DNA of 64,000 nt from Arcobacter sp. (GTDB lineage Bacteria > Campylobacterota > Campylobacteria > Campylobacterales > Arcobacteraceae), in the NCBI GenBank assembly GCA_002869565.1, contig PKUJ01000017.1:1-64000 (forward strand). Direction: 5' to 3'. Numbering within the stretch: the first letter of the stretch is position 1; every line of letters starts with the position of its first letter. This document shows, piece after piece, positions 1 to 64,000 of this stretch. The notes below the pieces were generated by a model. That model made no database searches and was not told the origin of the DNA. It saw nothing but the letters and a program-made list of their open reading frames with translations. The position numbers were made by a program, and so were the translations under genes.

Positions 1-220
1 CACTATAGAGTTAGATATTACAAATGATACATTTACATATACATTACTTGATAATGTAGACCATCCTAAAATGAATGTGGAAGACCAAATAGTAAATGAT
101 GCTACGTTTGATATGCATTATGAAGTTAAAGTAACAGATGGGAATGGTGATTTTGTTACTGATGCAATTAAAGTGAAAATTGCTGATGATATCCCTACTG
201 CTGAAGATACAAATATAACA
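1..220 (+). repeat. Direct repeat A, copy 1 (copy 2 at 1501-1720)
   Basis: Bases 1-220 reappear at 1501-1720 with an offset of exactly 1,500 bp (500 codons) and only about two mismatches (near 100/1600 and 174/1674) before they diverge near 222. The near-identity includes synonymous positions, which points to recent duplication or gene conversion within the adhesin gene. Confidence 0.9.
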
Positions 221-3200
221 CTAGATACAGCAACACCACCAGTAAATTTAGTGTTTACATTAGATGTGTCAGGAAGTATGGGTAGTAATGTAAATGGTAG
301 ATTGGCAGATGCAGTAAAAGCAATCAAAGCATTAGTAGCAGAATATGAAGCACAAGGTAATCCAGTACAAGTACAATTAAATACATTTGATACAACAGCA
401 TCAAGTCCTGTAAGTGGGTGGATGGATTCAAGTACTTTAAGTACAGAGTTAGATAAATTAACAAGTTTAGATTGGACAAACTATGAAGATGCTTTAGAGC
501 AAACAGAAGATAACTTTACACCAGCAACAAATGGTGGAGAGACATTTGTATACTTCTTGTCTGATGGAGTACCAACAGTTGAACTAAATGATAATACTAC
601 AAATCCAGATGATACAACAGCTGGAGATAGTCAAGATGGTATTGCTGGTGCAACAAGTGACACAGGATTTATAGATGCAGATAGATTAGCAGCTTGGAAT
701 GCCTTTATTAGTGATCCAGCAAATAATATTTCAGATGTATACTCTGTAGGTATTAATATGGCTGATGATAAATACTTAAAACTAGTATCTTCGAATTCAA
801 CAGTAGTAGATACAAGTGATTTAACTGATACGTTACTAGGAACAGTAGTAACAAAAAGTGGAAGCCTAGACTTTGCATTTGGAGCAGATGGAGCAGCAGA
901 TGGAACAGGTGTAAAAGCAGATGGAGATAAATTAGCATTTACATGGGGAGATGCAGACTCTGCAAATAACTTAGATGAAATCGTAGCAATAGATAAAGAT
1001 GGAAACCCAGTAGCAGTAGTTTGGACAGTGTCAGCAGATGGAACAGCGTTATTAGGAAAAGTTGGAATTGATACAGTAATAAAAGTAGAAGCGAAAGATA
1101 TCTCAACAAATCCAAAATATTCAATTAGTGAATTTGATAAAACATCAGGAATAGTAGATATTAAAATTCCATATACAGTAACAGATGGAGATGGAGATAG
1201 CCTTTCTGCTAACTTAAATGTAGAGATTCCAAATGATATACCAACAATAGATATCTCAGGTATAGCAGCAGTAGATGAAGATGCATTAATGGGTACAACA
1301 GATGCAGATAGTTATGATCCAGATGTAAAAATTGCATCAGGAAAACTTAATATTGACTTCGGAAATGATGGAGCAGGAAAAGTAGAATTTGTAGCAGGAC
1401 AAACAACAGCTTTAACATCAGAAGGTCATGCAATAACTTTAAATGTTAGTGCAGATGGACATACAATGACAGGTGTTTCAGATGATGGAAGAGATATCTT
1501 CACTATAGAGTTAGATATTACAAATGATACATTTACATATACATTACTTGATAATGTAGACCATCCTAAAATGAATGTGGAAGACCAAATAGTAAATGAC
1601 GCTACGTTTGATATGCATTATGAAGTTAAAGTAACAGATGGGAATGGTGATTTTGTTACTGATGCAATTAAAGTAAAAATTGCTGATGATATCCCTACTG
1701 CTGAAGATACAAATATAACAGTAGATATGTCAACTATTACACAATCAGGAACAGCAAACTTACTGTTTACATTAGATGTTTCAGGTTCTATGTATAATAC
1801 GGTTAAAGATAGTAATGGAAACGATACTAAAAGATTTGAAATTGCTAAAGCATCAATAATTTCAACAATTGAAGCATATGAAGCAAAAGGTGAAATAGAA
1901 GTAAACTTAACATTGTTCAATGGTGGAGCAGATAACTATGGGTGGATGAGTTCATCTGATGCAATTGCATTTTTAAGTGGTTTATCAATGGATTCAAATT
2001 ATAACGTATATGATAATGGTGTTAAAATTACTACTTTAGGAGATGCATCTACAGATTATTATGATGGACTAAATGAAACAATGAGCATTGATTTTACAGG
2101 TCATGATGCAGATACAACAGTTGCATATTTCTTATCAGACGGTGAACCAAATACAAATTCAGACAAAATAGACCAAGATAGTGACCAAACTATAAAAGAT
2201 TGGAAAACATATGTTGAAACTAATATTGATAAATTAAATGTAGTAGGTGTTGGTACTGGAGCAAAAGAAGCTTCACTTAAAATTGTGCAAGTACAAGATG
2301 GCGATGAAGTATTATTAGTAAAAGATGATTCTACTTTAGGAGATGTTCTTATTGATACAGTTGTTATACCAGTTGTTTCAGTTGTAACTGGAAGCTTAGA
2401 CTTTGCATTTGGAGCAGATGGAGCAGCAGATGGAACAGGTGTAAAAGTAGATGGAGATAAATTAGCATTTACATGGGGAGATGCAAATTCTGTAAATAAC
2501 CTAGATGAAATTGGTGCAAAAGATGCTAATGGAAATCCAGTTTCAGTAGTATGGATAGTGTCAGCAGATGGAAAAACTTTATTAGGAACAATCGGAGCAG
2601 ATACAGTAATAAAAGTAGAAGCAAAAGATATTTTAACCAATCCTACATATGTAATTTCAGAAGTTGATAAGAGTTCAGGAATAGAAGAAATTAAAATTCC
2701 ATATACTGTAACAGATGGTGATGGTGATAGTGTAAGTGCTAACTTAAATGTAGAGATTCCAGATACAAGTCCAAAAACAACTGATGATAGTATAATTACA
2801 AATGAAGATACAACTTATACTTTAACAGTGGCTGATTTTGGTACATTTACTGATCCAAATGGAGATGGTTTAGCATCAGTAAAAATTGTAACGCTTCCAG
2901 ATTCTCAATATGGTACATTAACATTAAATGGTGTGAATATAAGTGCTGGCACAGTTGTTTCTGTTTCTGATATTAATTCAGGGAAATTAGCATTTACACC
3001 AAGTGAAGATACCGATGTTGACAATTCATTTACTTTCCAAGTTAGTGATGGTGCAGAGTGGAGTGATACTCACACTACAAGTGTGGAAGTTATTGCAGTA
3101 GCAGATGTTCCAACTACTAGTATAGATGTTACAAAAATACCTGGTGCAACTATTGATGATACAAATATTACAAATACTTCAAATGGATATACAGCAAAAG

Positions 3201-5266
3201 CATATAATGCAGATGGAACATTAGGTACAATCTCAACAGTTTCAGGAACTAATCATGATGGATTTGGAGTTGATGGAAGTACAGCACAAAATTTAAACCC
3301 AGCTAGTTCTAGTGAAATAGCATACGATGTTAATTCAGGTACATCAGAAGAGTTAAGAATAGAGTTTGATAATGACATATCAAGTGTTACTTTCTCTTTT
3401 GCTTGGAAACATGGTTATGATCTTGGAAATGGAGTTATGGGAGAATCAGCAGTTGTAGAATTCTATAAAGATGGGGTTCTTTTAGATACTCAAACTTATA
3501 CTGGCGGAAGTGATACGATTGATGGTCCTTATACTCTTCTTCCAAGTGGTAGAGATGTATTTGATGAAGTTAGATTCTCTGCGTTAGGTGATGGAGATGA
3601 TTATCTAATTCATGGCTTAACTTATGAATCAGCAAATACTTCTGATGAATATATTGTAGACTTCAGTGCTGCATTAAATGATTTAGATGGAAGTGAGTCA
3701 TTAACAGTACAAATTAGTGGAGTTCCAGAAGGTGCAACATTTGATTCATCTAGCATTGTTGATGCTGGCAATGGAGTTTGGAATGTTACTATATCTGATT
3801 ATAGTGATATGAAATCAATTAGTGACAGTGTTAAAATGATTGTCCCAAGTGGAACAAAAGATTTTGAATTAGATATAAAAGCAGTAGCAACTGAAACAAA
3901 TGATAATGCAAATGGTCAAAACTATGCAGAAGCAACAGACAGTGATGCAATTGCATATGCATATGATGAAACAAATAGTTTAACATTTGGAGAATCAACT
4001 AGTAATCTATTATTTACATTAGATGTTTCAGGTTCTATGTATAGTACGGTTAAAGATAGTAATGGAAATAATACTCAAAGATTCACAATTGCAAAAGAAT
4101 CAATGATCTCAACAATTGAAGCATATGCTGCAAATGGTGTAACAGAAGTAAACTTAACATTGTTCAATGGTGGAGCAAATAACTATGGTTGGATGAGTTC
4201 AGCTAATGCAATTGCATTTTTAAGTGGTTTATCAATGAATTCAAAATACGAATTATTCGATAATGGTGTTAAAATTACTACTTTAGGAGATGCATCTACA
4301 GATTATTATGATGGACTAAATGAAACAATGAGCATTGATTTTACAGGTCATGATGCAGATACAACAGTTGCATATTTCTTATCAGACGGTGAACCAAATA
4401 CAAATTCAGACAAAATAGACCAAGATAGTGATCAAACTATAAAAGATTGGAAAACATATGTTGAAACTAATATTGATACATTAAATGTAGTAGGTGTTGG
4501 TGCTGGAGCGAAAGAATCTCCACTTAAAATTGTACAAGTACAAGATGGAGATGAAGTATTATTAGTAAAAGATGAATCTACATTAGGAGATGTTCTTGCT
4601 GGTACAGTAACATTATCAACAACTGGAAATGTATTAGAAAATATCTCAGGAGGAGATGGAACTACATCAATTGATAGTATAAAAGTTGATGGAACTACAT
4701 ATACTGAAAGTGACTTCCCTACCGCTGGAATAGAAGTTTCTGGAGATGGTAAATTAACGTTTGATTTTACGACAGGTGAATATACTTATTCTGGAAAATC
4801 TTCAGAATTTAGTTCAGATTTATCAAAAATGTTTACAGTAAATACAAGTGATGAAAATGGAGATATAACTTCATTAAAAGTTACAATAGATGTTGACATT
4901 TCACCAAACAGAACAGAAAATATAGTTGATTTAGCAGATGATGATACAATTGATTTAACAAATGCATTAGCTAATCATATGACTACTCCTGTAGATGGAG
5001 TTGATATGACGGATGGTAAAGTAAATAATCTAAATATTGATTTAGGCGATATTGTTATTTTAGATGATGATCCAGAGTTAGATGAATTAAAAATCTTTGG
5101 AGAAAGTGGTGATAAAGTTACTCTTGAAGGTGGAGATGCAAACTGGACAAATTCAGGAAAAACAGAAATAGATGGAGATGTATTTAATGTTTATGAAGGT
5201 ACAAATGGAACTTCAAACATTAAAATTCTTATTGATGAAGATGTTTCTATCGAACCAGATCTTTAA
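1..5266 (+). CDS. Giant repetitive surface protein with three VWA domains (5' end outside window)
   Basis: The frame is open from the first bases of the window, so only the C-terminal part (over 1,750 residues) is visible. It contains three von Willebrand A domains whose MIDAS motif DVSGSM begins near bases 263, 1775 and 4022, each followed by a conserved SDGxP segment. Between them are Asp/Gly/Thr-rich Ig- or cadherin-like repeats ending in DxDGDS-type calcium-binding turns, and a tandem-95/cadherin-like unit around 2760-3110. The C-terminus (about 4920-5266) has the DDxxLDELxIxG...V.LEG...W pattern seen at the end of type I-secreted adhesins of the LapA/RTX kind. I infer a very large cell-surface adhesin exported by a type I system that is not in this window. 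It has no homologous neighbour here. The ligand is unknown. Confidence 0.85.
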   Translation, partial: TIELDITNDTFTYTLLDNVDHPKMNVEDQIVNDATFDMHYEVKVTDGNGDFVTDAIKVKIADDIPTAEDTNITLDTATPPVNLVFTLDVSGSMGSNVNGRLADAVKAIKALVAEYEAQGNPVQVQLNTFDTTASSPVSGWMDSSTLSTELDKLTSLDWTNYEDALEQTEDNFTPATNGGETFVYFLSDGVPTVELNDNTTNPDDTTAGDSQDGIAGATSDTGFIDADRLAAWNAFISDPANNISDVYSVGINMADDKYLKLVSSNSTVVDTSDLTDTLLGTVVTKSGSLDFAFGADGAADGTGVKADGDKLAFTWGDADSANNLDEIVAIDKDGNPVAVVWTVSADGTALLGKVGIDTVIKVEAKDISTNPKYSISEFDKTSGIVDIKIPYTVTDGDGDSLSANLNVEIPNDIPTIDISGIAAVDEDALMGTTDADSYDPDVKIASGKLNIDFGNDGAGKVEFVAGQTTALTSEGHAITLNVSADGHTMTGVSDDGRDIFTIELDITNDTFTYTLLDNVDHPKMNVEDQIVNDATFDMHYEVKVTDGNGDFVTDAIKVKIADDIPTAEDTNITVDMSTITQSGTANLLFTLDVSGSMYNTVKDSNGNDTKRFEIAKASIISTIEAYEAKGEIEVNLTLFNGGADNYGWMSSSDAIAFLSGLSMDSNYNVYDNGVKITTLGDASTDYYDGLNETMSIDFTGHDADTTVAYFLSDGEPNTNSDKIDQDSDQTIKDWKTYVETNIDKLNVVGVGTGAKEASLKIVQVQDGDEVLLVKDDSTLGDVLIDTVVIPVVSVVTGSLDFAFGADGAADGTGVKVDGDKLAFTWGDANSVNNLDEIGAKDANGNPVSVVWIVSADGKTLLGTIGADTVIKVEAKDILTNPTYVISEVDKSSGIEEIKIPYTVTDGDGDSVSANLNVEIPDTSPKTTDDSIITNEDTTYTLTVADFGTFTDPNGDGLASVKIVTLPDSQYGTLTLNGVNISAGTVVSVSDINSGKLAFTPSEDTDVDNSFTFQVSDGAEWSDTHTTSVEVIAVADVPTTSIDVTKIPGATIDDTNITNTSNGYTAKAYNADGTLGTISTVSGTNHDGFGVDGSTAQNLNPASSSEIAYDVNSGTSEELRIEFDNDISSVTFSFAWKHGYDLGNGVMGESAVVEFYKDGVLLDTQTYTGGSDTIDGPYTLLPSGRDVFDEVRFSALGDGDDYLIHGLTYESANTSDEYIVDFSAALNDLDGSESLTVQISGVPEGATFDSSSIVDAGNGVWNVTISDYSDMKSISDSVKMIVPSGTKDFELDIKAVATETNDNANGQNYAEATDSDAIAYAYDETNSLTFGESTSNLLFTLDVSGSMYSTVKDSNGNNTQRFTIAKESMISTIEAYAANGVTEVNLTLFNGGANNYGWMSSANAIAFLSGLSMNSKYELFDNGVKITTLGDASTDYYDGLNETMSIDFTGHDADTTVAYFLSDGEPNTNSDKIDQDSDQTIKDWKTYVETNIDTLNVVGVGAGAKESPLKIVQVQDGDEVLLVKDESTLGDVLAGTVTLSTTGNVLENISGGDGTTSIDSIKVDGTTYTESDFPTAGIEVSGDGKLTFDFTTGEYTYSGKSSEFSSDLSKMFTVNTSDENGDITSLKVTIDVDISPNRTENIVDLADDDTIDLTNALANHMTTPVDGVDMTDGKVNNLNIDLGDIVILDDDPELDELKIFGESGDKVTLEGGDANWTNSGKTEIDGDVFNVYEGTNGTSNIKILIDEDVSIEPDL
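861..965 (+). repeat. Direct repeat C, copy 1 (copy 2 about 2391-2495)
   Basis: Encodes GSLDFAFGADGAADGTGVK and following residues. It matches 2391 onward with a handful of differences and an exact core of about 50 bases. It marks the start of the Ig-like module that follows VWA1 and VWA2. Confidence 0.8.
1501..1720 (+). repeat. Direct repeat A, copy 2
   Basis: Second copy of the repeat that opens the window. It encodes the linker module that precedes a VWA domain (ending ADDIPTAEDTNIT). The shared module lies immediately before VWA1 and VWA2, so the duplicated unit is probably linker plus VWA plus Ig-like repeat. Confidence 0.9.
2012..2230 (+). repeat. Direct repeat B, copy 1, inside VWA2 (copy 2 at 4259-4477)
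   Basis: A 219-bp stretch of the second VWA domain matches 4259-4477 in the third VWA domain with one mismatch that I can see (near 2193/4440). VWA1 is clearly more diverged. The pattern suggests recent gene conversion between the second and third VWA domains. Confidence 0.9.
4259..4477 (+). repeat. Direct repeat B, copy 2, inside VWA3
   Basis: Partner of the 2012-2230 repeat. The sequences on either side (residues before the DNGVKIT segment, and after TNID) are less conserved between the two VWA domains, so the identical tract has clear borders. Confidence 0.9.
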
Positions 5267-5271
5267 TATTT

Positions 5272-5310
5272 AAGAAGAAAAGGAGTTTCTCCTTTTCTCT
5301 TAAATTCTTT
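5272..5310 (+). terminator. Intrinsic terminator after the adhesin gene
   Basis: The arms AGAAAAGGAG (5276-5285) and CTCCTTTTCT (5289-5298) form a 10-bp stem with a 3-nt loop, followed by a T-rich stretch. It starts a few bases after the TAA stop. Confidence 0.8.
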
Positions 5311-5339
5311 TTTAATTTACTTCAAAAAATATTCAACTA

Positions 5340-5353
5340 CTTTTAGATATAAT
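5340..5353 (+). promoter_or_regulatory. Likely sigma-70 promoter of tkt (-10 region)
   Basis: TTTTAGATATAAT contains a consensus TATAAT preceded by a T-rich tract, the usual form of the vegetative promoter in Campylobacterota, about 45 bp before the tkt start. A nearly identical TTTTAGATATAAT stands before the COG3400 gene at 54776-54787. Confidence 0.6.
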
Positions 5354-5396
5354 CGCAGATATTTTATAGACTCAAACTACGATAATTAGGATAATT

Positions 5397-7307
5397 ATGT
5401 CAAAACAACTTCTTCAAAAGCAAGCAGATACGATTAGATTCTTAGCTGCTGATATGGTACAAAAGGCAAACTCAGGACACCCCGGTGCTCCAATGGGTAT
5501 GGCTGACATTGCAACAGTATTAAGTTCACACTTAAATCTAAACCCAGCAAACGATAAATGGCTAAATAGAGATAGACTTGTATTTTCAGGTGGACATGCA
5601 ACTGGACTTGTATATTCGTTACTTCACCTTTGGGGATTTGATGTAAGTTTACCAGATATGAGAAACTTTAGACAGTTTAACTCAAAAACTCCGGGTCATC
5701 CAGAATATGGACATACTCATGGTATTGAAATTACAACAGGTCCTTTAGGTCAAGGTATATCAAATGCAGTTGGTTTTGCAATGGCTGCAAAATATGCTCA
5801 AAATATTTTATGTAAAGATGTTATTAACCATAATGTTTACTGTTTATGTGGAGATGGAGATTTACAAGAAGGTATTTCTTATGAAGCTTGTGCAACTGCT
5901 GGACATTTAAAGTTAGATAATTTAATTGTAATTTATGATTCAAATAATATTACGATTGAGGGTGACACTTCTATTGCATGGAGTGAAAATGTTAAAAAAA
6001 GATTTCAAGCAATAGATTTTGAAGTAATTGAAATTGATGGACATAATTTTGACCAAATTGATAAAGCAATTATCGCTGGAAAAGCTGCTACAAAACCTGT
6101 ATTAATAATTGCAAATACAGCAATTGGAAAAGGTGCAGCAACTTTAGAAGGTTCTCATCATACACATGGTGCTCCTTTAGGTGATGAAGAAATTAGAGCT
6201 TCAAAAATTAAAGCTGGTTTTGATCCTGAAGAAACTTTTGCAGTTCCTTATGATATCAAAGGTGCTTTTGATAAATTAATGAAAGGTGTAGATGCAGAAC
6301 ATGCTTGGAATGAATCTTTAAGTGATGAAACAAAAGCAAAAATCAAAGAATTACAAAATCCTGATTTTGATTCTATTGTTTACCCAGAGTTTGAAGCAGA
6401 TACTTCTGTTGCAACAAGAGATTCAAACCATAAGATTTTAAATGCAATTGCTACTGCAATTCCAGGTTTCTTAGGTGGATCAGCTGACTTAGCACCATCA
6501 AATAAAACTGAATTAAAAGGTATGGGTGATTTTCCAAATGGAAAAAATATTCACTTTGGTATTAAAGAACATGCAATGGCAGCTATGACAAATGCTATGA
6601 ACCTTTATGGTCTATTTAGAGTATTCTCTGCTACTTTCTTTGTATTTTCAGATTACTTAAAACCAAGTGCAAGAATTGCAGCCTTAGCTTCAATTCCTCA
6701 ACACTTTGTATGGACACATGATTCAATTGGTGTTGGAGAAGATGGACCAACTCACCAACCAATTGAGCATTTATCTAAATTTAGAGCATTACCAAATTTT
6801 TATACATTTAGACCTGCTGATGCAACAGAAAATGTCGAGTCTTGGAAAATTGCACTTAAAATGAATGCCCCTACAGCATTTGTTTGTTCTAGACAAGGAC
6901 TAAAAGTATTAAAAGATAAAAGAGAAATTGGAACAGTTGCAAATGGTGGATATCTAATTAAAAAAAGAGAGGGTGCTACTGTTACAATTATGGCATCAGG
7001 TTCTGAACTTATGTTAGCTATGCAATCAGCTTGTCAATTAGAAAAAGATGGAATTAAAGCAAATATTGTTTCTGTTCCTTGTTTTGATTTACTTCTTGAG
7101 CAAGATAAAGCGTATATTAATAGTATTATTGATCCAACTACAAAAGTATTTGCTGTTGAAGCTGCACGTGGATTAGAATACTATAAATTTGCTGATGTAG
7201 TTTATGGTATGGATACATTTGGAGCTTCTGCACCGGCAGGAGAGTTATTTAAATCATTTGGATTTACAACTGAAGCTATTGTAGAAAAAATTAAAAACGA
7301 TTTATAG
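5397..7307 (+). CDS. tkt: Transketolase
   Basis: Thiamine-diphosphate enzyme of the pentose phosphate pathway that moves two-carbon ketol units between sugar phosphates in the cytoplasm. The 636 residues match the usual bacterial length. The N-terminal pyrophosphate-binding domain holds the GDGDLQEG...N cofactor motif. The middle pyrimidine domain has GSADLAPSN and IKEHAM, and the C-terminal domain ends in the TFGASAPAGEL region. The ATG start has an AGGA site 6 bp upstream. The gene is monocistronic, flanked by hairpins and with its own promoter. Transaldolase, which works with it, is encoded separately at 44039. Confidence 0.97.
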   Translation: MSKQLLQKQADTIRFLAADMVQKANSGHPGAPMGMADIATVLSSHLNLNPANDKWLNRDRLVFSGGHATGLVYSLLHLWGFDVSLPDMRNFRQFNSKTPGHPEYGHTHGIEITTGPLGQGISNAVGFAMAAKYAQNILCKDVINHNVYCLCGDGDLQEGISYEACATAGHLKLDNLIVIYDSNNITIEGDTSIAWSENVKKRFQAIDFEVIEIDGHNFDQIDKAIIAGKAATKPVLIIANTAIGKGAATLEGSHHTHGAPLGDEEIRASKIKAGFDPEETFAVPYDIKGAFDKLMKGVDAEHAWNESLSDETKAKIKELQNPDFDSIVYPEFEADTSVATRDSNHKILNAIATAIPGFLGGSADLAPSNKTELKGMGDFPNGKNIHFGIKEHAMAAMTNAMNLYGLFRVFSATFFVFSDYLKPSARIAALASIPQHFVWTHDSIGVGEDGPTHQPIEHLSKFRALPNFYTFRPADATENVESWKIALKMNAPTAFVCSRQGLKVLKDKREIGTVANGGYLIKKREGATVTIMASGSELMLAMQSACQLEKDGIKANIVSVPCFDLLLEQDKAYINSIIDPTTKVFAVEAARGLEYYKFADVVYGMDTFGASAPAGELFKSFGFTTEAIVEKIKNDL

Positions 7308-7312
7308 AAATC

Positions 7313-7346
7313 AAAAGCAAGAATAAATCTTTATTCTTGCTTTTTT
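7313..7346 (+). terminator. Intrinsic terminator after tkt
   Basis: A 15-bp perfect stem (7313-7327 with 7330-7344) with a 2-base apex, followed by T residues. It separates tkt from the arsenic locus. Confidence 0.9.
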
Positions 7347-7359
7347 CTAATATTATATA

Positions 7360-7381
7360 TCAATATATCTTGATATATTGA
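7360..7381 (+). promoter_or_regulatory. ArsR-type operator overlapping the arsR promoter
   Basis: TCAATATATC and GATATATTGA are perfect 10-bp inverted arms around a TT centre. The TTGATA at 7370-7375 can serve as a -35 element, with TATACT (7393-7398) as the -10 box 17 bp later. A bound repressor would therefore cover the -35 element. An 18-base stretch of this site (7357-7374) recurs exactly before arsB at 8114-8131. Confidence 0.75.
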
Positions 7382-7420
7382 ATTTATTATGATATACTTC
7401 ATAAATTCAAAGGATAGGAT

Positions 7421-7732
7421 ATGGACATTTTTTTAAAATCGGTTTCTGCATTAAATGATGAAACAAGAGTGAAACTTTTAAAATTTATCAATATATATGG
7501 AAAATGTTGTGTATGTGATTTAGAAAACTCCTTTGATATGATTCAATCAAGATTATCTAGGCATTTAAAAATTTTAAAAGAGGCTGGATTCCTAAGAGTT
7601 GAGAGGGAAGGGCGATGGGCTTATTATTCTGTACGAACTCCTCTTGATGAATTTAGACAAACTTCAATAAAAGAGATAATGACTTTAGATATAGAATTAC
7701 CAAATTTAATAAAGGCATGTGATACAGTATGA
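7421..7732 (+). CDS. arsR: ArsR-family arsenite-responsive repressor
   Basis: Winged-helix transcriptional repressor of 103 residues, the usual ArsR size. It carries the CVCDL metalloid-binding motif (within GKCCVCDLENSF, about residues 28-39), where the two Cys of CxC, possibly with a third Cys, bind As(III). The recognition helix follows (QSRLSRHLKILKEAG). The AAAGGA ribosome site is 6 bp before the ATG. It is first in the arsenic locus and presumably controls both its own promoter and the arsB promoter through the matching operators. Its stop overlaps the next start by four bases (ATGA), so the two genes are translationally coupled. Confidence 0.95.
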   Translation: MDIFLKSVSALNDETRVKLLKFINIYGKCCVCDLENSFDMIQSRLSRHLKILKEAGFLRVEREGRWAYYSVRTPLDEFRQTSIKEIMTLDIELPNLIKACDTV

Positions 7733-8079
7733 CTGAGACACTTTTTGTATATGGAACTTTGATGCCAAACTGTCCAAATGGACATATTTTGGAAAATATT
7801 GTAGGAAAATTTGTTCCTGCAACAGTAAGAGGATTTTTAAAAGATGCAGGTTGGTCAGCTTCTATGGGCTATCCTGGAATTCAACTAGATGAAAATGGAG
7901 ATACAGTTCATGGTTATCTTTTTTATTCATCAAATTTAATTAATCATTGGGACAATTTAGACGAATTTGAAGGTGCAGAATTTGAACGACAAGAAGTTAC
8001 AGTTGAGCGTTATGATGAACTAGATGTTGACACTTTTATTTATGTGTTAAAACCTAGTATAGAATTAGAACACGAGTAA
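7729..8079 (+). CDS. Gamma-glutamylcyclotransferase-like (AIG2/GGCT fold) protein
   Basis: A 116-residue protein with the N-terminal FVYGTLM motif that defines the GGCT/AIG2-like fold. It also has the later GYLFY...LDEFEG segment, with an acidic residue in the position of the catalytic Glu. Family members cleave gamma-glutamyl amides to 5-oxoproline or act in gamma-glutamylamine turnover. The substrate here is unknown. Co-transcription with arsR suggests a role in thiol or glutathione chemistry during metalloid stress, but that is inference. An intrinsic terminator directly follows its stop, so arsR and this gene form a two-gene unit. Confidence 0.8.
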   Translation: MTETLFVYGTLMPNCPNGHILENIVGKFVPATVRGFLKDAGWSASMGYPGIQLDENGDTVHGYLFYSSNLINHWDNLDEFEGAEFERQEVTVERYDELDVDTFIYVLKPSIELEHE

Positions 8080-8107
8080 GCTTGAATATTCAAGCTTCTC
8101 TTTTTTA
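8078..8107 (+). terminator. Intrinsic terminator after arsR-GGCT unit
   Basis: A perfect 20-base palindrome (8078-8097, AAGCTTGAAT then its complement) beginning in the stop codon, followed by CTCTTTTTT. It ends the first ars transcript before the second operator. Confidence 0.85.
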
Positions 8108-8113
8108 GAAAAT

Positions 8114-8131
8114 ATATCAATATATCTTGAT
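8114..8131 (+). promoter_or_regulatory. Second ArsR-type operator, before arsB
   Basis: ATATCAATATATCTTGAT is identical over 18 bases to the site at 7357-7374. The match extends less well on the right side (TTTATT instead of ATATTGA). It lies 27-44 bp upstream of arsB and after the terminator, so arsB and downstream genes probably form a second ArsR-controlled transcript. Confidence 0.75.
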
Positions 8132-8157
8132 TTATTAAAGTATAAAAGGAATAGTTT

Positions 8158-9408
8158 ATGATTTTAGCAAGTGCAATTTTTATTATTACACTTATTTTTG
8201 TTATTTGGCAACCAAAAGATTTGCAAATAGGTACAACAGCTGTTGTTGGAGCAATAGTTGCTTTAGTTTTAGGTGTTGTAAGTTTAGATGACGTACTTAT
8301 TGTTACAGATATAGTTTGGGATGCAACTTTATCGTTTATTGGAATTATAATTCTCTCTATGGTTTTAGATGAGATTGGTTTCTTCGAATGGGCAGCATTA
8401 AAAATGGCAAAATTCTCAAATGGTGATGGATTTAAGATGTTTGTTTATTCTATTCTTTTAGGAGCTTTTGTATCGGCTCTTTTTGCAAATGATGGGGCAG
8501 CACTAATATTAACCCCAATTTTACTTGCAAAAATGAGAATTTTAAATTTAAATATGAAGTCAATAATTGCCTTTTTACTTGCAGGTGGATTTATATCTGA
8601 TAGTGCTTCTTTGCCATTAGTATTTTCAAACCTTACAAATATTGTAACTGCAAACTATTTTAATATTGGGTTTGGTGAATATATATCAAATATGATAATC
8701 CCTTATATTGTAAGTGTTATAGCATCAATTGTTTTTTTATGGATTCTTTTAAGAAAAGATATTCCTAAAGAAGTAGATATATCACTTTTAAAAGATCCAA
8801 AAAGTGCAATCAAAAATAAAACACTGTTTTATATCTCTTGGGTGTTTTTATCTGTACTTCTTGCTGGATATTTTGTAGGTGATGCTTATGATTTACCAGT
8901 AGCAGTATTTGCTTTAGGTGGTGGAGTTCTATTTTTAATTATTGCAACACTATTTAAAACAGTAGAGCCAGTTCATATTATAAAAGAAGCTCCGTGGCAA
9001 GTTGTTTGGTTTAGTATTGGTTTATATATTGTTGTTTATGGTTTAAAAAATGCAGGGCTTACAGATTATTTGACAATTATACTTAAAGATTTGAGCCAAA
9101 GAGGTGATACAATTGCAATAATTGGAACAGGTTTCTTATCAGCCTTTCTAAGTGCTATAATGAATAATATGCCAACGGTTATGATTATGGATATTGCTTT
9201 ACAGGATATCCCAAATCAAGCTTTAGCATATGCAAATATTATTGGATGTAACTTAGGACCTAAAATGACACCTTTTGGTTCTTTAGCAACTCTTCTATGG
9301 CTTCATGTTTTAGCCAAAAAAGGTGTAAATATATCTTTTGCACAATATAGTAAATTTGGTCTTATAATAACGCCTCCGGTGTTATTGATTGTATTATTAG
9401 CATTATAG
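8158..9408 (+). CDS. arsB: Arsenite efflux pump ArsB
   Basis: A 416-residue polytopic inner-membrane protein with about 12 predicted membrane segments. It aligns by eye with E. coli ArsB along its full length: FVIWQPK near the N-terminus, DEIGFFEWAAL, ALFANDGAALILTPI, SIMNNMPTVMI and NIIGCNLGPKMTPFGSLATLLWLHVL. ArsB exports arsenite using the proton gradient. No arsA ATPase is present in the locus. The ATG has an AAAAGGA site. It is the first gene of the second ars transcript. Confidence 0.95.
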   Translation: MILASAIFIITLIFVIWQPKDLQIGTTAVVGAIVALVLGVVSLDDVLIVTDIVWDATLSFIGIIILSMVLDEIGFFEWAALKMAKFSNGDGFKMFVYSILLGAFVSALFANDGAALILTPILLAKMRILNLNMKSIIAFLLAGGFISDSASLPLVFSNLTNIVTANYFNIGFGEYISNMIIPYIVSVIASIVFLWILLRKDIPKEVDISLLKDPKSAIKNKTLFYISWVFLSVLLAGYFVGDAYDLPVAVFALGGGVLFLIIATLFKTVEPVHIIKEAPWQVVWFSIGLYIVVYGLKNAGLTDYLTIILKDLSQRGDTIAIIGTGFLSAFLSAIMNNMPTVMIMDIALQDIPNQALAYANIIGCNLGPKMTPFGSLATLLWLHVLAKKGVNISFAQYSKFGLIITPPVLLIVLLAL

Positions 9409-9421
9409 AAGGAAAGTGAAT

Positions 9422-9961
9422 TTGGAATTAGTTTTAATAGCAATTGCTTTAGCAATGGATAGTGTAGCTGTATCAATTGCAAGTGGGAGTAAATATAAAA
9501 ATATAGATTTTCAAACAACTATAAAAATTGCACTATTTTTTGGATTGTTTCAAGGAATAATGCCTTTAATTGGATATTTTTTAGGAAATGTATTTGCTTC
9601 TTTTGTAAATAGTTTTGACCATTATATAGCTTTTATTATATTGGTTTATCTTGGATATAAAATGATTCAAGAAGCGCGAGAAGGTGATTTTGAAGATGAA
9701 GTTAAAGATTTAAAAAATAAAACACTTTTTATATTAGCAATCGCAACATCTATTGATGCTTTAGCTATTGGTATTACTTTTTCATTTCAAGAAGTAGATA
9801 TTTTTTATGCGGTTGGTTTAATTACGATTATTACATTTGCTCTTTGTATAATAGCTGTTTATATAGGGAAGTTTTTAGGTGGCTTTTTAGAAGATAAAGC
9901 TGAATACTTAGGTGGAATTATTCTAATTATTTTAGGTTTCAAAATTTTATTAGGTGGCTAA
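9422..9961 (+). CDS. MntP-like small efflux protein in the ars locus
   Basis: About 180 residues and six membrane helices in two homologous halves. Each half carries the acidic signature of the MntP manganese exporter family (AMDSVAVSIASG in the first helix, TSIDALAIGI in the fourth). I chose TTG at 9422 because AAGGA at 9409-9413 lies 8 bp away. A GTG at 9416 is possible but has only 2 bp of spacing. Known family members export Mn(II). The substrate here may be manganese or something linked to arsenic, since the gene sits between arsB and arsC. Confidence 0.8.
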   Translation: MELVLIAIALAMDSVAVSIASGSKYKNIDFQTTIKIALFFGLFQGIMPLIGYFLGNVFASFVNSFDHYIAFIILVYLGYKMIQEAREGDFEDEVKDLKNKTLFILAIATSIDALAIGITFSFQEVDIFYAVGLITIITFALCIIAVYIGKFLGGFLEDKAEYLGGIILIILGFKILLGG

Positions 9962-9981
9962 ATATATTATAAGGAAAAAAG

Positions 9982-10398
9982 ATGAATAACACAAAAACAA
10001 AAAAAGTTTTAATTTTATGTACAGGAAATTCTTGTAGAAGTATTATTGCAGAAGCTCAAATAAATGCTTTTTTAGATGGAGCAATTAGTGATAGTAGTGG
10101 TGTAAAAGCCAGTGGAAGAGTAAATCCAAATGCAAAAAAACTTTTAGAAGAAAAAGGAATTTGGAAAGAGGAATATCACTCAAAAACTATTGATAAAGTA
10201 ATAGATAATGAGTATGATTTAGTGGTTACTGTTTGTGATAATGCGCAAGAGACTTGTCCAATGTTTCCAAAAGCTGCAAAAGTAATTCATGTGGGATTTG
10301 AAGATCCAGATGGAAAAAACTATGAAGCATTTTTAGATACATATGATGAAATACTTGAAACTTTATTACCTAAAGTAAAAGAAGAATTGGGTCTATAA
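9982..10398 (+). CDS. arsC: Arsenate reductase, thioredoxin-coupled (LMW phosphatase fold)
   Basis: A 138-residue enzyme reducing arsenate to arsenite. It has the P-loop CTGNSCRS (nucleophilic Cys near residue 15), then VTVCDNAQETCP with the two further Cys of the relay, and the DPDGK loop. This is the S. aureus pI258 type, which is recycled by thioredoxin rather than glutaredoxin. The small thioredoxin-like gene at the end of the locus may be a partner. It is preceded by AAGGA and overlaps the arsP start by one base (TAATG). Confidence 0.95.
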   Translation: MNNTKTKKVLILCTGNSCRSIIAEAQINAFLDGAISDSSGVKASGRVNPNAKKLLEEKGIWKEEYHSKTIDKVIDNEYDLVVTVCDNAQETCPMFPKAAKVIHVGFEDPDGKNYEAFLDTYDEILETLLPKVKEELGL

Positions 10399-11357
10399 TG
10401 TTTACTTATTGGGAAAAATTTGTTGATTATCTAATCTATACTCTTGCAGGATTAGATAAAACAACCCATTCAGCACAAGCAATACATTTTTTTATTTTTG
10501 ATACAGTAAAGATTTTTATACTTCTTATTACTATTATCTTCGCTGTTTCATATTTAAGAACTTGGTTTAATGTAGAAAAAGTAAGAGCTTATTTACAAGG
10601 AAAATCAGAGTTTACAGGAAATGTTTTAGCAAGTATATTTGGAATCATCACACCTTTTTGTTCTTGTTCTGCAATACCACTATTTTTAGGTTTTTTGCAA
10701 GCTAGAATTCCAATTGGAGTTACTTTTTCATTTTTAATTTCAGCTCCACTAAATAATGAAATAGCGATAGCTATGCTGTTTGGTCTTTTTGGTTGGAAAA
10801 TAACTGCTATTTATATAGGTTTTGGATTATTAGTTGCTATTGTTGGTGGATTTGTCATAGGTCGTTTAAAGATGGAAAAATATATCCTTCTTGATGTAAA
10901 ACCAATGGATGGATGTTGTGATAATCCAGAAATAAACTTAGATGCAAAATCAAGAGCAAAAGAGGCTTGGGATTACACCGTAGATATATTTAAAAAGATT
11001 TATATTTATGTAATAGTAGGTGTAGGTGTAGGTGCTTTTATTCATGGATATATTCCAACTGATTTTATTGCAAAATATACAGGAGGAGATGCTTGGTATA
11101 CAGTTCCTTTGGCTGTTGTTTTAGGAATTCCAATGTATTCAAGTGCGGCTGGAGTTATGCCTTTAGTTGAAGTTTTAACTTCAAAAGGGATGTTACTTGG
11201 AAGTGCTTTATCTTTTATGATGGCAGTTACAGCATTATCTTTACCAGAAGCTATGATTTTAAAAAGATTGTTGCATACTAAACTTATCGCTACATTTTTT
11301 TTAATCGTTGGAAGTGGAATAATTTTAATTGGTTATATATTTAACGCAATATTATAG
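10398..11357 (+). CDS. arsP: ArsP-type permease (organoarsenical efflux)
   Basis: A 319-residue membrane protein of the ArsP/DUF318 permease family. It has the signature TPFCSCSAIPLFLGF (around residue 90) and a second repeat GIPMYSSAAGVMPL. ArsP of Campylobacter jejuni exports trivalent methylarsenite and aromatic arsenicals. A CCD cluster lies in the central loop (MDGCCDNPE), a plausible metalloid site. Its start overlaps the arsC stop, so the two are translationally coupled. Substrate assignment is by family and context. Related permeases handle other metals. Confidence 0.88.
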   Translation: MFTYWEKFVDYLIYTLAGLDKTTHSAQAIHFFIFDTVKIFILLITIIFAVSYLRTWFNVEKVRAYLQGKSEFTGNVLASIFGIITPFCSCSAIPLFLGFLQARIPIGVTFSFLISAPLNNEIAIAMLFGLFGWKITAIYIGFGLLVAIVGGFVIGRLKMEKYILLDVKPMDGCCDNPEINLDAKSRAKEAWDYTVDIFKKIYIYVIVGVGVGAFIHGYIPTDFIAKYTGGDAWYTVPLAVVLGIPMYSSAAGVMPLVEVLTSKGMLLGSALSFMMAVTALSLPEAMILKRLLHTKLIATFFLIVGSGIILIGYIFNAIL

Positions 11358-11369
11358 GAGAAAACAAAA

Positions 11370-11606
11370 ATGAAAATAGAAATCTTAGGAACAGGTTGTT
11401 CAAAATGTGAAGCTTTAACAGAAAATGCAAAAAAAGCAGTTGCACAAGCTGGTCTTTTTGCACAAATTGAAAAAGTAGAAGATATGGTTAAAATTATGGA
11501 ATATGGAGTAATGAATACTCCAGCCCTTGTAATTGATGGTGAAGTTAAAAGTACTGGAAAACTTTTAAATAGTGAAGAGATAAAAAATTTACTTACGAAC
11601 AATTAA
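11370..11606 (+). CDS. Small thioredoxin-fold (redox-active disulfide) protein
   Basis: 78 residues with the active-site motif GTGCSKCEAL near the N-terminus and the cis-proline MNTPALVIDGE loop. This is the TM0996/MTH895 family of glutaredoxin-sized thioredoxins. Such genes often follow ArsP-family permeases, where the pair of Cys may deliver electrons or metalloid. AGGAG lies upstream in the 12-bp gap after arsP. It is the last gene of the ars locus. Confidence 0.88.
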   Translation: MKIEILGTGCSKCEALTENAKKAVAQAGLFAQIEKVEDMVKIMEYGVMNTPALVIDGEVKSTGKLLNSEEIKNLLTNN

Positions 11607-11684
11607 CGAATAATTAACATTTTTTTTCTATTCTTCCACTTTTAAAACTAAATAATATAAATATAGATTATATTAAGGGAAAAA

Positions 11685-13097
11685 GTGGATAAGAGATTAA
11701 ATAAGAAAATAAAATGTTCTTCAGAAAGTAATATTTTCTATAAAGCCGTATGGCGTTGGCATTTTTATGCAGGATTATTGGTCACACCTTTTTTATGGAT
11801 TCTTGCTATAACGGGTATGGCAATGATGTTCTTAGGATATATTAATGGTCGTGATGGTGAAAGAATTACAGTCCATGTTCCTGCCCAAGCAGTTACAAAA
11901 AGCTTATTGGAACAATCAAATATAGTCTTAGATTCTCATCCTGGTTCAAGCTTATTAGAATGGATAAAAGCCCCTGAAAATAACAGAGTCAATGTTTTTC
12001 GTATAAAAGAAAAAAGCGGTCAACAACTTATGATTGCAATTAATCCTTACACGGGGAATATTGAGAGTGATTGGTTACGAAGACAAGGGTGGTATGATCT
12101 TGCAGACAATATTCACAGTGATTTATTATTAGGCAAGAGTGGAGATATAATATTAGAAATATCCGCAGGATTTGGTATTGTGTTATTAATTTCTGGATTG
12201 TATCTTTTGTGGCCAAGAAATAGAAATATTCGTCTTTCTCTTATTCCAAATCTTTCACTCAAAGGACATGAGTTTTGGAAAGAACTTCATGCAACATTAG
12301 GTGTTTATCTTTGGGCATTTTTTTTACTTTTTTTATTATCAGGAATGTCTTGGACTGGTATTTGGGGTGGAAAGATTGTTCAAGCTTGGAGTACGTTTCC
12401 TGCGCAAAAATGGGATAAAATACCTCTTTCTAATAAAACCCATGCTTCTTTAAATTACTCTTCATCAGAGGGAATGCCTTGGGCAATTGAGCAAACACTT
12501 TTACCTGCTTCTGGTTCAAAAGAAGGGACAACAGGAACCTTAAAAGGAGAAAATGTCACCATCGATAGTATAGAAAGATTGGCGCAAAGAATTGGTTTTG
12601 ATGGAAGATATCGAATCTCTTTTCCAAAAGGAGAACAAGGTGTATGGACAATTAATCAAGACACCATGAATGCAGACTCCTCAAACCCTTTTGTGGATAA
12701 AACCGTGCATGTTGATCGATATACAGGAAGAGTATTAGCTAAGGTTAGCTTTGATGATTATTCCATTGCAGGAAAAGTAATGGCAGTTTCAATTCCTCTA
12801 CATATGGGGTTAGTTACAGTTTGGAATCTTATTATAAATACCATCATTTGTTTGGGTATTATGATTTTAAGTATGACTGGTGTGATTATGTGGTGGAAAA
12901 GAAGACCTTCAAATAGTGGATTTAGATTATGTGCTCCTAGTGCTCCAACACGTTTACCTCATTGGAAAAATGCTATGCTTGTTATGTTAGCAGTCTCTTT
13001 ATTATTTCCTTTGGTAGGAGTCACATTAGTGGCAATCTTACTTTTAGATACCCTTTTGTTATCTCGAGTTCTTATTCTAAAACGTTTTTTTTCATAG
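11685..13097 (+). CDS. PepSY-associated membrane protein (PiuB-like)
   Basis: 470 residues with four main membrane segments: near residues 25-50, 155-175, 205-225 and 365-390, then a C-terminal hydrophobic tail. Two PepSY-like extracytoplasmic regions lie between them. The WRWHFYAGLL start, the HSDLLLG and HMGLV segments and the histidines in or beside helices fit the iron-regulated PepSY_TM family, several members of which act in siderophore or ferric reduction. GTG start with AAGGGA upstream. Arginine codons include many CGN (for example near 11755, 11850, 12001, 12220), unlike neighbours that use AGA. This hints at acquisition from elsewhere. Confidence 0.85.
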   Translation: MDKRLNKKIKCSSESNIFYKAVWRWHFYAGLLVTPFLWILAITGMAMMFLGYINGRDGERITVHVPAQAVTKSLLEQSNIVLDSHPGSSLLEWIKAPENNRVNVFRIKEKSGQQLMIAINPYTGNIESDWLRRQGWYDLADNIHSDLLLGKSGDIILEISAGFGIVLLISGLYLLWPRNRNIRLSLIPNLSLKGHEFWKELHATLGVYLWAFFLLFLLSGMSWTGIWGGKIVQAWSTFPAQKWDKIPLSNKTHASLNYSSSEGMPWAIEQTLLPASGSKEGTTGTLKGENVTIDSIERLAQRIGFDGRYRISFPKGEQGVWTINQDTMNADSSNPFVDKTVHVDRYTGRVLAKVSFDDYSIAGKVMAVSIPLHMGLVTVWNLIINTIICLGIMILSMTGVIMWWKRRPSNSGFRLCAPSAPTRLPHWKNAMLVMLAVSLLFPLVGVTLVAILLLDTLLLSRVLILKRFFS

Positions 13098-13119
13098 GAA
13101 CTCTTACTCAAGTTTAGCT

Positions 13120-13136
13120 ATAGTTTCGAAAACTAT
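13120..13136 (+). other. Short inverted repeat before rarD
   Basis: ATAGTTT-CGA-AAACTAT, 7-bp arms with a 3-nt loop, 15 bp upstream of the rarD start. It may be a weak terminator for the PepSY gene or an operator. No T-run follows. Confidence 0.3.
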
Positions 13137-13150
13137 TAAAAGAGACACAT

Positions 13151-14032
13151 TTGAGTAATGAAAGATTAGGACAAATATATGCAATATTGGCATTTTTATT
13201 TTGGGGAGCACTAGCTCCTATATACTTTAAACAAGTAGCTAGTGTTGATCCTGTAGAAGTCTTAATACATAGAATTATTTGGTCATTTATAATTTTAATA
13301 CCATTACTTTTTATAACAAAGCAGATTGATGTTTTTAAGTTATTAATTAGAGATAAAAAGAAATTAAAATATTTGGCTTTATCTACATTCTTCATATCTA
13401 TAAATTGGCTTGTATTTATTTGGGCTGTTGGAAATAATAAAATCATGGAAACTGCCTTAGGATATTATATAAATCCCTTGGTTAATGTTTTATTGGGGTA
13501 TTTGTTTTTTTCTGAGAGAATGACAAGAAATCAATATATTGCAATTTTTATAGCTTTTGTAGCTGTTTTATATCAGTTAGTTTCTTTAGGTTCTCTTCCT
13601 TTAGTTTCTCTCGTTTTAGGCTTTTCTTTTGGTTTCTATGGAATGATTCGCAAAAAAATAAATGTAGGTTCTATTGTAGGATTATTTGTTGAAACTTTGA
13701 TTCTTTTGCCATTTGGTCTTTTATATCTATTTTATATAATCTCAAATGATTCAATATCCTTTTTAAATTCAAACGATTATATTAGTCTAATGTTAACTCT
13801 TGGAGGATTAGTAACTATAATACCTTTACTCCTTTTTAATGGAGCAGCAACAAGAATGAGACTTACAACCTTAGGATTCTTTCAATATATAGGTCCAAGT
13901 TTTGCTTTTTTACTTGCAGTGTTTGTATATCATGAAGATTTTAACTTTGATAAATTAATCACCTTTTCACTGATTTGGATTGCGCTGGTGATTTTTTCAT
14001 TAGATTCTTTATCAAAAAGAGATAAAAAATAG
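13151..14032 (+). CDS. rarD: RarD-like EamA-family transporter
   Basis: 293 residues, about ten membrane helices in two EamA halves. It has the RarD hallmarks near the start (GQIYAILAFLFWGALAPIYFK) and the HRIIWSF segment. RarD homologues are inner-membrane drug/metabolite transporters; the natural substrate is unknown. The start is TTG at 13151, because the nearby ATG at 13158 is out of frame. It is followed by a promoter region for the MerR operon. Confidence 0.88.
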   Translation: MSNERLGQIYAILAFLFWGALAPIYFKQVASVDPVEVLIHRIIWSFIILIPLLFITKQIDVFKLLIRDKKKLKYLALSTFFISINWLVFIWAVGNNKIMETALGYYINPLVNVLLGYLFFSERMTRNQYIAIFIAFVAVLYQLVSLGSLPLVSLVLGFSFGFYGMIRKKINVGSIVGLFVETLILLPFGLLYLFYIISNDSISFLNSNDYISLMLTLGGLVTIIPLLLFNGAATRMRLTTLGFFQYIGPSFAFLLAVFVYHEDFNFDKLITFSLIWIALVIFSLDSLSKRDKK

Positions 14033-14054
14033 TTACAAGAGAATAACATTTTAG

Positions 14055-14081
14055 AAAGTAAAGAGTTCTACTCTTGACTTT
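14055..14081 (+). promoter_or_regulatory. Operator 1 of the MerR operon, covering the -35 box
   Basis: The arms AAAGTAAAGAGT (14055-14066) and ACTCTTGACTTT (14070-14081) form an inverted repeat with one mismatch. That mismatch creates TTGACT (14074-14079), the -35 element. The 27-bp site matches operator 2 at 24 of 27 positions, and the two begin 52 bp apart, close to five turns of DNA. Confidence 0.75.
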
Positions 14082-14102
14082 TTATTTAAATTTTTCTATA
14101 AT
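14074..14102 (+). promoter_or_regulatory. Strong sigma-70 promoter of the MerR-amidohydrolase-acyltransferase operon
   Basis: TTGACT (14074-14079), 17-bp spacer, TATAAT (14097-14102): near consensus. The predicted transcription start (about 14109) lies inside operator 2. The promoter is framed by two operators rather than having one in the spacer, the usual MerR layout. Confidence 0.8.
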
Positions 14103-14105
14103 TTC

Positions 14106-14134
14106 AAAAGTAAAGAGTTTAACTCTTTACTTTT
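14106..14134 (+). promoter_or_regulatory. Operator 2 of the MerR operon, covering the transcription start
   Basis: A perfect inverted repeat with 14-bp arms (AAAAGTAAAGAGTT and its complement) around a single T at 14120. It ends next to the ribosome site of the MerR gene. Confidence 0.8.
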
Positions 14135-14144
14135 AGGAGTTGAA

Positions 14145-14783
14145 ATGAAAATTATTGATGAAAAAATATATTATAAAATGAGTGAACTGGTTGAAGAAAC
14201 AGGTCTAAGCAATCACACCATATCTTTTTATAGCAAAAAAGGCTTATTGCCAAATACATACAATACTTCAAAAAATATGAAGTACTATCCAGAAATTACA
14301 ATTACAGTTTTAAATATGATTAAATATTTTAAAGATAATCTTAGTTTTTCTATTGATTATATAAAAGAGTTATTTGATTATTACAATATTGATTTTGATG
14401 ACAGGGCTGAACTGATTTTACAATCTATTCAAATGATTTCTAGTGAGATAAAAAATCCTATTTTAAAAAAAGATTTGAACAAAGAGCTTTTGAATGAAGC
14501 AATTAGACTCGATTTACTAGATGATAAAGAGATTTATTTTAAAACAGAAATTGAGGTTTTAAGAACCTTTGAAGAGCTAAGAGCTTATGAGATTTCATCA
14601 CATTTGATTGAAGAGTATGTACAAACAAGTAAAAAACTTGCCTTAATAGAGAGAAAATTAAGTTCAAAAGTATTAGAAAAAACTGGATTTTTACCTGAAG
14701 TATTGGTTCTTGATATTTTAAATTCTTTTAAACCTTATATCTTTAATAGACACACTATTGAAGAGTTTAAAAAGGAAATATAA
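14145..14783 (+). CDS. MerR-family transcriptional regulator
   Basis: 212 residues. The N-terminal winged helix has the MerR pattern (YYKMSELVEETGLSNHTISFYSKKGLLP, roughly residues 9-36). The C-terminal two thirds is a helical domain without the Cys pairs of metal sensors, so the ligand is probably organic. It heads an operon with the amidohydrolase and the lipid enzyme and probably represses its own promoter through the two matched operators. The family assignment is secure. The inducer is unknown; a fatty acid or lipid-related molecule is plausible from context. Confidence 0.85.
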   Translation: MKIIDEKIYYKMSELVEETGLSNHTISFYSKKGLLPNTYNTSKNMKYYPEITITVLNMIKYFKDNLSFSIDYIKELFDYYNIDFDDRAELILQSIQMISSEIKNPILKKDLNKELLNEAIRLDLLDDKEIYFKTEIEVLRTFEELRAYEISSHLIEEYVQTSKKLALIERKLSSKVLEKTGFLPEVLVLDILNSFKPYIFNRHTIEEFKKEI

Positions 14784-15814
14784 TGGAAACTATAGATTTT
14801 CATGCTCATTTATTAAATCCAAATGTCTCTTTTTCAAGGGTTTATGACAAAGTAGCTATTTCACTTTTTGCAAAAAAACTAGGTGTTAATAAAGATGATT
14901 TATTAAATAGAAAATATGATGCATTTGTTGATGCGTTTATTAACAATATACAAAATTCAAAATATGTATCAAAATCAGTAGTTCTTCCTGTGGATGCAAA
15001 AATAGATTCAAAAGGAAGAGAATTATCAAGAGATAAAACTGTTTGTTCTTCCAATGAAGATGTTTTAAATGAATATAAAAAAAATCCCAATGAAGTTATT
15101 CCTTTTTTCTCTGTAAATCCAAATAGAGTTGATGCTTTAGATTTAATAGACAAATATGCTAAAGAAGGATTTAAAGGGGCTAAGTTCTTACAAAATTATT
15201 GGGATATTGATATTAATGATGATAGATATATTCCATATTTTGAAAAAATTAAATCTTATGATTTGCCAATAATCGTTCATACAGGAAGTGAGCATGCAAT
15301 AGAATCAAATCCAATGTATGAAAAAGTTGAAGTTGCAAATTTAGCAATTGAGATTGGATGTAAAGTTGTACTTGCTCATTTTGGAGTAAATTCGATTATG
15401 GAACATAAACCTTTTGGAGTAAATTCGATTATGGAACATAAACCTTCAAAAATTTTAAATAATTTCTCTTTTGATAATCAAAAATTTGGTGATGATTATT
15501 TTAAAACAATAGAGTATTTAGAAAAACATGAAAATGTATATGCAGATTTATCTGCCATGGTAATGAATTTTAGATCAAAAATTATTGAAGATTTGGCAAA
15601 GAATCAAAGTCAAATTCATGATAAACTACTTTTTGGAACAGATTATCCTGTTCCTTTTTCTCCTATGTTTTCTTATCATTCTTTAGGGTTGAAAAAAAGA
15701 AGAGAATTAGAAAAAATTCAAAATCCTCTTGATAGAAATGTGGAGTTTTTTAATCAATATTTTGATGAAGACTCATGTATATATACAAATTGGCAAAAGT
15801 TAATAAAGGAATAA
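14783..15814 (+). CDS. Amidohydrolase-family TIM-barrel hydrolase
   Basis: 343 residues of the metal-dependent amidohydrolase-2 type: N-terminal HAH metal motif (residues 7-9), HTGSEH (near 165), LAHFG (near 199) and GTDYPVPF (near 290) supply the expected metal ligands. The start overlaps the MerR stop by one base (TAATG). An exact 33-bp tandem duplication at 15379-15444 repeats FGVNSIMEHKP directly after the AHFG motif, adding 11 residues beside the active site. The substrate is unknown. Co-transcription with the acyltransferase/acyl-ACP synthetase suggests a lipid-derived or amide substrate. Confidence 0.8.
   Translation: METIDFHAHLLNPNVSFSRVYDKVAISLFAKKLGVNKDDLLNRKYDAFVDAFINNIQNSKYVSKSVVLPVDAKIDSKGRELSRDKTVCSSNEDVLNEYKKNPNEVIPFFSVNPNRVDALDLIDKYAKEGFKGAKFLQNYWDIDINDDRYIPYFEKIKSYDLPIIVHTGSEHAIESNPMYEKVEVANLAIEIGCKVVLAHFGVNSIMEHKPFGVNSIMEHKPSKILNNFSFDNQKFGDDYFKTIEYLEKHENVYADLSAMVMNFRSKIIEDLAKNQSQIHDKLLFGTDYPVPFSPMFSYHSLGLKKRRELEKIQNPLDRNVEFFNQYFDEDSCIYTNWQKLIKE
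15379..15444 (+). repeat. 33-bp perfect tandem duplication within the amidohydrolase gene
   Basis: Copy 1 is at 15379-15411 and copy 2 at 15412-15444, with two further shared bases. They are identical at every base and preserve the frame. No divergence at silent sites implies a very recent event. Confidence 0.95.
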
Positions 15815-15816
15815 AT

Positions 15817-18800
15817 ATGGAAAAGTTATCAAATATAGTAATAATTAAATTAGCGTTTCTGTTTGTTGTTTTTTGTAATGCTGTAGTAGATGTATCGCAT
15901 AAAGTGCTTTTGCAAAATATAGCATTTAAAATTTTTGATGGAAGTGAACAAGTTGTGTGGATATCATTTATCAATGCAATGATAATTATTCCTTTTTTAC
16001 TTCTGTTTACTCTAAGTGGGTATCTCTCTGATAAGTATAATAAAAAGGATATTTTGGTTTATGGGGCAGTGTCGTCATTTATTTTATCTGTTCTTATGAT
16101 ATTTTCTTATTTGTCTGGAAATTTTTATTTAGCAATGTTTAACTTAGTACTTCTTGCGGTACAAAGTGCAATATATTCTCCTGCAAAATTTGGAATTATT
16201 TTAGATGTATGGGGTAAAAATAACCTAGCAAGAGGGAACTCTGCTTTACAATCTGTATCTATTATTGCTATTTTATTTGCAATTGCCAGTGGTTCTTTAG
16301 TTTTTGAAAGTTTTTATACTGCAAACAACTTAAGTGTATTGACTACAAAAGAAGCTTTACTTGATGCAATTTTACCTTTAACATATTATATAGTACCTAT
16401 AGCCTTATTAGAAATGTTAACTTCTCTTTTTGTTTTAAAGAAGTTGAAAACTTCGTACAACTCAAATGCTAGTTTAGAACTGGATAAAAAAGCTTTAATG
16501 CAAGGGAGACTTTTAGGTAAAAATATTAAAACCATTTATTCAAATAATGTTATCTTTTTATCGGTGATTGGATTATCTGTTTTTTGGGGAATTTCTCAAG
16601 GTCTTATGGCAGTATTTCCATCATTTGCAAAACAGTATTTAAATATTACGGATGTGTTTGTGATAAATGGAGTGATTGCAGCTTCTGGAATAGGTATTGC
16701 TATAGGTTCAATAATATATTCAAGAATTTCTAAACACTATATTGAAATAGGAACAATTCCTTTAGCATCTTTAGGTATGGCTTTAATGATTTACTTTTCA
16801 ACTATTGTTGAGAGTGCCTTTTTGTTAGGTTTTACATTTTTAGTTTTTGGTATTTTTGGTGGTTTATTTGCAGTTCCTTTAAATTCATTAATTCAATTTA
16901 ATGCAAAAAGAAAAATATTAGGAACTGTTTTAGCTGGAAACAATTGGTTTCATTCTCTTTCTATGTTTGCTATGTTAATGCTTACATCTATAGTTTCATT
17001 TTGGAATTTAGATCCAAAAAATACTATATATTTAATTTTATTAATCACTATTGCTGGAACTTTATACACTATTTATAAATTGCCTCAATCTTTAATTTTA
17101 CTTTTTTTAAAGTTTGTTGTTGGCATGAAATATAATCTTGAAGTTCAAGGAGTTAAAAATATTCCTTCAACTGGTGGTGTATTATTACTGGGGAATCATG
17201 TGTCTTGGATAGATTGGGCAGTGATTTTAATGAGTAGTCCGCGAGAAGTAAAATTTGTAATGCATAAACCAATCTATGAAAAATGGTATTTGACTTGGAT
17301 TTTAAAACTGTTTGGTGCAATTCCTATATCAAATGCTTCTAGTAAATCTACACTTAAAACTATTGCCCAGGAGCTTGATAATGGAAAAATGGTTGTACTA
17401 TTTCCTGAAGGAAGTATTACAAGAAATGGTCATATGGGTGAGTTTAAAAAAGGTTTTGAAAAGATTTTAGAATTAAGTGAAACGGATGTAAAAGTTGTTG
17501 CTTTTTATATTAGGGGGCTTTGGGAATCAATGTTTTCAAGAGCTAATAAAAAATTCAAAAAATCATATAGAACAAACAGTGTTACAGTATCTTTTTCAAA
17601 AGCAATAAAAAAAGAACTTGCTACTACGGTACTTATAAAAAATGAAGCAATTAAACTTTCAACTGAATCTTGGACTGAACATATCAAAAACTTGGATACT
17701 TTGAGTAATACAATTTTTGATAAGTTAAGAGAAGTTGGTAGTGATTTTATTTTTGCAGATTCGACAGGATTAGAATTATCAGGAAATAAGTTTTTAACTG
17801 TATCTCTTCTATTTAAAAATTTATTACGATCTAGGGTAAAAGGACAAAATATTGGATTGTTATTACCCTCAACTTCTGCTGGAGCATTTATAAATTATTC
17901 TATTCTCATGATGGGGAAAACCGTAGTAAATTTAAATTATACAGCTGAAATAAGCGCTTTAAAAGAAGCAGTTTTAAAAGCAGAAATAAAAACAATAGTT
18001 GCATCTAAAAAGTTTATTGAAAAATTAGAAGGGAAAGGCATAAATGTAAATGAGTTATTTGAAGATATTGAAGTTATTTATGTGGAGGATTTGAAACCAC
18101 TTATTTCAAAAAGTTCAGCACTATTAACTTTTTTATCAGTTAAATTTATACCTAGTTTTATATTAAAAGCAATACATATTAAAAAAACAAAAAAAGATGA
18201 TACTGCAGTGATTTTATTTTCATCAGGAAGCGAAGGTACTCCAAAAGGAGTGGAGCTTTCAAGTGATAATATTTTAGGAAATTCTCAACAAATAGCAGGA
18301 ATAATTAATGCAAATGATAGTGATACAATTGTTGCTTCTTTACCAATTTTTCATGCTTTTGGCATAACTGTTACAACTTTTTTACCTTTAATTGAAGGAA
18401 TAAAATGTGTAGCTCATCCTGATCCAACCGATGGAGTAGGTTTAGGAAAACTTGTATCAAAATATAAAGCAACTATTATGTGTGGAACATCAACATTTTT
18501 TAGACTTTACACAAAAAATTCTAAGGTTCATCCTTTGATGTTTGAAAGTCTTAGACTTACTGTTGCCGGAGCTGAAAAATTAAGAGAAGATGTAAAATTA
18601 GAGTTTAAAAAGAAATTTGGAAAAGATATCATAGAAGGATATGGAGTGACGGAAACAACTCCTGTTGCAGCATGTAATTTGCCAAATACCTTAGCTCCTG
18701 ATTATACTGTACAAGTTGGAACAAAAGAGGGAACAGTAGGTATGGCAATTCCTGGAACTATAATTAAAATTGTTGATCCTGATAGTTTTGAAGAGCTTGG

Positions 18801-19296
18801 CTCCGGAGAGGAGGGGATGATTTTAGTTTCTGGTATTCAAGTGATGAAAGGTTATTTAAAAGATGAAGAGAAAACTGCAACAGTCTTAAAAAAAATAGAT
18901 GGACATACATTTTATATCACAGGAGATAAAGGAAAACTAGACTCAGATGGATTTCTAACTATTGTAGATAGATACTCAAGATTTGCAAAATTAGGCGGAG
19001 AGATGGTAAGTTTAGGAGCTATAGAAGAGAAAATTACAAAAATAGTTTTAAACAAAGAAGAGAATGAAATAGATTTTATAGCAACTTCAATACCAGATGA
19101 AAAAAAAGGTGAAAAAGTGATTTTACTTATCCCCGGAGTTGATGAGGTATATGTTGAAAATTTAAAGAATGAGATGCTAAAAATATTTGATAATAAACTT
19201 ATGATTCCAAGTTTAATTAAAATAGTAGAAGAAGTTCCTAAATTAGGAACGGGGAAAAAAGATTTTGCAAAAGCTAAGGCTTTGGCATTAAGTTAG
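15817..19296 (+). CDS. Fused MFS lysophospholipid transporter / acyltransferase / acyl-ACP synthetase
   Basis: 1,159 residues in three parts. First is a 12-helix major-facilitator domain (about 1-410) like LplT. Next is a PlsC-type acyltransferase (about 430-610) with GNHVSWID, the HX4D catalytic motif, and FPEGSITRNG. Last is an AMP-binding acyl-ACP synthetase (about 640-1150) with SSGSEGTPKGVELS and GYGVTETTP. Together these correspond to LplT plus both halves of Aas, which flip and re-acylate lysophospholipids at the inner membrane. I chose ATG 15817, which has AAAGGA upstream, over an in-frame ATG 42 bases earlier inside the previous gene. It ends the MerR operon. Confidence 0.92.
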   Translation: MEKLSNIVIIKLAFLFVVFCNAVVDVSHKVLLQNIAFKIFDGSEQVVWISFINAMIIIPFLLLFTLSGYLSDKYNKKDILVYGAVSSFILSVLMIFSYLSGNFYLAMFNLVLLAVQSAIYSPAKFGIILDVWGKNNLARGNSALQSVSIIAILFAIASGSLVFESFYTANNLSVLTTKEALLDAILPLTYYIVPIALLEMLTSLFVLKKLKTSYNSNASLELDKKALMQGRLLGKNIKTIYSNNVIFLSVIGLSVFWGISQGLMAVFPSFAKQYLNITDVFVINGVIAASGIGIAIGSIIYSRISKHYIEIGTIPLASLGMALMIYFSTIVESAFLLGFTFLVFGIFGGLFAVPLNSLIQFNAKRKILGTVLAGNNWFHSLSMFAMLMLTSIVSFWNLDPKNTIYLILLITIAGTLYTIYKLPQSLILLFLKFVVGMKYNLEVQGVKNIPSTGGVLLLGNHVSWIDWAVILMSSPREVKFVMHKPIYEKWYLTWILKLFGAIPISNASSKSTLKTIAQELDNGKMVVLFPEGSITRNGHMGEFKKGFEKILELSETDVKVVAFYIRGLWESMFSRANKKFKKSYRTNSVTVSFSKAIKKELATTVLIKNEAIKLSTESWTEHIKNLDTLSNTIFDKLREVGSDFIFADSTGLELSGNKFLTVSLLFKNLLRSRVKGQNIGLLLPSTSAGAFINYSILMMGKTVVNLNYTAEISALKEAVLKAEIKTIVASKKFIEKLEGKGINVNELFEDIEVIYVEDLKPLISKSSALLTFLSVKFIPSFILKAIHIKKTKKDDTAVILFSSGSEGTPKGVELSSDNILGNSQQIAGIINANDSDTIVASLPIFHAFGITVTTFLPLIEGIKCVAHPDPTDGVGLGKLVSKYKATIMCGTSTFFRLYTKNSKVHPLMFESLRLTVAGAEKLREDVKLEFKKKFGKDIIEGYGVTETTPVAACNLPNTLAPDYTVQVGTKEGTVGMAIPGTIIKIVDPDSFEELGSGEEGMILVSGIQVMKGYLKDEEKTATVLKKIDGHTFYITGDKGKLDSDGFLTIVDRYSRFAKLGGEMVSLGAIEEKITKIVLNKEENEIDFIATSIPDEKKGEKVILLIPGVDEVYVENLKNEMLKIFDNKLMIPSLIKIVEEVPKLGTGKKDFAKAKALALS

Positions 19297-19325
19297 AAGA
19301 TGAGGATTATTTATCCTCATCTTTT
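19297..19325. terminator. Bidirectional terminator between convergent genes
   Basis: AAGATGAGGAT (19297-19307) pairs with ATCCTCATCTT (19313-19323) around a TATTT loop, with T residues on one side and A residues on the other. It serves the acyltransferase gene on the plus strand and glnD on the minus strand, and overlaps the glnD stop. Confidence 0.85.
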
Positions 19326-21847
19326 AAACTTAATTGTTCAATAATCTCATCTTGATTAACACAAAAATTTCCATTTTTTTCAATTAAAAATAGATCTTTA
19401 GCTATTCCTTTTATTGAAGAAAGTTTGGCACTTTCTATCTCAACTTCAAAATCATCAAATACTTTTGCAATATAAGCAAAAAGACCTTTTCTATCTTCAG
19501 CCATAACTTGCATAGAAGCTAAATATGTAGTGTGATTACAATCAATAGTAATATTCTCTTTTTTTATTGTAGGAACAATTACTTTGGTTTTTTTAGTCAT
19601 ATCAAATGAATTTTCAATAATATCTTCTATATATAAGAGGTCTTCGTTATCTATTTTCTCTGAGAATCTAATTTCAAAGAATTTTTTATTATCGTATAAT
19701 TTAAAAATATTCATAGTTGAAATATTTAAAAATTCTAATCTTCCAAGTAAGAAACCAAGATTTAAAGGAACTTTTCTAATAATTCTAATTACTAGATTTT
19801 CATCATTTATTATTTCATATCTAAAGCTTTGAACATCATAAGCATTTATTGAAATATCAAGTATTTCTTTTGCTTTTAATTGTAAAAACATTTGATTTGA
19901 AGCAATATACATTACTTTCTTTTTCATAATATCAGGAAGTTCTTTGTATCTTTTAGATTTTTTTATACTCTCTTGTTTTGCAAGTCTTCTTGCATTTTCA
20001 GTTAAAAGTTCAACATTATCAAAGGCAGGTAGAGATTGATTGTAAAGCTGTCTTAGTAAAGATGCTGTAGAGCTTTTATAAATACTTTCACCCACAGCTG
20101 ATATATCTGCATAAGTTACAACATAAAGCATTTTTAGAGCCAGTTCTGATTTTAATAAAGCAGTAAAAGCTAAAATCACTTTTTCTGAATAAATATCTTC
20201 ATTTGATGCTACTTTACTCATCATATTATGATACCTTACGAGTAAAGCTCCAATTTGAATATCTTTATATTCAAAATCAAAAGATGTAGTCATACTCTTA
20301 AAGAGTTTTTCTCCTGATAAATGATGGTCATTTACTCTTCCTTTTCCAACATCATGAAAGAGACAAACAAGTCTGATGATAGCTTGTTCTTTTTTTTCCA
20401 AAGAATCATAAATTTCTTTTACATATGAATCACTAATTTCTTGTATTTTTTTAAGTGTTTTGATTGAATGAACATCAACTGGATGTTGATGATATCCATC
20501 AAATTGCGGTTGATTTACTATTTTTTTAGTTACAGGTAATACTGTTTGAAAAAGTCTTGCATTGTAAATTAATTTTATAATTGGATATAGATTTTCTCTA
20601 AAAAGTAGAGTCTTTATACTTTTCTTTAACTCTTTTGTATGTTTACTAGGAAGTATTGATCTACTTGCATAATAAACATATGATCTATCAAATTGATGAA
20701 CATCATCTGGCAAGTCAATTAGTTCATTTAATAAATCAATTAATTTTTTTGGTTTTGCACTAAATGAAGTATAAAGTTTATTTTCAAATATATATAAATT
20801 CCTTTTATATCTATATTTCTTACATTCAAAAGGGTGTTCTTTATTTGTAATAATTTGTCTAGTGAATTTTTTTACCATAATGGTTGAAAAAAAGTGAACT
20901 CTGTGTAAGGCTTCTAAAATTTTTGCCATACATTGTCTCTCTTTTGTCATTCTTGGAGTATGGCTAAATCCAAGTTTAGAACTTAGTTCAGGTAGAATAT
21001 CGAAATTTACTACATCTAGTTTTTTGTTGGCAATATTGTGTAAAGCACTTCTAACTTGAAAAATATATTCTAAAGAACTTCTATATTTTTTGTACTCATC
21101 TTCTGTGAATTCTTTTCCCATAAGTTGTTTTATATCACTTACTCCAAAAATCACTGTAGCCATCCAAAAAATCATATTTGATTCTCTCATCCCACCGTAA
21201 CCATCTTTTATATTTGGCTCCATTTTCAATGGATATTTTAAAAGTCTTTTTTTGTGTTCATCAAGTTTTTCAAGAATAAACTCTTTTTGGTTGGTTTTTC
21301 TTATTTTCTGAAGTACATTTTCATAGCCATACCATAAATATTTTGAACCATATATCATTCTAGATTCTAGTATAGATGATTTGATTGTAATATCTTCTTT
21401 TACACCTTTTTCAATTTCTTGAAGTTCATGGACTCTTGAACCTAGTTTTAAGCCACAATCCCAGGCAAGAGTTATAAAATCTTCTATAAGAGGTTTTAGG
21501 TTGTAACCTAATATATCTTCATAAAGAATCATTAAATCTACATCTGAATGGATGCAAAGTTGTTCTCTACCATAAGATCCTAAAGCTATAAGAGTGATAG
21601 GAATTGAACTTCCCATAGGAAGGTAATTCTTAAAATGTTTTCTCAAAATATATTTGTACATAAGTACTAAAAATTTGTCGGTATGTTTTGTATGTTTTAC
21701 AAAAAAATCTTTTCCACCTGTAGTTTCAAGAGTTGTATCTATTGATATTACATATTCTTTAAAATAATTCCTAAAGACTTTTGAAATCTCAAAATCACTA
21801 GCATTTGTAGAAATCAGTTCTTCTATTTGAATATTAAGTTCTGTCAT
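19307..21847 (-). CDS. glnD: PII uridylyltransferase / uridylyl-removing enzyme
   Basis: 846 residues, normal length for GlnD, which senses glutamine and modifies PII at Tyr51. The nucleotidyltransferase domain has GSYGREQLCIHSDVDLMIL (near residue 90-110), the HD domain has LFHDVGKG (near 490), and two ACT domains fill the last 150 residues (one with ASMQVMAEDRKGLFAYIAKVF). It overlaps the upstream NtrC-like gene by 14 bp and is co-transcribed with it. Its targets, two PII proteins with an intact T-loop tyrosine, are encoded 3-5 kb away. Confidence 0.96.
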   Translation of the reverse strand: MTELNIQIEELISTNASDFEISKVFRNYFKEYVISIDTTLETTGGKDFFVKHTKHTDKFLVLMYKYILRKHFKNYLPMGSSIPITLIALGSYGREQLCIHSDVDLMILYEDILGYNLKPLIEDFITLAWDCGLKLGSRVHELQEIEKGVKEDITIKSSILESRMIYGSKYLWYGYENVLQKIRKTNQKEFILEKLDEHKKRLLKYPLKMEPNIKDGYGGMRESNMIFWMATVIFGVSDIKQLMGKEFTEDEYKKYRSSLEYIFQVRSALHNIANKKLDVVNFDILPELSSKLGFSHTPRMTKERQCMAKILEALHRVHFFSTIMVKKFTRQIITNKEHPFECKKYRYKRNLYIFENKLYTSFSAKPKKLIDLLNELIDLPDDVHQFDRSYVYYASRSILPSKHTKELKKSIKTLLFRENLYPIIKLIYNARLFQTVLPVTKKIVNQPQFDGYHQHPVDVHSIKTLKKIQEISDSYVKEIYDSLEKKEQAIIRLVCLFHDVGKGRVNDHHLSGEKLFKSMTTSFDFEYKDIQIGALLVRYHNMMSKVASNEDIYSEKVILAFTALLKSELALKMLYVVTYADISAVGESIYKSSTASLLRQLYNQSLPAFDNVELLTENARRLAKQESIKKSKRYKELPDIMKKKVMYIASNQMFLQLKAKEILDISINAYDVQSFRYEIINDENLVIRIIRKVPLNLGFLLGRLEFLNISTMNIFKLYDNKKFFEIRFSEKIDNEDLLYIEDIIENSFDMTKKTKVIVPTIKKENITIDCNHTTYLASMQVMAEDRKGLFAYIAKVFDDFEVEIESAKLSSIKGIAKDLFLIEKNGNFCVNQDEIIEQLSLKDEDK

Positions 21848-22598
21848 CCAAAAATTCCTTATGGGTATCTAGTTTTTTTCTAAGTGTAATTCTATTTAGT
21901 CCTAAATGTTTTGCCATTTGAACTTGTGATTTATATTTTTTTGTTGCAGCTTTTAAAAGAGGAACTTCAAGAAGATATAAAAAATCTTTATAGGAACTGT
22001 CTCCATGCATATTTGAAAACATATAGTTTTCCATAAACATTAGAATCTCATCTTCCCCAATAGTTTCAAATAGATATGAAAAATATATTGACTTTCTCAA
22101 ACTATGAGCATTATTGGATATATTTATCATTAGTCTAGATGGAATAATTTGTTCCAAATCTAAAGTACTACTAGCTTCTTTTGAAAACTTTATAGTTAAT
22201 GCTTTTACATCTTCTTCTCTATCTTTTAAAGGAGGCAATTCAATTGTAATAGAAAATAATTCAGCAAGTTTAGTATTTAATTCATCTTTTAAAGTTGTTG
22301 CAATTACTCTAATATTATTTTCATTTACCCAATTTATTAGCAAATCGACATTTGTAATATTTTCTATTTTGTCTATTATAATCGAACAGTTTTGTAAATT
22401 GATTATATTGTCACTTATATCTTGTTGTAAATTTTTAGCTTTAAATATTGGCGCTTTAGGCACAATATATACTGATAATGATTTTTTACCAACACCTGGT
22501 TCTCCAGAAATTAGGGCACTTACTTCAACACTTTGTAGAAGATGTGCAGAGTTTAAAATTTCTTTAGAATTTTTTGATATTGCTATATAATTTTCCAT
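21834..22598 (-). CDS. Shortened NtrC-like AAA+ regulator with Fis-type HTH, no GAFTGA loop
   Basis: 254 residues. Walker A is GEPGVGKKS (32-40) and a degenerate Walker B is IIIDKIE (D76). A PPLKDREEDV segment typical of NtrC proteins follows, and the C-terminus is a Fis-type helix-turn-helix (QVQMAKHLGLNRITLRKKLDTH). Only about 36 residues separate Walker A and B, against over 60 in NtrC. The missing part is where the GAFTGA sigma-54 contact loop belongs. It has no receiver domain. It shares an operon with glnD and neighbours both ammonium transporter units. I infer a DNA-binding nitrogen regulator that no longer works with sigma-54. AAAGG and TATAAT (minus strand, 22619-22614) precede it. 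Confidence 0.8.
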   Translation of the reverse strand: MENYIAISKNSKEILNSAHLLQSVEVSALISGEPGVGKKSLSVYIVPKAPIFKAKNLQQDISDNIINLQNCSIIIDKIENITNVDLLINWVNENNIRVIATTLKDELNTKLAELFSITIELPPLKDREEDVKALTIKFSKEASSTLDLEQIIPSRLMINISNNAHSLRKSIYFSYLFETIGEDEILMFMENYMFSNMHGDSSYKDFLYLLEVPLLKAATKKYKSQVQMAKHLGLNRITLRKKLDTHKEFLDDRT

Positions 22599-22627
22599 TG
22601 TTTACCTTTTATTATTATACTGTAATT

Positions 22628-23485
22628 CTATTTCTTTTTTGTTAGATGAATAAATACTGCTAGGGCAATTAATATAAGAGAAATACCAGTTATTAAGTAT
22701 AAGGCATTTATCATATTGTGATAATCATCTATTGCAATTTTAAATACAACAATTAGTGCTTCTATTGATAAAGCAATAATAATTGTAATTAAAAATTTTG
22801 TAATCATTTTTGTTTCAACTCTAGAATTCTTTGAATAAGATTTGAAAAACACTTCTTGTTCTAATATGGTTTTAGCTAAATCAAATATTGCAATACCTAA
22901 AGTTAATGCAATAATTGGTTTAAATATTACTTCTAATTCTATACCCTCTTTAAAAAGGACAAAAGTTATAAAGTCATATAAAGAGTATAGAATGATAAAT
23001 GTAGACAGTGCAATCATAGAAAAACCAGATAACATATAGAAAAATTTAGTTGCTGTATGAAATGGTTTATTTAATTCAATTAAGTTTAATCTTTCGAGTA
23101 ATACATCAATTCTAAAATCTAAAAGTATTATCTTATCATTTTCTTTTATTGTTACTGTGATACAACTACTTCTTGTGGCACTACTAATATATGGAGTTGA
23201 AAATGCCATATTAATATCTTTAAACTCAACTCTTGAGATTAAATAACTTCTATCTTTATTAATAGCTTTATTATCTATTTTTTTTCTATAATAATTAGGA
23301 GAAGTTTGAGTTTTAGAATTTTTGTCTACTAAATATACTAGTTCTAAAGATGGAAAAACATTAAATATATCATTGAAGTTATATTTCTCATAATTACTAA
23401 GATCTCCTATATTTTTGAGGCTCTCTTGTATGAAAAATTCTATTTTATCACGATTTTGTTCATAAATTTCTAAAAATTCTTTCAT
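22628..23485 (-). CDS. Membrane protein with N-terminal PDC/Cache-like region
   Basis: 285 residues. The first ~145 resemble a PDC/Cache sensor fold (a short helix-rich start, then FPSLELVYLVDKN, TQTSPNYYRKK, DRSYLISR and a terminal DFRIDVLLERL helix). About four membrane helices fill the rest, and the protein ends in a KKK tail. No kinase, cyclase or methyl-accepting domain is present. There is no signal segment before the sensor region, so its side of the membrane is unclear. AGGAG precedes the ATG. A TGTATA-N5-TATACA site centred 30 bp upstream of the -10 box links it to the amtB genes. The function is unknown; a nitrogen-related sensing role is inference. Confidence 0.6.
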   Translation of the reverse strand: MKEFLEIYEQNRDKIEFFIQESLKNIGDLSNYEKYNFNDIFNVFPSLELVYLVDKNSKTQTSPNYYRKKIDNKAINKDRSYLISRVEFKDINMAFSTPYISSATRSSCITVTIKENDKIILLDFRIDVLLERLNLIELNKPFHTATKFFYMLSGFSMIALSTFIILYSLYDFITFVLFKEGIELEVIFKPIIALTLGIAIFDLAKTILEQEVFFKSYSKNSRVETKMITKFLITIIIALSIEALIVVFKIAIDDYHNMINALYLITGISLILIALAVFIHLTKKK

Positions 23486-23506
23486 TATTACTCCTATATA
23501 TATGTT

Positions 23507-23512
23507 ATTATA
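23507..23512 (-). promoter_or_regulatory. -10 box of the PDC-like gene (minus strand)
   Basis: TATAAT on the minus strand, about 22 bp before the start codon, in the context GATATAATAAC. The palindromic site at 23534-23550 is centred 30 bp upstream of it, at roughly -42 from the expected start. Confidence 0.55.
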
Positions 23513-23533
23513 TCATATTGTATATAAAATTAA

Positions 23534-23550
23534 TGTATATTAAATATACA
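23534..23550. promoter_or_regulatory. TGTATA-N5-TATACA site 1 (PDC-like gene promoter)
   Basis: TGTATA (23534-23539), TTAAA, TATACA (23545-23550), flanked by AA/TT on both sides. It is one of three identical-core palindromes before the transcription units of the nitrogen island. An extra half-site, TGTATA, lies at 23519-23524. Confidence 0.75.
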
Positions 23551-23681
23551 TTTATCTAAAAAATATGAAATTGTAAAATAAATAAAAAATTCTACTTTTT
23601 TCAAAATCTATGAAAAATAACACTATAAGTCCTATCTAATGGACTATTCTAAAAAAAATCAAAATATTTACTGTGCATATT

Positions 23682-23698
23682 TGTATAAAAAATATACA
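23682..23698. promoter_or_regulatory. TGTATA-N5-TATACA site 2 (amtB1 promoter)
   Basis: TGTATA (23682-23687), AAAAA, TATACA (23693-23698). Its centre is 40 bp before the extended -10 element TGATAGAAT (23727-23735) of the first amtB. The stretch 23551-23670 between the divergent genes shows nothing else beyond a weak inverted repeat (AGTCC...GGACT). Confidence 0.75.
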
Positions 23699-23726
23699 CT
23701 TAAAATGTCAATTAGATTTTTTAATC

Positions 23727-23735
23727 TGATAGAAT
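23727..23735 (+). promoter_or_regulatory. Extended -10 promoter element of amtB1
   Basis: TGATAGAAT fits TG-N-TANNNT. The start codon is 29 bp downstream. No -24/-12 sigma-54 element (TGGCAC-N5-TTGC) is visible in this intergenic region. Confidence 0.6.
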
Positions 23736-23764
23736 TTCAACATATTATTTTTTAAAGGAAAAAA

Positions 23765-24979
23765 ATGGAAAATTTTAATGACTTAAAATACATTTTAGAT
23801 GGTTTCTTATTTGTATTTTCTGGTGTTTTAGTAATGTGGATGGCAGCAGGATTTGCTATGTTGGAAGCGGGTCTTACAAGAACAAAGAATAATGCAACGG
23901 TGTTAACTAAAAATATTGCACTATTTGCAATTTCTTGTATCATGTATTATTTTGTAGGTTATAACTTAATGTATGGTGATGGTGGAGCTATTATGGGAAG
24001 TTTCTCTACAATTAGTATGGTAACTGCAGCAGATGCTTCTTATCCTGCAGCTGCAGACTTTTTCTTCCAAGTAATGTTCGTAGCAACTGCTGCTTCGGTT
24101 ATTTCTGGAACGATTGCTGAAAGAATGAAATTGTGGCCATTTTTAATATTTGTTGTAGTATTAAGTGGTATTATTTATCCTTTACAAGGTCACTGGACAT
24201 GGGGAGGAAGTGAATTAGGCGGTATCATTGCTGGATTCTCTGACTTTGCTGGGTCTACTATTGTTCACTCTGTTGGTGGTTGGGCTGCCTTAGCTGGTGT
24301 TCTTATTTTAGGAGCTAGAAAAGGTAAATATGGTAAAGATGGTAAAGTAAGACCAATTCCTGGTTCAAATTTAACTCTTGCTACTTTAGGTACATTCATT
24401 TTATGGATGGGTTGGTTTGGATTTAATGGTGGTTCTCAATTAGCTTTAGGTTCAAAAGCTGATATTGACGGAATTGCTATGGTAGTTGCTGATACAAATA
24501 TGGCTGCTTGTGCTGGTGCAATTATGGCTGCTTTATTAACACAGCTTCTTTACAAAAAAGTGGATTTAACAATGGTTCTTAATGGGGCATTAGCAGGTCT
24601 TGTATCTTGTACTGCTGGTCCAGATTTAGGAATGATTGTAGCATTTATTGAAGGTATTGTTGGTGGTGCTTTAGTTGTATTTGCTGTACCATTTTTTGAT
24701 AAATTAAGAATTGATGATCCTGTTGGGGCTTTATCTGTTCACTTAGTTGCAGGTATTTGGGGAACTATAGCTGTAGGTATCTTTAATCCAGAAGTTACTA
24801 TATTAGCTCAACTAAAAGGGGTTGTTGTAATTGGTGCATTTGTATTTATTTCTTCATTTATTATCTGGAAAATACTTGATGTAGTTGTTGGATTAAGAGT
24901 TGATGAAGAGACTGAGATTACTGGTCTTGATATCCACGAAACTGGTCTTGAGTGTTACCCTGAGTTCAAAAAAGCTTAA
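23765..24979 (+). CDS. amtB: Ammonium transporter 1
   Basis: 404 residues and 11 predicted membrane helices of the Amt/MEP/Rh family. It has the family signatures AGFAMLEAGL, DFAGSTIVHSVGGWAALAG, GWFGFNGGSQ and, near the end, DDPVGALSVHLVAGIWG (one of the twin pore histidines). It conducts ammonium across the inner membrane and is normally gated by GlnK. The glnK gene follows after 20 bp, the classical amtB-glnK pair. AAAGGA is 7 bp before the ATG. Confidence 0.96.
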   Translation: MENFNDLKYILDGFLFVFSGVLVMWMAAGFAMLEAGLTRTKNNATVLTKNIALFAISCIMYYFVGYNLMYGDGGAIMGSFSTISMVTAADASYPAAADFFFQVMFVATAASVISGTIAERMKLWPFLIFVVVLSGIIYPLQGHWTWGGSELGGIIAGFSDFAGSTIVHSVGGWAALAGVLILGARKGKYGKDGKVRPIPGSNLTLATLGTFILWMGWFGFNGGSQLALGSKADIDGIAMVVADTNMAACAGAIMAALLTQLLYKKVDLTMVLNGALAGLVSCTAGPDLGMIVAFIEGIVGGALVVFAVPFFDKLRIDDPVGALSVHLVAGIWGTIAVGIFNPEVTILAQLKGVVVIGAFVFISSFIIWKILDVVVGLRVDEETEITGLDIHETGLECYPEFKKA

Positions 24980-24996
24980 TAAATAGGAAGGAATAG

Positions 24997-25338
<342 letters not shown>

Positions 25339-25350
25339 GAACAGTATAAA

Positions 25351-25375
25351 TTGAAGGAGAACTTTTCTCCTTCAA
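25351..25375 (+). terminator. Hairpin after glnK1
   Basis: TTGAAGGAGA (25351-25360) and TCTCCTTCAA (25366-25375) form a perfect 10-bp stem with a 5-nt loop. No T-run follows, so termination may be partial or the hairpin may protect the 3' end. Confidence 0.65.
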
Positions 25376-25392
25376 TATAAAATCTATCTATT

Positions 25393-25409
25393 TGTATATT
25401 TTATATACA
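25393..25409. promoter_or_regulatory. TGTATA-N5-TATACA site 3 (amtB2 promoter)
   Basis: TGTATA (25393-25398), TTTTA, TATACA (25404-25409). The symmetry extends to 10-bp perfect arms (25390-25399 with 25403-25412). The centre is 41 bp before the TATAAT at 25442. Confidence 0.75.
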
Positions 25410-25441
25410 AATGACTACTATCTAAAATACTTCAAAAAATA

Positions 25442-25447
25442 TATAAT
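25442..25447 (+). promoter_or_regulatory. -10 box of amtB2
   Basis: A consensus TATAAT 31 bp before the start codon. A regulated sigma-70 promoter is implied by the palindrome upstream. Confidence 0.6.
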
Positions 25448-25477
25448 GCTCATTAACTAAAAAATGAGGATTTAAAT

Positions 25478-26665
25478 ATGGATTTAGAATCAGTAAGCTA
25501 CGTAATTGATACCTTTTTTGCAATATTTGCAATGACATTGATAATTTTTATGGTGCCAGGTTTTGCAATGTTGGAAGCAGGACTTGTAAGGACTAAAAAT
25601 GTTTCAGCAGTATTAATGGTTAATACTATGATTTATTCAGTTGCATCATTATCATTTCTTTTAATAGGTTATTCAATTGCATTTGGTGATTTTGGAAGTG
25701 ATTCAATGTCTAAATGGGCGGCATTTTTATTTCAAATGGCTTTTGTTGGAAAAGTAATTAATATTATGTCTGGTGGAGTATCTGAAAGAGCAAAAGTTTT
25801 ACCTTTAGCACTATTTACAATAATTATGGGTGCTTTTATTTACCCAACTGTTGTAAATTGGTCTTGGGGAACAGATATGTTAGAAGGAACTTTTTTAGAT
25901 ATTTCAATGTATGATTTAGCAGGATCAACAGTAATCCATAGTACGGGTGGTTGGGCATTGTTAGCTGCAATTCTAATTATTGGTGCTAGGCGTGGAAGAT
26001 ATACTGAAAATGGTGGAGTTAGAGTTATCCCTGCTTCAAATATTCCTTTAGTAACCTTAGGTGCTTTTCTATTATGGATTGGATGGTTCGGGTTCAATGG
26101 AGGTTCAGTAGGATCAATAGCTTCAAAAGAATCGGCTGACGCAGTTGCTTTAACTATTATGAATACGAATACAGCAGGGCTTGCAGGTGCAATCATTGTT
26201 GGTGCATATATGTATTTTAGATATGGAAAACTAGATATTACAATGGTATTAAATGGCGCTTTAGGTGGTTTAGTTGCTATTACCGCTGGACCTGATTTAT
26301 ATAATATATATACACCAATTTTAGTTGGTGCAATTGGTGGAGTAATTGTAGTATTTGGAGTATCTTTCTTTGATAAATTAAAATTAGATGATCCTGTTGG
26401 AGCACTTTCTGTTCATTTATTAAATGGTATTTGGGGAACACTAGCTGTTGGAATTTTTGCCTCAAATGGGGATACAATTACACTTATGGGACAACTTAAG
26501 TGTATTATACTTGTTGGAATTTTTGCATTTACAGTTTCATATATAGTTTTATTTATAATCAATAAAATAGTACCATTAAGAGCAGATAATGATGAAGAAA
26601 TGCAAGGACTTGATGTAGATGAGTGTGGTGTAGAAGCATACCCAGAATTTAAACGAGCATTTTAA
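25478..26665 (+). CDS. amtB: Ammonium transporter 2
   Basis: 395 residues, paralogous to the transporter 1.7 kb upstream, with the same Amt signatures (PGFAMLEAGL, DLAGSTVIHSTGGWALLA, GWFGFNGGSV, DDPVGALSVHLLNGIWG). Its C-terminal tail (GLDVDECGVEAYPEFKRAF) resembles that of AmtB1, the region that responds to GlnK. ATG with GAGGA upstream. It was presumably once directly followed by its PII gene. A 143-bp palindromic element now begins at its stop codon. Confidence 0.96.
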   Translation: MDLESVSYVIDTFFAIFAMTLIIFMVPGFAMLEAGLVRTKNVSAVLMVNTMIYSVASLSFLLIGYSIAFGDFGSDSMSKWAAFLFQMAFVGKVINIMSGGVSERAKVLPLALFTIIMGAFIYPTVVNWSWGTDMLEGTFLDISMYDLAGSTVIHSTGGWALLAAILIIGARRGRYTENGGVRVIPASNIPLVTLGAFLLWIGWFGFNGGSVGSIASKESADAVALTIMNTNTAGLAGAIIVGAYMYFRYGKLDITMVLNGALGGLVAITAGPDLYNIYTPILVGAIGGVIVVFGVSFFDKLKLDDPVGALSVHLLNGIWGTLAVGIFASNGDTITLMGQLKCIILVGIFAFTVSYIVLFIINKIVPLRADNDEEMQGLDVDECGVEAYPEFKRAF

Positions 26666-26807
26666 AAATAGTTTTATAGCCGTGCTTTTTTGGCAACCAC
26701 TGCGTTGGAAAAGTAATCTTAGACACTCACTTACAAGAGTAAGCTCCTGCCTAAGATTCCTTTTTCGCCTTGACCTTGTCAAAAAATCCCATCTCTGAAA
26801 CTATTTT
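26665..26807. repeat. 143-bp imperfect palindromic element (MITE-like or structured RNA)
   Basis: The ends are inverted repeats AAAATAGTTT (26665-26674) and AAACTATTTT (26798-26807). Inside, the two halves stay alignable as complements: TTTTTT/AAAAAA tracts at the same distance, AATCTTAG (26715-26722) with CTAAGATT (26751-26758), and a central CTTAC-AAGA-GTAAG hairpin at 26730-26743. The centre of symmetry (about 26736) is the same for all of these. Its GC content is visibly above the surrounding intergenic DNA. No open frame of convincing coding quality lies in it. A small non-autonomous mobile element or a long RNA hairpin are the options I consider. Confidence 0.65.
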
Positions 26808-26858
26808 GATATAAAAAAGTATAGATTATTTTTATTTATATAAATTTGGTTAAAATAA

Positions 26859-27221
<363 letters not shown>

Positions 27222-27222
27222 C

Positions 27223-28239
27223 ATGCAAAACTTCATAATCAACTCAGCTTTAGATATGCATCTTCACCTACGTGATGATGATATGCTAAAGTTAGTAGGA
27301 CCTCTTACTTCTAATACCTTTAGTGGTGCTCTTATTATGCCAAACTTAGTTCCTCCTATTACAACAAAAGAGGCTCTTTTAGCATATAAACAGAGAATAA
27401 AAGAGGCATGTAGTGAAGATCAATTCGATGCATATGTAACACTATTTTTTAAAAATGACTACTCTTATGAATTTTTAGAAGATATAAAAGATGAAATAAT
27501 TGCAATAAAACTTTATCCTGCAGGTATTACAACAAACTCAGAAAATGGTGTTGCTTCAATGGATGTTGAAGCTTTAAGACCAACTTTGGATTCTATGAGT
27601 AAATTAGGAATTCCATTATGTATTCATGGGGAAACCAATGGTTTTGTAATGGATAGAGAGTCATAGTTTATGCCAATTTATGAATCAATTGCAAAAGCTT
27701 TTCCTGATTTAAAAATTGTAATGGAACATATTACAACAAAAGATGCTATTGAGTTATTAGATAAATATGATAACTTATATGCAAGTGTAACTTTACATCA
27801 TTTACTTATAACTTTAGATGATGTTGCCGGTGGTATGTTAAATCCACATCTTTTTTGTAAACCAATTGCAAAAAGACCAAGAGATAAAAAAGCTTTACTA
27901 AAAGCTGCATTAAAAGCACATCCAAAATTAATGTTTGGTAGTGATTCGGCTCCTCATCCAAAACATAAAAAAGAGTCTTGTGGTTGTGCTGCTGGAGTAT
28001 TTACTTCTCCTATTGCACTTCAAGTTTTAACACAACTTTTTGAAGAACACAATTGTTTAGATAATTTAAATGCTTTTGTGAGTTCAAATGCACAAAAAAT
28101 TTATAATATTCATCCTAAACCTAAAACAATAAAATTGATAAAAAAAGATTTTGTTGTACCTTCAATTTATGAATACAAAAATGAAAATGTAGTTCACATG
28201 TATGCAGGGGAAACTTTGTCTTGGAGTATAGAAGATTAA
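27223..28239 (+). pseudogene. pyrC: Dihydroorotase interrupted by an in-frame TAG
   Basis: Bases 27223-28239 read as one E. coli-type PyrC (about 338 residues) except for TAG at 27664-27666, between ...VMDRES and FMPIYES. All expected metal and substrate residues are present, but split. The first half has HLH (13-15), the KLYPAG lysine (96) and the IHGE histidine (135). The second half has the MEHIT histidine, the CKPIAKRP region and GSDSAPH aspartate. The second half could start at ATG 27670 but has no ribosome site. PyrC catalyses ring closure to dihydroorotate in pyrimidine synthesis. Possible causes: a true mutation, amber suppression, or a sequencing error. Confidence 0.9.
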
Positions 28240-28251
28240 ATTTTAATATTT

Positions 28252-28279
28252 AAGAAACACTTTTAATAAGTGTTTCTTT
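28252..28279. terminator. Bidirectional terminator between pyrC and fliM
   Basis: AAGAAACACTT (28252-28262) pairs with AAGTGTTTCTT (28268-28278) around TTAAT. It lies between convergent genes and includes the fliM stop codon. Confidence 0.85.
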
Positions 28280-29360
28280 CTTGAAGTAATCTTTTGATAT
28301 TTTCACTTGACTCTTTTGCTTTTATAATTCTTTCTTCTCTCATTATTCTAAGTGCTTCTAATGTTTCTTGTTTTTCATGATCTATATTAGCCTGCATTTG
28401 AATAGCTTTTCTATTATTTGATATACCAGAAACCCCTAAAAACTTCTCTGTTTTATTCACATAAATTTTTGATGAAGATGATGTAGCATTTTTGTTAAAA
28501 ACGATGATATCATTTACTTTTAAGTTAAGTAATTCAGAAACGCTAAGTTCAGTTTCTGCCATAATTGCTTCAATATTCATTTTTGCTCCAGAAATAAGGG
28601 TTGTTATATCTGGTTTTCTACTTGCCTTTTTATTTTTACCTTCATTAAACATTCTTTCAACAATTTTATTTAAAAGTGTTTCTATATATGAAATAGGATA
28701 ACAAATTGATAAAAATCCTGACTCTTCGTCAATTGTAATTTCTAATACAACTAAAAGAACAATTTCGTGGTCAGAAATAATTTGAATTGCATTAGCATTT
28801 GTATCTCTTGATTCAATTTTGAAATTTAGAGTTGTAACTTCATCCCAAGATTTATAAAGATGTTTTACAAACATTTTATAGAAATGATCAAAAATAGAGA
28901 CTTCTATCTCAGTTAGTTCTCTATCTAAGTTATCACTTGCTGCAACAGCACCACTCCCTAAAAGTTCTGCAATAATTTTATGGGAAATTCCAGGATTACA
29001 CTCAATTACGATACGTCCTTCTAGAGGTTTTATAGAAAGTGTATTTAGTGATGTAAGTTGAGGAATTGATAGAATAAACTCCCCATATGTCATTTGTTCA
29101 ATTGAATAAAGTTTTATATCAACAATTTTTCTAAGCATCGCAGAAAGGTCAGTAATAAGATCTCTTAGCATTTTATCATGAAGAGTTGAAAATGCCTTAA
29201 ATTGTTCATTAGATATTCTATTTGGTTTTTTGATATCATAAATAGAGTAGTTTTTTTCTTTTGATATAACTTGATCTTCATCTACTGAATCAATTTCTTC
29301 TCCGGCTTCGGCAATATCTAAGAGAGCATCAATTTCATCTTGACTTAAAAATTCAGCCAT
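28263..29360 (-). CDS. fliM: Flagellar motor switch protein FliM
   Basis: 365 residues. The N-terminus MAEFLSQDEIDALLD carries the CheY-binding LSQDEIDALL motif. The middle CheC-like domain (about 60-250) and C-terminal SpoA domain (AETELSVSELLNLKVNDIIVF, about 265-340) follow. It forms the C-ring that sets rotation direction. A basic, helical tail after the SpoA domain is longer than in E. coli. It starts two bases after the flgI stop, so the two are one operon on the minus strand. Confidence 0.95.
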   Translation of the reverse strand: MAEFLSQDEIDALLDIAEAGEEIDSVDEDQVISKEKNYSIYDIKKPNRISNEQFKAFSTLHDKMLRDLITDLSAMLRKIVDIKLYSIEQMTYGEFILSIPQLTSLNTLSIKPLEGRIVIECNPGISHKIIAELLGSGAVAASDNLDRELTEIEVSIFDHFYKMFVKHLYKSWDEVTTLNFKIESRDTNANAIQIISDHEIVLLVVLEITIDEESGFLSICYPISYIETLLNKIVERMFNEGKNKKASRKPDITTLISGAKMNIEAIMAETELSVSELLNLKVNDIIVFNKNATSSSSKIYVNKTEKFLGVSGISNNRKAIQMQANIDHEKQETLEALRIMREERIIKAKESSENIKRLLQERNTY

Positions 29361-29361
29361 A

Positions 29362-30414
29362 TTATCCTCTTATCTCTAATTCAACATCTAAAGCACCCAA
29401 GTCTTTGATCATTTTAATTGTATCAATTATATCTGTCATAGGTAATTTCATAACTTTCATAGCTCTTACTAAATCTGATACTGTAGGAGTGCCTTTGCTA
29501 TTCATAAGTGTATTATCTATGTTTACTGCAATAGGTTTATTATCAAGTCTTACATCATCTCCAATGTCTTTACCTTGATTGATTTTTTTATCTTCCCATT
29601 GCGCATCATCAAGCGGTGATTTTTTTATTCTAATAGTAAAATTACCTCTTGCAACTGTCACAGGTTGAATAGTTATATCTGCTCCTGCAATAATTATTTC
29701 TCTAGCCATATCAATAATAATTTTCTTTTTAAAAGTAGAATCAAGTTCTATCTCTTGAATATCAGATATAAATTTTACTATAGAAACATTGTTTGGTTTT
29801 TTTATTTCTACAGTTCTTGTATCTGTAGCAATTGCTAAATTAGTACCAAACATTTCATTTATTCTTTTTTGAACTTCATAAGCTTGTTTTGCATCATTTT
29901 TAAAAAGACTTAGTTTTATAGAATCTTCACCTTTTAGTGAATATTCAACTTCATTTTCAATTGTAGCACCTTCATATATGAATCCCGTAGTTTGATTATT
30001 TTCATCAGCAATAATAGTTCCTTGAGCTAATGCATAAACTTGCCCATCAACTGCTTTTAATTGTGTTAATAAAAGTGCACCATGATTAATAGATTTTGAA
30101 TCACCAATAGCAGAAATTTTAACTTTTATTTTATCTCCTTGCCTAGAAAAGGCAGGAAGTTCAGCTGTTACCATAACAGCAGCTATATTTTTTGACTTAA
30201 TTGAAGAAGCAGGAATCTTGATATAAGAATTTCTAAGTAAATTCTGAAGTGATTGCATAGTAAATTGCGATTTGTCACCTGTTCCGGCAAGACCGACTAC
30301 TAGACCATAACCAATAAGTTGGTTGTCTCTAATACCTACGATATTAGAAATGTCTTTAATTTTTACAGCATAAACCGAATAAAATGTAAAAAATAGAAGT
30401 AATAAAATTTTCAA
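29362..30414 (-). CDS. flgI: Flagellar P-ring protein FlgI
   Basis: 350 residues beginning with a signal peptide (MKILLLLFFTFYSVYA). The family motifs follow: GIRDNQLIGYGLVVGLAGTGDK, SKNIAAVMVTAELPAFSRQGDK and the C-terminal SDLVRAMKVM segment. It forms the periplasmic P-ring around the rod. It is divergent from the plus-strand flagellar genes across a 92-bp gap. Confidence 0.96.
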   Translation of the reverse strand: MKILLLLFFTFYSVYAVKIKDISNIVGIRDNQLIGYGLVVGLAGTGDKSQFTMQSLQNLLRNSYIKIPASSIKSKNIAAVMVTAELPAFSRQGDKIKVKISAIGDSKSINHGALLLTQLKAVDGQVYALAQGTIIADENNQTTGFIYEGATIENEVEYSLKGEDSIKLSLFKNDAKQAYEVQKRINEMFGTNLAIATDTRTVEIKKPNNVSIVKFISDIQEIELDSTFKKKIIIDMAREIIIAGADITIQPVTVARGNFTIRIKKSPLDDAQWEDKKINQGKDIGDDVRLDNKPIAVNIDNTLMNSKGTPTVSDLVRAMKVMKLPMTDIIDTIKMIKDLGALDVELEIRG

Positions 30415-30470
30415 TGTTGTACCTTATGCGTAATTGGAATTATTTTATCTAAAATTTTATAAAAAATAGG

Positions 30471-30476
30471 TATAAT
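30471..30476 (+). promoter_or_regulatory. -10 box of the plus-strand flagellar operon
   Basis: TATAAT in the 92-bp gap between flgI and the acidic-protein gene, 31 bp before the TTG start. No sigma-28 or sigma-54 element is visible, consistent with flagellar genes read by the vegetative sigma factor. Confidence 0.5.
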
Positions 30477-30506
30477 CCATATAAAAAATAATTTTAGGGT
30501 CATCTT

Positions 30507-31406
30507 TTGGTTATATATATATATGGAAGTGAAAGTTTTAAAAAAGATATTCATGCTTTATTAAATCATTCAAATATAAAATTCAGACTTGATGAACATG
30601 GTGAAATTATAGACTTAAAAAATTTGGATGAGTTAAAAGAGGCTATTGAAGATAATCATAATAATATTTATCTAATAGATGATGCAAAAATAATAAAAAA
30701 AAATTCATTAAATCAAAAAATTAAATTTTTAAAACCTAAAGATGGAATAGAACAAGAATATTTACTTGATAATGGAATAGGGGATATTTCAGTTGATTCT
30801 ATTGAAGAGTTATCAAAACATATAATTAAAAAATTAGAATCTTTAATTCATGAAAAAGAATCAAATGAGATACAAGAGTCAATTGTTGAAATCGTTGAAG
30901 ATGCTTATGAACAAGATGCAAATACAAAAGAGTATATTCAGTTGGATGATGAATTAAGTGAGTTATTATCTCATATAGAAGATAAAGACGATGAGAATAA
31001 TTTAAAGGATTCTGTTTCACTTATTGAAAATACTGATAAAGAAGAGATCTCTTCTTTATCAAATGAATTGAGTTTTGAAGAAGATTTAGATAATATAGAA
31101 ATAACAGAAAAATGTATTGAGTCAAAAGATACTATAGTGACTAAGCAAGGAGATAATGATATGGCAGACGAATTTTCACAATTTGATACTTTAGATGAAA
31201 ATGAAATCTTAGCAGCTTTGGGTGAAATGGATAAGATTAATATTCCCAAAAAGCCAAAAAGTGTTAATGATTCTATTACTTCTTCAGCTGGTAATTCTAA
31301 GGAAAGTCTTGATATAAGTGGGTCAAATGTAAATGAAATTGCAGAGTTAATTTCAAAACTACTCAATAATAAGACATTGGAGATCACTGTAAAAGTAAAA
31401 GATTAA
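30507..31406 (+). CDS. Highly acidic protein of the flagellar cluster (function unknown)
   Basis: 299 residues from TTG with AGGG 7 bp upstream. The first ~70 residues form a compact alpha/beta region (VIYIYGSESFKKDIHALL...IYLIDDAKI). The middle is an extremely Glu/Asp-rich linker (about 110-215). The C-terminus has a conserved-looking amphipathic segment (SNVNEIAELISKLLNNKTLEITVKVKD). I see no signal peptide or membrane helix. It starts the fliQ-fliJ-like-motE-like-fliL-flgH operon, two bases before fliQ, so a flagellar role is likely. I do not recognise the family by a named function. Confidence 0.8.
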   Translation: MVIYIYGSESFKKDIHALLNHSNIKFRLDEHGEIIDLKNLDELKEAIEDNHNNIYLIDDAKIIKKNSLNQKIKFLKPKDGIEQEYLLDNGIGDISVDSIEELSKHIIKKLESLIHEKESNEIQESIVEIVEDAYEQDANTKEYIQLDDELSELLSHIEDKDDENNLKDSVSLIENTDKEEISSLSNELSFEEDLDNIEITEKCIESKDTIVTKQGDNDMADEFSQFDTLDENEILAALGEMDKINIPKKPKSVNDSITSSAGNSKESLDISGSNVNEIAELISKLLNNKTLEITVKVKD

Positions 31407-31407
31407 T

Positions 31408-31668
31408 ATGGATTTAATAGGAATTGCAGAGAATACAGTAAAAATAATTCTATTATTGGGATTACCATCTTTAATAGTTAGTATGGTTATTGGTTTAATT
31501 ATATCAATATTTCAAGCTGTTACTCAAGTTTCTGATGCTTCATTATCTTTTGTTCCTAAAGTAATTTTTGTATCTGTTTTTATTCTTATCTCTCTTCCTT
31601 GGATTGGTGATAATATTGAAGCTTATACAAAAAATTTATGGGATATGATTTTAGTTTTTGGACAATAA
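31408..31668 (+). CDS. fliQ: Flagellar export gate protein FliQ
   Basis: 86 residues, two membrane helices and the FliQ/SctS signature (PSLIVSMVIGLIISIFQAVTQVSDASLSFVPK). It is part of the FliPQR export gate of the flagellar type III apparatus. The ATG follows one base after the previous stop. Confidence 0.96.
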   Translation: MDLIGIAENTVKIILLLGLPSLIVSMVIGLIISIFQAVTQVSDASLSFVPKVIFVSVFILISLPWIGDNIEAYTKNLWDMILVFGQ

Positions 31669-31670
31669 TA

Positions 31671-32075
31671 ATGATTGAAAAATTATATAAGTTAAAAAAA
31701 TCACAAACAGACCAAAAATTGATGCAAAAAGGCCAAATAATGGCTAAAATGAATCATATTGATGATGAAGTAATGTTTACAGAAAATAAGATAAAGACAA
31801 CTAGTGTTCAAAGACATGGAGCAATATCTGATTTTGCAGTTTTAGCAATTCATAAAAATACAATGAAGTTACATATTTCTAAATTAGAAGAAGAAAAAAA
31901 GATTTTAAATTCACAATTAGAAATTATTGTAAATGAAATTGTTCAATTACAAAAAGAGACTGAACAGTACGGTTATATGCTAGAAGAAGAAAAACAAGAA
32001 AATCTTAGAAGAGTTCTTTTAATAGAAGAAGAAGCTTCAAGTGAATATATTCAAAGTAAATACATAAATGGTTAA
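31671..32075 (+). CDS. FliJ-like coiled-coil protein
   Basis: 134 residues from ATG 31671, two bases after the fliQ stop (an upstream in-frame ATG lies inside fliQ). It is almost entirely charged helix, with coiled-coil stretches at about 15-45 and 70-125. Size, composition and operon position fit the export chaperone FliJ, but sequence similarity among FliJ proteins is low and I call it by context. It could instead be an unrelated cluster-specific protein. Confidence 0.6.
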   Translation: MIEKLYKLKKSQTDQKLMQKGQIMAKMNHIDDEVMFTENKIKTTSVQRHGAISDFAVLAIHKNTMKLHISKLEEEKKILNSQLEIIVNEIVQLQKETEQYGYMLEEEKQENLRRVLLIEEEASSEYIQSKYING

Positions 32076-32086
32076 AAGGAGATTTT

Positions 32087-32590
32087 TTGATTAGTTTTAT
32101 TAGATTATTACTTATAACTATGGTATTTTTTGGATTTTTAAATGCTGAAGAGAAAATAACTAGTTCCGCACTTATGAAACAAAAACTTGAAGTTATAGAA
32201 CTAAAAAAAGATTTTAATAATTTTTATAATAAAAAAATAAAAGAGTATGAAGATAGAAAAAAAGAGTTAGATACAATTTTAACTAAAGTGGAAAAAGAAA
32301 AAAAAGAAATAGAAAATTTACGAGATGAAAATTTACGAATATTAAAAGATATAAAAGGTGAGGTTGATAGTAAAACCGCAAAAATATACAATAAAATGAA
32401 AGCTAAAATCGCAGCTTCAATTTTTAATCAGATGATTAGTGAGGGTAAAGTTGAAGATGTTTTTGCTATAATCTTGACAATAAAAGAAAATAAAGTAACA
32501 GAATTAATGAAATATTTAAGTCCTGAAAATGCATCGATGTTGACACTAATGTTAAAAAATTATAAAACTAATAATCAAAAAGAAGGTTAA
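32087..32590 (+). CDS. MotE/MgtE_N-like periplasmic flagellar protein
   Basis: 167 residues from TTG with AAAAGGA 6 bp upstream. A signal peptide (MISFIRLLLITMVFFGFLNA) is followed by a long coiled coil (about 30-100) and a MgtE_N/MotE-type helical domain (AKIYNKMKAKIAASIFNQMI...LSPENASMLTLML). Related proteins are periplasmic motor or stator chaperones. The next gene, fliL, also acts at the stator. The role in stator assembly is inferred. Confidence 0.72.
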   Translation: MISFIRLLLITMVFFGFLNAEEKITSSALMKQKLEVIELKKDFNNFYNKKIKEYEDRKKELDTILTKVEKEKKEIENLRDENLRILKDIKGEVDSKTAKIYNKMKAKIAASIFNQMISEGKVEDVFAIILTIKENKVTELMKYLSPENASMLTLMLKNYKTNNQKEG

Positions 32591-32592
32591 GT

Positions 32593-33129
32593 ATGGCTGA
32601 AGAAAATGTAGAAGTTAAAGCATCAAGTGGTGGCGCTGGAAAGGGTATAATGATTGTACTTATAGCCTTAGTAGTGATATTATTAATTGCAGTTGGAGTA
32701 GGTGGATATCTTCTATTTTCTAGTGGAATATTAAGTGGGCAGCCTCAGCAAAATCAGGAAATGGCTAAAAAAGAAGATTCTGGAGATAAAAATGAAACTT
32801 TTAAAGCAAGTATAAATGATTTAGTTTTGAATATTACAAATGCAAAAGGTAGAGAAAAATTGATGAAATTATCTTTTTCTATTAAAAGTATTGAACCTTC
32901 TATTGAATCTTTAGTTGAAGAGTATAAACCTGAAATAGTTGATACTGTAATCGCACAAATAAGTGCAAGAAGTTCTGAAGAATTATTAACTGTTGGTGGT
33001 AAAGCATTATTAAAAGAAGAATTAATAGAAGAAATAAATAAAATTATCAATGAAGTAACTGCTGGTGATGAAGATATTAAGAAAGATAATATTAAAAAGA
33101 TTTTCTTTACAACATTTGTAATCAAGTAA
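32593..33129 (+). CDS. fliL: Flagellar basal body protein FliL
   Basis: 178 residues: a short cytoplasmic N-terminus, one membrane helix (about 18-42), and a periplasmic stomatin-like domain with the FliL pattern (TFKASINDLVLNI, then LSFSIKS and VIAQISARSSEEL). FliL surrounds and supports the MotAB stator. It starts two bases after the previous stop. Confidence 0.93.
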   Translation: MAEENVEVKASSGGAGKGIMIVLIALVVILLIAVGVGGYLLFSSGILSGQPQQNQEMAKKEDSGDKNETFKASINDLVLNITNAKGREKLMKLSFSIKSIEPSIESLVEEYKPEIVDTVIAQISARSSEELLTVGGKALLKEELIEEINKIINEVTAGDEDIKKDNIKKIFFTTFVIK

Positions 33130-33130
33130 A

Positions 33131-33562
33131 ATGATAGTTGCAGTAAAAACAAATAATAAAAAAAGGTTTTTGATAAAGCTTATATCTTTTGGTGCCTTAA
33201 TTTTAATGTTTGTATCATACTACTTTCACATGAGTAGTGAATTTGAAAAACAACAAAAAATTGATGATGCAAAACAAATTCAAGAAGTAAAAAAAAATGA
33301 GAAAATTGAAAAAGGTAAAAAACTAGAGAGAATTGTTTATAGAGAAATTGAAACTGCTGTTGATTTGATTGGACAGAGAAAAGTTATTGATCTTAAAATA
33401 CTCTCTAATAAAGCCCTTATTGTTGTTGATCCTGATACAAATTTAGATGCTTTAAAAGTTAGATACGGAAGTACTGCTTTGATAAAAAAAGATATTAAAG
33501 ATATAAAAATAGCTTTAGACTTAAAATATATAATTGAAAGTAGATATAATGAAAATCAATAA
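33131..33562 (+). CDS. Single-span membrane protein of the flagellar operon (unknown)
   Basis: 143 residues: a basic N-terminus, one membrane helix (about 13-31), a charged coiled coil (35-65) and a small C-terminal alpha/beta domain (TAVDLIGQRKVIDLKILSNKALIVVDPD). Layout suggests an inner-membrane anchor with a periplasmic domain. It starts one base after the fliL stop and overlaps flgH by 14 bp, so it belongs to the flagellar operon. I do not recognise the family. A lineage-specific basal-body part is plausible. Confidence 0.75.
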   Translation: MIVAVKTNNKKRFLIKLISFGALILMFVSYYFHMSSEFEKQQKIDDAKQIQEVKKNEKIEKGKKLERIVYREIETAVDLIGQRKVIDLKILSNKALIVVDPDTNLDALKVRYGSTALIKKDIKDIKIALDLKYIIESRYNENQ

Positions 33563-34259
33563 CTATTTATTAGTTCTAATTATTCCTTTTCTTTTTAATG
33601 CTTGTGTTAATGAACCTGAAATAAAATTTGAAAAACCACAAACGCAGGTTCCTAAGCCACTTCCTGTTGTTAAAAAAAATAAAGGTTCATTATATTCCCT
33701 AAAAGGTCCTTCTTTATTTGCTGATAAAAAAGATCTACAAGTTGGTGATATTATTCAAGTTAAAATTAGTGAGTCCTTATCTTCAAATACTAATAATAAA
33801 AGAGAAGTTTCTGCTGATAGAACAAATTCATTAGGTGGAGGACTAATATCACAAATGAATACTGCTACACCATTATCAGGTACAGTACAAAAATACACTG
33901 ATAAATTTAATGCAAATGCAGGCATTAGTTTTGATACAAATAGTACTACTGCAAATAACGGTGAAGTAAAAACTAAACTTAGTGAAACTTTTTCTACAAA
34001 TGTATCTGCAATAATTGAAGAGACTTATCAAAATGGAAATTATTATATAAAAGGTGTAAAAGAGATGTTAATAGACGGGCAAAAACAGTCTTTGGCATTA
34101 ACTGGCGTAATAAGACCTTATGATATTACCTCTGATAATTCGATTTCCTCCTCTCAAATTGCTAATCTAAAAATATTATATATGAAAGATGGAGAAGAGC
34201 AAGACGTTATGCATACTCCATGGGGATTAAAGATTATACAAATGTTTTGGCCGTTTTAA
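33549..34259 (+). CDS. flgH: Flagellar L-ring lipoprotein FlgH
   Basis: 236 residues from ATG 33549. This start gives a clean lipoprotein signal (MKINNYLLVLIIPFLFNAC, lipobox LFNAC), whereas an in-frame TTG 15 bases earlier would add charged residues. Family segments include SLFADKKDLQVGDIIQVKI and the C-terminal GLIRPYDI-like GVIRPYDITSDNSISSSQIANLKI. It forms the outer-membrane L-ring. The gene overlaps the preceding one. The intergenic 34260-34315 holds an AAAGGAG site for flgK. Confidence 0.95.
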   Translation: MKINNYLLVLIIPFLFNACVNEPEIKFEKPQTQVPKPLPVVKKNKGSLYSLKGPSLFADKKDLQVGDIIQVKISESLSSNTNNKREVSADRTNSLGGGLISQMNTATPLSGTVQKYTDKFNANAGISFDTNSTTANNGEVKTKLSETFSTNVSAIIEETYQNGNYYIKGVKEMLIDGQKQSLALTGVIRPYDITSDNSISSSQIANLKILYMKDGEEQDVMHTPWGLKIIQMFWPF

Positions 34260-34315
34260 TCTAATTTTAAGAAATGTAATGCAATAATTAGATATTAAAT
34301 TCTAAAGGAGTCTAT

Positions 34316-36181
34316 ATGATTAATTCATTGAACGTAGCTTTAAGTGGTCTAAATGCTGCAAAAAATGCAGTTGAAAATGTTTCTAATAATATAGCTAATG
34401 AAAATACTCCTGGATATAAAAAAAGAGTAGTTCAATTAAGTGAACTAGCTACAGTTGATTCTAGGTTTACTGGTCGTGGTGTTAGTTCTGATGAAGCTTA
34501 TAGAATTACGTCTCAATATATGTATGATAATATGTTAAAAGAGAATACAAAATCAGATTATTACGATGAAATATCTTCTATGCTTGGTAATATTGAAGCT
34601 ATGTTTCAAGAAACTGATACAAGTGGATTTTCTAATGAACTAAATAGATATTTTCAAGCTGTTGAAAACTTAAGATCGAATCCAAATTCTGAAATATATA
34701 AATCAAATTTTAAAATGCAAGGTACTTTGATTGTAGATTCTTTACAAAATTTATATTCAAATATTGAAAAACAAGAAGAAATAACTAAAGGAAACTTAAC
34801 AGATAGTGTTGAATCTATAAATTCAATATTAAATGATATAGGTTCAATAAATGAACAAATTGGTCAGTATCGAGTTGCTTCAAATGATTTACTTGATAAA
34901 AGAGACCAGTTAGAAAAAGAGTTATCTTCTTATATTGATATTGAAGTTAATAGAAGTAACGATGAATATGAGTTGAAAATTGGTGGAGCAGTAGCAGTTA
35001 AATATAATACTAATATAAGAGAAGTTAATCTTGTTGAGGAGAATGTTACTCAAGTAGATAGATTTGCAACTATAGATGATCCAATTACAAGAAATCCAAT
35101 TGATAGTATTAGTGATAGTGTAGCTTTAGATGCAGATGATGTTATAACTTACAAATTTAATAATGAATATGAAGTCTCTGTTAAAATTGGTGAAGCTGTA
35201 TTAGATCCTAATAATAATCCTGTGGATTTAGGAAATGGTACAAATATAGTTGATGCATCAAATTTTATTAGAGCATTATCTTATAAAATAAATAATCATG
35301 CTCAAATATCCGAAAGTGTAGCTGCCTTCAATGGAAATTATGATTTAGATGCAAATGGTAATAAAGTTACAACTACAACATCAGACAAGTTTTTAGTTGT
35401 TGAATCAAAACTAGAAGGTACAGATGGTTCTTTTGAAGGAAGGATTGCTGTAACTAAAATGACTGGTACTACAGTTGATAGTAAAGATACTATTTCTAAA
35501 GATACGCAGCAAAGTACTGAATCAGAAGATAAAGTATATTTAGCTGTTTATGATAGTGAGATTAGTGTTAAGTCTGGTTCAGTAAAAGCACAAGTAGATA
35601 ATTTAACATCATCATCTTTTAATAATAAAATAGTAGATTATAAGAATAAACTAGATGATTTTGCTAGAGCATTAAGTGATATGTATGATAAATTTGTAAA
35701 AACGGGTACCGATGAATATCTTTACGGTCATATGGCAACAGATTCATATAATGGAACAGAAGCTGTTACTGAACTAAATTTATTTAGTGGTGGAGATGTT
35801 ATGTCTCTAAAATTTAATGAAGCTGCCGTTGATAGTTTAGTTCAAAGTGATTTAGATTATATTTCTAAAATTCAGTGGAAACAAGATATTGGATTTGATG
35901 GTCTTGCACAAGATGGAAATAGTAGTACTAAGACATCATTTTCTGAATTTTATCAAGAAATACGAGTAAATATATCTTCTGATAAAGAAAAAAATGATTT
36001 TCTTTTAAAAACACAAGATGCAGTTTTTGAATCATTGCGATCTAATTATGATCAACTAACAAAAGTTGATAGTGATGAAGAAATGGTAAATTTAATTAAA
36101 TTTCAAGCAGCATATACAGCTAATGCAAAAATAATAACAGTTGTAGATGAAATGCTTCAAACAATCCTAAATCTTAGGTAA
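34316..36181 (+). CDS. flgK: Hook-associated protein 1 FlgK
   Basis: 621 residues. The N-terminal helix has the rod/hook signature ALSGLNAAKNAVENVSNNIANENTPGYKKR and the C-terminal helix FQAAYTANAKIITVVDEMLQTILNLR, which pair in the D0 domain. The middle is a variable surface region. FlgK joins hook to filament. fliD follows after 12 bp. Confidence 0.95.
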   Translation: MINSLNVALSGLNAAKNAVENVSNNIANENTPGYKKRVVQLSELATVDSRFTGRGVSSDEAYRITSQYMYDNMLKENTKSDYYDEISSMLGNIEAMFQETDTSGFSNELNRYFQAVENLRSNPNSEIYKSNFKMQGTLIVDSLQNLYSNIEKQEEITKGNLTDSVESINSILNDIGSINEQIGQYRVASNDLLDKRDQLEKELSSYIDIEVNRSNDEYELKIGGAVAVKYNTNIREVNLVEENVTQVDRFATIDDPITRNPIDSISDSVALDADDVITYKFNNEYEVSVKIGEAVLDPNNNPVDLGNGTNIVDASNFIRALSYKINNHAQISESVAAFNGNYDLDANGNKVTTTTSDKFLVVESKLEGTDGSFEGRIAVTKMTGTTVDSKDTISKDTQQSTESEDKVYLAVYDSEISVKSGSVKAQVDNLTSSSFNNKIVDYKNKLDDFARALSDMYDKFVKTGTDEYLYGHMATDSYNGTEAVTELNLFSGGDVMSLKFNEAAVDSLVQSDLDYISKIQWKQDIGFDGLAQDGNSSTKTSFSEFYQEIRVNISSDKEKNDFLLKTQDAVFESLRSNYDQLTKVDSDEEMVNLIKFQAAYTANAKIITVVDEMLQTILNLR

Positions 36182-36193
36182 TAGGAGGCTATT

Positions 36194-37579
36194 ATGGCTG
36201 AAGGTGTATTAGGTTTAGGAAGTGGTCAAGCTGCTTCTTTAAACAATGAATTAATTGATAAGTTAAAAAGTGCCGAAAGAGTTGCAAAAGTTGAACCTCT
36301 TGAAACAGCAATAGAAGAGATTACCAAAGAAGGTGGTGAATCTGAGAAGATTGCTGAAATTATTGTAAAAGCAAATGAGTTATTAGATTCTATTAAATCT
36401 TTTGATTTATATGTTTCTGGTGGTGTTTCTGCTTTTGATCAAAAAAGTGCAAATGTTTCAGGAACTTCTGCAACTTTTGATGCGGCTGACGAAACAAAGT
36501 TAAATATTGGGACAACTAATGTAACAATTACTACATTAGCAAAAAGAGATGTATTTCAGTCAAGTGCCGTTGATGCTACAGTAAAAGATACTGCTCTTGG
36601 GGCTGAAAGTTTAGTTATTGCCCTTGCTGGAACTGATGGCTTATATTCAAATAGTTATACTTTTGATACAACTGATAAAACATATTCTCAACTTGCAGAT
36701 GAAATAAATTTAAATAGTGATCTAACTGCGTCAGTTGAACAAGTAGGGGATGATTCTTACAGATTAGTAATTAAAAGTGCAGAGTCTGGAACTGCAAATG
36801 CTCTACAAATAACAGGAACTGCTAGTCAAACTTTAGGTTATACAAGTGATGGTACAACTGAAATAGTTGGTGCAAATATTCAAGAGGCTACAAATTTAGC
36901 AGCAACAGTAAATGGAATTGCATATGATGTGTCTTCAAATGTAATAACAGTAGATGGTGGCTTAAAAATAACAGCAGTTGAAGAAGGTGATTCAACAATC
37001 TCAGTACAAAAAGATTCAACTGTTATTACTCCAGCTCTTGAAAATTTTGCAATGAAATATAATGAATTAGTTGCATTAATAGATACAGAAATATATTCTG
37101 CTGATAGTACAATAGAAGATAAGTCTACGTTAAGAACAATGATGGAAGGGATTAAAGAAAAACTTTTTGGTTCTTATGGAGCAGATGATTCCTTGAGTTT
37201 ATTTAGTATTGGTTTTGAACTTGATAAAAGTGGACTTTTAACAATAGATTCTGCAAGATTAAGTGAAGTTGTAGAAAATAATTTGGATGACTTAAAATCG
37301 CTTTTCCTTGGTGTTGCTGAAGATGAGGGATTAGGTACTCAACTTAAAACGTATCTGGATGATTTAGATTCTTTTAGTGGTGTCCTAACTAAATACCAGG
37401 AGAATATGGTTTCTAGAAAAGAATCACTTGAGTTAGAAAAAGAAAAAGCAATTGAAGCTTTAGATAATAAATATTCTCAATTATCACAACAATTTGCAGC
37501 TTATGGTACAATTATTAACCAGTTTGAAGCACAATTTTCTGGACTTAGTTTAATGATTGAGCAATCTACTGCAGGATAA
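36194..37579 (+). CDS. fliD: Filament cap protein FliD (hook-associated protein 2)
   Basis: 461 residues. The N-terminal segment starts GVLGLGSGQAASLNNELIDKLKSAE. The FliD_N region includes the TVTGDKVKVEF-like VTITTLAKRDVFQS. The C-terminal FliD_C domain has FAMKYNELVALID and a terminal coiled coil (YQENMVSRKESLELEKEKAIEALDNKYSQL). It caps the growing filament. AGGAG upstream. It is the last gene before a terminator, with fliS on its own promoter. Confidence 0.93.
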   Translation: MAEGVLGLGSGQAASLNNELIDKLKSAERVAKVEPLETAIEEITKEGGESEKIAEIIVKANELLDSIKSFDLYVSGGVSAFDQKSANVSGTSATFDAADETKLNIGTTNVTITTLAKRDVFQSSAVDATVKDTALGAESLVIALAGTDGLYSNSYTFDTTDKTYSQLADEINLNSDLTASVEQVGDDSYRLVIKSAESGTANALQITGTASQTLGYTSDGTTEIVGANIQEATNLAATVNGIAYDVSSNVITVDGGLKITAVEEGDSTISVQKDSTVITPALENFAMKYNELVALIDTEIYSADSTIEDKSTLRTMMEGIKEKLFGSYGADDSLSLFSIGFELDKSGLLTIDSARLSEVVENNLDDLKSLFLGVAEDEGLGTQLKTYLDDLDSFSGVLTKYQENMVSRKESLELEKEKAIEALDNKYSQLSQQFAAYGTIINQFEAQFSGLSLMIEQSTAG

Positions 37580-37587
37580 AATTTTTT

Positions 37588-37618
37588 AAGGCAATAGTAT
37601 TAAATAATTATTGCCTTT
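37588..37618 (+). terminator. Terminator-like hairpin after fliD
   Basis: AAGGCAATA (37588-37596) pairs with TATTGCCTT (37609-37617), 8 bp after the fliD stop. The loop is long and the T-run short. Confidence 0.6.
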
Positions 37619-37667
37619 ACACTAAATAACTTTTTTTAAGTAAACATGTAATATACTATTCCCACAA

Positions 37668-37673
37668 TATAAT
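37668..37673 (+). promoter_or_regulatory. -10 box of fliS
   Basis: TATAAT 15 bp before the fliS start, after the hairpin. A short leader with GGAG (37677-37681) follows. Confidence 0.45.
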
Positions 37674-37688
37674 TTTTGGAGTTAGTTC

Positions 37689-38045
37689 ATGGGAATTGAA
37701 GCATACCAACAACAAAGTGCTGTATCAGATGATCCATATTTATTAGTATTAAAACTTTATGAAGGATTATTAAAATATCTTTCATTTGTCAAAAATTCTA
37801 TGGAAAATGGAGAAATTGAATCTAAGTTTACTTATATTAATAAATCTGTTGCTATCTTTGATGAATTAAGAAATGTACTTGATTTTGATGGTGGAGATGT
37901 TGCATATTATTTAGATGGTTTGTATTTATACCAAATAGAAACATTGTTTAGTGCAGGAATTGATGATAATGTTAATTCTATTAATCAAGTGATGAAAGTA
38001 GTTCAAGGTTTAATTGACGCATGGAAAGAAGAAACAGGTCTTTAA
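37689..38045 (+). CDS. fliS: Flagellin export chaperone FliS
   Basis: 118 residues, mostly helical, with the FliS pattern: YQQQ near the start, then DPYLLVLKLYEGLLKYL and AIFDELRNVLDFDGGDVAYYLDGLYLYQIETL. It keeps flagellin unpolymerised in the cytoplasm before export. It overlaps the next gene by 25 bp. Confidence 0.93.
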   Translation: MGIEAYQQQSAVSDDPYLLVLKLYEGLLKYLSFVKNSMENGEIESKFTYINKSVAIFDELRNVLDFDGGDVAYYLDGLYLYQIETLFSAGIDDNVNSINQVMKVVQGLIDAWKEETGL

Positions 38046-38290
38046 AAGCTCTAGAAGAGTTAATATACATTGATTCTCTAGATTCATATGAAAGAGCTGA
38101 TGCTCTTGTCAGATGGAATAATAAATATCTTACAGATAACAAAATAACAGACTTCGATTTAGAATATTCAGATTTAGAAAAACTTCATGAACTATTTTAT
38201 AAAAATATCAATTTTTTAAAAGATCACAAAGAAGAGACTAGAAAAGATATGCTTTCAAATAAAAAAATGAAAAGATTTTTAAACCATTAA
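38021..38290 (+). CDS. FliT-like small protein after fliS
   Basis: 89 residues, all-helical and charged. It overlaps the 3' end of fliS in another frame, with no separate ribosome site, so translation is probably coupled. Position after fliD-fliS is that of fliT, the FliD chaperone, but the sequence alone does not prove it. It overlaps the tilS stop by four bases on the opposite strand. Confidence 0.65.
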   Translation: MERRNRSLKALEELIYIDSLDSYERADALVRWNNKYLTDNKITDFDLEYSDLEKLHELFYKNINFLKDHKEETRKDMLSNKKMKRFLNH

Positions 38291-39273
38291 TTCAAAACTT
38301 TAGATATCTCTTCTAAAATATTTTCTTTAAAAATATAAGGTCTTATATTTTTTGGTAATTTTTCTATTCTACATTTCTCTTTAAATTTCTTAGGCATGTT
38401 CTCTTGTATATATGGAGCAATAAATATGTAATCTGAAGTAAGATTAATAGAAATCTTATGGGATACAACGCACTCTTTTTGTTTTATAATTTCATCTCTT
38501 TGTGCTTTAGATAGAAGAAATCCTCTTTTTTTTAAACTTATATCTATAAGTCTAATATTAATATTATCATCATTTTGTAATTTATATAATTCTAAGTCAT
38601 TTTTTGTAAAAAATGGCTCTAGATTTGTATTTAAAGATATTACATCTTTTTTCAGATATTCAAAACTTTTTTTAATTCCACTTTCAAACTCTTCAATAAA
38701 TTGGTTTGCATAGTTTTTTCTAAAATAATTTCTTTTATATTTTTCCTCATAATTACTCTCATCAACAAAATATTGAATTTTATTTTCATCTAAATATTTT
38801 AGTAAATCATTTTTTGATATATTAATAAGTGGTCTACAAATTGTATAGTTATTTTTTTGAGTAAATTCTTCAAATGAGATAAGTTCAGGTAAACCTGCAC
38901 CTTTTGAAAATTGCATTAAAAACCATTCTAGTTTATCATTTAATTGATGTGCGGTGATTAAAGTTTCATAGAAATATTTTTCTATAATTTCTTCAAAGAA
39001 CTTATATCTAATATCTCTAGCTTGTTTTTCAAAATTTGAACTATTTTCTAATTTAACTTCTTTTAGATAAATATTTTTATTGTATTTTTTTGCAAGTTCT
39101 TTTGCATAGGCTACTTCTTTTTTAGATTGTTCTCTTAAATTATAATCAACAATTACAATGTCAAAAGGAATGTTATTTTCAAGAAGTAAAAAAAATAGTG
39201 CAGAAGAATCAACACCACCTGAAAACCCTAAAAGATTTTTATTGGTGCTGATGTTTGAAATTTGAAGAGTCAT
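38287..39273 (-). CDS. tilS: tRNA(Ile)-lysidine synthetase
   Basis: 328 residues of the N-type ATP pyrophosphatase fold with the P-loop SGGVDSSALFFLL (near residue 19), the LITAHQLNDKLEWFLMQFSKGAG segment and IDISLKKRG. It modifies C34 of the AUA-reading tRNA-Ile to lysidine, an essential step. It is shorter than E. coli TilS, as usual in this phylum. Co-transcribed with rimO, whose stop is one base before its start. Confidence 0.93.
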   Translation of the reverse strand: MTLQISNISTNKNLLGFSGGVDSSALFFLLLENNIPFDIVIVDYNLREQSKKEVAYAKELAKKYNKNIYLKEVKLENSSNFEKQARDIRYKFFEEIIEKYFYETLITAHQLNDKLEWFLMQFSKGAGLPELISFEEFTQKNNYTICRPLINISKNDLLKYLDENKIQYFVDESNYEEKYKRNYFRKNYANQFIEEFESGIKKSFEYLKKDVISLNTNLEPFFTKNDLELYKLQNDDNINIRLIDISLKKRGFLLSKAQRDEIIKQKECVVSHKISINLTSDYIFIAPYIQENMPKKFKEKCRIEKLPKNIRPYIFKENILEEISKVLN

Positions 39274-39274
39274 T

Positions 39275-40624
39275 TTATTTAATTACAGTTGCTAGTAATT
39301 TATCTCCAATAAGTTCTGTTATTTTTACAGTATATATTTGTCCAAATTTAAGTTGCTCTGGATTATTTTCATCATATAGTTCATTATCATTAATATAAAT
39401 TTCTCCATCAATATCAGGTGCCCAAGAAGTTTTCCTAGCACTTAATAGATATTCATGTTCATCACTTTCCCGATCAACATAAACTTCAAAAGTTTTGCCT
39501 ATTTCATTTTCTAGTGATTTTTTAGTTGTTTTAGAAATAATCTCTCCTAAAATTTCAGCTCTGGCATCAATTATTTCTTGAGGAACCTTATCCAGTCTAT
39601 TATAGGCACTTGTACCTTCTTCATCAGAATATGAAAATACATTTGCTCTATCAAATTTATAATCTTCAAGATATTTACATAATTCTTCAAAATCATCTTG
39701 TGATTCCCCTGGGTGTCCAACAATAAAAGTTGATCGTACAAAAGAGTTAGGAACTGCTCTCATTGCATCCATTAGTTCTTTTAATTTTTCAACACCTTTC
39801 CCTCTTTTCATAATCTTTAAAAGTTCAGAAGATATATGTTGTAAAGGCATATCAAAATAGTTTTCAAAAACTGGTGAGTTTTTAATTTTTTCTACTAGAC
39901 TTAATTCAGTTGTAGAGGGATAAAGATATAAAATTCTAGCAGTTTTAATTCCTTCAATTTTTTCAACTTCTGAAATTAGTTGTTCTAGTCCATCTTTAAT
40001 ATTTAAATCTCTTAAAAAAGATGATGAGTCTTGAGATACAAAAGAAAAATCGGTATATCCATTTTTAACTAAATTTTGTACCTCTTTTACTAAAGAGTCT
40101 AAAGTTCTAGAATGAAGTTTTCCTTTAAATGCAGGAATTGCACAAAATGAACAAACTTGATTACATCCTTCGCTAAGTTTTACATAAGCATGGTACGATG
40201 AGCCAGTAATAACTCTATCATTATTTTCATTTAGTAAAAATACTTCATCGGTAAATGCAGATCTTTTTTCATTTACAAGGGTGTCAATTTTATCATAATC
40301 ACCAACTCCTGTGAAAATATCTATTTCAGGTAACTCTTTTTGAAGTTCTTCTTTATATCTTTCACTTAAACAACCAGCCATAACAAGAACTGATTCTTCT
40401 TTTCTTTCATCATGAAGATTTAAAATTGTATTAATACTCTCTTCTTTTGCACTATCAATAAATCCACAAGTATTTACGATAATTACATCAGCATTCTCAG
40501 CTTCATTGACTATTTCATAATCTTTTAATTTTCCTAACATAATCTCTGAGTCCACAAGGTTTTTTGTACAACCAAGACTTACTAAATGTAAAGATTTTGT
40601 AGGTTTGTTTTCACTAAATTTCAT
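39275..40624 (-). CDS. rimO: Ribosomal protein S12 methylthiotransferase RimO
   Basis: 449 residues: the N-terminal UPF0004 domain (HLVSLGCTKNLVDSE), the radical-SAM motif CNQVCSFCAIP, and a TRAM domain at the C-terminus (IGKTFEVYVD...ARKTSWAPDIDGEIYI). It methylthiolates an aspartate of ribosomal protein S12. The VSLGCTKNLVDSE start separates it from MiaB. Confidence 0.95.
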   Translation of the reverse strand: MKFSENKPTKSLHLVSLGCTKNLVDSEIMLGKLKDYEIVNEAENADVIIVNTCGFIDSAKEESINTILNLHDERKEESVLVMAGCLSERYKEELQKELPEIDIFTGVGDYDKIDTLVNEKRSAFTDEVFLLNENNDRVITGSSYHAYVKLSEGCNQVCSFCAIPAFKGKLHSRTLDSLVKEVQNLVKNGYTDFSFVSQDSSSFLRDLNIKDGLEQLISEVEKIEGIKTARILYLYPSTTELSLVEKIKNSPVFENYFDMPLQHISSELLKIMKRGKGVEKLKELMDAMRAVPNSFVRSTFIVGHPGESQDDFEELCKYLEDYKFDRANVFSYSDEEGTSAYNRLDKVPQEIIDARAEILGEIISKTTKKSLENEIGKTFEVYVDRESDEHEYLLSARKTSWAPDIDGEIYINDNELYDENNPEQLKFGQIYTVKITELIGDKLLATVIK

Positions 40625-40666
40625 CTATTTCCTATTAGTTTTTCGCAATTTTATCATAAAGTTTGA

Positions 40667-41485
40667 TTAAAGCCAAATATTATCTAAAAGTCTTGTGTTA
40701 TTAAATCTTGCCACGACTAAAATAATAGTATTCCCTATTTCAATTTCTTTTAATTCATTAAACTCTCTATATACAATAGCTACATATTCTACATCGAGAG
40801 TTTCCATAACTTTGTATATTCTTTCTTTTATTACATTTATGTTTTTCTCATCTTTTGCAATAAGTGTTGCAGCTGAATAAAGAGATTTTGAAATAAGCAA
40901 AGAATCCTTTCTTTGAGTAGGATTTAAATAAACATTTCTTGAACTAAGTGCAAGTCCATCAAATTCTCTTACAATATCGCAAGCAACAATATTTATTGGT
41001 AAAAAGAAATCTTTAACCATTTGAGCTATCAAAGCAAGTTGTTGTGCATCTTTTTTCCCAAAATATGCATTTGTTGGTTGGGTAAGACCAAAAAGTTTTA
41101 AAACTACTTGTAATACGCCATCAAAATGCCCAGGTCTTGCTTTTCCTTCTAAAATATAACTTTTATTTGGAGCTTTTAGAAGAATTTCTTCTTTACTATA
41201 TATAGTTGAAATTTCTGGCATAAAAAGATAATCTACTTTACACATTTCACAGATTTTTTTATCTGCCTCATCACGTCTAGGGTATGCAGCTAAATCTTCT
41301 CCTGGTAAAAATTGTGTAGGATTAACAAAAATAGATACAATTACAATATCATTTTCTGTTCTTGCTTTTTTTATAAGTGCAATGTGACCATCATGTAGTG
41401 CTCCCATTGTAGGAACAAATCCAACATTTGAAGTAATGTTTTTTCTAACATCTTGTAACTCTTCAATAGTTTTTAATATTTTCAA
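40667..41485 (-). CDS. panC: Pantothenate synthetase
   Basis: 272 residues with the nucleotidyltransferase motifs PTMGALHDGHIAL, VSIFVNPTQF, YFGKKDAQQL and LALSSRN. It joins pantoate and beta-alanine using ATP, the last step to vitamin B5. It lies upstream of rimO on the minus strand with a 42-bp gap, and an AAGGAA site precedes it. Confidence 0.96.
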   Translation of the reverse strand: MKILKTIEELQDVRKNITSNVGFVPTMGALHDGHIALIKKARTENDIVIVSIFVNPTQFLPGEDLAAYPRRDEADKKICEMCKVDYLFMPEISTIYSKEEILLKAPNKSYILEGKARPGHFDGVLQVVLKLFGLTQPTNAYFGKKDAQQLALIAQMVKDFFLPINIVACDIVREFDGLALSSRNVYLNPTQRKDSLLISKSLYSAATLIAKDEKNINVIKERIYKVMETLDVEYVAIVYREFNELKEIEIGNTIILVVARFNNTRLLDNIWL

Positions 41486-41518
41486 ATATTTTCCTTATTT
41501 AAATTTTATAATTGTATT

Positions 41519-42478
41519 TTATTTTGTGTTAAAATTTGGATTTAGTTTTAGCAAAATTAAATCTGCAAGTAAGTTACCAATTAAGGTTAACATAGCCCCA
41601 ATAATTAGTATTCCCATAATAACTGGATAATCATGACTTAATGCACTGTTAAAAAAAAGTAAACCCATTCCATTAATAGAGAATATCTTTTCTAATATTA
41701 CGGAACCTCCAATGATTCCTGGTAGTGAAAGTCCAAGAAGTGTTATAACAGGTGGATATAAATTTGGTAAAATATAATATCGAAGAATTTGTTTATTATT
41801 TAATCCCCTTGACTTCGCAAAAAATATATAATCAGATTTTAATATTTCTATTGTTAAGGATCTTATATATAAAGTTAAACTTCCGATTCCTCCGAAGGTA
41901 ATTACAAAAATAGGCAAAATTAAATGCCAAGCGAAATCTAGATAGTAAGTTAAACTTCCATCTTCTGGTACAGAGTGCAGTCCTGCAATTGGAACAAGCT
42001 CTAAATTCATTGCAAATATAAGTACAAGTAAAAGGGCTAAATAAAATGAAGGCATTGAAAAACTTAGAAGGGATAATTGTCCTGTAAATTTATCAAAGAT
42101 TGAATTTTTACTTAGTGCAGATTTAATTCCTAAATATAAAGATGTAACAAAAATTAAAAACATAGAAATAATATTAATTGTTAGAGTAATAGGAATCCTA
42201 TCAAGAATTTCAGTTTTAACCATTTCTCCACTTGCAAAAGATATACCAAAATCCAATTGTACAATTGCTCCTATCCAAGAAAAAAACTGCACGTATAACG
42301 GTTTATCAAGACCATAAATAGCTTTTAGTTGGGCAATAGATTCTTCTGTGATATTTGGATTTAATTCCCCACTAGCAAAAAAAGAATTTGGGGCAGCATT
42401 TATTGCAAGGAATGAAATAAGGCTAATTATAAAAAGCATTATAATAAGGTATAATAATTTATTCAAAAATAATCTCAT
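41519..42478 (-). CDS. ABC transporter permease, DppB/OppB type
   Basis: 319 residues and six membrane helices. The N-terminus is the usual peptide-permease form (KLLYLIIMLFIISLISFLAI...LDKPLYVQFFSWIGAIVQLDFGIS). The EAA loop is AKSRGLNNKQILRYYILPN. It belongs to the dipeptide/oligopeptide/nickel family. The partner permease, ATPase and binding protein are not adjacent here, so the system is either split or incomplete. It is divergent from acpS. Confidence 0.9.
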   Translation of the reverse strand: MRLFLNKLLYLIIMLFIISLISFLAINAAPNSFFASGELNPNITEESIAQLKAIYGLDKPLYVQFFSWIGAIVQLDFGISFASGEMVKTEILDRIPITLTINIISMFLIFVTSLYLGIKSALSKNSIFDKFTGQLSLLSFSMPSFYLALLLVLIFAMNLELVPIAGLHSVPEDGSLTYYLDFAWHLILPIFVITFGGIGSLTLYIRSLTIEILKSDYIFFAKSRGLNNKQILRYYILPNLYPPVITLLGLSLPGIIGGSVILEKIFSINGMGLLFFNSALSHDYPVIMGILIIGAMLTLIGNLLADLILLKLNPNFNTK

Positions 42479-42510
42479 AAGTAGGATTATACACTAATTA
42501 GGTTTTAAAA

Positions 42511-42861
42511 ATGATAGGTATAGATGTAACATCGGTTAATAGAATAAAAAATATGTATGAAAAGTTTGGGCGAAAGGCCTATGAGCGCTTTTTAGATGAT
42601 GAAGAAATTGATTTAATCAGACGCCCTGAAACTGCTGCAGGATTTTGGGCTGCCAAAGAAGCAGCAAGTAAAGCCCTTGGAACTGGTATAGGAAAAGAGT
42701 GCTCATTTCATGATATGAAAATTAAAAAAGATAAACTAGGAGCTCCTAAATTGAAATATATAAAAGCTATACGAAAAAAATTTAAAATCAAAAAAACACT
42801 ACTTTCTATAACCCATGATCAAGGTTTAGCAATAGCAGTTGTTCATAATATAAAAAAATAG
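42511..42861 (+). CDS. acpS: Holo-acyl-carrier-protein synthase
   Basis: 116 residues, usual size. Begins IGIDVTSVNRI with the Mg-binding Asp and contains FWAAKEAASKALGTGI and the SITHDQGLAIAVV ending. It transfers phosphopantetheine from CoA to apo-ACP. A -10-like TATACA lies about 20 bp upstream. Its end is 6 bp from the convergent ruvX. Confidence 0.95.
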   Translation: MIGIDVTSVNRIKNMYEKFGRKAYERFLDDEEIDLIRRPETAAGFWAAKEAASKALGTGIGKECSFHDMKIKKDKLGAPKLKYIKAIRKKFKIKKTLLSITHDQGLAIAVVHNIKK

Positions 42862-42867
42862 AACTTT

Positions 42868-43248
42868 TTATTTTTCATTTAAATATCGTTCAAGTATAAT
42901 CTTTGCAGCAAGGGAATCTATTCTTCCATCTCTTTTATATTTGATTTCCCCTTTTATTAAATCTTCTGCTTCTATTGAACTCATATTTTCTTCTTGAAAT
43001 ATAATTTCTTTATCAAAGTCTAAAAGATTTATGAAATTAGTAATTCTTTTTTGCATATCTTCACTTGCACTTGGAAATCCAACGACTAACTTTTCAATTT
43101 CCCACTCATTTAAAACTTTTAAAACATCATTTGAAGCTTGATTTCTATTCTTTCGTAAAACAGCAGGGATAGGTGTAACTATGCCACTTTGTAATGATAT
43201 TGCCATTCCAATTCTTTTAAGACCTATATCAATGCAAGCAAGTTTCAA
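42868..43248 (-). CDS. ruvX: RuvX/YqgF-type resolvase-like nuclease
   Basis: 126 residues with the RNase H-like YqgF pattern: CIDIGLKRIGMAIS (first catalytic Asp), KLVVGFPSA, IIFQEENMSSIEAE and DSLAAKIILERYL. Family members act in 16S rRNA 5' processing and were proposed as Holliday junction resolvases. It is separated from serB by a 66-bp divergent gap. Confidence 0.9.
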   Translation of the reverse strand: MKLACIDIGLKRIGMAISLQSGIVTPIPAVLRKNRNQASNDVLKVLNEWEIEKLVVGFPSASEDMQKRITNFINLLDFDKEIIFQEENMSSIEAEDLIKGEIKYKRDGRIDSLAAKIILERYLNEK

Positions 43249-43314
43249 TCAGTTTCCTTTAGTAAAATTTGGGTACTATTATATCCTTAAAAGAATAAAA
43301 CTAGGAAAGCATAC

Positions 43315-43935
43315 ATGAAATTAGCTGTTTTTGATTTTGATTCAACCCTTATGGATGGTGAAACAATTGACTTTTTAGCAAAGCCTTTAGGTTTAGAAGA
43401 AAAAGTTGCAGGAATAACTGAAAAAGCGATGGCTGGAGAACTTGATTTTTTTGAATCTTTAATTGAGCGTGTTGCTTTATTAAAAGGTTTAGAGTATTCA
43501 AAAGCTGTTGAAATTTGTCAAGATTTACCTCTTATGCCAGGGGCTTATGAAACTATACGTGAGCTTAAAAGACAGGGATACAAAGTAGTTTGTTTTTCAG
43601 GTGGCTTTAGAATTGGTACAAGCCCTGCAAAAGAAAAATTAGGGCTCGATGCAGATTTTTCAAATATTTTACATGAAAAGAATGGAATTTTAACTGGTCT
43701 TGTTGGTGGAGATATGATGTTTGGCTTCTCTAAAGGGGATATGATTCAAAGAGTACAATCTATGCTTGGAGTTTCAAAAGAGAATACTTTAGTAGCAGGT
43801 GATGGTGCTAATGATGTTTCTATGTTTGCATATGCAGATAAAAGAGTTGCTTTTTGTGCAAGAGAGATTCTAAAAAAAGAAGCTAATATTATTGTTGATA
43901 CAAAAGATTTAACAAAAATATTAGATCACATATAA
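43315..43935 (+). CDS. serB: Phosphoserine phosphatase
   Basis: 206-residue HAD-family enzyme: motif I DFDSTLMDGETID, motif II FSGGFRIG, motif III/IV GDGANDVSMF. This matches the catalytic part of SerB without an ACT extension. It makes serine from phosphoserine. TATTATATCC and ACTAGGA lie upstream. Confidence 0.92.
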   Translation: MKLAVFDFDSTLMDGETIDFLAKPLGLEEKVAGITEKAMAGELDFFESLIERVALLKGLEYSKAVEICQDLPLMPGAYETIRELKRQGYKVVCFSGGFRIGTSPAKEKLGLDADFSNILHEKNGILTGLVGGDMMFGFSKGDMIQRVQSMLGVSKENTLVAGDGANDVSMFAYADKRVAFCAREILKKEANIIVDTKDLTKILDHI

Positions 43936-43966
43936 AATATGAAATACAATATAATAGGCTTTATTC

Positions 43967-44020
43967 TTAAAGCCCTTCAATAAAAAAATATAAAAGGTTT
44001 CCCTTTAAATTAAGGGAACC
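43967..44020 (+). other. Two hairpins between serB and tal
   Basis: GGCTTT/AAAGCC (43967-43972 with 43979-43984) may end serB. A second, stronger hairpin, GGTTTCCCTT with AAGGGAACC (43996-44005 and 44012-44020, one bulge), lies 19 bp before the tal start and could act in its leader. Neither has a clear T-run. Confidence 0.45.
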
Positions 44021-44038
44021 AATTTAAAGGAACAAATA

Positions 44039-45034
44039 ATGAGTTTAAAAGAAGATATCAATTTTTCACTTTGGTGTGATTTTATTGAAAGAGATTTTTT
44101 AGAAAATAAATTTCAAGATATTATAAAAGATGAAATTATTCATGGAGCTACTTCAAATCCAGCAATATTTGAATCATCTATTTCAAACTCTGTTGCATAT
44201 GCTCAACAATTACAGATGTTACAAGCAAATGAACCAAAAACAATTTATGAAGAACTGGCAATATCAGATATAAAAAGAGCAGCTGAGATTTTAAGTGATT
44301 TATATATTGAAGATACAAATGATGGTTTTATTTCTATTGAAGTAGACCCTGCCTTGTGCGATGATGTTGAAGGTACAATAGAAGAAGGAATAAGACTAAA
44401 CTCTGCAATTGGAGCAGATAATGTTATGATAAAAGTTCCTGCTACTGAAGCAGGTTTTGTTGCTATGAAAGAATTAACTTCTCAAGGTATTCACGTAAAC
44501 GCAACATTGATTTTCTCTCCTTTGCAAGCATTAAAATGTGCAAAAGCATTAAATGAAGGAATTAAAGCCTCTAATAAAGATATTAAAGCTGTAGTTTCTG
44601 TTTTTGTTTCTAGATTTGATAGAATGTGTGATAGTGAATTTTTATCAAAAGGTTTATCTACAGGTAAACTTGGAATTGTAAATGCAACTAAATGTTATCA
44701 TGAAGTTGAAAAATTAGGAAATAAAAATATAAGAACACTTTTTGCAAGTACAGGAGTAAAAGGTGATGACCTTCCTGGAAGTTATTATGTGGATGCTTTG
44801 ATTTTCCCAAATTCGGTAAACACTGCTCCTTTAGCTACTATTGAAGATTGGATAGAAGATGGTAAAAAAGAAGAAAGTCCTATTATGAGTGAAAATGAAT
44901 GTGATAAGTATTTTGATTCATTACTTTCTCATAAGATTGATATGAATAGAGTTTATAATAAATTACTAAGTGATGGATTAGAATCTTTTAAAGAATCTTT
45001 TAAAGAATTATTATCAAAACTACAAAAAGACTAA
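44039..45034 (+). CDS. tal: Transaldolase
   Basis: 331 residues with GATSNPAIF near the N-terminus, NVMIKVPATEAG containing the Schiff-base lysine, and VNATLIFS. It transfers dihydroxyacetone units in the pentose phosphate pathway. It belongs to the longer transaldolase type found in this phylum. TTTAAAGGAAC precedes the ATG. Confidence 0.94.
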   Translation: MSLKEDINFSLWCDFIERDFLENKFQDIIKDEIIHGATSNPAIFESSISNSVAYAQQLQMLQANEPKTIYEELAISDIKRAAEILSDLYIEDTNDGFISIEVDPALCDDVEGTIEEGIRLNSAIGADNVMIKVPATEAGFVAMKELTSQGIHVNATLIFSPLQALKCAKALNEGIKASNKDIKAVVSVFVSRFDRMCDSEFLSKGLSTGKLGIVNATKCYHEVEKLGNKNIRTLFASTGVKGDDLPGSYYVDALIFPNSVNTAPLATIEDWIEDGKKEESPIMSENECDKYFDSLLSHKIDMNRVYNKLLSDGLESFKESFKELLSKLQKD

Positions 45035-45052
45035 ATAAAACTTTCTAACAAT

Positions 45053-45080
45053 GTAATCTAGAAGTAATTTTCTAGGTTAC
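45053..45080 (+). terminator. Hairpin after tal
   Basis: GTAATCTAGAA (45053-45063) pairs with TTCTAGGTTAC (45070-45080), one G-U pair, six-base loop. There is no T-run, so termination strength is uncertain. Confidence 0.5.
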
Positions 45081-45143
45081 GTATAAGCTACTTAAGTCAA
45101 TTTTCGATAAAATCACTGACTATTTAAAATATAAGGTCACATT

Positions 45144-46496
45144 ATGAATAATTGGAATCCAAGTAGTTGGAGAGATTTCCCGATAAAACAACAACCAACA
45201 TATACAGATTTAGACAAGTTAAAAAAAGTTGAAAGTGAACTTTCTTCTTATCCTCCTTTAATTTTTGCAGGTGAAGCTGAGAGATTAAAATCTCAGTTAG
45301 CTGACGTTGTAGAAGGTAAAGCCTTTTTATTACAAGGTGGAGATTGTGCAGAATCATTTAATGCATTTAATGCAAATAATATTAAAGATTTATTTAAAGT
45401 AATGATGCAAATGGCTGTAGTACTAACTTTTTCTGGTGGATGTCCAGTTGTAAAAGTTGGAAGAATTGCAGGACAATTTGCAAAACCACGATCTGCCGAT
45501 TTCGAAGAGATTAATGGTATTTCTTTTCCTTCTTATAGGGGAGATATTATAAACAGCATGGGCTTTAATGAAAAAGATCGAGCACCAAAAGCAAAAAGAT
45601 TATTAAAAGCTTATAACCAAAGTGCTGCAACGCTAAACTTACTAAGAGCTTTTGCAAGAGGTGGGATGGCTGACTTACATCAGGTAAATGCATGGAACTT
45701 AGATTTTGTTAAAGATAATGCTTTAGGTGAAAAATATGACCAATTAGCAAATAAAATTACAGAGACAATGAAGTTTATGGAATCTTGTGGAATAACAAGT
45801 GAAAATACAACTCAGTTAAGAGAAACTATTCTTTATACTTCTCATGAAGCACTTTTATTAAATTATGAAGAGGCTTTAACTAGACAAGATTCACTATCTG
45901 GTAAATGGTACGATTGTAGTGCTCATATGTTATGGATTGGTGATAGAACAAGAGAATTAGATGGAGCACACTTAGAATACTTTAGAGGTATTAACAATCC
46001 TATTGGTTGTAAAGTTGGACCTTCAATGAAAGAAGATGAGTTAATAAAACTTATTGATGCTCTTAATCCAGAAAATGAAGCGGGAAGACTTAACTTAATA
46101 GTTAGAATGGGACATGATAAAGTTTCAGATATTTTTCCTAGTCTTTTAAAAAGAGTTGAAAGCGAAGGTAAAAAAGTTGTTTGGTCTTGTGATCCGATGC
46201 ATGGAAATGTTGAAAAAACTCCAAATGGTTATAAAACAAGAGATTTTGCAAATATCTTAAGTGAAGTAAAACAATTTTTCCAAATTCACAAAGCACAAGG
46301 TAGCGTAGCAGGGGGAATTCACTTAGAGATGACAGGACAAAATGTTACTGAGTGTACAGGAAGTACAAGTGCTGCAATTACAGCAGAAGGACTTAGCAGT
46401 AGATATCATACTCAATGTGACCCAAGATTAAATGCTGATCAAGCATTAGAATTAGCATTTATGATAGCTGAAACATTAAAAGAAGCAAGAGCTTAA
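45144..46496 (+). CDS. aroG: DAHP synthase, class II
   Basis: 450 residues of the plant/Mycobacterium-type class II enzyme. It has [41 protein letters not shown] and the metal-site residues of [11 protein letters not shown] and [16 protein letters not shown]. It makes the first committed compound of aromatic amino acid synthesis from PEP and erythrose-4-phosphate, the latter supplied by transketolase and transaldolase. A CGATAAAATC -10-like element lies about 40 bp upstream. Confidence 0.95.
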
Positions 46497-46515
46497 TTTT
46501 TAATCTTTTAAATAA

Positions 46516-47238
46516 ATAAAGAGAATATTTTTTCTTTATTTATTAATCCCATTTATCTTATTAACAATAATTGAGTACTACTCCACCCCTGAGGTAAAAG
46601 AAAGTATCGGTTGGGCAAGTTTTTATGTATTACTTGGTATCTCTTTTTTTATTACTATTATTATGTCAATAACTGTTCATAGAATACTACTTTTAGATGA
46701 AAATAAAACTCCTTCATGGGGGATATGGAAATTTGGACATAGGGAAGTTACTTTTACACTAAAGGCCATTGGATTAGGTTTGTTAATAAGCTTAGTTGCA
46801 GTTATATTATTTTTTATTTCAACGCTCTTTGAAAAACTTATAAGTAGCTTTTTAGGTGGAACAGCTACAACTATTTATGGAATTTGTGTAGCAATTGTTA
46901 TTTTAGGGTTTTTAGGAATGATTTTTTCAAGGGTTTCTTTAGTTTTCCCTGCTATTGCCATAGATAAAGAGATAGATTTTTCAGATGCTTTTAAAATATC
47001 AAAAGATTATAAACTATTTGTATTTGTTTGTGTTGTTGTCATACCTGTCATATTTGGCTTATTAGTTGGTTTAGTTTATGGTTTGGCAATTGGATTCTTG
47101 ATGGGGTTAATTTCTCAAAAATTAAGTGTATTACTATCTTTAGTAAATATATTTATCACTGTATTCACCATTGCTTTTTTATCTACAACTTATGAATATG
47201 TAATGGACCAAGAAGTTAAAGAACTGCATAAAATATAA
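46516..47238 (+). CDS. Membrane protein whose frame lacks a normal start (unknown)
   Basis: The frame is open from 46516, after TAA at 46513-46515, to 47238. It encodes about six membrane helices, including an N-terminal pair FFLYLLIPFILLTIIEYYS and YVLLGISFFITIIM upstream of the first usable start codon, ATG 46663. No ATG, GTG or TTG occurs in frame between 46516 and 46663, although this part reads like true protein. The gene may have lost its 5' end by deletion or frameshift next to aroG, or may use an unusual ATA/ATT start. If ATG 46663 is used, the product has 191 residues. I do not recognise a functional family. Confidence 0.6.
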   Translation: MKRIFFLYLLIPFILLTIIEYYSTPEVKESIGWASFYVLLGISFFITIIMSITVHRILLLDENKTPSWGIWKFGHREVTFTLKAIGLGLLISLVAVILFFISTLFEKLISSFLGGTATTIYGICVAIVILGFLGMIFSRVSLVFPAIAIDKEIDFSDAFKISKDYKLFVFVCVVVIPVIFGLLVGLVYGLAIGFLMGLISQKLSVLLSLVNIFITVFTIAFLSTTYEYVMDQEVKELHKI

Positions 47239-47270
47239 AGAGACTAAAGAAAAGTCTCTTTATACATATC

Positions 47271-47588
47271 TTATTTAAATCCTACAGTTATATTTTCATT
47301 ATGTTCTATTACAGGTCTTTTTACAAGCATTGGTTCTTTACATAACCATTCAAGTTTACCTTTATCATCTAGGTTTAATTCTTTTAGTTTTAAATCTCTA
47401 TATTTTGTACCCTTATTATTGAAAACAGTATCAATTCCTGCTTTATTAACCCAATTTTCAACTACCTCACAAGCAGGAGGCTCTTTTCTTAAATCACAAA
47501 ATTCTACTTCTATATCATTTTCTTTAAAAAATTTAAGAGCACTTCTAACTGAATTACAAGTTTTTATTCCATAAACTTTTAGAGCCAT
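47271..47588 (-). CDS. ArsC/Spx-family small protein
   Basis: 105 residues with YGIKTCNSVRSALKFF, the single-Cys CxxxR form of the ArsC/Spx/YffB thioredoxin-like fold, and VFNNKGTKYRDL and LVKRPVI later on. The final conserved arginine and GFK ending fit YffB-type proteins of unknown reductase activity. It is not part of the arsenic locus. It forms a minus-strand group with gatC. Confidence 0.85.
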   Translation of the reverse strand: MALKVYGIKTCNSVRSALKFFKENDIEVEFCDLRKEPPACEVVENWVNKAGIDTVFNNKGTKYRDLKLKELNLDDKGKLEWLCKEPMLVKRPVIEHNENITVGFK

Positions 47589-47598
47589 AAATTCCCTT

Positions 47599-47889
47599 TT
47601 ATTCTATGATTTTTGGAACTACAAAGTAGCCATCTTCACTTTTTGGAGCATGTTTTAAAATATGATTAGAAAGTTCTAAATCTTGTTTTGCTATATCTTC
47701 TCTAAGTGGCGTTCCACCTTCAACTGTATTAAAAGTAGCTTCAATATTTGATACATCGATTTCATTTAAATTTTCAACGAAATTTATAATATCTGCAAGT
47801 TCAGATTTTAAGTTTTCTTTTCTTGAATCGTCAATTTCCAAACTTGAAAGTTTTGCTAATTTATCAATTAATTTATCATCAACTGTCAT
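47599..47889 (-). CDS. gatC: Glutamyl/aspartyl-tRNA amidotransferase subunit C
   Basis: 96 residues with the GatC pattern LIDKLAKLSSLEID and a Pro/Arg-rich C-terminus (GGTPLREDIAKQ...APKSEDGYFVVPKIIE). It stabilises the GatAB amidotransferase that makes Gln-tRNA and Asn-tRNA by transamidation. It lies 10 bp upstream of the ArsC/Spx gene, and the secreted protein gene ends one base before its start. Confidence 0.92.
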   Translation of the reverse strand: MTVDDKLIDKLAKLSSLEIDDSRKENLKSELADIINFVENLNEIDVSNIEATFNTVEGGTPLREDIAKQDLELSNHILKHAPKSEDGYFVVPKIIE

Positions 47890-47890
47890 T

Positions 47891-48466
47891 TTATTCCTTC
47901 ATACATTTTATGTAAGTATTTACTTCTTTTGTATAATCTTTTAACCAAAAATTTACAGTGGTTCCCTTAAGTGGGATTGAGTCCCCTTTTACACCATAAA
48001 TAAATACAGACATTGTAAAATAGGTGGTATTATATCTAAAAAGAGTTTGTTCTGGGGTTAACTGCATTTCATATGCATTCTCTATGTAGTCTAACCAAAA
48101 ATTTTCAAAGTCATCATTTATTGTATTAGCTATATCAATATCTGAAAATTTATAAATTTCTGTACGAGCAATATTTATTTCATCAATCTTGTTTTTTATT
48201 TTTTTATATTTCCATAAACCATTCTTTGTAGGATAAATATACTCACCTTTTTCTATAAAAGAATTTTTCTTAAGAATTTCATTATTTTTTTTAATAGCTT
48301 CTTTAAAATGATAATCTGTAAAAATACCATTTGGGAAATTTTTATCTAAAATTTCCTTCAGTAATTCAGGTGCTTCATAGAACTTTTCAGGATTAAAATA
48401 TGGACTACATTCTTTTGAATAACTAAATGTAATTAAAAGGATAAAGATTATTAATATTTTTTTCAT
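47891..48466 (-). CDS. Secreted protein of unknown function
   Basis: 191 residues starting with a signal peptide (MKKILIIFILLITFSYS, cleavage before KECSPYF). The mature part is aromatic and charged, with one Cys near the mature start and one near the end (IKCMKE) that could form a disulfide. I do not recognise the family. It heads the gatC group on the minus strand, one base before gatC. Confidence 0.75.
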   Translation of the reverse strand: MKKILIIFILLITFSYSKECSPYFNPEKFYEAPELLKEILDKNFPNGIFTDYHFKEAIKKNNEILKKNSFIEKGEYIYPTKNGLWKYKKIKNKIDEINIARTEIYKFSDIDIANTINDDFENFWLDYIENAYEMQLTPEQTLFRYNTTYFTMSVFIYGVKGDSIPLKGTTVNFWLKDYTKEVNTYIKCMKE

Positions 48467-48509
48467 AATACTATTCTATATTAATATAAATAAGAATGTG
48501 ATAAGGGAT

Positions 48510-48537
48510 TTGACCTAGAGGATGTCTTATATATATT
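48510..48537 (+). promoter_or_regulatory. Possible sigma-70 promoter in the 48467-48595 gap
   Basis: TTGACC (48510-48515), 16-bp spacer, TATATT (48532-48537), pointing to the plus strand where no protein gene follows. Confidence 0.4.
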
Positions 48538-48543
48538 AAATTA

Positions 48544-49804
<1,261 letters not shown>

Positions 49805-49936
49805 TTATAATGAAAAATTATATTTTTCATGGCTTTATTCAAGCTATATAGTTAATATAAGATACTCTAAAAGAAATTATTTTGTGTAAGTATATTTTGT
49901 ATTAATATGTTACAATTTTATAAAAGGGTGCAAGTG

Positions 49937-51397
49937 TTGAGAATATTTTTTATAGTTTTTTGTTTACTTATTTCTTATGTTTTTTCTAAAGAAGTTACTT
50001 TAAATTTAAATCAAGCAATCGATTTAGCAATTAAAAATAATGGGCTAAATAGAATTTCAAAATTAAATTTAGATCTTGCAAATGCCTTATATGAACAAGC
50101 ATTAAGTGCAAATTATCCTAGTATAGATGCAATTTTGTATGCTAATACAGATAGAAGAGATACAGTTTTTCAACAAAGAGGTAATTTTACTCTTACATCT
50201 GAAATGACAAAAACTTTTGCTTTAGCAAATACTTTAAATATTCCTGCTGGTCCAGCAAGAGATGCTACACAAGCTAGTATATCAGCAATTCCTGCCAGTT
50301 CTTTTCCTCAAGGAACAATTAGCGCTGATCTTGATGCTATTGCAAAAGGTCGAGATACAGTACGAGGTCAATTGGAAGTTAATTATCCACTTTATACAGG
50401 TGGAAAAATATCAGCTATTATTGAACAAGCAAGATTAAATAAAGATATTACAAAACAATCAATAATAAGAAATCAAAATAGTATTATATATGATGTTAAA
50501 AGATATTTTTATGGATATATCCTAACTGATGAACTATCTAAACTTGCAAAAAGCGTTTACAAGAATATGAAATTTAGTACAGATTTAGCAAAAGAATTTT
50601 TAGAGAATGGAAGTGACCTTAAAATTAATAGAACTGATTATTTAAATGCAAAACTTACAACTTCTCTTATTCAATCTACTTTAACAAAAATAGAGTTAAA
50701 TAAGAAAATGCTAGAGAATGCAATTGCAAATCTTGTAGGTCTAAAATATAGTGATGAAGTAAAAATTAAATATCAAAAACAACAGATTTTAAAAGAAAAT
50801 AGATCTTTGCAAGAATTAATAAAAAAAGCTTATGTTTTAAATCCAGATATGAATAGCATAAATATTGCTCTTAAAATAAAAGATGAACAAATAAATGAAG
50901 CTAGTTCAGATTATTATCCTATGGTAAATCTTTTTGGAAATGTAAGTCATACTTATAATTCATATGAATATGGATATTTAAATAAAGATGATGAAAACAG
51001 TTGGAGTTTAGGTGTTGCTATAAAAATGTCTTTATTTAATGGCGCTAGAACTAAAAATAAAATTTTAGAGAAAAAAATAGATAAGAAAATCGTTGATGAA
51101 CAGAAATTACTTTTAGAAGAAGGATTGGCTATACAACTTAAAAATGAATTTATAAAAAGTTCAACGGGTTATAAACAAATTCAGATATTAAAAGATGCTG
51201 TGGCAACAGCAAGTGAAAATAGCAAGATGAATTTAAAAGGATTTCAATATGAGATGGTAGATGCAAAAGATTTAATTCAATCCCAACTAATTGAAGTTTA
51301 TGTTCGAGCAGACTATTTAAAATATGTTCATGATTATTTAATATCTCTAGCAACAATTGATAATTTAGTAGGTTCTAAAGTAGATGAAATTTTTTAA
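49937..51397 (+). CDS. TolC-family outer membrane protein
   Basis: About 486 residues from TTG 49937, with AAAAGGG 8 bp upstream. GTG 49934 and ATG 49907 are in-frame alternatives. It starts with a signal peptide (MRIFFIVFCLLISYVFS) followed by LNLNQAIDLAIKNN, the TolC/OEP repeat start, and a second repeat (LQELIKKAYVLNPDMNSINIALK). Long coiled-coil helices fit a trimeric channel. No membrane-fusion protein or inner-membrane pump is adjacent. Instead it overlaps a PhnD-like gene by 14 bp, in a run with a histidine kinase. Confidence 0.88.
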   Translation: MRIFFIVFCLLISYVFSKEVTLNLNQAIDLAIKNNGLNRISKLNLDLANALYEQALSANYPSIDAILYANTDRRDTVFQQRGNFTLTSEMTKTFALANTLNIPAGPARDATQASISAIPASSFPQGTISADLDAIAKGRDTVRGQLEVNYPLYTGGKISAIIEQARLNKDITKQSIIRNQNSIIYDVKRYFYGYILTDELSKLAKSVYKNMKFSTDLAKEFLENGSDLKINRTDYLNAKLTTSLIQSTLTKIELNKKMLENAIANLVGLKYSDEVKIKYQKQQILKENRSLQELIKKAYVLNPDMNSINIALKIKDEQINEASSDYYPMVNLFGNVSHTYNSYEYGYLNKDDENSWSLGVAIKMSLFNGARTKNKILEKKIDKKIVDEQKLLLEEGLAIQLKNEFIKSSTGYKQIQILKDAVATASENSKMNLKGFQYEMVDAKDLIQSQLIEVYVRADYLKYVHDYLISLATIDNLVGSKVDEIF

Positions 51398-52268
51398 ATA
51401 TATACTAATAGTATTAGTACTTAATTTATCTCTTCAAGCAAATTTAGATGATGGATTCTATTTTGGAGTATCTATATATAAGTTTGATAAGTCAAGTCAA
51501 AGTCGTACAAAACGTTCAGTTTTAAAGATTATGGAAGAATGGGAAAAATTATTTGATAAAAAAATAAAAATTATATTTATTGAAAATGAGGAAAACTTAT
51601 TAAAAGATTTTAAAAAATTTGAGAAGATGAATGCAATTATTACTTTTACTACATTTTATTTAAAAAATAAAGAAGAACTAAAAAAATATTCTGTTAAACC
51701 TTTTATAGTTAGTGCTGGTGAATCTAAAAAAACTAGTTATTATTTAGTTGCAAATAAAAATTCTAATATTAAATTAATTAAAGATTTAAAGAATAAAACT
51801 TTTAGTTATTATACCGTTGATAAAGGATATAGTATTTGGCTTGATTATTTAATAAGAAAGAATTTAAATACTAGTTTACATGAAATTATAAAAAAGAAGA
51901 ATAATGTATCTAAAGATAAAAAATTACTTTTAGATGTATATTTTAATAAATCTGATTTTACTGTTGTTTCTAAAATAATTTATGATGATATGATTCTCTT
52001 AAATCCTTCTATTAGAAAAAATTTAACAATCATAGAAAAATCAAAACCTATGTTCTTTTTTGGATTGGGATTACTTCATAAAGATACTTCACCCGAATTA
52101 ATTGATCTTTTTATAAAAATATTTGAAAGTGGCGAATTTAATAAAAAGTTCAGTGAAGTATATAAACTTTTAAATCTATATGGAATACAAAAAAGTTCAT
52201 ATGAAGAGTTAAAAGATTTAGATGATTTTTATGATGAATATAAAGAATTGAAAAAGAGTAATAAGTGA
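51384..52268 (+). CDS. PhnD-like periplasmic substrate-binding protein 1
   Basis: 294 residues with a signal peptide (MKFFKYILIVLVLNLSLQA). The layout resembles PhnD/SsuA-type binding proteins: a first lobe ending in a region testing for solute (NAIITFTTFYL), then KDLKNKTFSYYTVDKGYSIWLDYLI and a C-terminal helical tail. No ABC permease or ATPase is nearby. It is translationally coupled to the sensor kinase (GTGA overlap), so it probably feeds a signal to that kinase rather than to a transporter. Confidence 0.75.
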   Translation: MKFFKYILIVLVLNLSLQANLDDGFYFGVSIYKFDKSSQSRTKRSVLKIMEEWEKLFDKKIKIIFIENEENLLKDFKKFEKMNAIITFTTFYLKNKEELKKYSVKPFIVSAGESKKTSYYLVANKNSNIKLIKDLKNKTFSYYTVDKGYSIWLDYLIRKNLNTSLHEIIKKKNNVSKDKKLLLDVYFNKSDFTVVSKIIYDDMILLNPSIRKNLTIIEKSKPMFFFGLGLLHKDTSPELIDLFIKIFESGEFNKKFSEVYKLLNLYGIQKSSYEELKDLDDFYDEYKELKKSNK

Positions 52269-53866
52269 CTTTTTTTGATAACAAAATTTTTATTAAAATT
52301 TTTAAATTAATGTTTACATCAATTCTATTTTTTAGTATTATCTTCACAATATATTCAATTTCAAATCAAAAGGAACAAATTTTAAAATCGCTTAATCTTG
52401 AAGCTAGCGGAATTGCAAAAATGTTAACATACATATCTTCTGATGCAATAGTTTTAGATGATGGTGCATTTTTAATAGAATTTAATTCTGAATTTATTAG
52501 AGAAAACAAATCCTTAGAGAATATAATCCTAGCTAAACTTGATGGAACAAATTATTTGATAAAAAAAGATAGCTGGTCTTATGAAGAAAATCTTGACGAA
52601 AGTTTATTTAAAAAACAAAAAAATGAGATAAATTCAGAAATTATTTTTTCACCAATTATGAAAAAAGAGATTTTTCATTATGTATATCCTATTATTTTCT
52701 CAGGTACAAATTGGGGATGGATACATTTAAGCCTTTCTTTAGATGATTATAATAAAAAATTAAAATCAATGTATACTGAGTATATAACTTTTTTTTCTAG
52801 TCTATTATTGATTACATTCTTTATTTCATATTTGATTGCTAAGAGTTTGTCTGACCCAATTATCAAATTAAATAGAGTGGCAAACCAGATTTCAAGGGGA
52901 TATTTAGATTTAAGAAGTGATTATAAAAGTGATGATGAATTAGGTGAGTTATCAAAAACCTTTAACACAATGATTACAAAAATTCAAGAATCACAAGATG
53001 CTCTAAAAGCATCCCACGAAAAGCTTGAAGATAGAGTTAAAGATAGAACTTTAGAATTATATGAGACAAATCAAGAACTTGAAGATAAAAGTAGACAACT
53101 TGAAGAATTAAATAAAAATCTTGATGTAAAAGTAAAAGAAGAAGTGAAAAAAAGGCTTAAAAATGAGGGTCTTTTAATTCAGCAGTCTAGACTTGCAGCC
53201 ATGGGTGAAATGCTTGGAAATATAGCTCATCAATGGAGACAACCTCTTTCTGTCATTACAACTGCTGCTTCTGGAATGAAACTTGAAAAAGAATTAGGTC
53301 TTGATAGTATTGAGAGTGAGAATGAAAGATTTAATTTAATTATAAAAACAGCAAATTTTTTATCAAATACAATTGAAGATTTTAGTAATTTTTTTAAACC
53401 TAATAAAAACAAAGAATATTTTTATATACAAGATAGAGTTGAACAATCTTTAGGATTAGTTGGAGCTAGTTTAAACTTTCATTATATTAATATTGAAAAA
53501 GACTACTCTTGTGAAGAAAAAGTATATGGTTTTCCAAATGAGTTTGCTCAAGCCGTATTAAATATTTTAAATAATGCAAAAGATATATTAGTTCAAAAAA
53601 ATATAGAAAATCCTACAATTAAAATTAGAGTTTTTAAAAAAAATGCTTATGGATATCTTGAGATAGAAGACAATGGAGGAGGGATAGAGGAGAAAATTAT
53701 GGATAAAATATTTGATCCTTATTTTACAACAAAACACCAAAGTCAAGGGACTGGAATAGGACTTTATATGTCAAAGATTATTATTGAACAAAATATGGAA
53801 GGTAAACTTGAAGTTAGAAATTGTAAGAATGGAGTAATTTTTTCTGTTGCTATTCATATAATATAA
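52265..53866 (+). CDS. Sensor histidine kinase (HAMP, HQWRQP-type)
   Basis: 533 residues: membrane helices near 9-29 and 172-195 enclosing a periplasmic sensor region of about 140 residues, a HAMP domain (about 195-250), a long coiled coil, the phosphoacceptor in IAHQWRQPLSV (His322), and a HATPase domain with NILNNAKD, DNGGGIEEKI, DPYFTTK and GTGIGLYMSKII. GTG start overlapping the previous stop by four bases. No response regulator is encoded nearby. It may pair with one elsewhere. Confidence 0.92.
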   Translation: MTFFDNKIFIKIFKLMFTSILFFSIIFTIYSISNQKEQILKSLNLEASGIAKMLTYISSDAIVLDDGAFLIEFNSEFIRENKSLENIILAKLDGTNYLIKKDSWSYEENLDESLFKKQKNEINSEIIFSPIMKKEIFHYVYPIIFSGTNWGWIHLSLSLDDYNKKLKSMYTEYITFFSSLLLITFFISYLIAKSLSDPIIKLNRVANQISRGYLDLRSDYKSDDELGELSKTFNTMITKIQESQDALKASHEKLEDRVKDRTLELYETNQELEDKSRQLEELNKNLDVKVKEEVKKRLKNEGLLIQQSRLAAMGEMLGNIAHQWRQPLSVITTAASGMKLEKELGLDSIESENERFNLIIKTANFLSNTIEDFSNFFKPNKNKEYFYIQDRVEQSLGLVGASLNFHYINIEKDYSCEEKVYGFPNEFAQAVLNILNNAKDILVQKNIENPTIKIRVFKKNAYGYLEIEDNGGGIEEKIMDKIFDPYFTTKHQSQGTGIGLYMSKIIIEQNMEGKLEVRNCKNGVIFSVAIHII

Positions 53867-53880
53867 AAAGGGGAAATAAA

Positions 53881-54744
53881 ATGAAATTTTTAAGAGTAAT
53901 ATTTGTATTTTTTTTACTGTTTTCTAATCTCTATTCTTCCTCTGTAGCCCTAAAAATAGGTATACTTTATGAGAAATTATTCGCTACAAAAAAAGAGGCT
54001 ACAATTGGCCTTAAATTATGGGTAAAGCAAATAAATGAGAGTAATTATGGGAATATAGAAGCAGAATTTTATGATGATGAAAATAAATTAATTAAAGATT
54101 TTAAAAATAATAAAATTCAAATACTTATCTCTGATGCTACATTATATTATGAAAATAAAAAAATAATAGATGAATATAGAGATATTAAATGGATAATGAG
54201 TCGTTCAGAAAATATATTTACTCAGTTTTATCTAATAAAAAATAGTCAATCAAAAATAGATTTTGATAATTTTGATGTAAAAAAAATATATTACAAAGAA
54301 AATATGGCAAAAATATGGTTTGATAATATACTTTTAAAAAGTGTAAAGAATAAACAAACTAATTTTAAACTATATGAAAAAATTGAAAAATCAAAAAAAC
54401 TAATTTTTAATGTATTTTTCAATAAAAATGATGTTTCTATTATCTCGAAAGATTTATATGATTCAATGTCCAAATTAAATCCTCAAATAAAGTCAAAAAT
54501 TCAAATAATAAAAAAATCTAAAGCAATATTTTTTACTGGAATTGGTTTTTCAAGAAAAAACTTAGATAAAGTGCATAGTGGAATGATGAAAAAAATGACA
54601 GATGATTTTTCTAATTCTAAAAAAAATTTCGAGGTTATATCTTTTATAGATATTCAAAAAATATTTTTATTAAAAGATGGTGATTTGAATGAATTAGATA
54701 AATTTTATAAAGAGTATTTTAAGTCAAAAAAGATTAAGAAATAG
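53881..54744 (+). CDS. PhnD-like periplasmic substrate-binding protein 2
   Basis: 287 residues with a signal peptide (MKFLRVIFVFFLLFSNLYS). It has the same architecture and partly similar C-terminal half as the first binding protein (compare LIFNVFFNKNDVSIISKDLYDSMSKLNPQIKSKI with LLLDVYFNKSDFTVVSKIIYDDMILLNPSIRKNL), so the two are diverged paralogues. GGGG-rich ribosome site (AAAAGGGGAAA) 14 bp after the kinase stop. The ligand is unknown. Confidence 0.72.
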   Translation: MKFLRVIFVFFLLFSNLYSSSVALKIGILYEKLFATKKEATIGLKLWVKQINESNYGNIEAEFYDDENKLIKDFKNNKIQILISDATLYYENKKIIDEYRDIKWIMSRSENIFTQFYLIKNSQSKIDFDNFDVKKIYYKENMAKIWFDNILLKSVKNKQTNFKLYEKIEKSKKLIFNVFFNKNDVSIISKDLYDSMSKLNPQIKSKIQIIKKSKAIFFTGIGFSRKNLDKVHSGMMKKMTDDFSNSKKNFEVISFIDIQKIFLLKDGDLNELDKFYKEYFKSKKIKK

Positions 54745-54775
54745 TTTACTTTTTCGAAATATAAAATTTAGTACT

Positions 54776-54787
54776 TTTAGATATAAT
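54776..54787 (+). promoter_or_regulatory. -10 region of the COG3400 gene
   Basis: TTTTAGATATAAT-type element (TATAAT at 54782-54787) only 6 bp before the ATG. The leader would be very short or absent, so leaderless translation or an earlier start is possible. It is nearly identical to the tkt promoter at 5340-5353. Confidence 0.45.
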
Positions 54788-54793
54788 ACCACT

Positions 54794-56221
54794 ATGAAAA
54801 AAATATTAGTAATTCTTGATGGTATTGTTGCAAAAAAACTTATGCAGAGAATTGTTGAGTCTAACACTAGAGACAACAGTTATGACGTAGTTTATATGAA
54901 TGACGATGTACTACCTGAACAAAAAGCTTCGAACTTTACATTTTATAAATTTGATCCAACATCAGAGTCAAAATTGGGTATGGTTTTAGATAAAGATATC
55001 CATTCACAAGCTTTGGTTGCCTTAAACTCAAAAGAAGAGATGTTAAATGTAATTAAAAATATTAAAGCAAGAAAAAAAAATCTTCAAGTATCTATTTTAG
55101 ATTATTGGGGAATTAAACTTGATGACCCTTATGTAAATATATATAAAGGGATTGAAGTATTAGCAAATGGTATGGTAGAAAGACTTCCAAATATTCCTGT
55201 AATGGCTCAAAATATTGGCTTAAAACAGGGGGAGATTATGGAAATAAAAATTCCATTTGGGAGTTCATATGCATATAGATATATTGGTTCAATTGAACAA
55301 AATGAATGGAAAATCTTTGGTTTATATAGAAATGAACAGCTTATAAATATAAAACCTTCTTTGATTTTAAAACCTAATGATGTAATTTTGGTAATTGGAA
55401 AACCTACTGTTTTAATGCAAGTTTATAATGCAATAGGGAAGTCTCAAGGTCAATTTCCTATGCCTTTTGGACATAATATTTATTTATACTTAGATTTATT
55501 TTTACAGAATAAACAAAGAATTATTGATGTGATAAATGAACTTAAGTATTTAAATCGAAGACTAAAAAAACAAAAACTTATTATAAGAATCACTAGACCT
55601 ACAACCGTAGGAATTATTGATTTAATTAAGAATAGTTTTGAGGAAGATAAAAATATTGAGATAAAAATGGATTATCATAATCTAGGAATGATAAAACTCT
55701 TAAAGAATGATATTAAAGTTTATGATATTGGGGTTGTTATTTTAACAAATGAAATGTTGAAGAATAGGAAACATACAAAAGATATTTTAAGTTTAAGAGT
55801 TCCAATTTTTAAATTAGGAGATACTTTAGAAGGGTCGATTAAAAAGACAGTTGTCTTAATTAATGATGTAAATTCTTATGAACAAATATCTCCTGTAGTG
55901 TTTGATGTATCAAGTCAACTTAAAACAAAAACAAGAATTTTTGATATGGATCCTCTAGGGGAAAATGAGGATAAAACAAATCTTTTAGACCATTTTGAAA
56001 ATCTTGCAAAAATATTTAATCAAAAAATTGAGATTATTTCAAATGAAAAAAATCCAATTAGAGAACTTAAAAAGCAGACAAATACTTTACAAATATTACC
56101 TTTAAAAGAGAATATGTTTAAACCAAGATTTTCTTGGAAATTTTTATATACAAACCCTGACTTAATATCTTTTGATATAAACAAATATAGTCAATTATTA
56201 ATACCAATTATAGAAGAATAA
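54794..56221 (+). CDS. COG3400-type protein with RCK_C/TrkA-like regions
   Basis: 475 residues, cytoplasmic by appearance. The N-terminal 130 residues look like a Rossmann-type regulator lobe (MKKILVILDGIVAKKLMQRIV). A TrkA_C/RCK_C-like module sits at about 135-215 (GEIMEIKIPFGSSYAYRYIGS...LKPNDVILVIGKP). The remainder is specific to Campylobacterota. Such proteins are annotated as potassium-transport regulators, on weak evidence. Closely followed by the aminotransferase (12 bp). Confidence 0.75.
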   Translation: MKKILVILDGIVAKKLMQRIVESNTRDNSYDVVYMNDDVLPEQKASNFTFYKFDPTSESKLGMVLDKDIHSQALVALNSKEEMLNVIKNIKARKKNLQVSILDYWGIKLDDPYVNIYKGIEVLANGMVERLPNIPVMAQNIGLKQGEIMEIKIPFGSSYAYRYIGSIEQNEWKIFGLYRNEQLINIKPSLILKPNDVILVIGKPTVLMQVYNAIGKSQGQFPMPFGHNIYLYLDLFLQNKQRIIDVINELKYLNRRLKKQKLIIRITRPTTVGIIDLIKNSFEEDKNIEIKMDYHNLGMIKLLKNDIKVYDIGVVILTNEMLKNRKHTKDILSLRVPIFKLGDTLEGSIKKTVVLINDVNSYEQISPVVFDVSSQLKTKTRIFDMDPLGENEDKTNLLDHFENLAKIFNQKIEIISNEKNPIRELKKQTNTLQILPLKENMFKPRFSWKFLYTNPDLISFDINKYSQLLIPIIEE

Positions 56222-56233
56222 GGAAAAAATAGA

Positions 56234-57364
56234 ATGAATTTTGAAAAATATCCATTTGAGAGATTAAATGAATTATTAGAAGATATTAAAGCAAATGAAG
56301 AGTACGAATTATCAGTTTTAACTATAGGTGAACCAAAATTTGATACACCAGAATTTATACAAAAATCTCTGAAAGAAAATACTAATTTACTACAAAAATA
56401 TCCAGCTAGTTCAGGAACTCCTGAATTAAAAGAAGCCATGATAAATTTTGTACAAAAAAGATTTAATGTGAAACTCGAAATGAGTCAAATCATTCCTACT
56501 TTTGGGACAAGAGAAGTTTTATTTAATTTCCCACAATTTGCATTATTTGATAAAAAAAATCCAACTATTGCTTTTCCTAATCCATTCTACCAAATTTATG
56601 AAGGTGCTGCAACAGCAAGTAGAGCTGAAGTAATTCATATGGATTTAACAATTGAAAATGACTTTAAAGCAAATCTTAGTGATGAAGAGTTAAGAAAATG
56701 TGATTTAGTAATATTAAATTATCCAAATAACCCAACTGCTGCTGATATGACAAAAGAAGAGTTAGGAAAATGGGTTAAAAAAGCTATAGAATTTGATTTT
56801 ATTTTAGTTAATGACGAGTGTTATTCTGAAATTTATTTTGATGAGAAAAATAAACCAGCATCACTTCTTGAAGCTAGTATAGAAGTAGGAAATAGTGAAT
56901 TTAAAAATGTATTAGTAATGAATTCTATTTCAAAAAGAAGTTCTGCTCCTGGTTTAAGAAGTGGATTTATTGCCGGAGATAAAAATATTTTAGAAGAGTA
57001 TATGAAATATAGAACTTATGTGGGTTGTGCTTCTCCTATGCCCTTGCAAAAAGCAGCGGCCGCTGCCTGGAATGATGAGTCTCATGTGGAAGGTTTTAGA
57101 AAAATATATAGAAAAAACTTTGAGATTGCACAAGAAATTTTAGGTCTTAAACCTTCTATTGCAACTTTTTATATTTGGTTAAAAGTAGAAGATGAATTAG
57201 AATTTACAAGAGAATTATTCAAAGAAAAAAATATTAAAGTTCTTCCTGGAAGTTTCTTAGGTCGTAATGGAATTGGAAAAGGTTATGTACGAATTGCTTT
57301 AGTTGAAAATGAAACTAAAACAAGAGAAGTCTTGACTAGATTAAAGGATTTTATTGATGGATAA
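56234..57364 (+). CDS. dapC: Class I/II aminotransferase, probably succinyl-DAP transaminase
   Basis: 376 residues of the PLP fold type I family. It has LTIGEPKFDTP, NYPNNPTAADM, NDECYSEIYF and the PLP lysine in NSISKRSSAPGLRSGF. Related genes in Campylobacterota near cell-wall genes are annotated as DapC for lysine/diaminopimelate synthesis, and murC lies two genes downstream. The exact substrate is by context and could be another 2-oxo acid pair. It overlaps the next gene by 8 bp. Confidence 0.85.
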   Translation: MNFEKYPFERLNELLEDIKANEEYELSVLTIGEPKFDTPEFIQKSLKENTNLLQKYPASSGTPELKEAMINFVQKRFNVKLEMSQIIPTFGTREVLFNFPQFALFDKKNPTIAFPNPFYQIYEGAATASRAEVIHMDLTIENDFKANLSDEELRKCDLVILNYPNNPTAADMTKEELGKWVKKAIEFDFILVNDECYSEIYFDEKNKPASLLEASIEVGNSEFKNVLVMNSISKRSSAPGLRSGFIAGDKNILEEYMKYRTYVGCASPMPLQKAAAAAWNDESHVEGFRKIYRKNFEIAQEILGLKPSIATFYIWLKVEDELEFTRELFKEKNIKVLPGSFLGRNGIGKGYVRIALVENETKTREVLTRLKDFIDG

Positions 57365-57938
57365 AGAGCAATTACACGAAGCTAGAACAAATCCAGATTT
57401 TTTAAAATATTTAGAAGAAACAAGAGTTGATGCAATTGCAACAAAAAATATTTCAGCTTTATATGAAGTTTTAGATTCTTTTTTAGTTTTAGATTTAGAT
57501 GAAGAGAAAATAAATTCAGTTTATCAACATATCTTACAGATTTCATTTGAAAATGTAGAAAAAATTGTAAATGAAAATAGAAAATTAAAACTTGAAGGCG
57601 ATGACCTTTTTTATGTTAGAGCTTTTTATGAACATGCAGTTGAAAAATGGAGTTATGAGAACTTTGATGGAGCAAAAGAATTAATCTTTGTTTTATCAAA
57701 TATAACAGAAGATGAATTGCTTTGTTCTGCTTTACAAGTTCATATTGTGGCTTTATCAAAAAATATAGATTTAGATAGTTTTTACGAAAAAGAAGTTGAT
57801 TTGAACTCTTCTACTGATGAAGAAAAATATGGATATTTTATTACAAATTTTAATTATGATAAAAAAGAGTATTTAGAAAATAATATTAAAACTCTCGAAA
57901 AAGAGTATGAAAATTTAAAACATTTATTGGAAAGTTAA
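57357..57938 (+). CDS. Helical protein between dapC and murC (unknown)
   Basis: 193 residues from ATG 57357 (AAAGG upstream; a TTG three bases earlier is also in frame). It is almost all helical and very acidic, ending in a coiled coil (YLENNIKTLEKEYENLKHLLES). It has no signal peptide or membrane helix. Start overlaps dapC and stop overlaps murC (TAATG), so it belongs to this operon. I do not recognise its family. Confidence 0.75.
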   Translation: MDKEQLHEARTNPDFLKYLEETRVDAIATKNISALYEVLDSFLVLDLDEEKINSVYQHILQISFENVEKIVNENRKLKLEGDDLFYVRAFYEHAVEKWSYENFDGAKELIFVLSNITEDELLCSALQVHIVALSKNIDLDSFYEKEVDLNSSTDEEKYGYFITNFNYDKKEYLENNIKTLEKEYENLKHLLES

Positions 57939-59260
57939 TGAAAGTACATTTTATAGGAATAGGTGGAATTGGACTTTCTGCCTTAGCCAGATTTTTAAAA
58001 AATGATGGGCATGAAATATCAGGTTCTGATATTAAAAGTTCACCAATTACAAAAGAGTTAATAGGTGAGGGGATTAAAGTAGTTTGTCCTCAAAGTGCTG
58101 ATAATATTACAGAAGATTATGATATTGTTATCTATTCAGCTGCTGTAACAGATGAAAATCCAGAGCTTATTGAAGCAAGACTTAGACAAATTAGAACTCT
58201 ATCAAGAAAAGAGGCTTTACCCATAATCTTAGGAGATAAAAAAAACTATTGTGTAGCAGGAGCTCATGGTAAATCAACTACAACTGCTATCTTAGCATCA
58301 ATATTACAAAGTTCAGCACTTATTGGTGCAATATCAAAAGACTTTGGCTCAAACTTTAGATATGTAAATGATTTAGTTGCTTTTGAAGCAGATGAATCTG
58401 ATGCAAGTTTTCTTTTATCAAATCCATATTGTTCTATTGTAACAAATGCAGAACCAGAGCATATGGAATATTATCATTATGATTATGATAAATTTTTTCA
58501 AGCATACGAAAGATTTATTGAGCTCGCAACTAAGACAGTTTTAAATGGTGAAGATGAGTATATCAAAAAGTTAAAAATTGAAAATGGAACATATCTTTAT
58601 CCAAGTGTAGATATCAAAAACCTATCTTACCTTTTAAAAGATGGTGAACCATTTACTAAGTTTGATTTAAAAGAGTATGGTTCTTTTGAAGTTTGGGGAT
58701 TTGGTTATCATATTGCGATTGATGCATCATTAGCAATTATGGCTGCATTAAACGAACTTGAACTCGAAGAAATTAGAATTAATCTTGCAAATTACAAAGG
58801 AATCAAAAAAAGATTTGATATAGTTCAAAAAAATAAAAAAATGGTTGTAATTGATGATTATGCTCATCATCCAACTGAAATTGAAGCAACAATGAAATCG
58901 GTTGAACTTTATGATAATCTTACAAATATGAATAGAAGAGTTGTAATATGGCAACCTCATAAATACTCTAGAACTTCAGATAACCTTGAAGGTTTTAAAA
59001 AATGTTTTAGAAGATGTGATGAGCTTGTAATTCTTCCACTATGGACAATTCCTGGTGAACAAAAAATTGATATAGATTTCCAAAAAGAGTTTGCTCAGTA
59101 TAATCCAATCTTTGCTGATAGTTTAAAATCCAATCAAGATAAAGTAGAACTTGTAAAAAATGGAAAAGTGTTTTATGAATTTACAGATGGGATTATTTTA
59201 GGTGTTGGTGCAGGAGATATAACTTATCAATTAAGAGAGCATGACAAATATGTAAAATAA
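57938..59260 (+). CDS. murC: UDP-N-acetylmuramate-L-alanine ligase
   Basis: 440 residues with the Mur ligase motifs: HFIGIGGIGLSALARFL Rossmann start, VAGAHGKSTTTAIL ATP loop, FEADESDASFL, and the C-terminal DDYAHHPTEIEATMKS and WQPHKYSRT. It adds the first alanine of the peptidoglycan peptide in the cytoplasm. Translation is coupled to the preceding gene. The following 59261-59446 region is AT-rich and carries no gene. Confidence 0.96.
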   Translation: MKVHFIGIGGIGLSALARFLKNDGHEISGSDIKSSPITKELIGEGIKVVCPQSADNITEDYDIVIYSAAVTDENPELIEARLRQIRTLSRKEALPIILGDKKNYCVAGAHGKSTTTAILASILQSSALIGAISKDFGSNFRYVNDLVAFEADESDASFLLSNPYCSIVTNAEPEHMEYYHYDYDKFFQAYERFIELATKTVLNGEDEYIKKLKIENGTYLYPSVDIKNLSYLLKDGEPFTKFDLKEYGSFEVWGFGYHIAIDASLAIMAALNELELEEIRINLANYKGIKKRFDIVQKNKKMVVIDDYAHHPTEIEATMKSVELYDNLTNMNRRVVIWQPHKYSRTSDNLEGFKKCFRRCDELVILPLWTIPGEQKIDIDFQKEFAQYNPIFADSLKSNQDKVELVKNGKVFYEFTDGIILGVGAGDITYQLREHDKYVK

Positions 59261-59446
59261 TTTTTACTTCTTTGTTATAATAAAAAAATATCATATAATA
59301 TTTATGTAACTAATCTATACAACTCCTTAAATTAACTGTTCTTAATATTAAAAACAAATTGTTATTATATCATTTACGTAAATAAATGCTACAATAATAA
59401 TATTAGTATGCTGTGTTCATGCTACACTTCTAAAAAAAGGTTTTTT

Positions 59447-61423
59447 ATGCTTAAAAATTTTAGTACAAAAGCAAAACTTATGTCTTTGCCAATAGTATTT
59501 GTACTTATTGTCATCGTTTCTGGAGTAATTTATACATATTATAATGGATTAGTTACTAGTAGAATAAGTTCTGCAACACAAACAGAAATTTTCATACAAC
59601 AAGTTTTAAAAGGTAGAATTGCAGTTTATCAATTTTTACGATCACCATCTGAAAAAACAGTACAAAATGTACTTGACAGTTTTGATTTATTAGATAAAAA
59701 TGTTTCAGCATTGAAATCTAAACTTTCTTTAGCGGAAAATGTTAAGATTTGTGATGAAATTTTAGAAGAGTCGGCAAACTATATCAAATATTTTAATCAG
59801 TTTTCTAAAAAAAGAATTGATGAAGTTGCTAATGGTATATCAAAAGAATCTGATGCTTTAAAACCAATTATTTCAAATATGGTTAAATCTGGAGAATCAT
59901 TAGAAGAAAGTTTACAAAAAATAAATAAAAGTGCTTTATCTTTAAAAGAGGATGCTGAAATATCATTACAATATACTTTATTAGCTATCGCAATTGTATC
60001 AAATCTATTATTTTTAGTTTTCTCAACTGTATTGACAAATATAATATTATCAAGTCTTGAAAAGTTTAAAGTGGGATTATCATCATTTTTTGCATATATT
60101 AATCGTGAAACAGAAGAAACTTCATTATTAGAAATTGATGGTAATGATGAGTTTGCACTTATGGCAAAAGAGGTAAATGAAAACATAAATAAAACAAAAA
60201 ATAGACTAATGAAAGATAATGATACTGTTAAAGAGGTACTTTCAATAGTTGAAAAAGCAAATGAAGGGTATCTTGATTTACAAGTAAAAAATCAAGCAAA
60301 TAATCCTCAACTAGTACAATTATGTAAGGCATTAAATAGTATGTTATCTGGATTTAGAACTCATATTGATTCAGTAAACAAAGTATTAAATGAGTTTAGT
60401 AATTATAAGTTTACAAGTAAAGTTGATGAACGAAATATTCATGGTGATATGGCAACACTTATAAAAAGTGTAAACTTTTTAACTGATGAGGTTTCAACCT
60501 TATTAAAAAATTCATATATTATTGGATTGACTTTAGATGAAGCTTCTGACCAGTTAATTATAAATGTGGATACTTTAAATACAAGTTCAAATGAAGCTGC
60601 AGCTTCCCTTGAAGAAACAGCAGCTGCATTAGAAGAAATAACTAGCACAATTGTAAATAATGCAGACAATGTTCAATCTATGAGTGATTATGCAGTTATA
60701 TTAAGTGAGTCAGCTAAAAAAGGTCAAACATTAGCTCAAAATACATCAGGTGCTATGGAAGATATCACAGCACAAGTTAACTCTATTAGTGAAGCTATTA
60801 TAGTTATTGACCAAATTGCTTTCCAAACAAATATTCTTTCTCTAAATGCAGCTGTAGAAGCAGCAACCGCTGGTGAAGCAGGAAAAGGATTTGCTGTGGT
60901 AGCTCAAGAAGTAAGAAACCTAGCAGCAAGAAGTGCTGAGGCTGCAAAAGAGATAAAAAGTATTGTAGAAAATGCAACTTCTAAAGCCTCTCATGGTAAA
61001 GAAATTAGTAATGAAATGATAAAAGGATATGATGAATTATTGGTAAATATCTCTAAATCTACTGAAAAGATTTCTGAAATAGCAGGTGCTAGTAAAGAGC
61101 AAGAACAAGGTATTACTCAAATCAATGATGCGGTAACACAATTAGATCAACAAACGCAGAAAAATGCACAAATCGCAGCTTATACTCATGATATTGCAGT
61201 TGAAACAGATACAATTGCAAAAGAGATAGTAAAAGATGCACAAGAGAAAGAGTTCTTAGGAAAAAATAGTGCACATGCAAGAAAACATGATAAAAGTTCA
61301 AATATCACTTCTAAAAAAGTAGAGAATAAAGTGCAATCAGTTGATAAAAAAGTTTCAAAAGTAGAAACTAAAAAAGTTATTAAATCAGAAAATCATAATG
61401 AAGATGAATGGGAGAGTTTTTAG
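59447..61423 (+). CDS. Methyl-accepting chemotaxis protein with EWESF tail
   Basis: 658 residues from ATG 59447, which has AAAAAAGG upstream. An in-frame ATG 39 bases earlier gives a Cys-rich leader and is unlikely. Membrane helices lie near 10-30 and 180-205, enclosing a periplasmic helical domain of about 150 residues. A HAMP-like region and a long signalling coiled coil follow, with the tip DQIAFQTNILSLNAAVEAATAGEAGKGFAVVAQEVRNLA (CheA/CheW contact) in the usual place. The last residues, DEWESF, match the xWxxF tether that binds CheR/CheB. Confidence 0.93.
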   Translation: MLKNFSTKAKLMSLPIVFVLIVIVSGVIYTYYNGLVTSRISSATQTEIFIQQVLKGRIAVYQFLRSPSEKTVQNVLDSFDLLDKNVSALKSKLSLAENVKICDEILEESANYIKYFNQFSKKRIDEVANGISKESDALKPIISNMVKSGESLEESLQKINKSALSLKEDAEISLQYTLLAIAIVSNLLFLVFSTVLTNIILSSLEKFKVGLSSFFAYINRETEETSLLEIDGNDEFALMAKEVNENINKTKNRLMKDNDTVKEVLSIVEKANEGYLDLQVKNQANNPQLVQLCKALNSMLSGFRTHIDSVNKVLNEFSNYKFTSKVDERNIHGDMATLIKSVNFLTDEVSTLLKNSYIIGLTLDEASDQLIINVDTLNTSSNEAAASLEETAAALEEITSTIVNNADNVQSMSDYAVILSESAKKGQTLAQNTSGAMEDITAQVNSISEAIIVIDQIAFQTNILSLNAAVEAATAGEAGKGFAVVAQEVRNLAARSAEAAKEIKSIVENATSKASHGKEISNEMIKGYDELLVNISKSTEKISEIAGASKEQEQGITQINDAVTQLDQQTQKNAQIAAYTHDIAVETDTIAKEIVKDAQEKEFLGKNSAHARKHDKSSNITSKKVENKVQSVDKKVSKVETKKVIKSENHNEDEWESF

Positions 61424-61443
61424 ACCTCTGACAATCGATAAAT

Positions 61444-61480
61444 AACCCATCTTTTTTATATCAAGATGGGTTTCTTCTTT
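61444..61480 (+). terminator. Intrinsic terminator after the chemoreceptor gene
   Basis: AACCCATCTT (61444-61453) pairs with AAGATGGGTT (61463-61472), followed by TTCTTCTTTT. Confidence 0.85.
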
Positions 61481-61568
61481 TAAAAGAGTATACTAATATT
61501 ATAGGTTTAACATTAAATAAAGTTGCTTATATTAAAATATAGTATCTTTACCTTTTAGGATATAGATT

Positions 61569-62756
61569 ATGAAAATTTTAGTAAGAAAATACATAAAAAA
61601 AGAATCAACTTCAGGACTGATTTTAATACTTGTAACAATATTAGCTTTAGTCATAAGAAATTCTGATTTATCTCATTTTTATACTTCATTTTTACATACA
61701 CAAATTGAATTTAAAATAGGAGAAATCTTAGATATAAGTAAGCCTCTTATTTTGTGGATTAATGATGGTCTTATGGCTCTATTTTTTCTTCTTATTGGTC
61801 TAGAAATAAAAAGAGAACTAATTGCTGGACACTTATCTTCTCCCCAAAAAGTTGCACTTCCTGCTATAGCTGCACTTGGAGGGATGCTTGTTCCTGCTGT
61901 TATTTATGTATTTTTTAATTACGGGGATGATTTTGCTCTTCAGGGATGGGCAATTCCCACTGCAACAGATATTGCTTTTGCACTAGGTATATTATCACTT
62001 CTTGGACGAAGAATTCCCGTTTCTTTAAAAATATTTCTAATGGCCTTAGCAATTTTTGATGATTTAGGTGCAATTATAATCATTGCATTTTTTTATACTT
62101 CTGATTTATCTTTTCATGCCATTTCTTTGGCGGTTATTTGTATTATCGTTTTATTTATGTTAAATAGATTTCAAGTTACAAAGCTAGGTTTTTATTGGAT
62201 TGTTGGAATTTTATTATGGATTTTTGTTTTAAAATCAGGAGTTCATGCAACTCTAACTGGAATAATCGTTGCTTTTTCTATACCGCTACATGTTTTAAAT
62301 GAAAAAAGAAAATTAGTCTCTCCTGTAAAATCTTTACAACATCATATACATTATTGGGTAGCTTTTTATATTTTACCTCTTTTTGCGTTTGTAAATGCAG
62401 GAGTTGATTTAAGTGATTTATCAATTGAAAAAATTTCAAATGGTGCTTCTCTTGGTATTATTTTTGGTCTATTTTTTGGAAAGCAAATTGGAGTATTTCT
62501 TTTTTCATATTTAGCAATAAAATATAATATTGCTAAACTTCCTAGATGTGCAACTTGGCCACAAATATACGGAATTTCAGTATTAACTGGTATTGGATTT
62601 ACCATGAGTTTACTTATAGATTCTCTTGCTTTTCATGATTCTAATGCTTTTTATTATACAGATAAATTAGGTATTTTAATAGCTTCCTTTTTATCTGGAA
62701 TTGTAGGTTATTTAATACTTAGATTTGTTAAAAGTAGAAAGAGTTGTAATATATAA
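61569..62756 (+). CDS. nhaA: Na+/H+ antiporter NhaA
   Basis: 395 residues and about 12 membrane helices. It has the NhaA core motifs WINDGLMALFFLLIGLEIKRE, PTATDIAFALGIL and the paired aspartates of ALAIFDDLGAIIIIA, and FTMSLLIDSLAF. It exchanges sodium for protons at the inner membrane in pH and salt control. TTTAGGA lies 8 bp before the ATG. It ends two bases from the convergent dprA stop. Confidence 0.95.
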   Translation: MKILVRKYIKKESTSGLILILVTILALVIRNSDLSHFYTSFLHTQIEFKIGEILDISKPLILWINDGLMALFFLLIGLEIKRELIAGHLSSPQKVALPAIAALGGMLVPAVIYVFFNYGDDFALQGWAIPTATDIAFALGILSLLGRRIPVSLKIFLMALAIFDDLGAIIIIAFFYTSDLSFHAISLAVICIIVLFMLNRFQVTKLGFYWIVGILLWIFVLKSGVHATLTGIIVAFSIPLHVLNEKRKLVSPVKSLQHHIHYWVAFYILPLFAFVNAGVDLSDLSIEKISNGASLGIIFGLFFGKQIGVFLFSYLAIKYNIAKLPRCATWPQIYGISVLTGIGFTMSLLIDSLAFHDSNAFYYTDKLGILIASFLSGIVGYLILRFVKSRKSCNI

Positions 62757-62757
62757 A

Positions 62758-63525
62758 TTAGATAGGTTTTATATATCCATTTTCTATTTTAATTTGACCC
62801 TCTAATTCTAGTTCAAATATTTTATCTTGATATTTTTTTAGTGCTTCTTCATAGGGAGGAAAACTATTTATGTAAGTAGTTAATTCATTGTCATTTTTAC
62901 TTATTTCTCCAAAAGAATTTAAAAATTTATCTAGGTTATAAATAGGCTCTATGAAACCTTCAGATACCAGTATTTGGGTTCCTTTACTCTCTTCTAATCT
63001 ATGGGGTAGGGTATAAACTTTTTTACCCATGTCTAGAGCATATTTCACAGAAGTTAAACTACCACTTTTTTCATCGGCTTCTGTTACTATTAATACTTCA
63101 CCAAGAGATACGACAATTTCATTTCTATGTACAAATGTATAATTTCTTGCTTTTTCTTTGTTTTTATAAGCACTTAACATTAAGCCATTTTCTTCAATTG
63201 AAGTGATTAGTTTAGCATTTATTGCAGGATATTTTATATCTAATCCATTTGCAACAACAGCAATAGTATTTTCACTTCCTGCACTAAAATGAGATATCGC
63301 ATCTACCCCAATTGCTGCACCACTTACTATAACTATATTTCGTTTACTTAGCTGCGATGAAATCATATGAGTAAATTTTTTTGTATATGAAGAAGGTCTT
63401 CTTGTGCCAATTATAGATATTTTTCTTTTGTTAAGTAAAGAAGGATTTCCTTTATAAAAAAGTTCATCTGGATATTTTTTCATAGAGTCTAATTCTTTTA
63501 TGTGAAAATTAATTTGTTGAGGCAT
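62758..63525 (-). CDS. dprA: DNA-processing protein DprA/Smf
   Basis: 255 residues with the DprA Rossmann core: YKGNPSLLNKRKISIIGTRRPSSYT, IVSGAAIGVDAISH, NTIAVVANGLDIKYPA and EADEKSGSLTSVKYALDMGKKVYTLP. It loads RecA on incoming single-stranded DNA during transformation. A short C-terminal winged-helix-like tail is present. It is upstream of nothing else on this strand within the window. The deacetylase gene precedes it. Confidence 0.93.
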   Translation of the reverse strand: MPQQINFHIKELDSMKKYPDELFYKGNPSLLNKRKISIIGTRRPSSYTKKFTHMISSQLSKRNIVIVSGAAIGVDAISHFSAGSENTIAVVANGLDIKYPAINAKLITSIEENGLMLSAYKNKEKARNYTFVHRNEIVVSLGEVLIVTEADEKSGSLTSVKYALDMGKKVYTLPHRLEESKGTQILVSEGFIEPIYNLDKFLNSFGEISKNDNELTTYINSFPPYEEALKKYQDKIFELELEGQIKIENGYIKPI

Positions 63526-63590
63526 TTAAAATTCTTTATTATAATTTATTTTATTATATAAAGTATTTCCTTAGTCAATAATAAAAGTAG

Positions 63591-64000
63591 TTATTTATTT
63601 AATGAAGGTAATTGATTTAAGTATACTAATTCTAAATCTTTTAAAAGATGTTTTGATTCTCTTAAAACTTTCATTGTTATTGAATGAGGGTGACAAATAG
63701 CGATTGCTTGACCATTTTTTTAGCAATTCTTATCGCTTTTTTTAGTTGATTTTGAATATATGCAAAATCTTGTTCATTGTCTAAAAATACATTTCTTACA
63801 ATATATGGCATTTTATATTTTTTTGCCATTTGTTTACCTACTGTTTTCCCTGAAGTTCTACTATCTACAAATATAAAATCATATTTAATTAAAGCTCTAA
63901 ATAGCTTATCCATAGATTTTTCATGTTCAGTAAATTTACTTCCGGTATGATTATTTGTATATTTTGCATTTGGGTACCATTTTCTAATCTGAGCTACCCT
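63591..64000 (-). pseudogene. Divergent polysaccharide deacetylase, frameshifted at an A7 tract (N-terminus outside window)
   Basis: The minus strand reads from the window edge as a COG2861 (YibQ-like) protein: WYPNAKYTNNHTGSKFT...MDKLFRALIKYDFIFVDSRTS...YIQNQLKKAIRIAKK. After a run of seven A (forward T7, 63715-63721) the frame breaks and stops at 63677-63679. Shifting by one base gives NGQAIAICHPHSITMKVLRESKHLLKDLELVYLNQLPSLNK, stopping at 63591-63593, which carries the expected conserved GxAI.ICHPH...T segment. One extra A, or two fewer, would restore it. The N-terminal part lies beyond the window. Confidence 0.85.

Follow-up and report, generated by a model that had tools for sequence, protein, structure and literature searches.

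How can a protein of the NtrC family serve a nitrogen locus once it has lost its receiver domain and its GAFTGA loop, and which protein reads the 17-bp palindromes, TGTATA-N5-TATACA, that stand before the genes around it? Both questions are raised by a gene in the window, the whole stretch of 64,000 nucleotides of Arcobacter sp. DNA analysed here, in which a membrane protein gene, the regulator gene and glnD follow one another and are divergent from an amtB-PII-amtB-PII array. It is quite likely, judging from comparisons among genomes, that the regulator reads TGTATA-N5-TATACA via its helix-turn-helix (HTH) and turns on nitrogen genes, its own operon included, from sigma-70 promoters. The genes of the locus are the following.

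22628..23485, minus strand: membrane protein gene that opens the glnD operon; its linkage to the regulator recurs in many genera
21834..22598, minus strand: NtrC-family regulator gene with an AAA+ remnant and a Fis-type HTH, no receiver and no GAFTGA loop
19307..21847, minus strand: glnD, PII uridylyltransferase
23765..24979, plus strand: amtB ammonium transporter, copy 1
25000..25338, plus strand: PII protein (GlnB/GlnK), copy 1
25478..26665, plus strand: amtB ammonium transporter, copy 2
26877..27221, plus strand: PII protein, copy 2

The regulator had been read from the sequence alone as co-transcribed with glnD, which agrees with a single operon and a 14-nt overlap between the two genes. 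The arrangement of membrane protein, regulator and glnD facing amtB-PII recurs throughout the host genus. Genera farther removed have the regulator gene next to amtB-PII, in many cases followed by a gene for a protein of ~230 aa, the partner discussed below. Some distant genera carry a gene of ~760 aa upstream of the regulator; considered as a sensor, it was rejected, as it reads by eye as a molybdopterin-type oxidoreductase.

The regulator open reading frame (21834-22598, minus strand) begins with ATG and encodes 254 aa. Scans against Pfam and NCBIfam gave weak partial matches to Sigma54_activat (its P-loop half), to TIGR01818 NtrC and to the Fis HTH. A profile built from 27 homologues, compared with the PDB, matched Aquifex NtrC1/NtrC4, VpsR, ZraR, FleQ and Fis, with NtrC1 as the best match (E 9e-11). 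Because the profile E is about 1e-10 for NtrC-family structures and 7e-7 for Fis, the assignment to the NtrC family is not a matter of chance. In addition, the AlphaFold model (mean pLDDT 89.5) was matched by Foldseek to ZraR, PspF, NtrX and NtrC1. The parts of the protein referred to below are these.

22482..22505, minus strand: Walker A, GEPGVGKK, residues 32-39, a conserved P-loop
22368..22385, minus strand: Walker B position, residues 72-77, ending IIIDK, with acidic residues that vary
21864..21992, minus strand: Fis-type HTH, residues 203-245

What has been kept is an NtrC-type AAA+ core with its P-loop, as indicated by the profile, by Foldseek and by the conservation of G32 (27/27), G37 (27/27) and K38 (26/27) among the homologues. 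What has been lost is considerable. The AAA+ part begins at about residue 5, leaving no room for a receiver; none of 82 homologues has a receiver domain, their lengths of 236-311 aa being too short for one, and a GAFTGA-like string is found in 0/82. The short distance between Walker A and Walker B, estimated at ~36 residues in the sequence-only reading, comes to 38 residues from K38 to D76, compared with 65 in NifA of the same genome. That reading had also called Walker B weak, with DK in place of DE. The DK is there, but the description understates the case: position 76 is D in 11/27 homologues and position 77 is E in 1/27, so Walker B is unconserved, beyond merely weak. Binding of ATP without hydrolysis would fit a protein that keeps its P-loop and has lost Walker B. 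The Fis-type HTH, in turn, is intact as first described, with recognition-helix residues N235, R236, T238, R240, K241 and K242 invariant in 27 homologues and a helix, NRGTLRKKL, nearly identical to NRITLRKKL of Fis, which is itself a nucleoid protein without an AAA+ domain.

If this HTH is to act at the locus, it requires a site. In the host genome (3,490,316 bases), TGTATA-N5-TATACA is present in exactly 8 perfect copies, as compared with 2 of the reversed control pattern, and all 8 are located beside nitrogen or nitrogen-linked operons, each neighbourhood having been read. Three belong to the locus, at the regulator's own glnD operon, amtB copy 1 and amtB copy 2. The others are found at a formate/nitrite-family transporter followed by cyanase, at glnA, at urtAB (urea), at a divergent pair of amino-acid ABC operons and at a mannosyl/glucosylglycerate phosphatase-synthase operon. 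Sites in other genomes accompany gdhA, gltB, glnA, an ammonium transporter, nifA, ethanolamine ammonia-lyase (eutB), a nitrate-reductase-type (nasA-type) molybdopterin enzyme, an NMT1-type (nitrate-type) ABC binding protein, quinohemoprotein amine dehydrogenase and the glucosylglycerate phosphatase already seen in the host. For a few of the sites in other genomes, no nitrogen link is obvious. At host nifA, no site was found at up to 2 mismatches.

Chance occurrence in an AT-rich genome was rejected as the origin of the motif, in view of 8 exact copies against 2 reversed, all of the former at nitrogen-linked genes, and of near-zero counts in relatives without the regulator. At up to 2 mismatches, however, the window holds 17 sites compared with 10.6 by chance, a mild excess, and for that reason the site analyses were restricted to 0-1 mismatches. 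The sites of the locus and their -10 elements are as follows.

23534..23550, no strand: 17-bp palindrome TGTATATTAAATATACA, upstream of the membrane protein-regulator-glnD operon (predicted autoregulation)
23507..23512, minus strand: -10 TATAAT of the glnD operon, 30 bp from the site centre
23682..23698, no strand: palindrome TGTATAAAAAATATACA, upstream of amtB copy 1
23730..23735, plus strand: -10 TAGAAT of amtB copy 1, 40 bp from the site centre
25393..25409, no strand: palindrome TGTATATTTTATATACA, upstream of amtB copy 2
25442..25447, plus strand: -10 TATAAT of amtB copy 2, 41 bp from the site centre

Among 174 distinct site-gene pairs with 0-1 mismatch, representing 53 gene families, a -10-like hexamer (TA...T, with at least 5/6 agreement to TATAAT) lies at a distance of 39-41 bp, measured from the middle of the site, in 20.8 of 53 families, counts being family-weighted, whereas shuffled downstream DNA gave 3.8 +- 1.6 of 53, with a maximum of 9.2 in 500. 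The commonest distance is 40-41 bp; for the host genus, that of the glnD operon is 30 bp, one helical turn less. If transcription starts ~12 bp downstream of the hexamer's first base, the centres of the sites fall at about -52 and, for part of the promoters, about -42, which puts them either a little upstream of the -35 region or on top of it. Such positions are where activators of sigma-70 RNA polymerase bind. The predicted targets are, in short, sigma-70 promoters of nitrogen genes, and a TATAAT-like -10 at a fixed distance lends support to the earlier proposal of a former sigma-54 activator re-used at sigma-70 promoters.

It could be argued that the regulator instead represses nitrogen operons under nitrogen plenty, as some sites are near promoters, among them that of the glnD operon in the host genus with its 30-bp distance. 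This is unlikely, since at the usual 40-41 bp the site immediately precedes the -35 region, where an activator would sit, and few sites overlap the -10.

Whether the sites follow the regulator or their neighbours can be seen in the genus Aliarcobacter (g2). Its 17 regulator-bearing genomes have 2-9 exact sites each, and its 14 regulator-less genomes have 0, except for 1 in one genome (Mann-Whitney p = 1e-6, uncorrected for shared ancestry). Nine of these 14 still have glnD, and exact sites number 0 in 9/9; in 8 of the 9, the glnD region keeps amtB, PII and glnD, and no site at up to 1 mismatch is found in those 8 regions. Since glnD and the targets are kept without sites, the sites vanish with the regulator and not with those genes, and the notion that they track glnD or the targets was rejected. 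In both regulator-less regions that were read (n=2), a gene for an ankyrin-repeat protein fills the gap left by the regulator.

Co-loss cannot by itself single out one protein, as the partner is lost along with the regulator. Another transcription factor, co-lost with the regulator, could thus bind the palindromes, the NtrC-like protein having a different task. We regard this as decidedly unlikely. In many genera, the regulator has the palindrome at its own promoter, and TGTATA-N5-TATACA shares its 17-bp palindromic layout with TGCACCA-N3-TGGTGCA, the NtrC box of E. coli (PMC8743547). The regulator also has a strictly conserved Fis/NtrC recognition helix. Moreover, family scans found no helix-turn-helix family in the partner or the membrane protein. 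The HTH of the regulator, which had been put forward as the best local candidate for reading the palindromes, is therefore favoured in that role, with sites that follow the regulator and 8/8 host sites that are nitrogen-linked. The link between site and regulator is clearest in Arcobacteraceae, and in some other families it concerns only the regulator-amtB locus (L206, L212, L224, L227). In families with the gene order slyD-regulator-fabD, exact sites are rare, so the binding motif or the regulon may differ there.

The case for sigma-70 had originally been made conditional on a host without sigma-54, as reported for Arcobacter butzleri. The genome of A. butzleri is indeed reported to lack rpoN, as well as NtrB/NtrC homologues (PMC2147049), but A. 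butzleri is not the host, and the premise is ruled out by the rpoN gene found in the host genome, ~17 kb from a NifA gene. Nevertheless, the conclusion survives: among 104 Arcobacteraceae genomes, the regulator is present in 81 and rpoN in 33, 49 of the 81 regulator-bearing genomes lack rpoN, and GG-N10-GC, the sigma-54 -24/-12 pattern, is missing from all three intergenic regions of the regulator locus. That the regulator is still a sigma-54 activator, for which host rpoN and the kept AAA+ fold might speak, is very improbable given the missing GAFTGA loop, the persistence of the gene in these 49 genomes and the near absence of -24/-12 elements downstream of the sites (1/174). Equally improbable is a decaying gene product without function, which the loss of Walker B and of the GAFTGA loop might suggest, given a spread over 166 genomes and 49 genera with internal stops absent in nearly all, HTH residues that do not vary, sites that have been kept and an obligate partner.

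How such a regulator could be controlled is suggested by that partner. The regulator is found in 166/397 Campylobacterota genomes, belonging to 49 genera, and the partner's presence set is identical, the same 166 genomes and 49 genera, although the profiles share ancestry and 166/166 does not equal 166 independent events. Within Arcobacteraceae, the two are present together in 80 genomes with one exception each way (G075 and G041, whose assemblies are fragmented). A search of plasmids turned up no relatives.

By sequence, the partner had no match in Pfam or the PDB, and it was placed by structure comparison alone. Its model (pLDDT 87) matches histidine kinases, one of the matches being the NtrB/NRII catalytic domain (1r62, TM 0.61 by target), as well as the NifL-NifA complex 9qq6; its PAS and ATPase-like portions do not align together, which keeps global TM-scores modest. 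An invariant histidine is absent from the partner alignment, and a DHp hairpin is absent from the model. The partner would accordingly resemble, in structural terms, an NtrB-type protein reduced to a PAS domain and a degenerate ATPase-like domain.

On these grounds, the regulator may be regarded as the DNA-binding member of a nitrogen control pair of Campylobacterota, a reduced version of NtrB-NtrC. PII and GlnD would report nitrogen status and are the most likely point of signal entry, the PAS partner would relay the signal to the regulator by direct contact, and the regulator, bound to the 17-bp palindrome through its Fis-type HTH, would recruit sigma-70 RNA polymerase, activation being more plausible than repression. 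The proposed contact with the partner, and its modulation by PII, are read from co-occurrence and from the gene neighbourhood. ATP is perhaps bound by the regulator as a structural or sensing ligand. Since the regulator has neither a receiver nor the sigma-54 loop, control would be exerted by partner contact and not by phosphorylation. Our confidence in the full pair, regulator and partner acting as a direct-contact switch, is about evenly divided. The same balance applies to the wider proposal that the general nitrogen control of Campylobacterota has both NtrB-NtrC halves stripped of phosphotransfer and remade into a switch that works by direct protein contact at sigma-70 promoters.

Parallels are available from other bacteria. 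NtrC of Rhodobacter capsulatus and of Caulobacter are GAFTGA-less bacterial enhancer-binding proteins that act at sigma-70 promoters (PMC10274813), and for the R. capsulatus protein ATP must be bound but need not be hydrolysed, as cited in PMC10274813. They share with the regulator the NtrC lineage, the L1/GAFTGA deletion, the nitrogen regulon and the sigma-70 promoters, but their receiver is retained, and NtrB controls them by phosphorylation. The regulator described here has no receiver, its Walker B is unconserved, its site is TGTATA-N5-TATACA, its partner is without kinase machinery, and it belongs to another phylum. The E. coli pair NtrC (NR-I)/NtrB (NR-II) has the AAA+ plus Fis-type HTH architecture, the 17-bp palindrome and the amtB-PII/glnA/GlnD context in common with the present system, and its NtrB catalytic domain is the one that the partner resembles; here, by contrast, there is no receiver, no use of sigma-54 and no histidine domain in the partner. 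In NifL-NifA, likewise, a PAS plus degenerate kinase-like protein is paired with an AAA+ activator, the two proteins always co-occurring in the present case, but NifA has a GAF domain and is a complete sigma-54 activator, whereas the regulator is minimal and of sigma-70 type. Vibrio VpsR, also a GAFTGA-less enhancer-binding protein at sigma-70 promoters (PMC10274813), and Brucella NtrX have an NtrC-like AAA+ domain and are among the nearest structures to the regulator; however, they are full-length, with an N-terminal receiver-type domain, and have other functions.

A GAFTGA-less NtrC at sigma-70 promoters is thus already known from Alphaproteobacteria. What is new is the lack of both receiver and Walker B, the kinase-less partner, the different phylum and the phylum-wide spread. 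In the literature searched, which was largely open-access, no earlier description of such a regulator system was found, nor a general nitrogen regulator for Campylobacterota. The analysis names a regulator, a site, a regulon and a candidate signalling partner for many marine and sulfur-cycling bacteria. Across much of Campylobacterota, nitrogen-scavenging genes appear to be turned on by the regulator, and a two-component pair has apparently kept its job after the loss of two-sided phosphotransfer and of its original sigma factor.

The partner gene is often found directly behind rpoD. In the host, it is located at C25:107162-107839, unlinked to the regulator, and begins 6 bp after rpoD; in 14 further genomes, it is behind rpoD in 10, adjoins the regulator in 3 and does neither in 1. 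The slyD-regulator-fabD cluster contains no partner gene, the gene of similar size there, considered as a candidate, being a nucleosidase instead; in these families, too, the partner gene is located behind rpoD.

In genome G032, an exact copy of the palindromic site TGTATA-N5-TATACA lies at nifA itself (L234; L numbers denote labelled stretches of genome DNA), which would place nitrogen fixation in that organism under the control of the regulator, the receiver-less NtrC-family protein encoded beside glnD. At the host nifA promoter, no site was found with up to 2 mismatches.

L001:892-2436 (host genome G000, contig C34, about 108.7-110.3 kb): host NifA gene

Apart from the one in its product, no full sigma-54 activator domain was found in the host genome. 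A TAG codon interrupts the reading frame after residue 355, and the loop reads GAFTDA, not GAFTGA, features that reflect an assembly error, a pseudogene or a real variant.

Glucosylglycerate is a compatible solute without nitrogen, and in two genera the nitrogen site is present at its operon (L054:4666-7831; L237), which suggests a change to a nitrogen-free osmolyte upon nitrogen limitation. A TRAP transporter gene with two 1-mismatch sites nearby (L053:974-1012), whose close relative in G032 has an exact site (L236), is likely an additional member of the regulon.

Many other Campylobacterota have the regulator gene flanked by slyD and fabD, behind the Tol-Pal cluster (L211, L213-L217, L219-L221, L228), and overlapping the slyD end; exact TGTATA sites are rare in genomes with this order. 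The partner, a PAS/degenerate-kinase protein with the same presence set as the regulator, is encoded behind rpoD in most families read where the two are unlinked, and in the host its gene starts 6 bp past rpoD.

L253:2300-4849: rpoD and the partner gene, host
Window 22628-23485: conserved membrane protein, first gene of the glnD operon

The membrane protein, which has a soluble N-terminal part and matches no Pfam family, is possibly a third component.

Aliarcobacter genomes without the regulator retain amtB-PII-glnD (L271-L278), and an ankyrin-repeat protein gene lies between amtB and glnD in both of the two read there.
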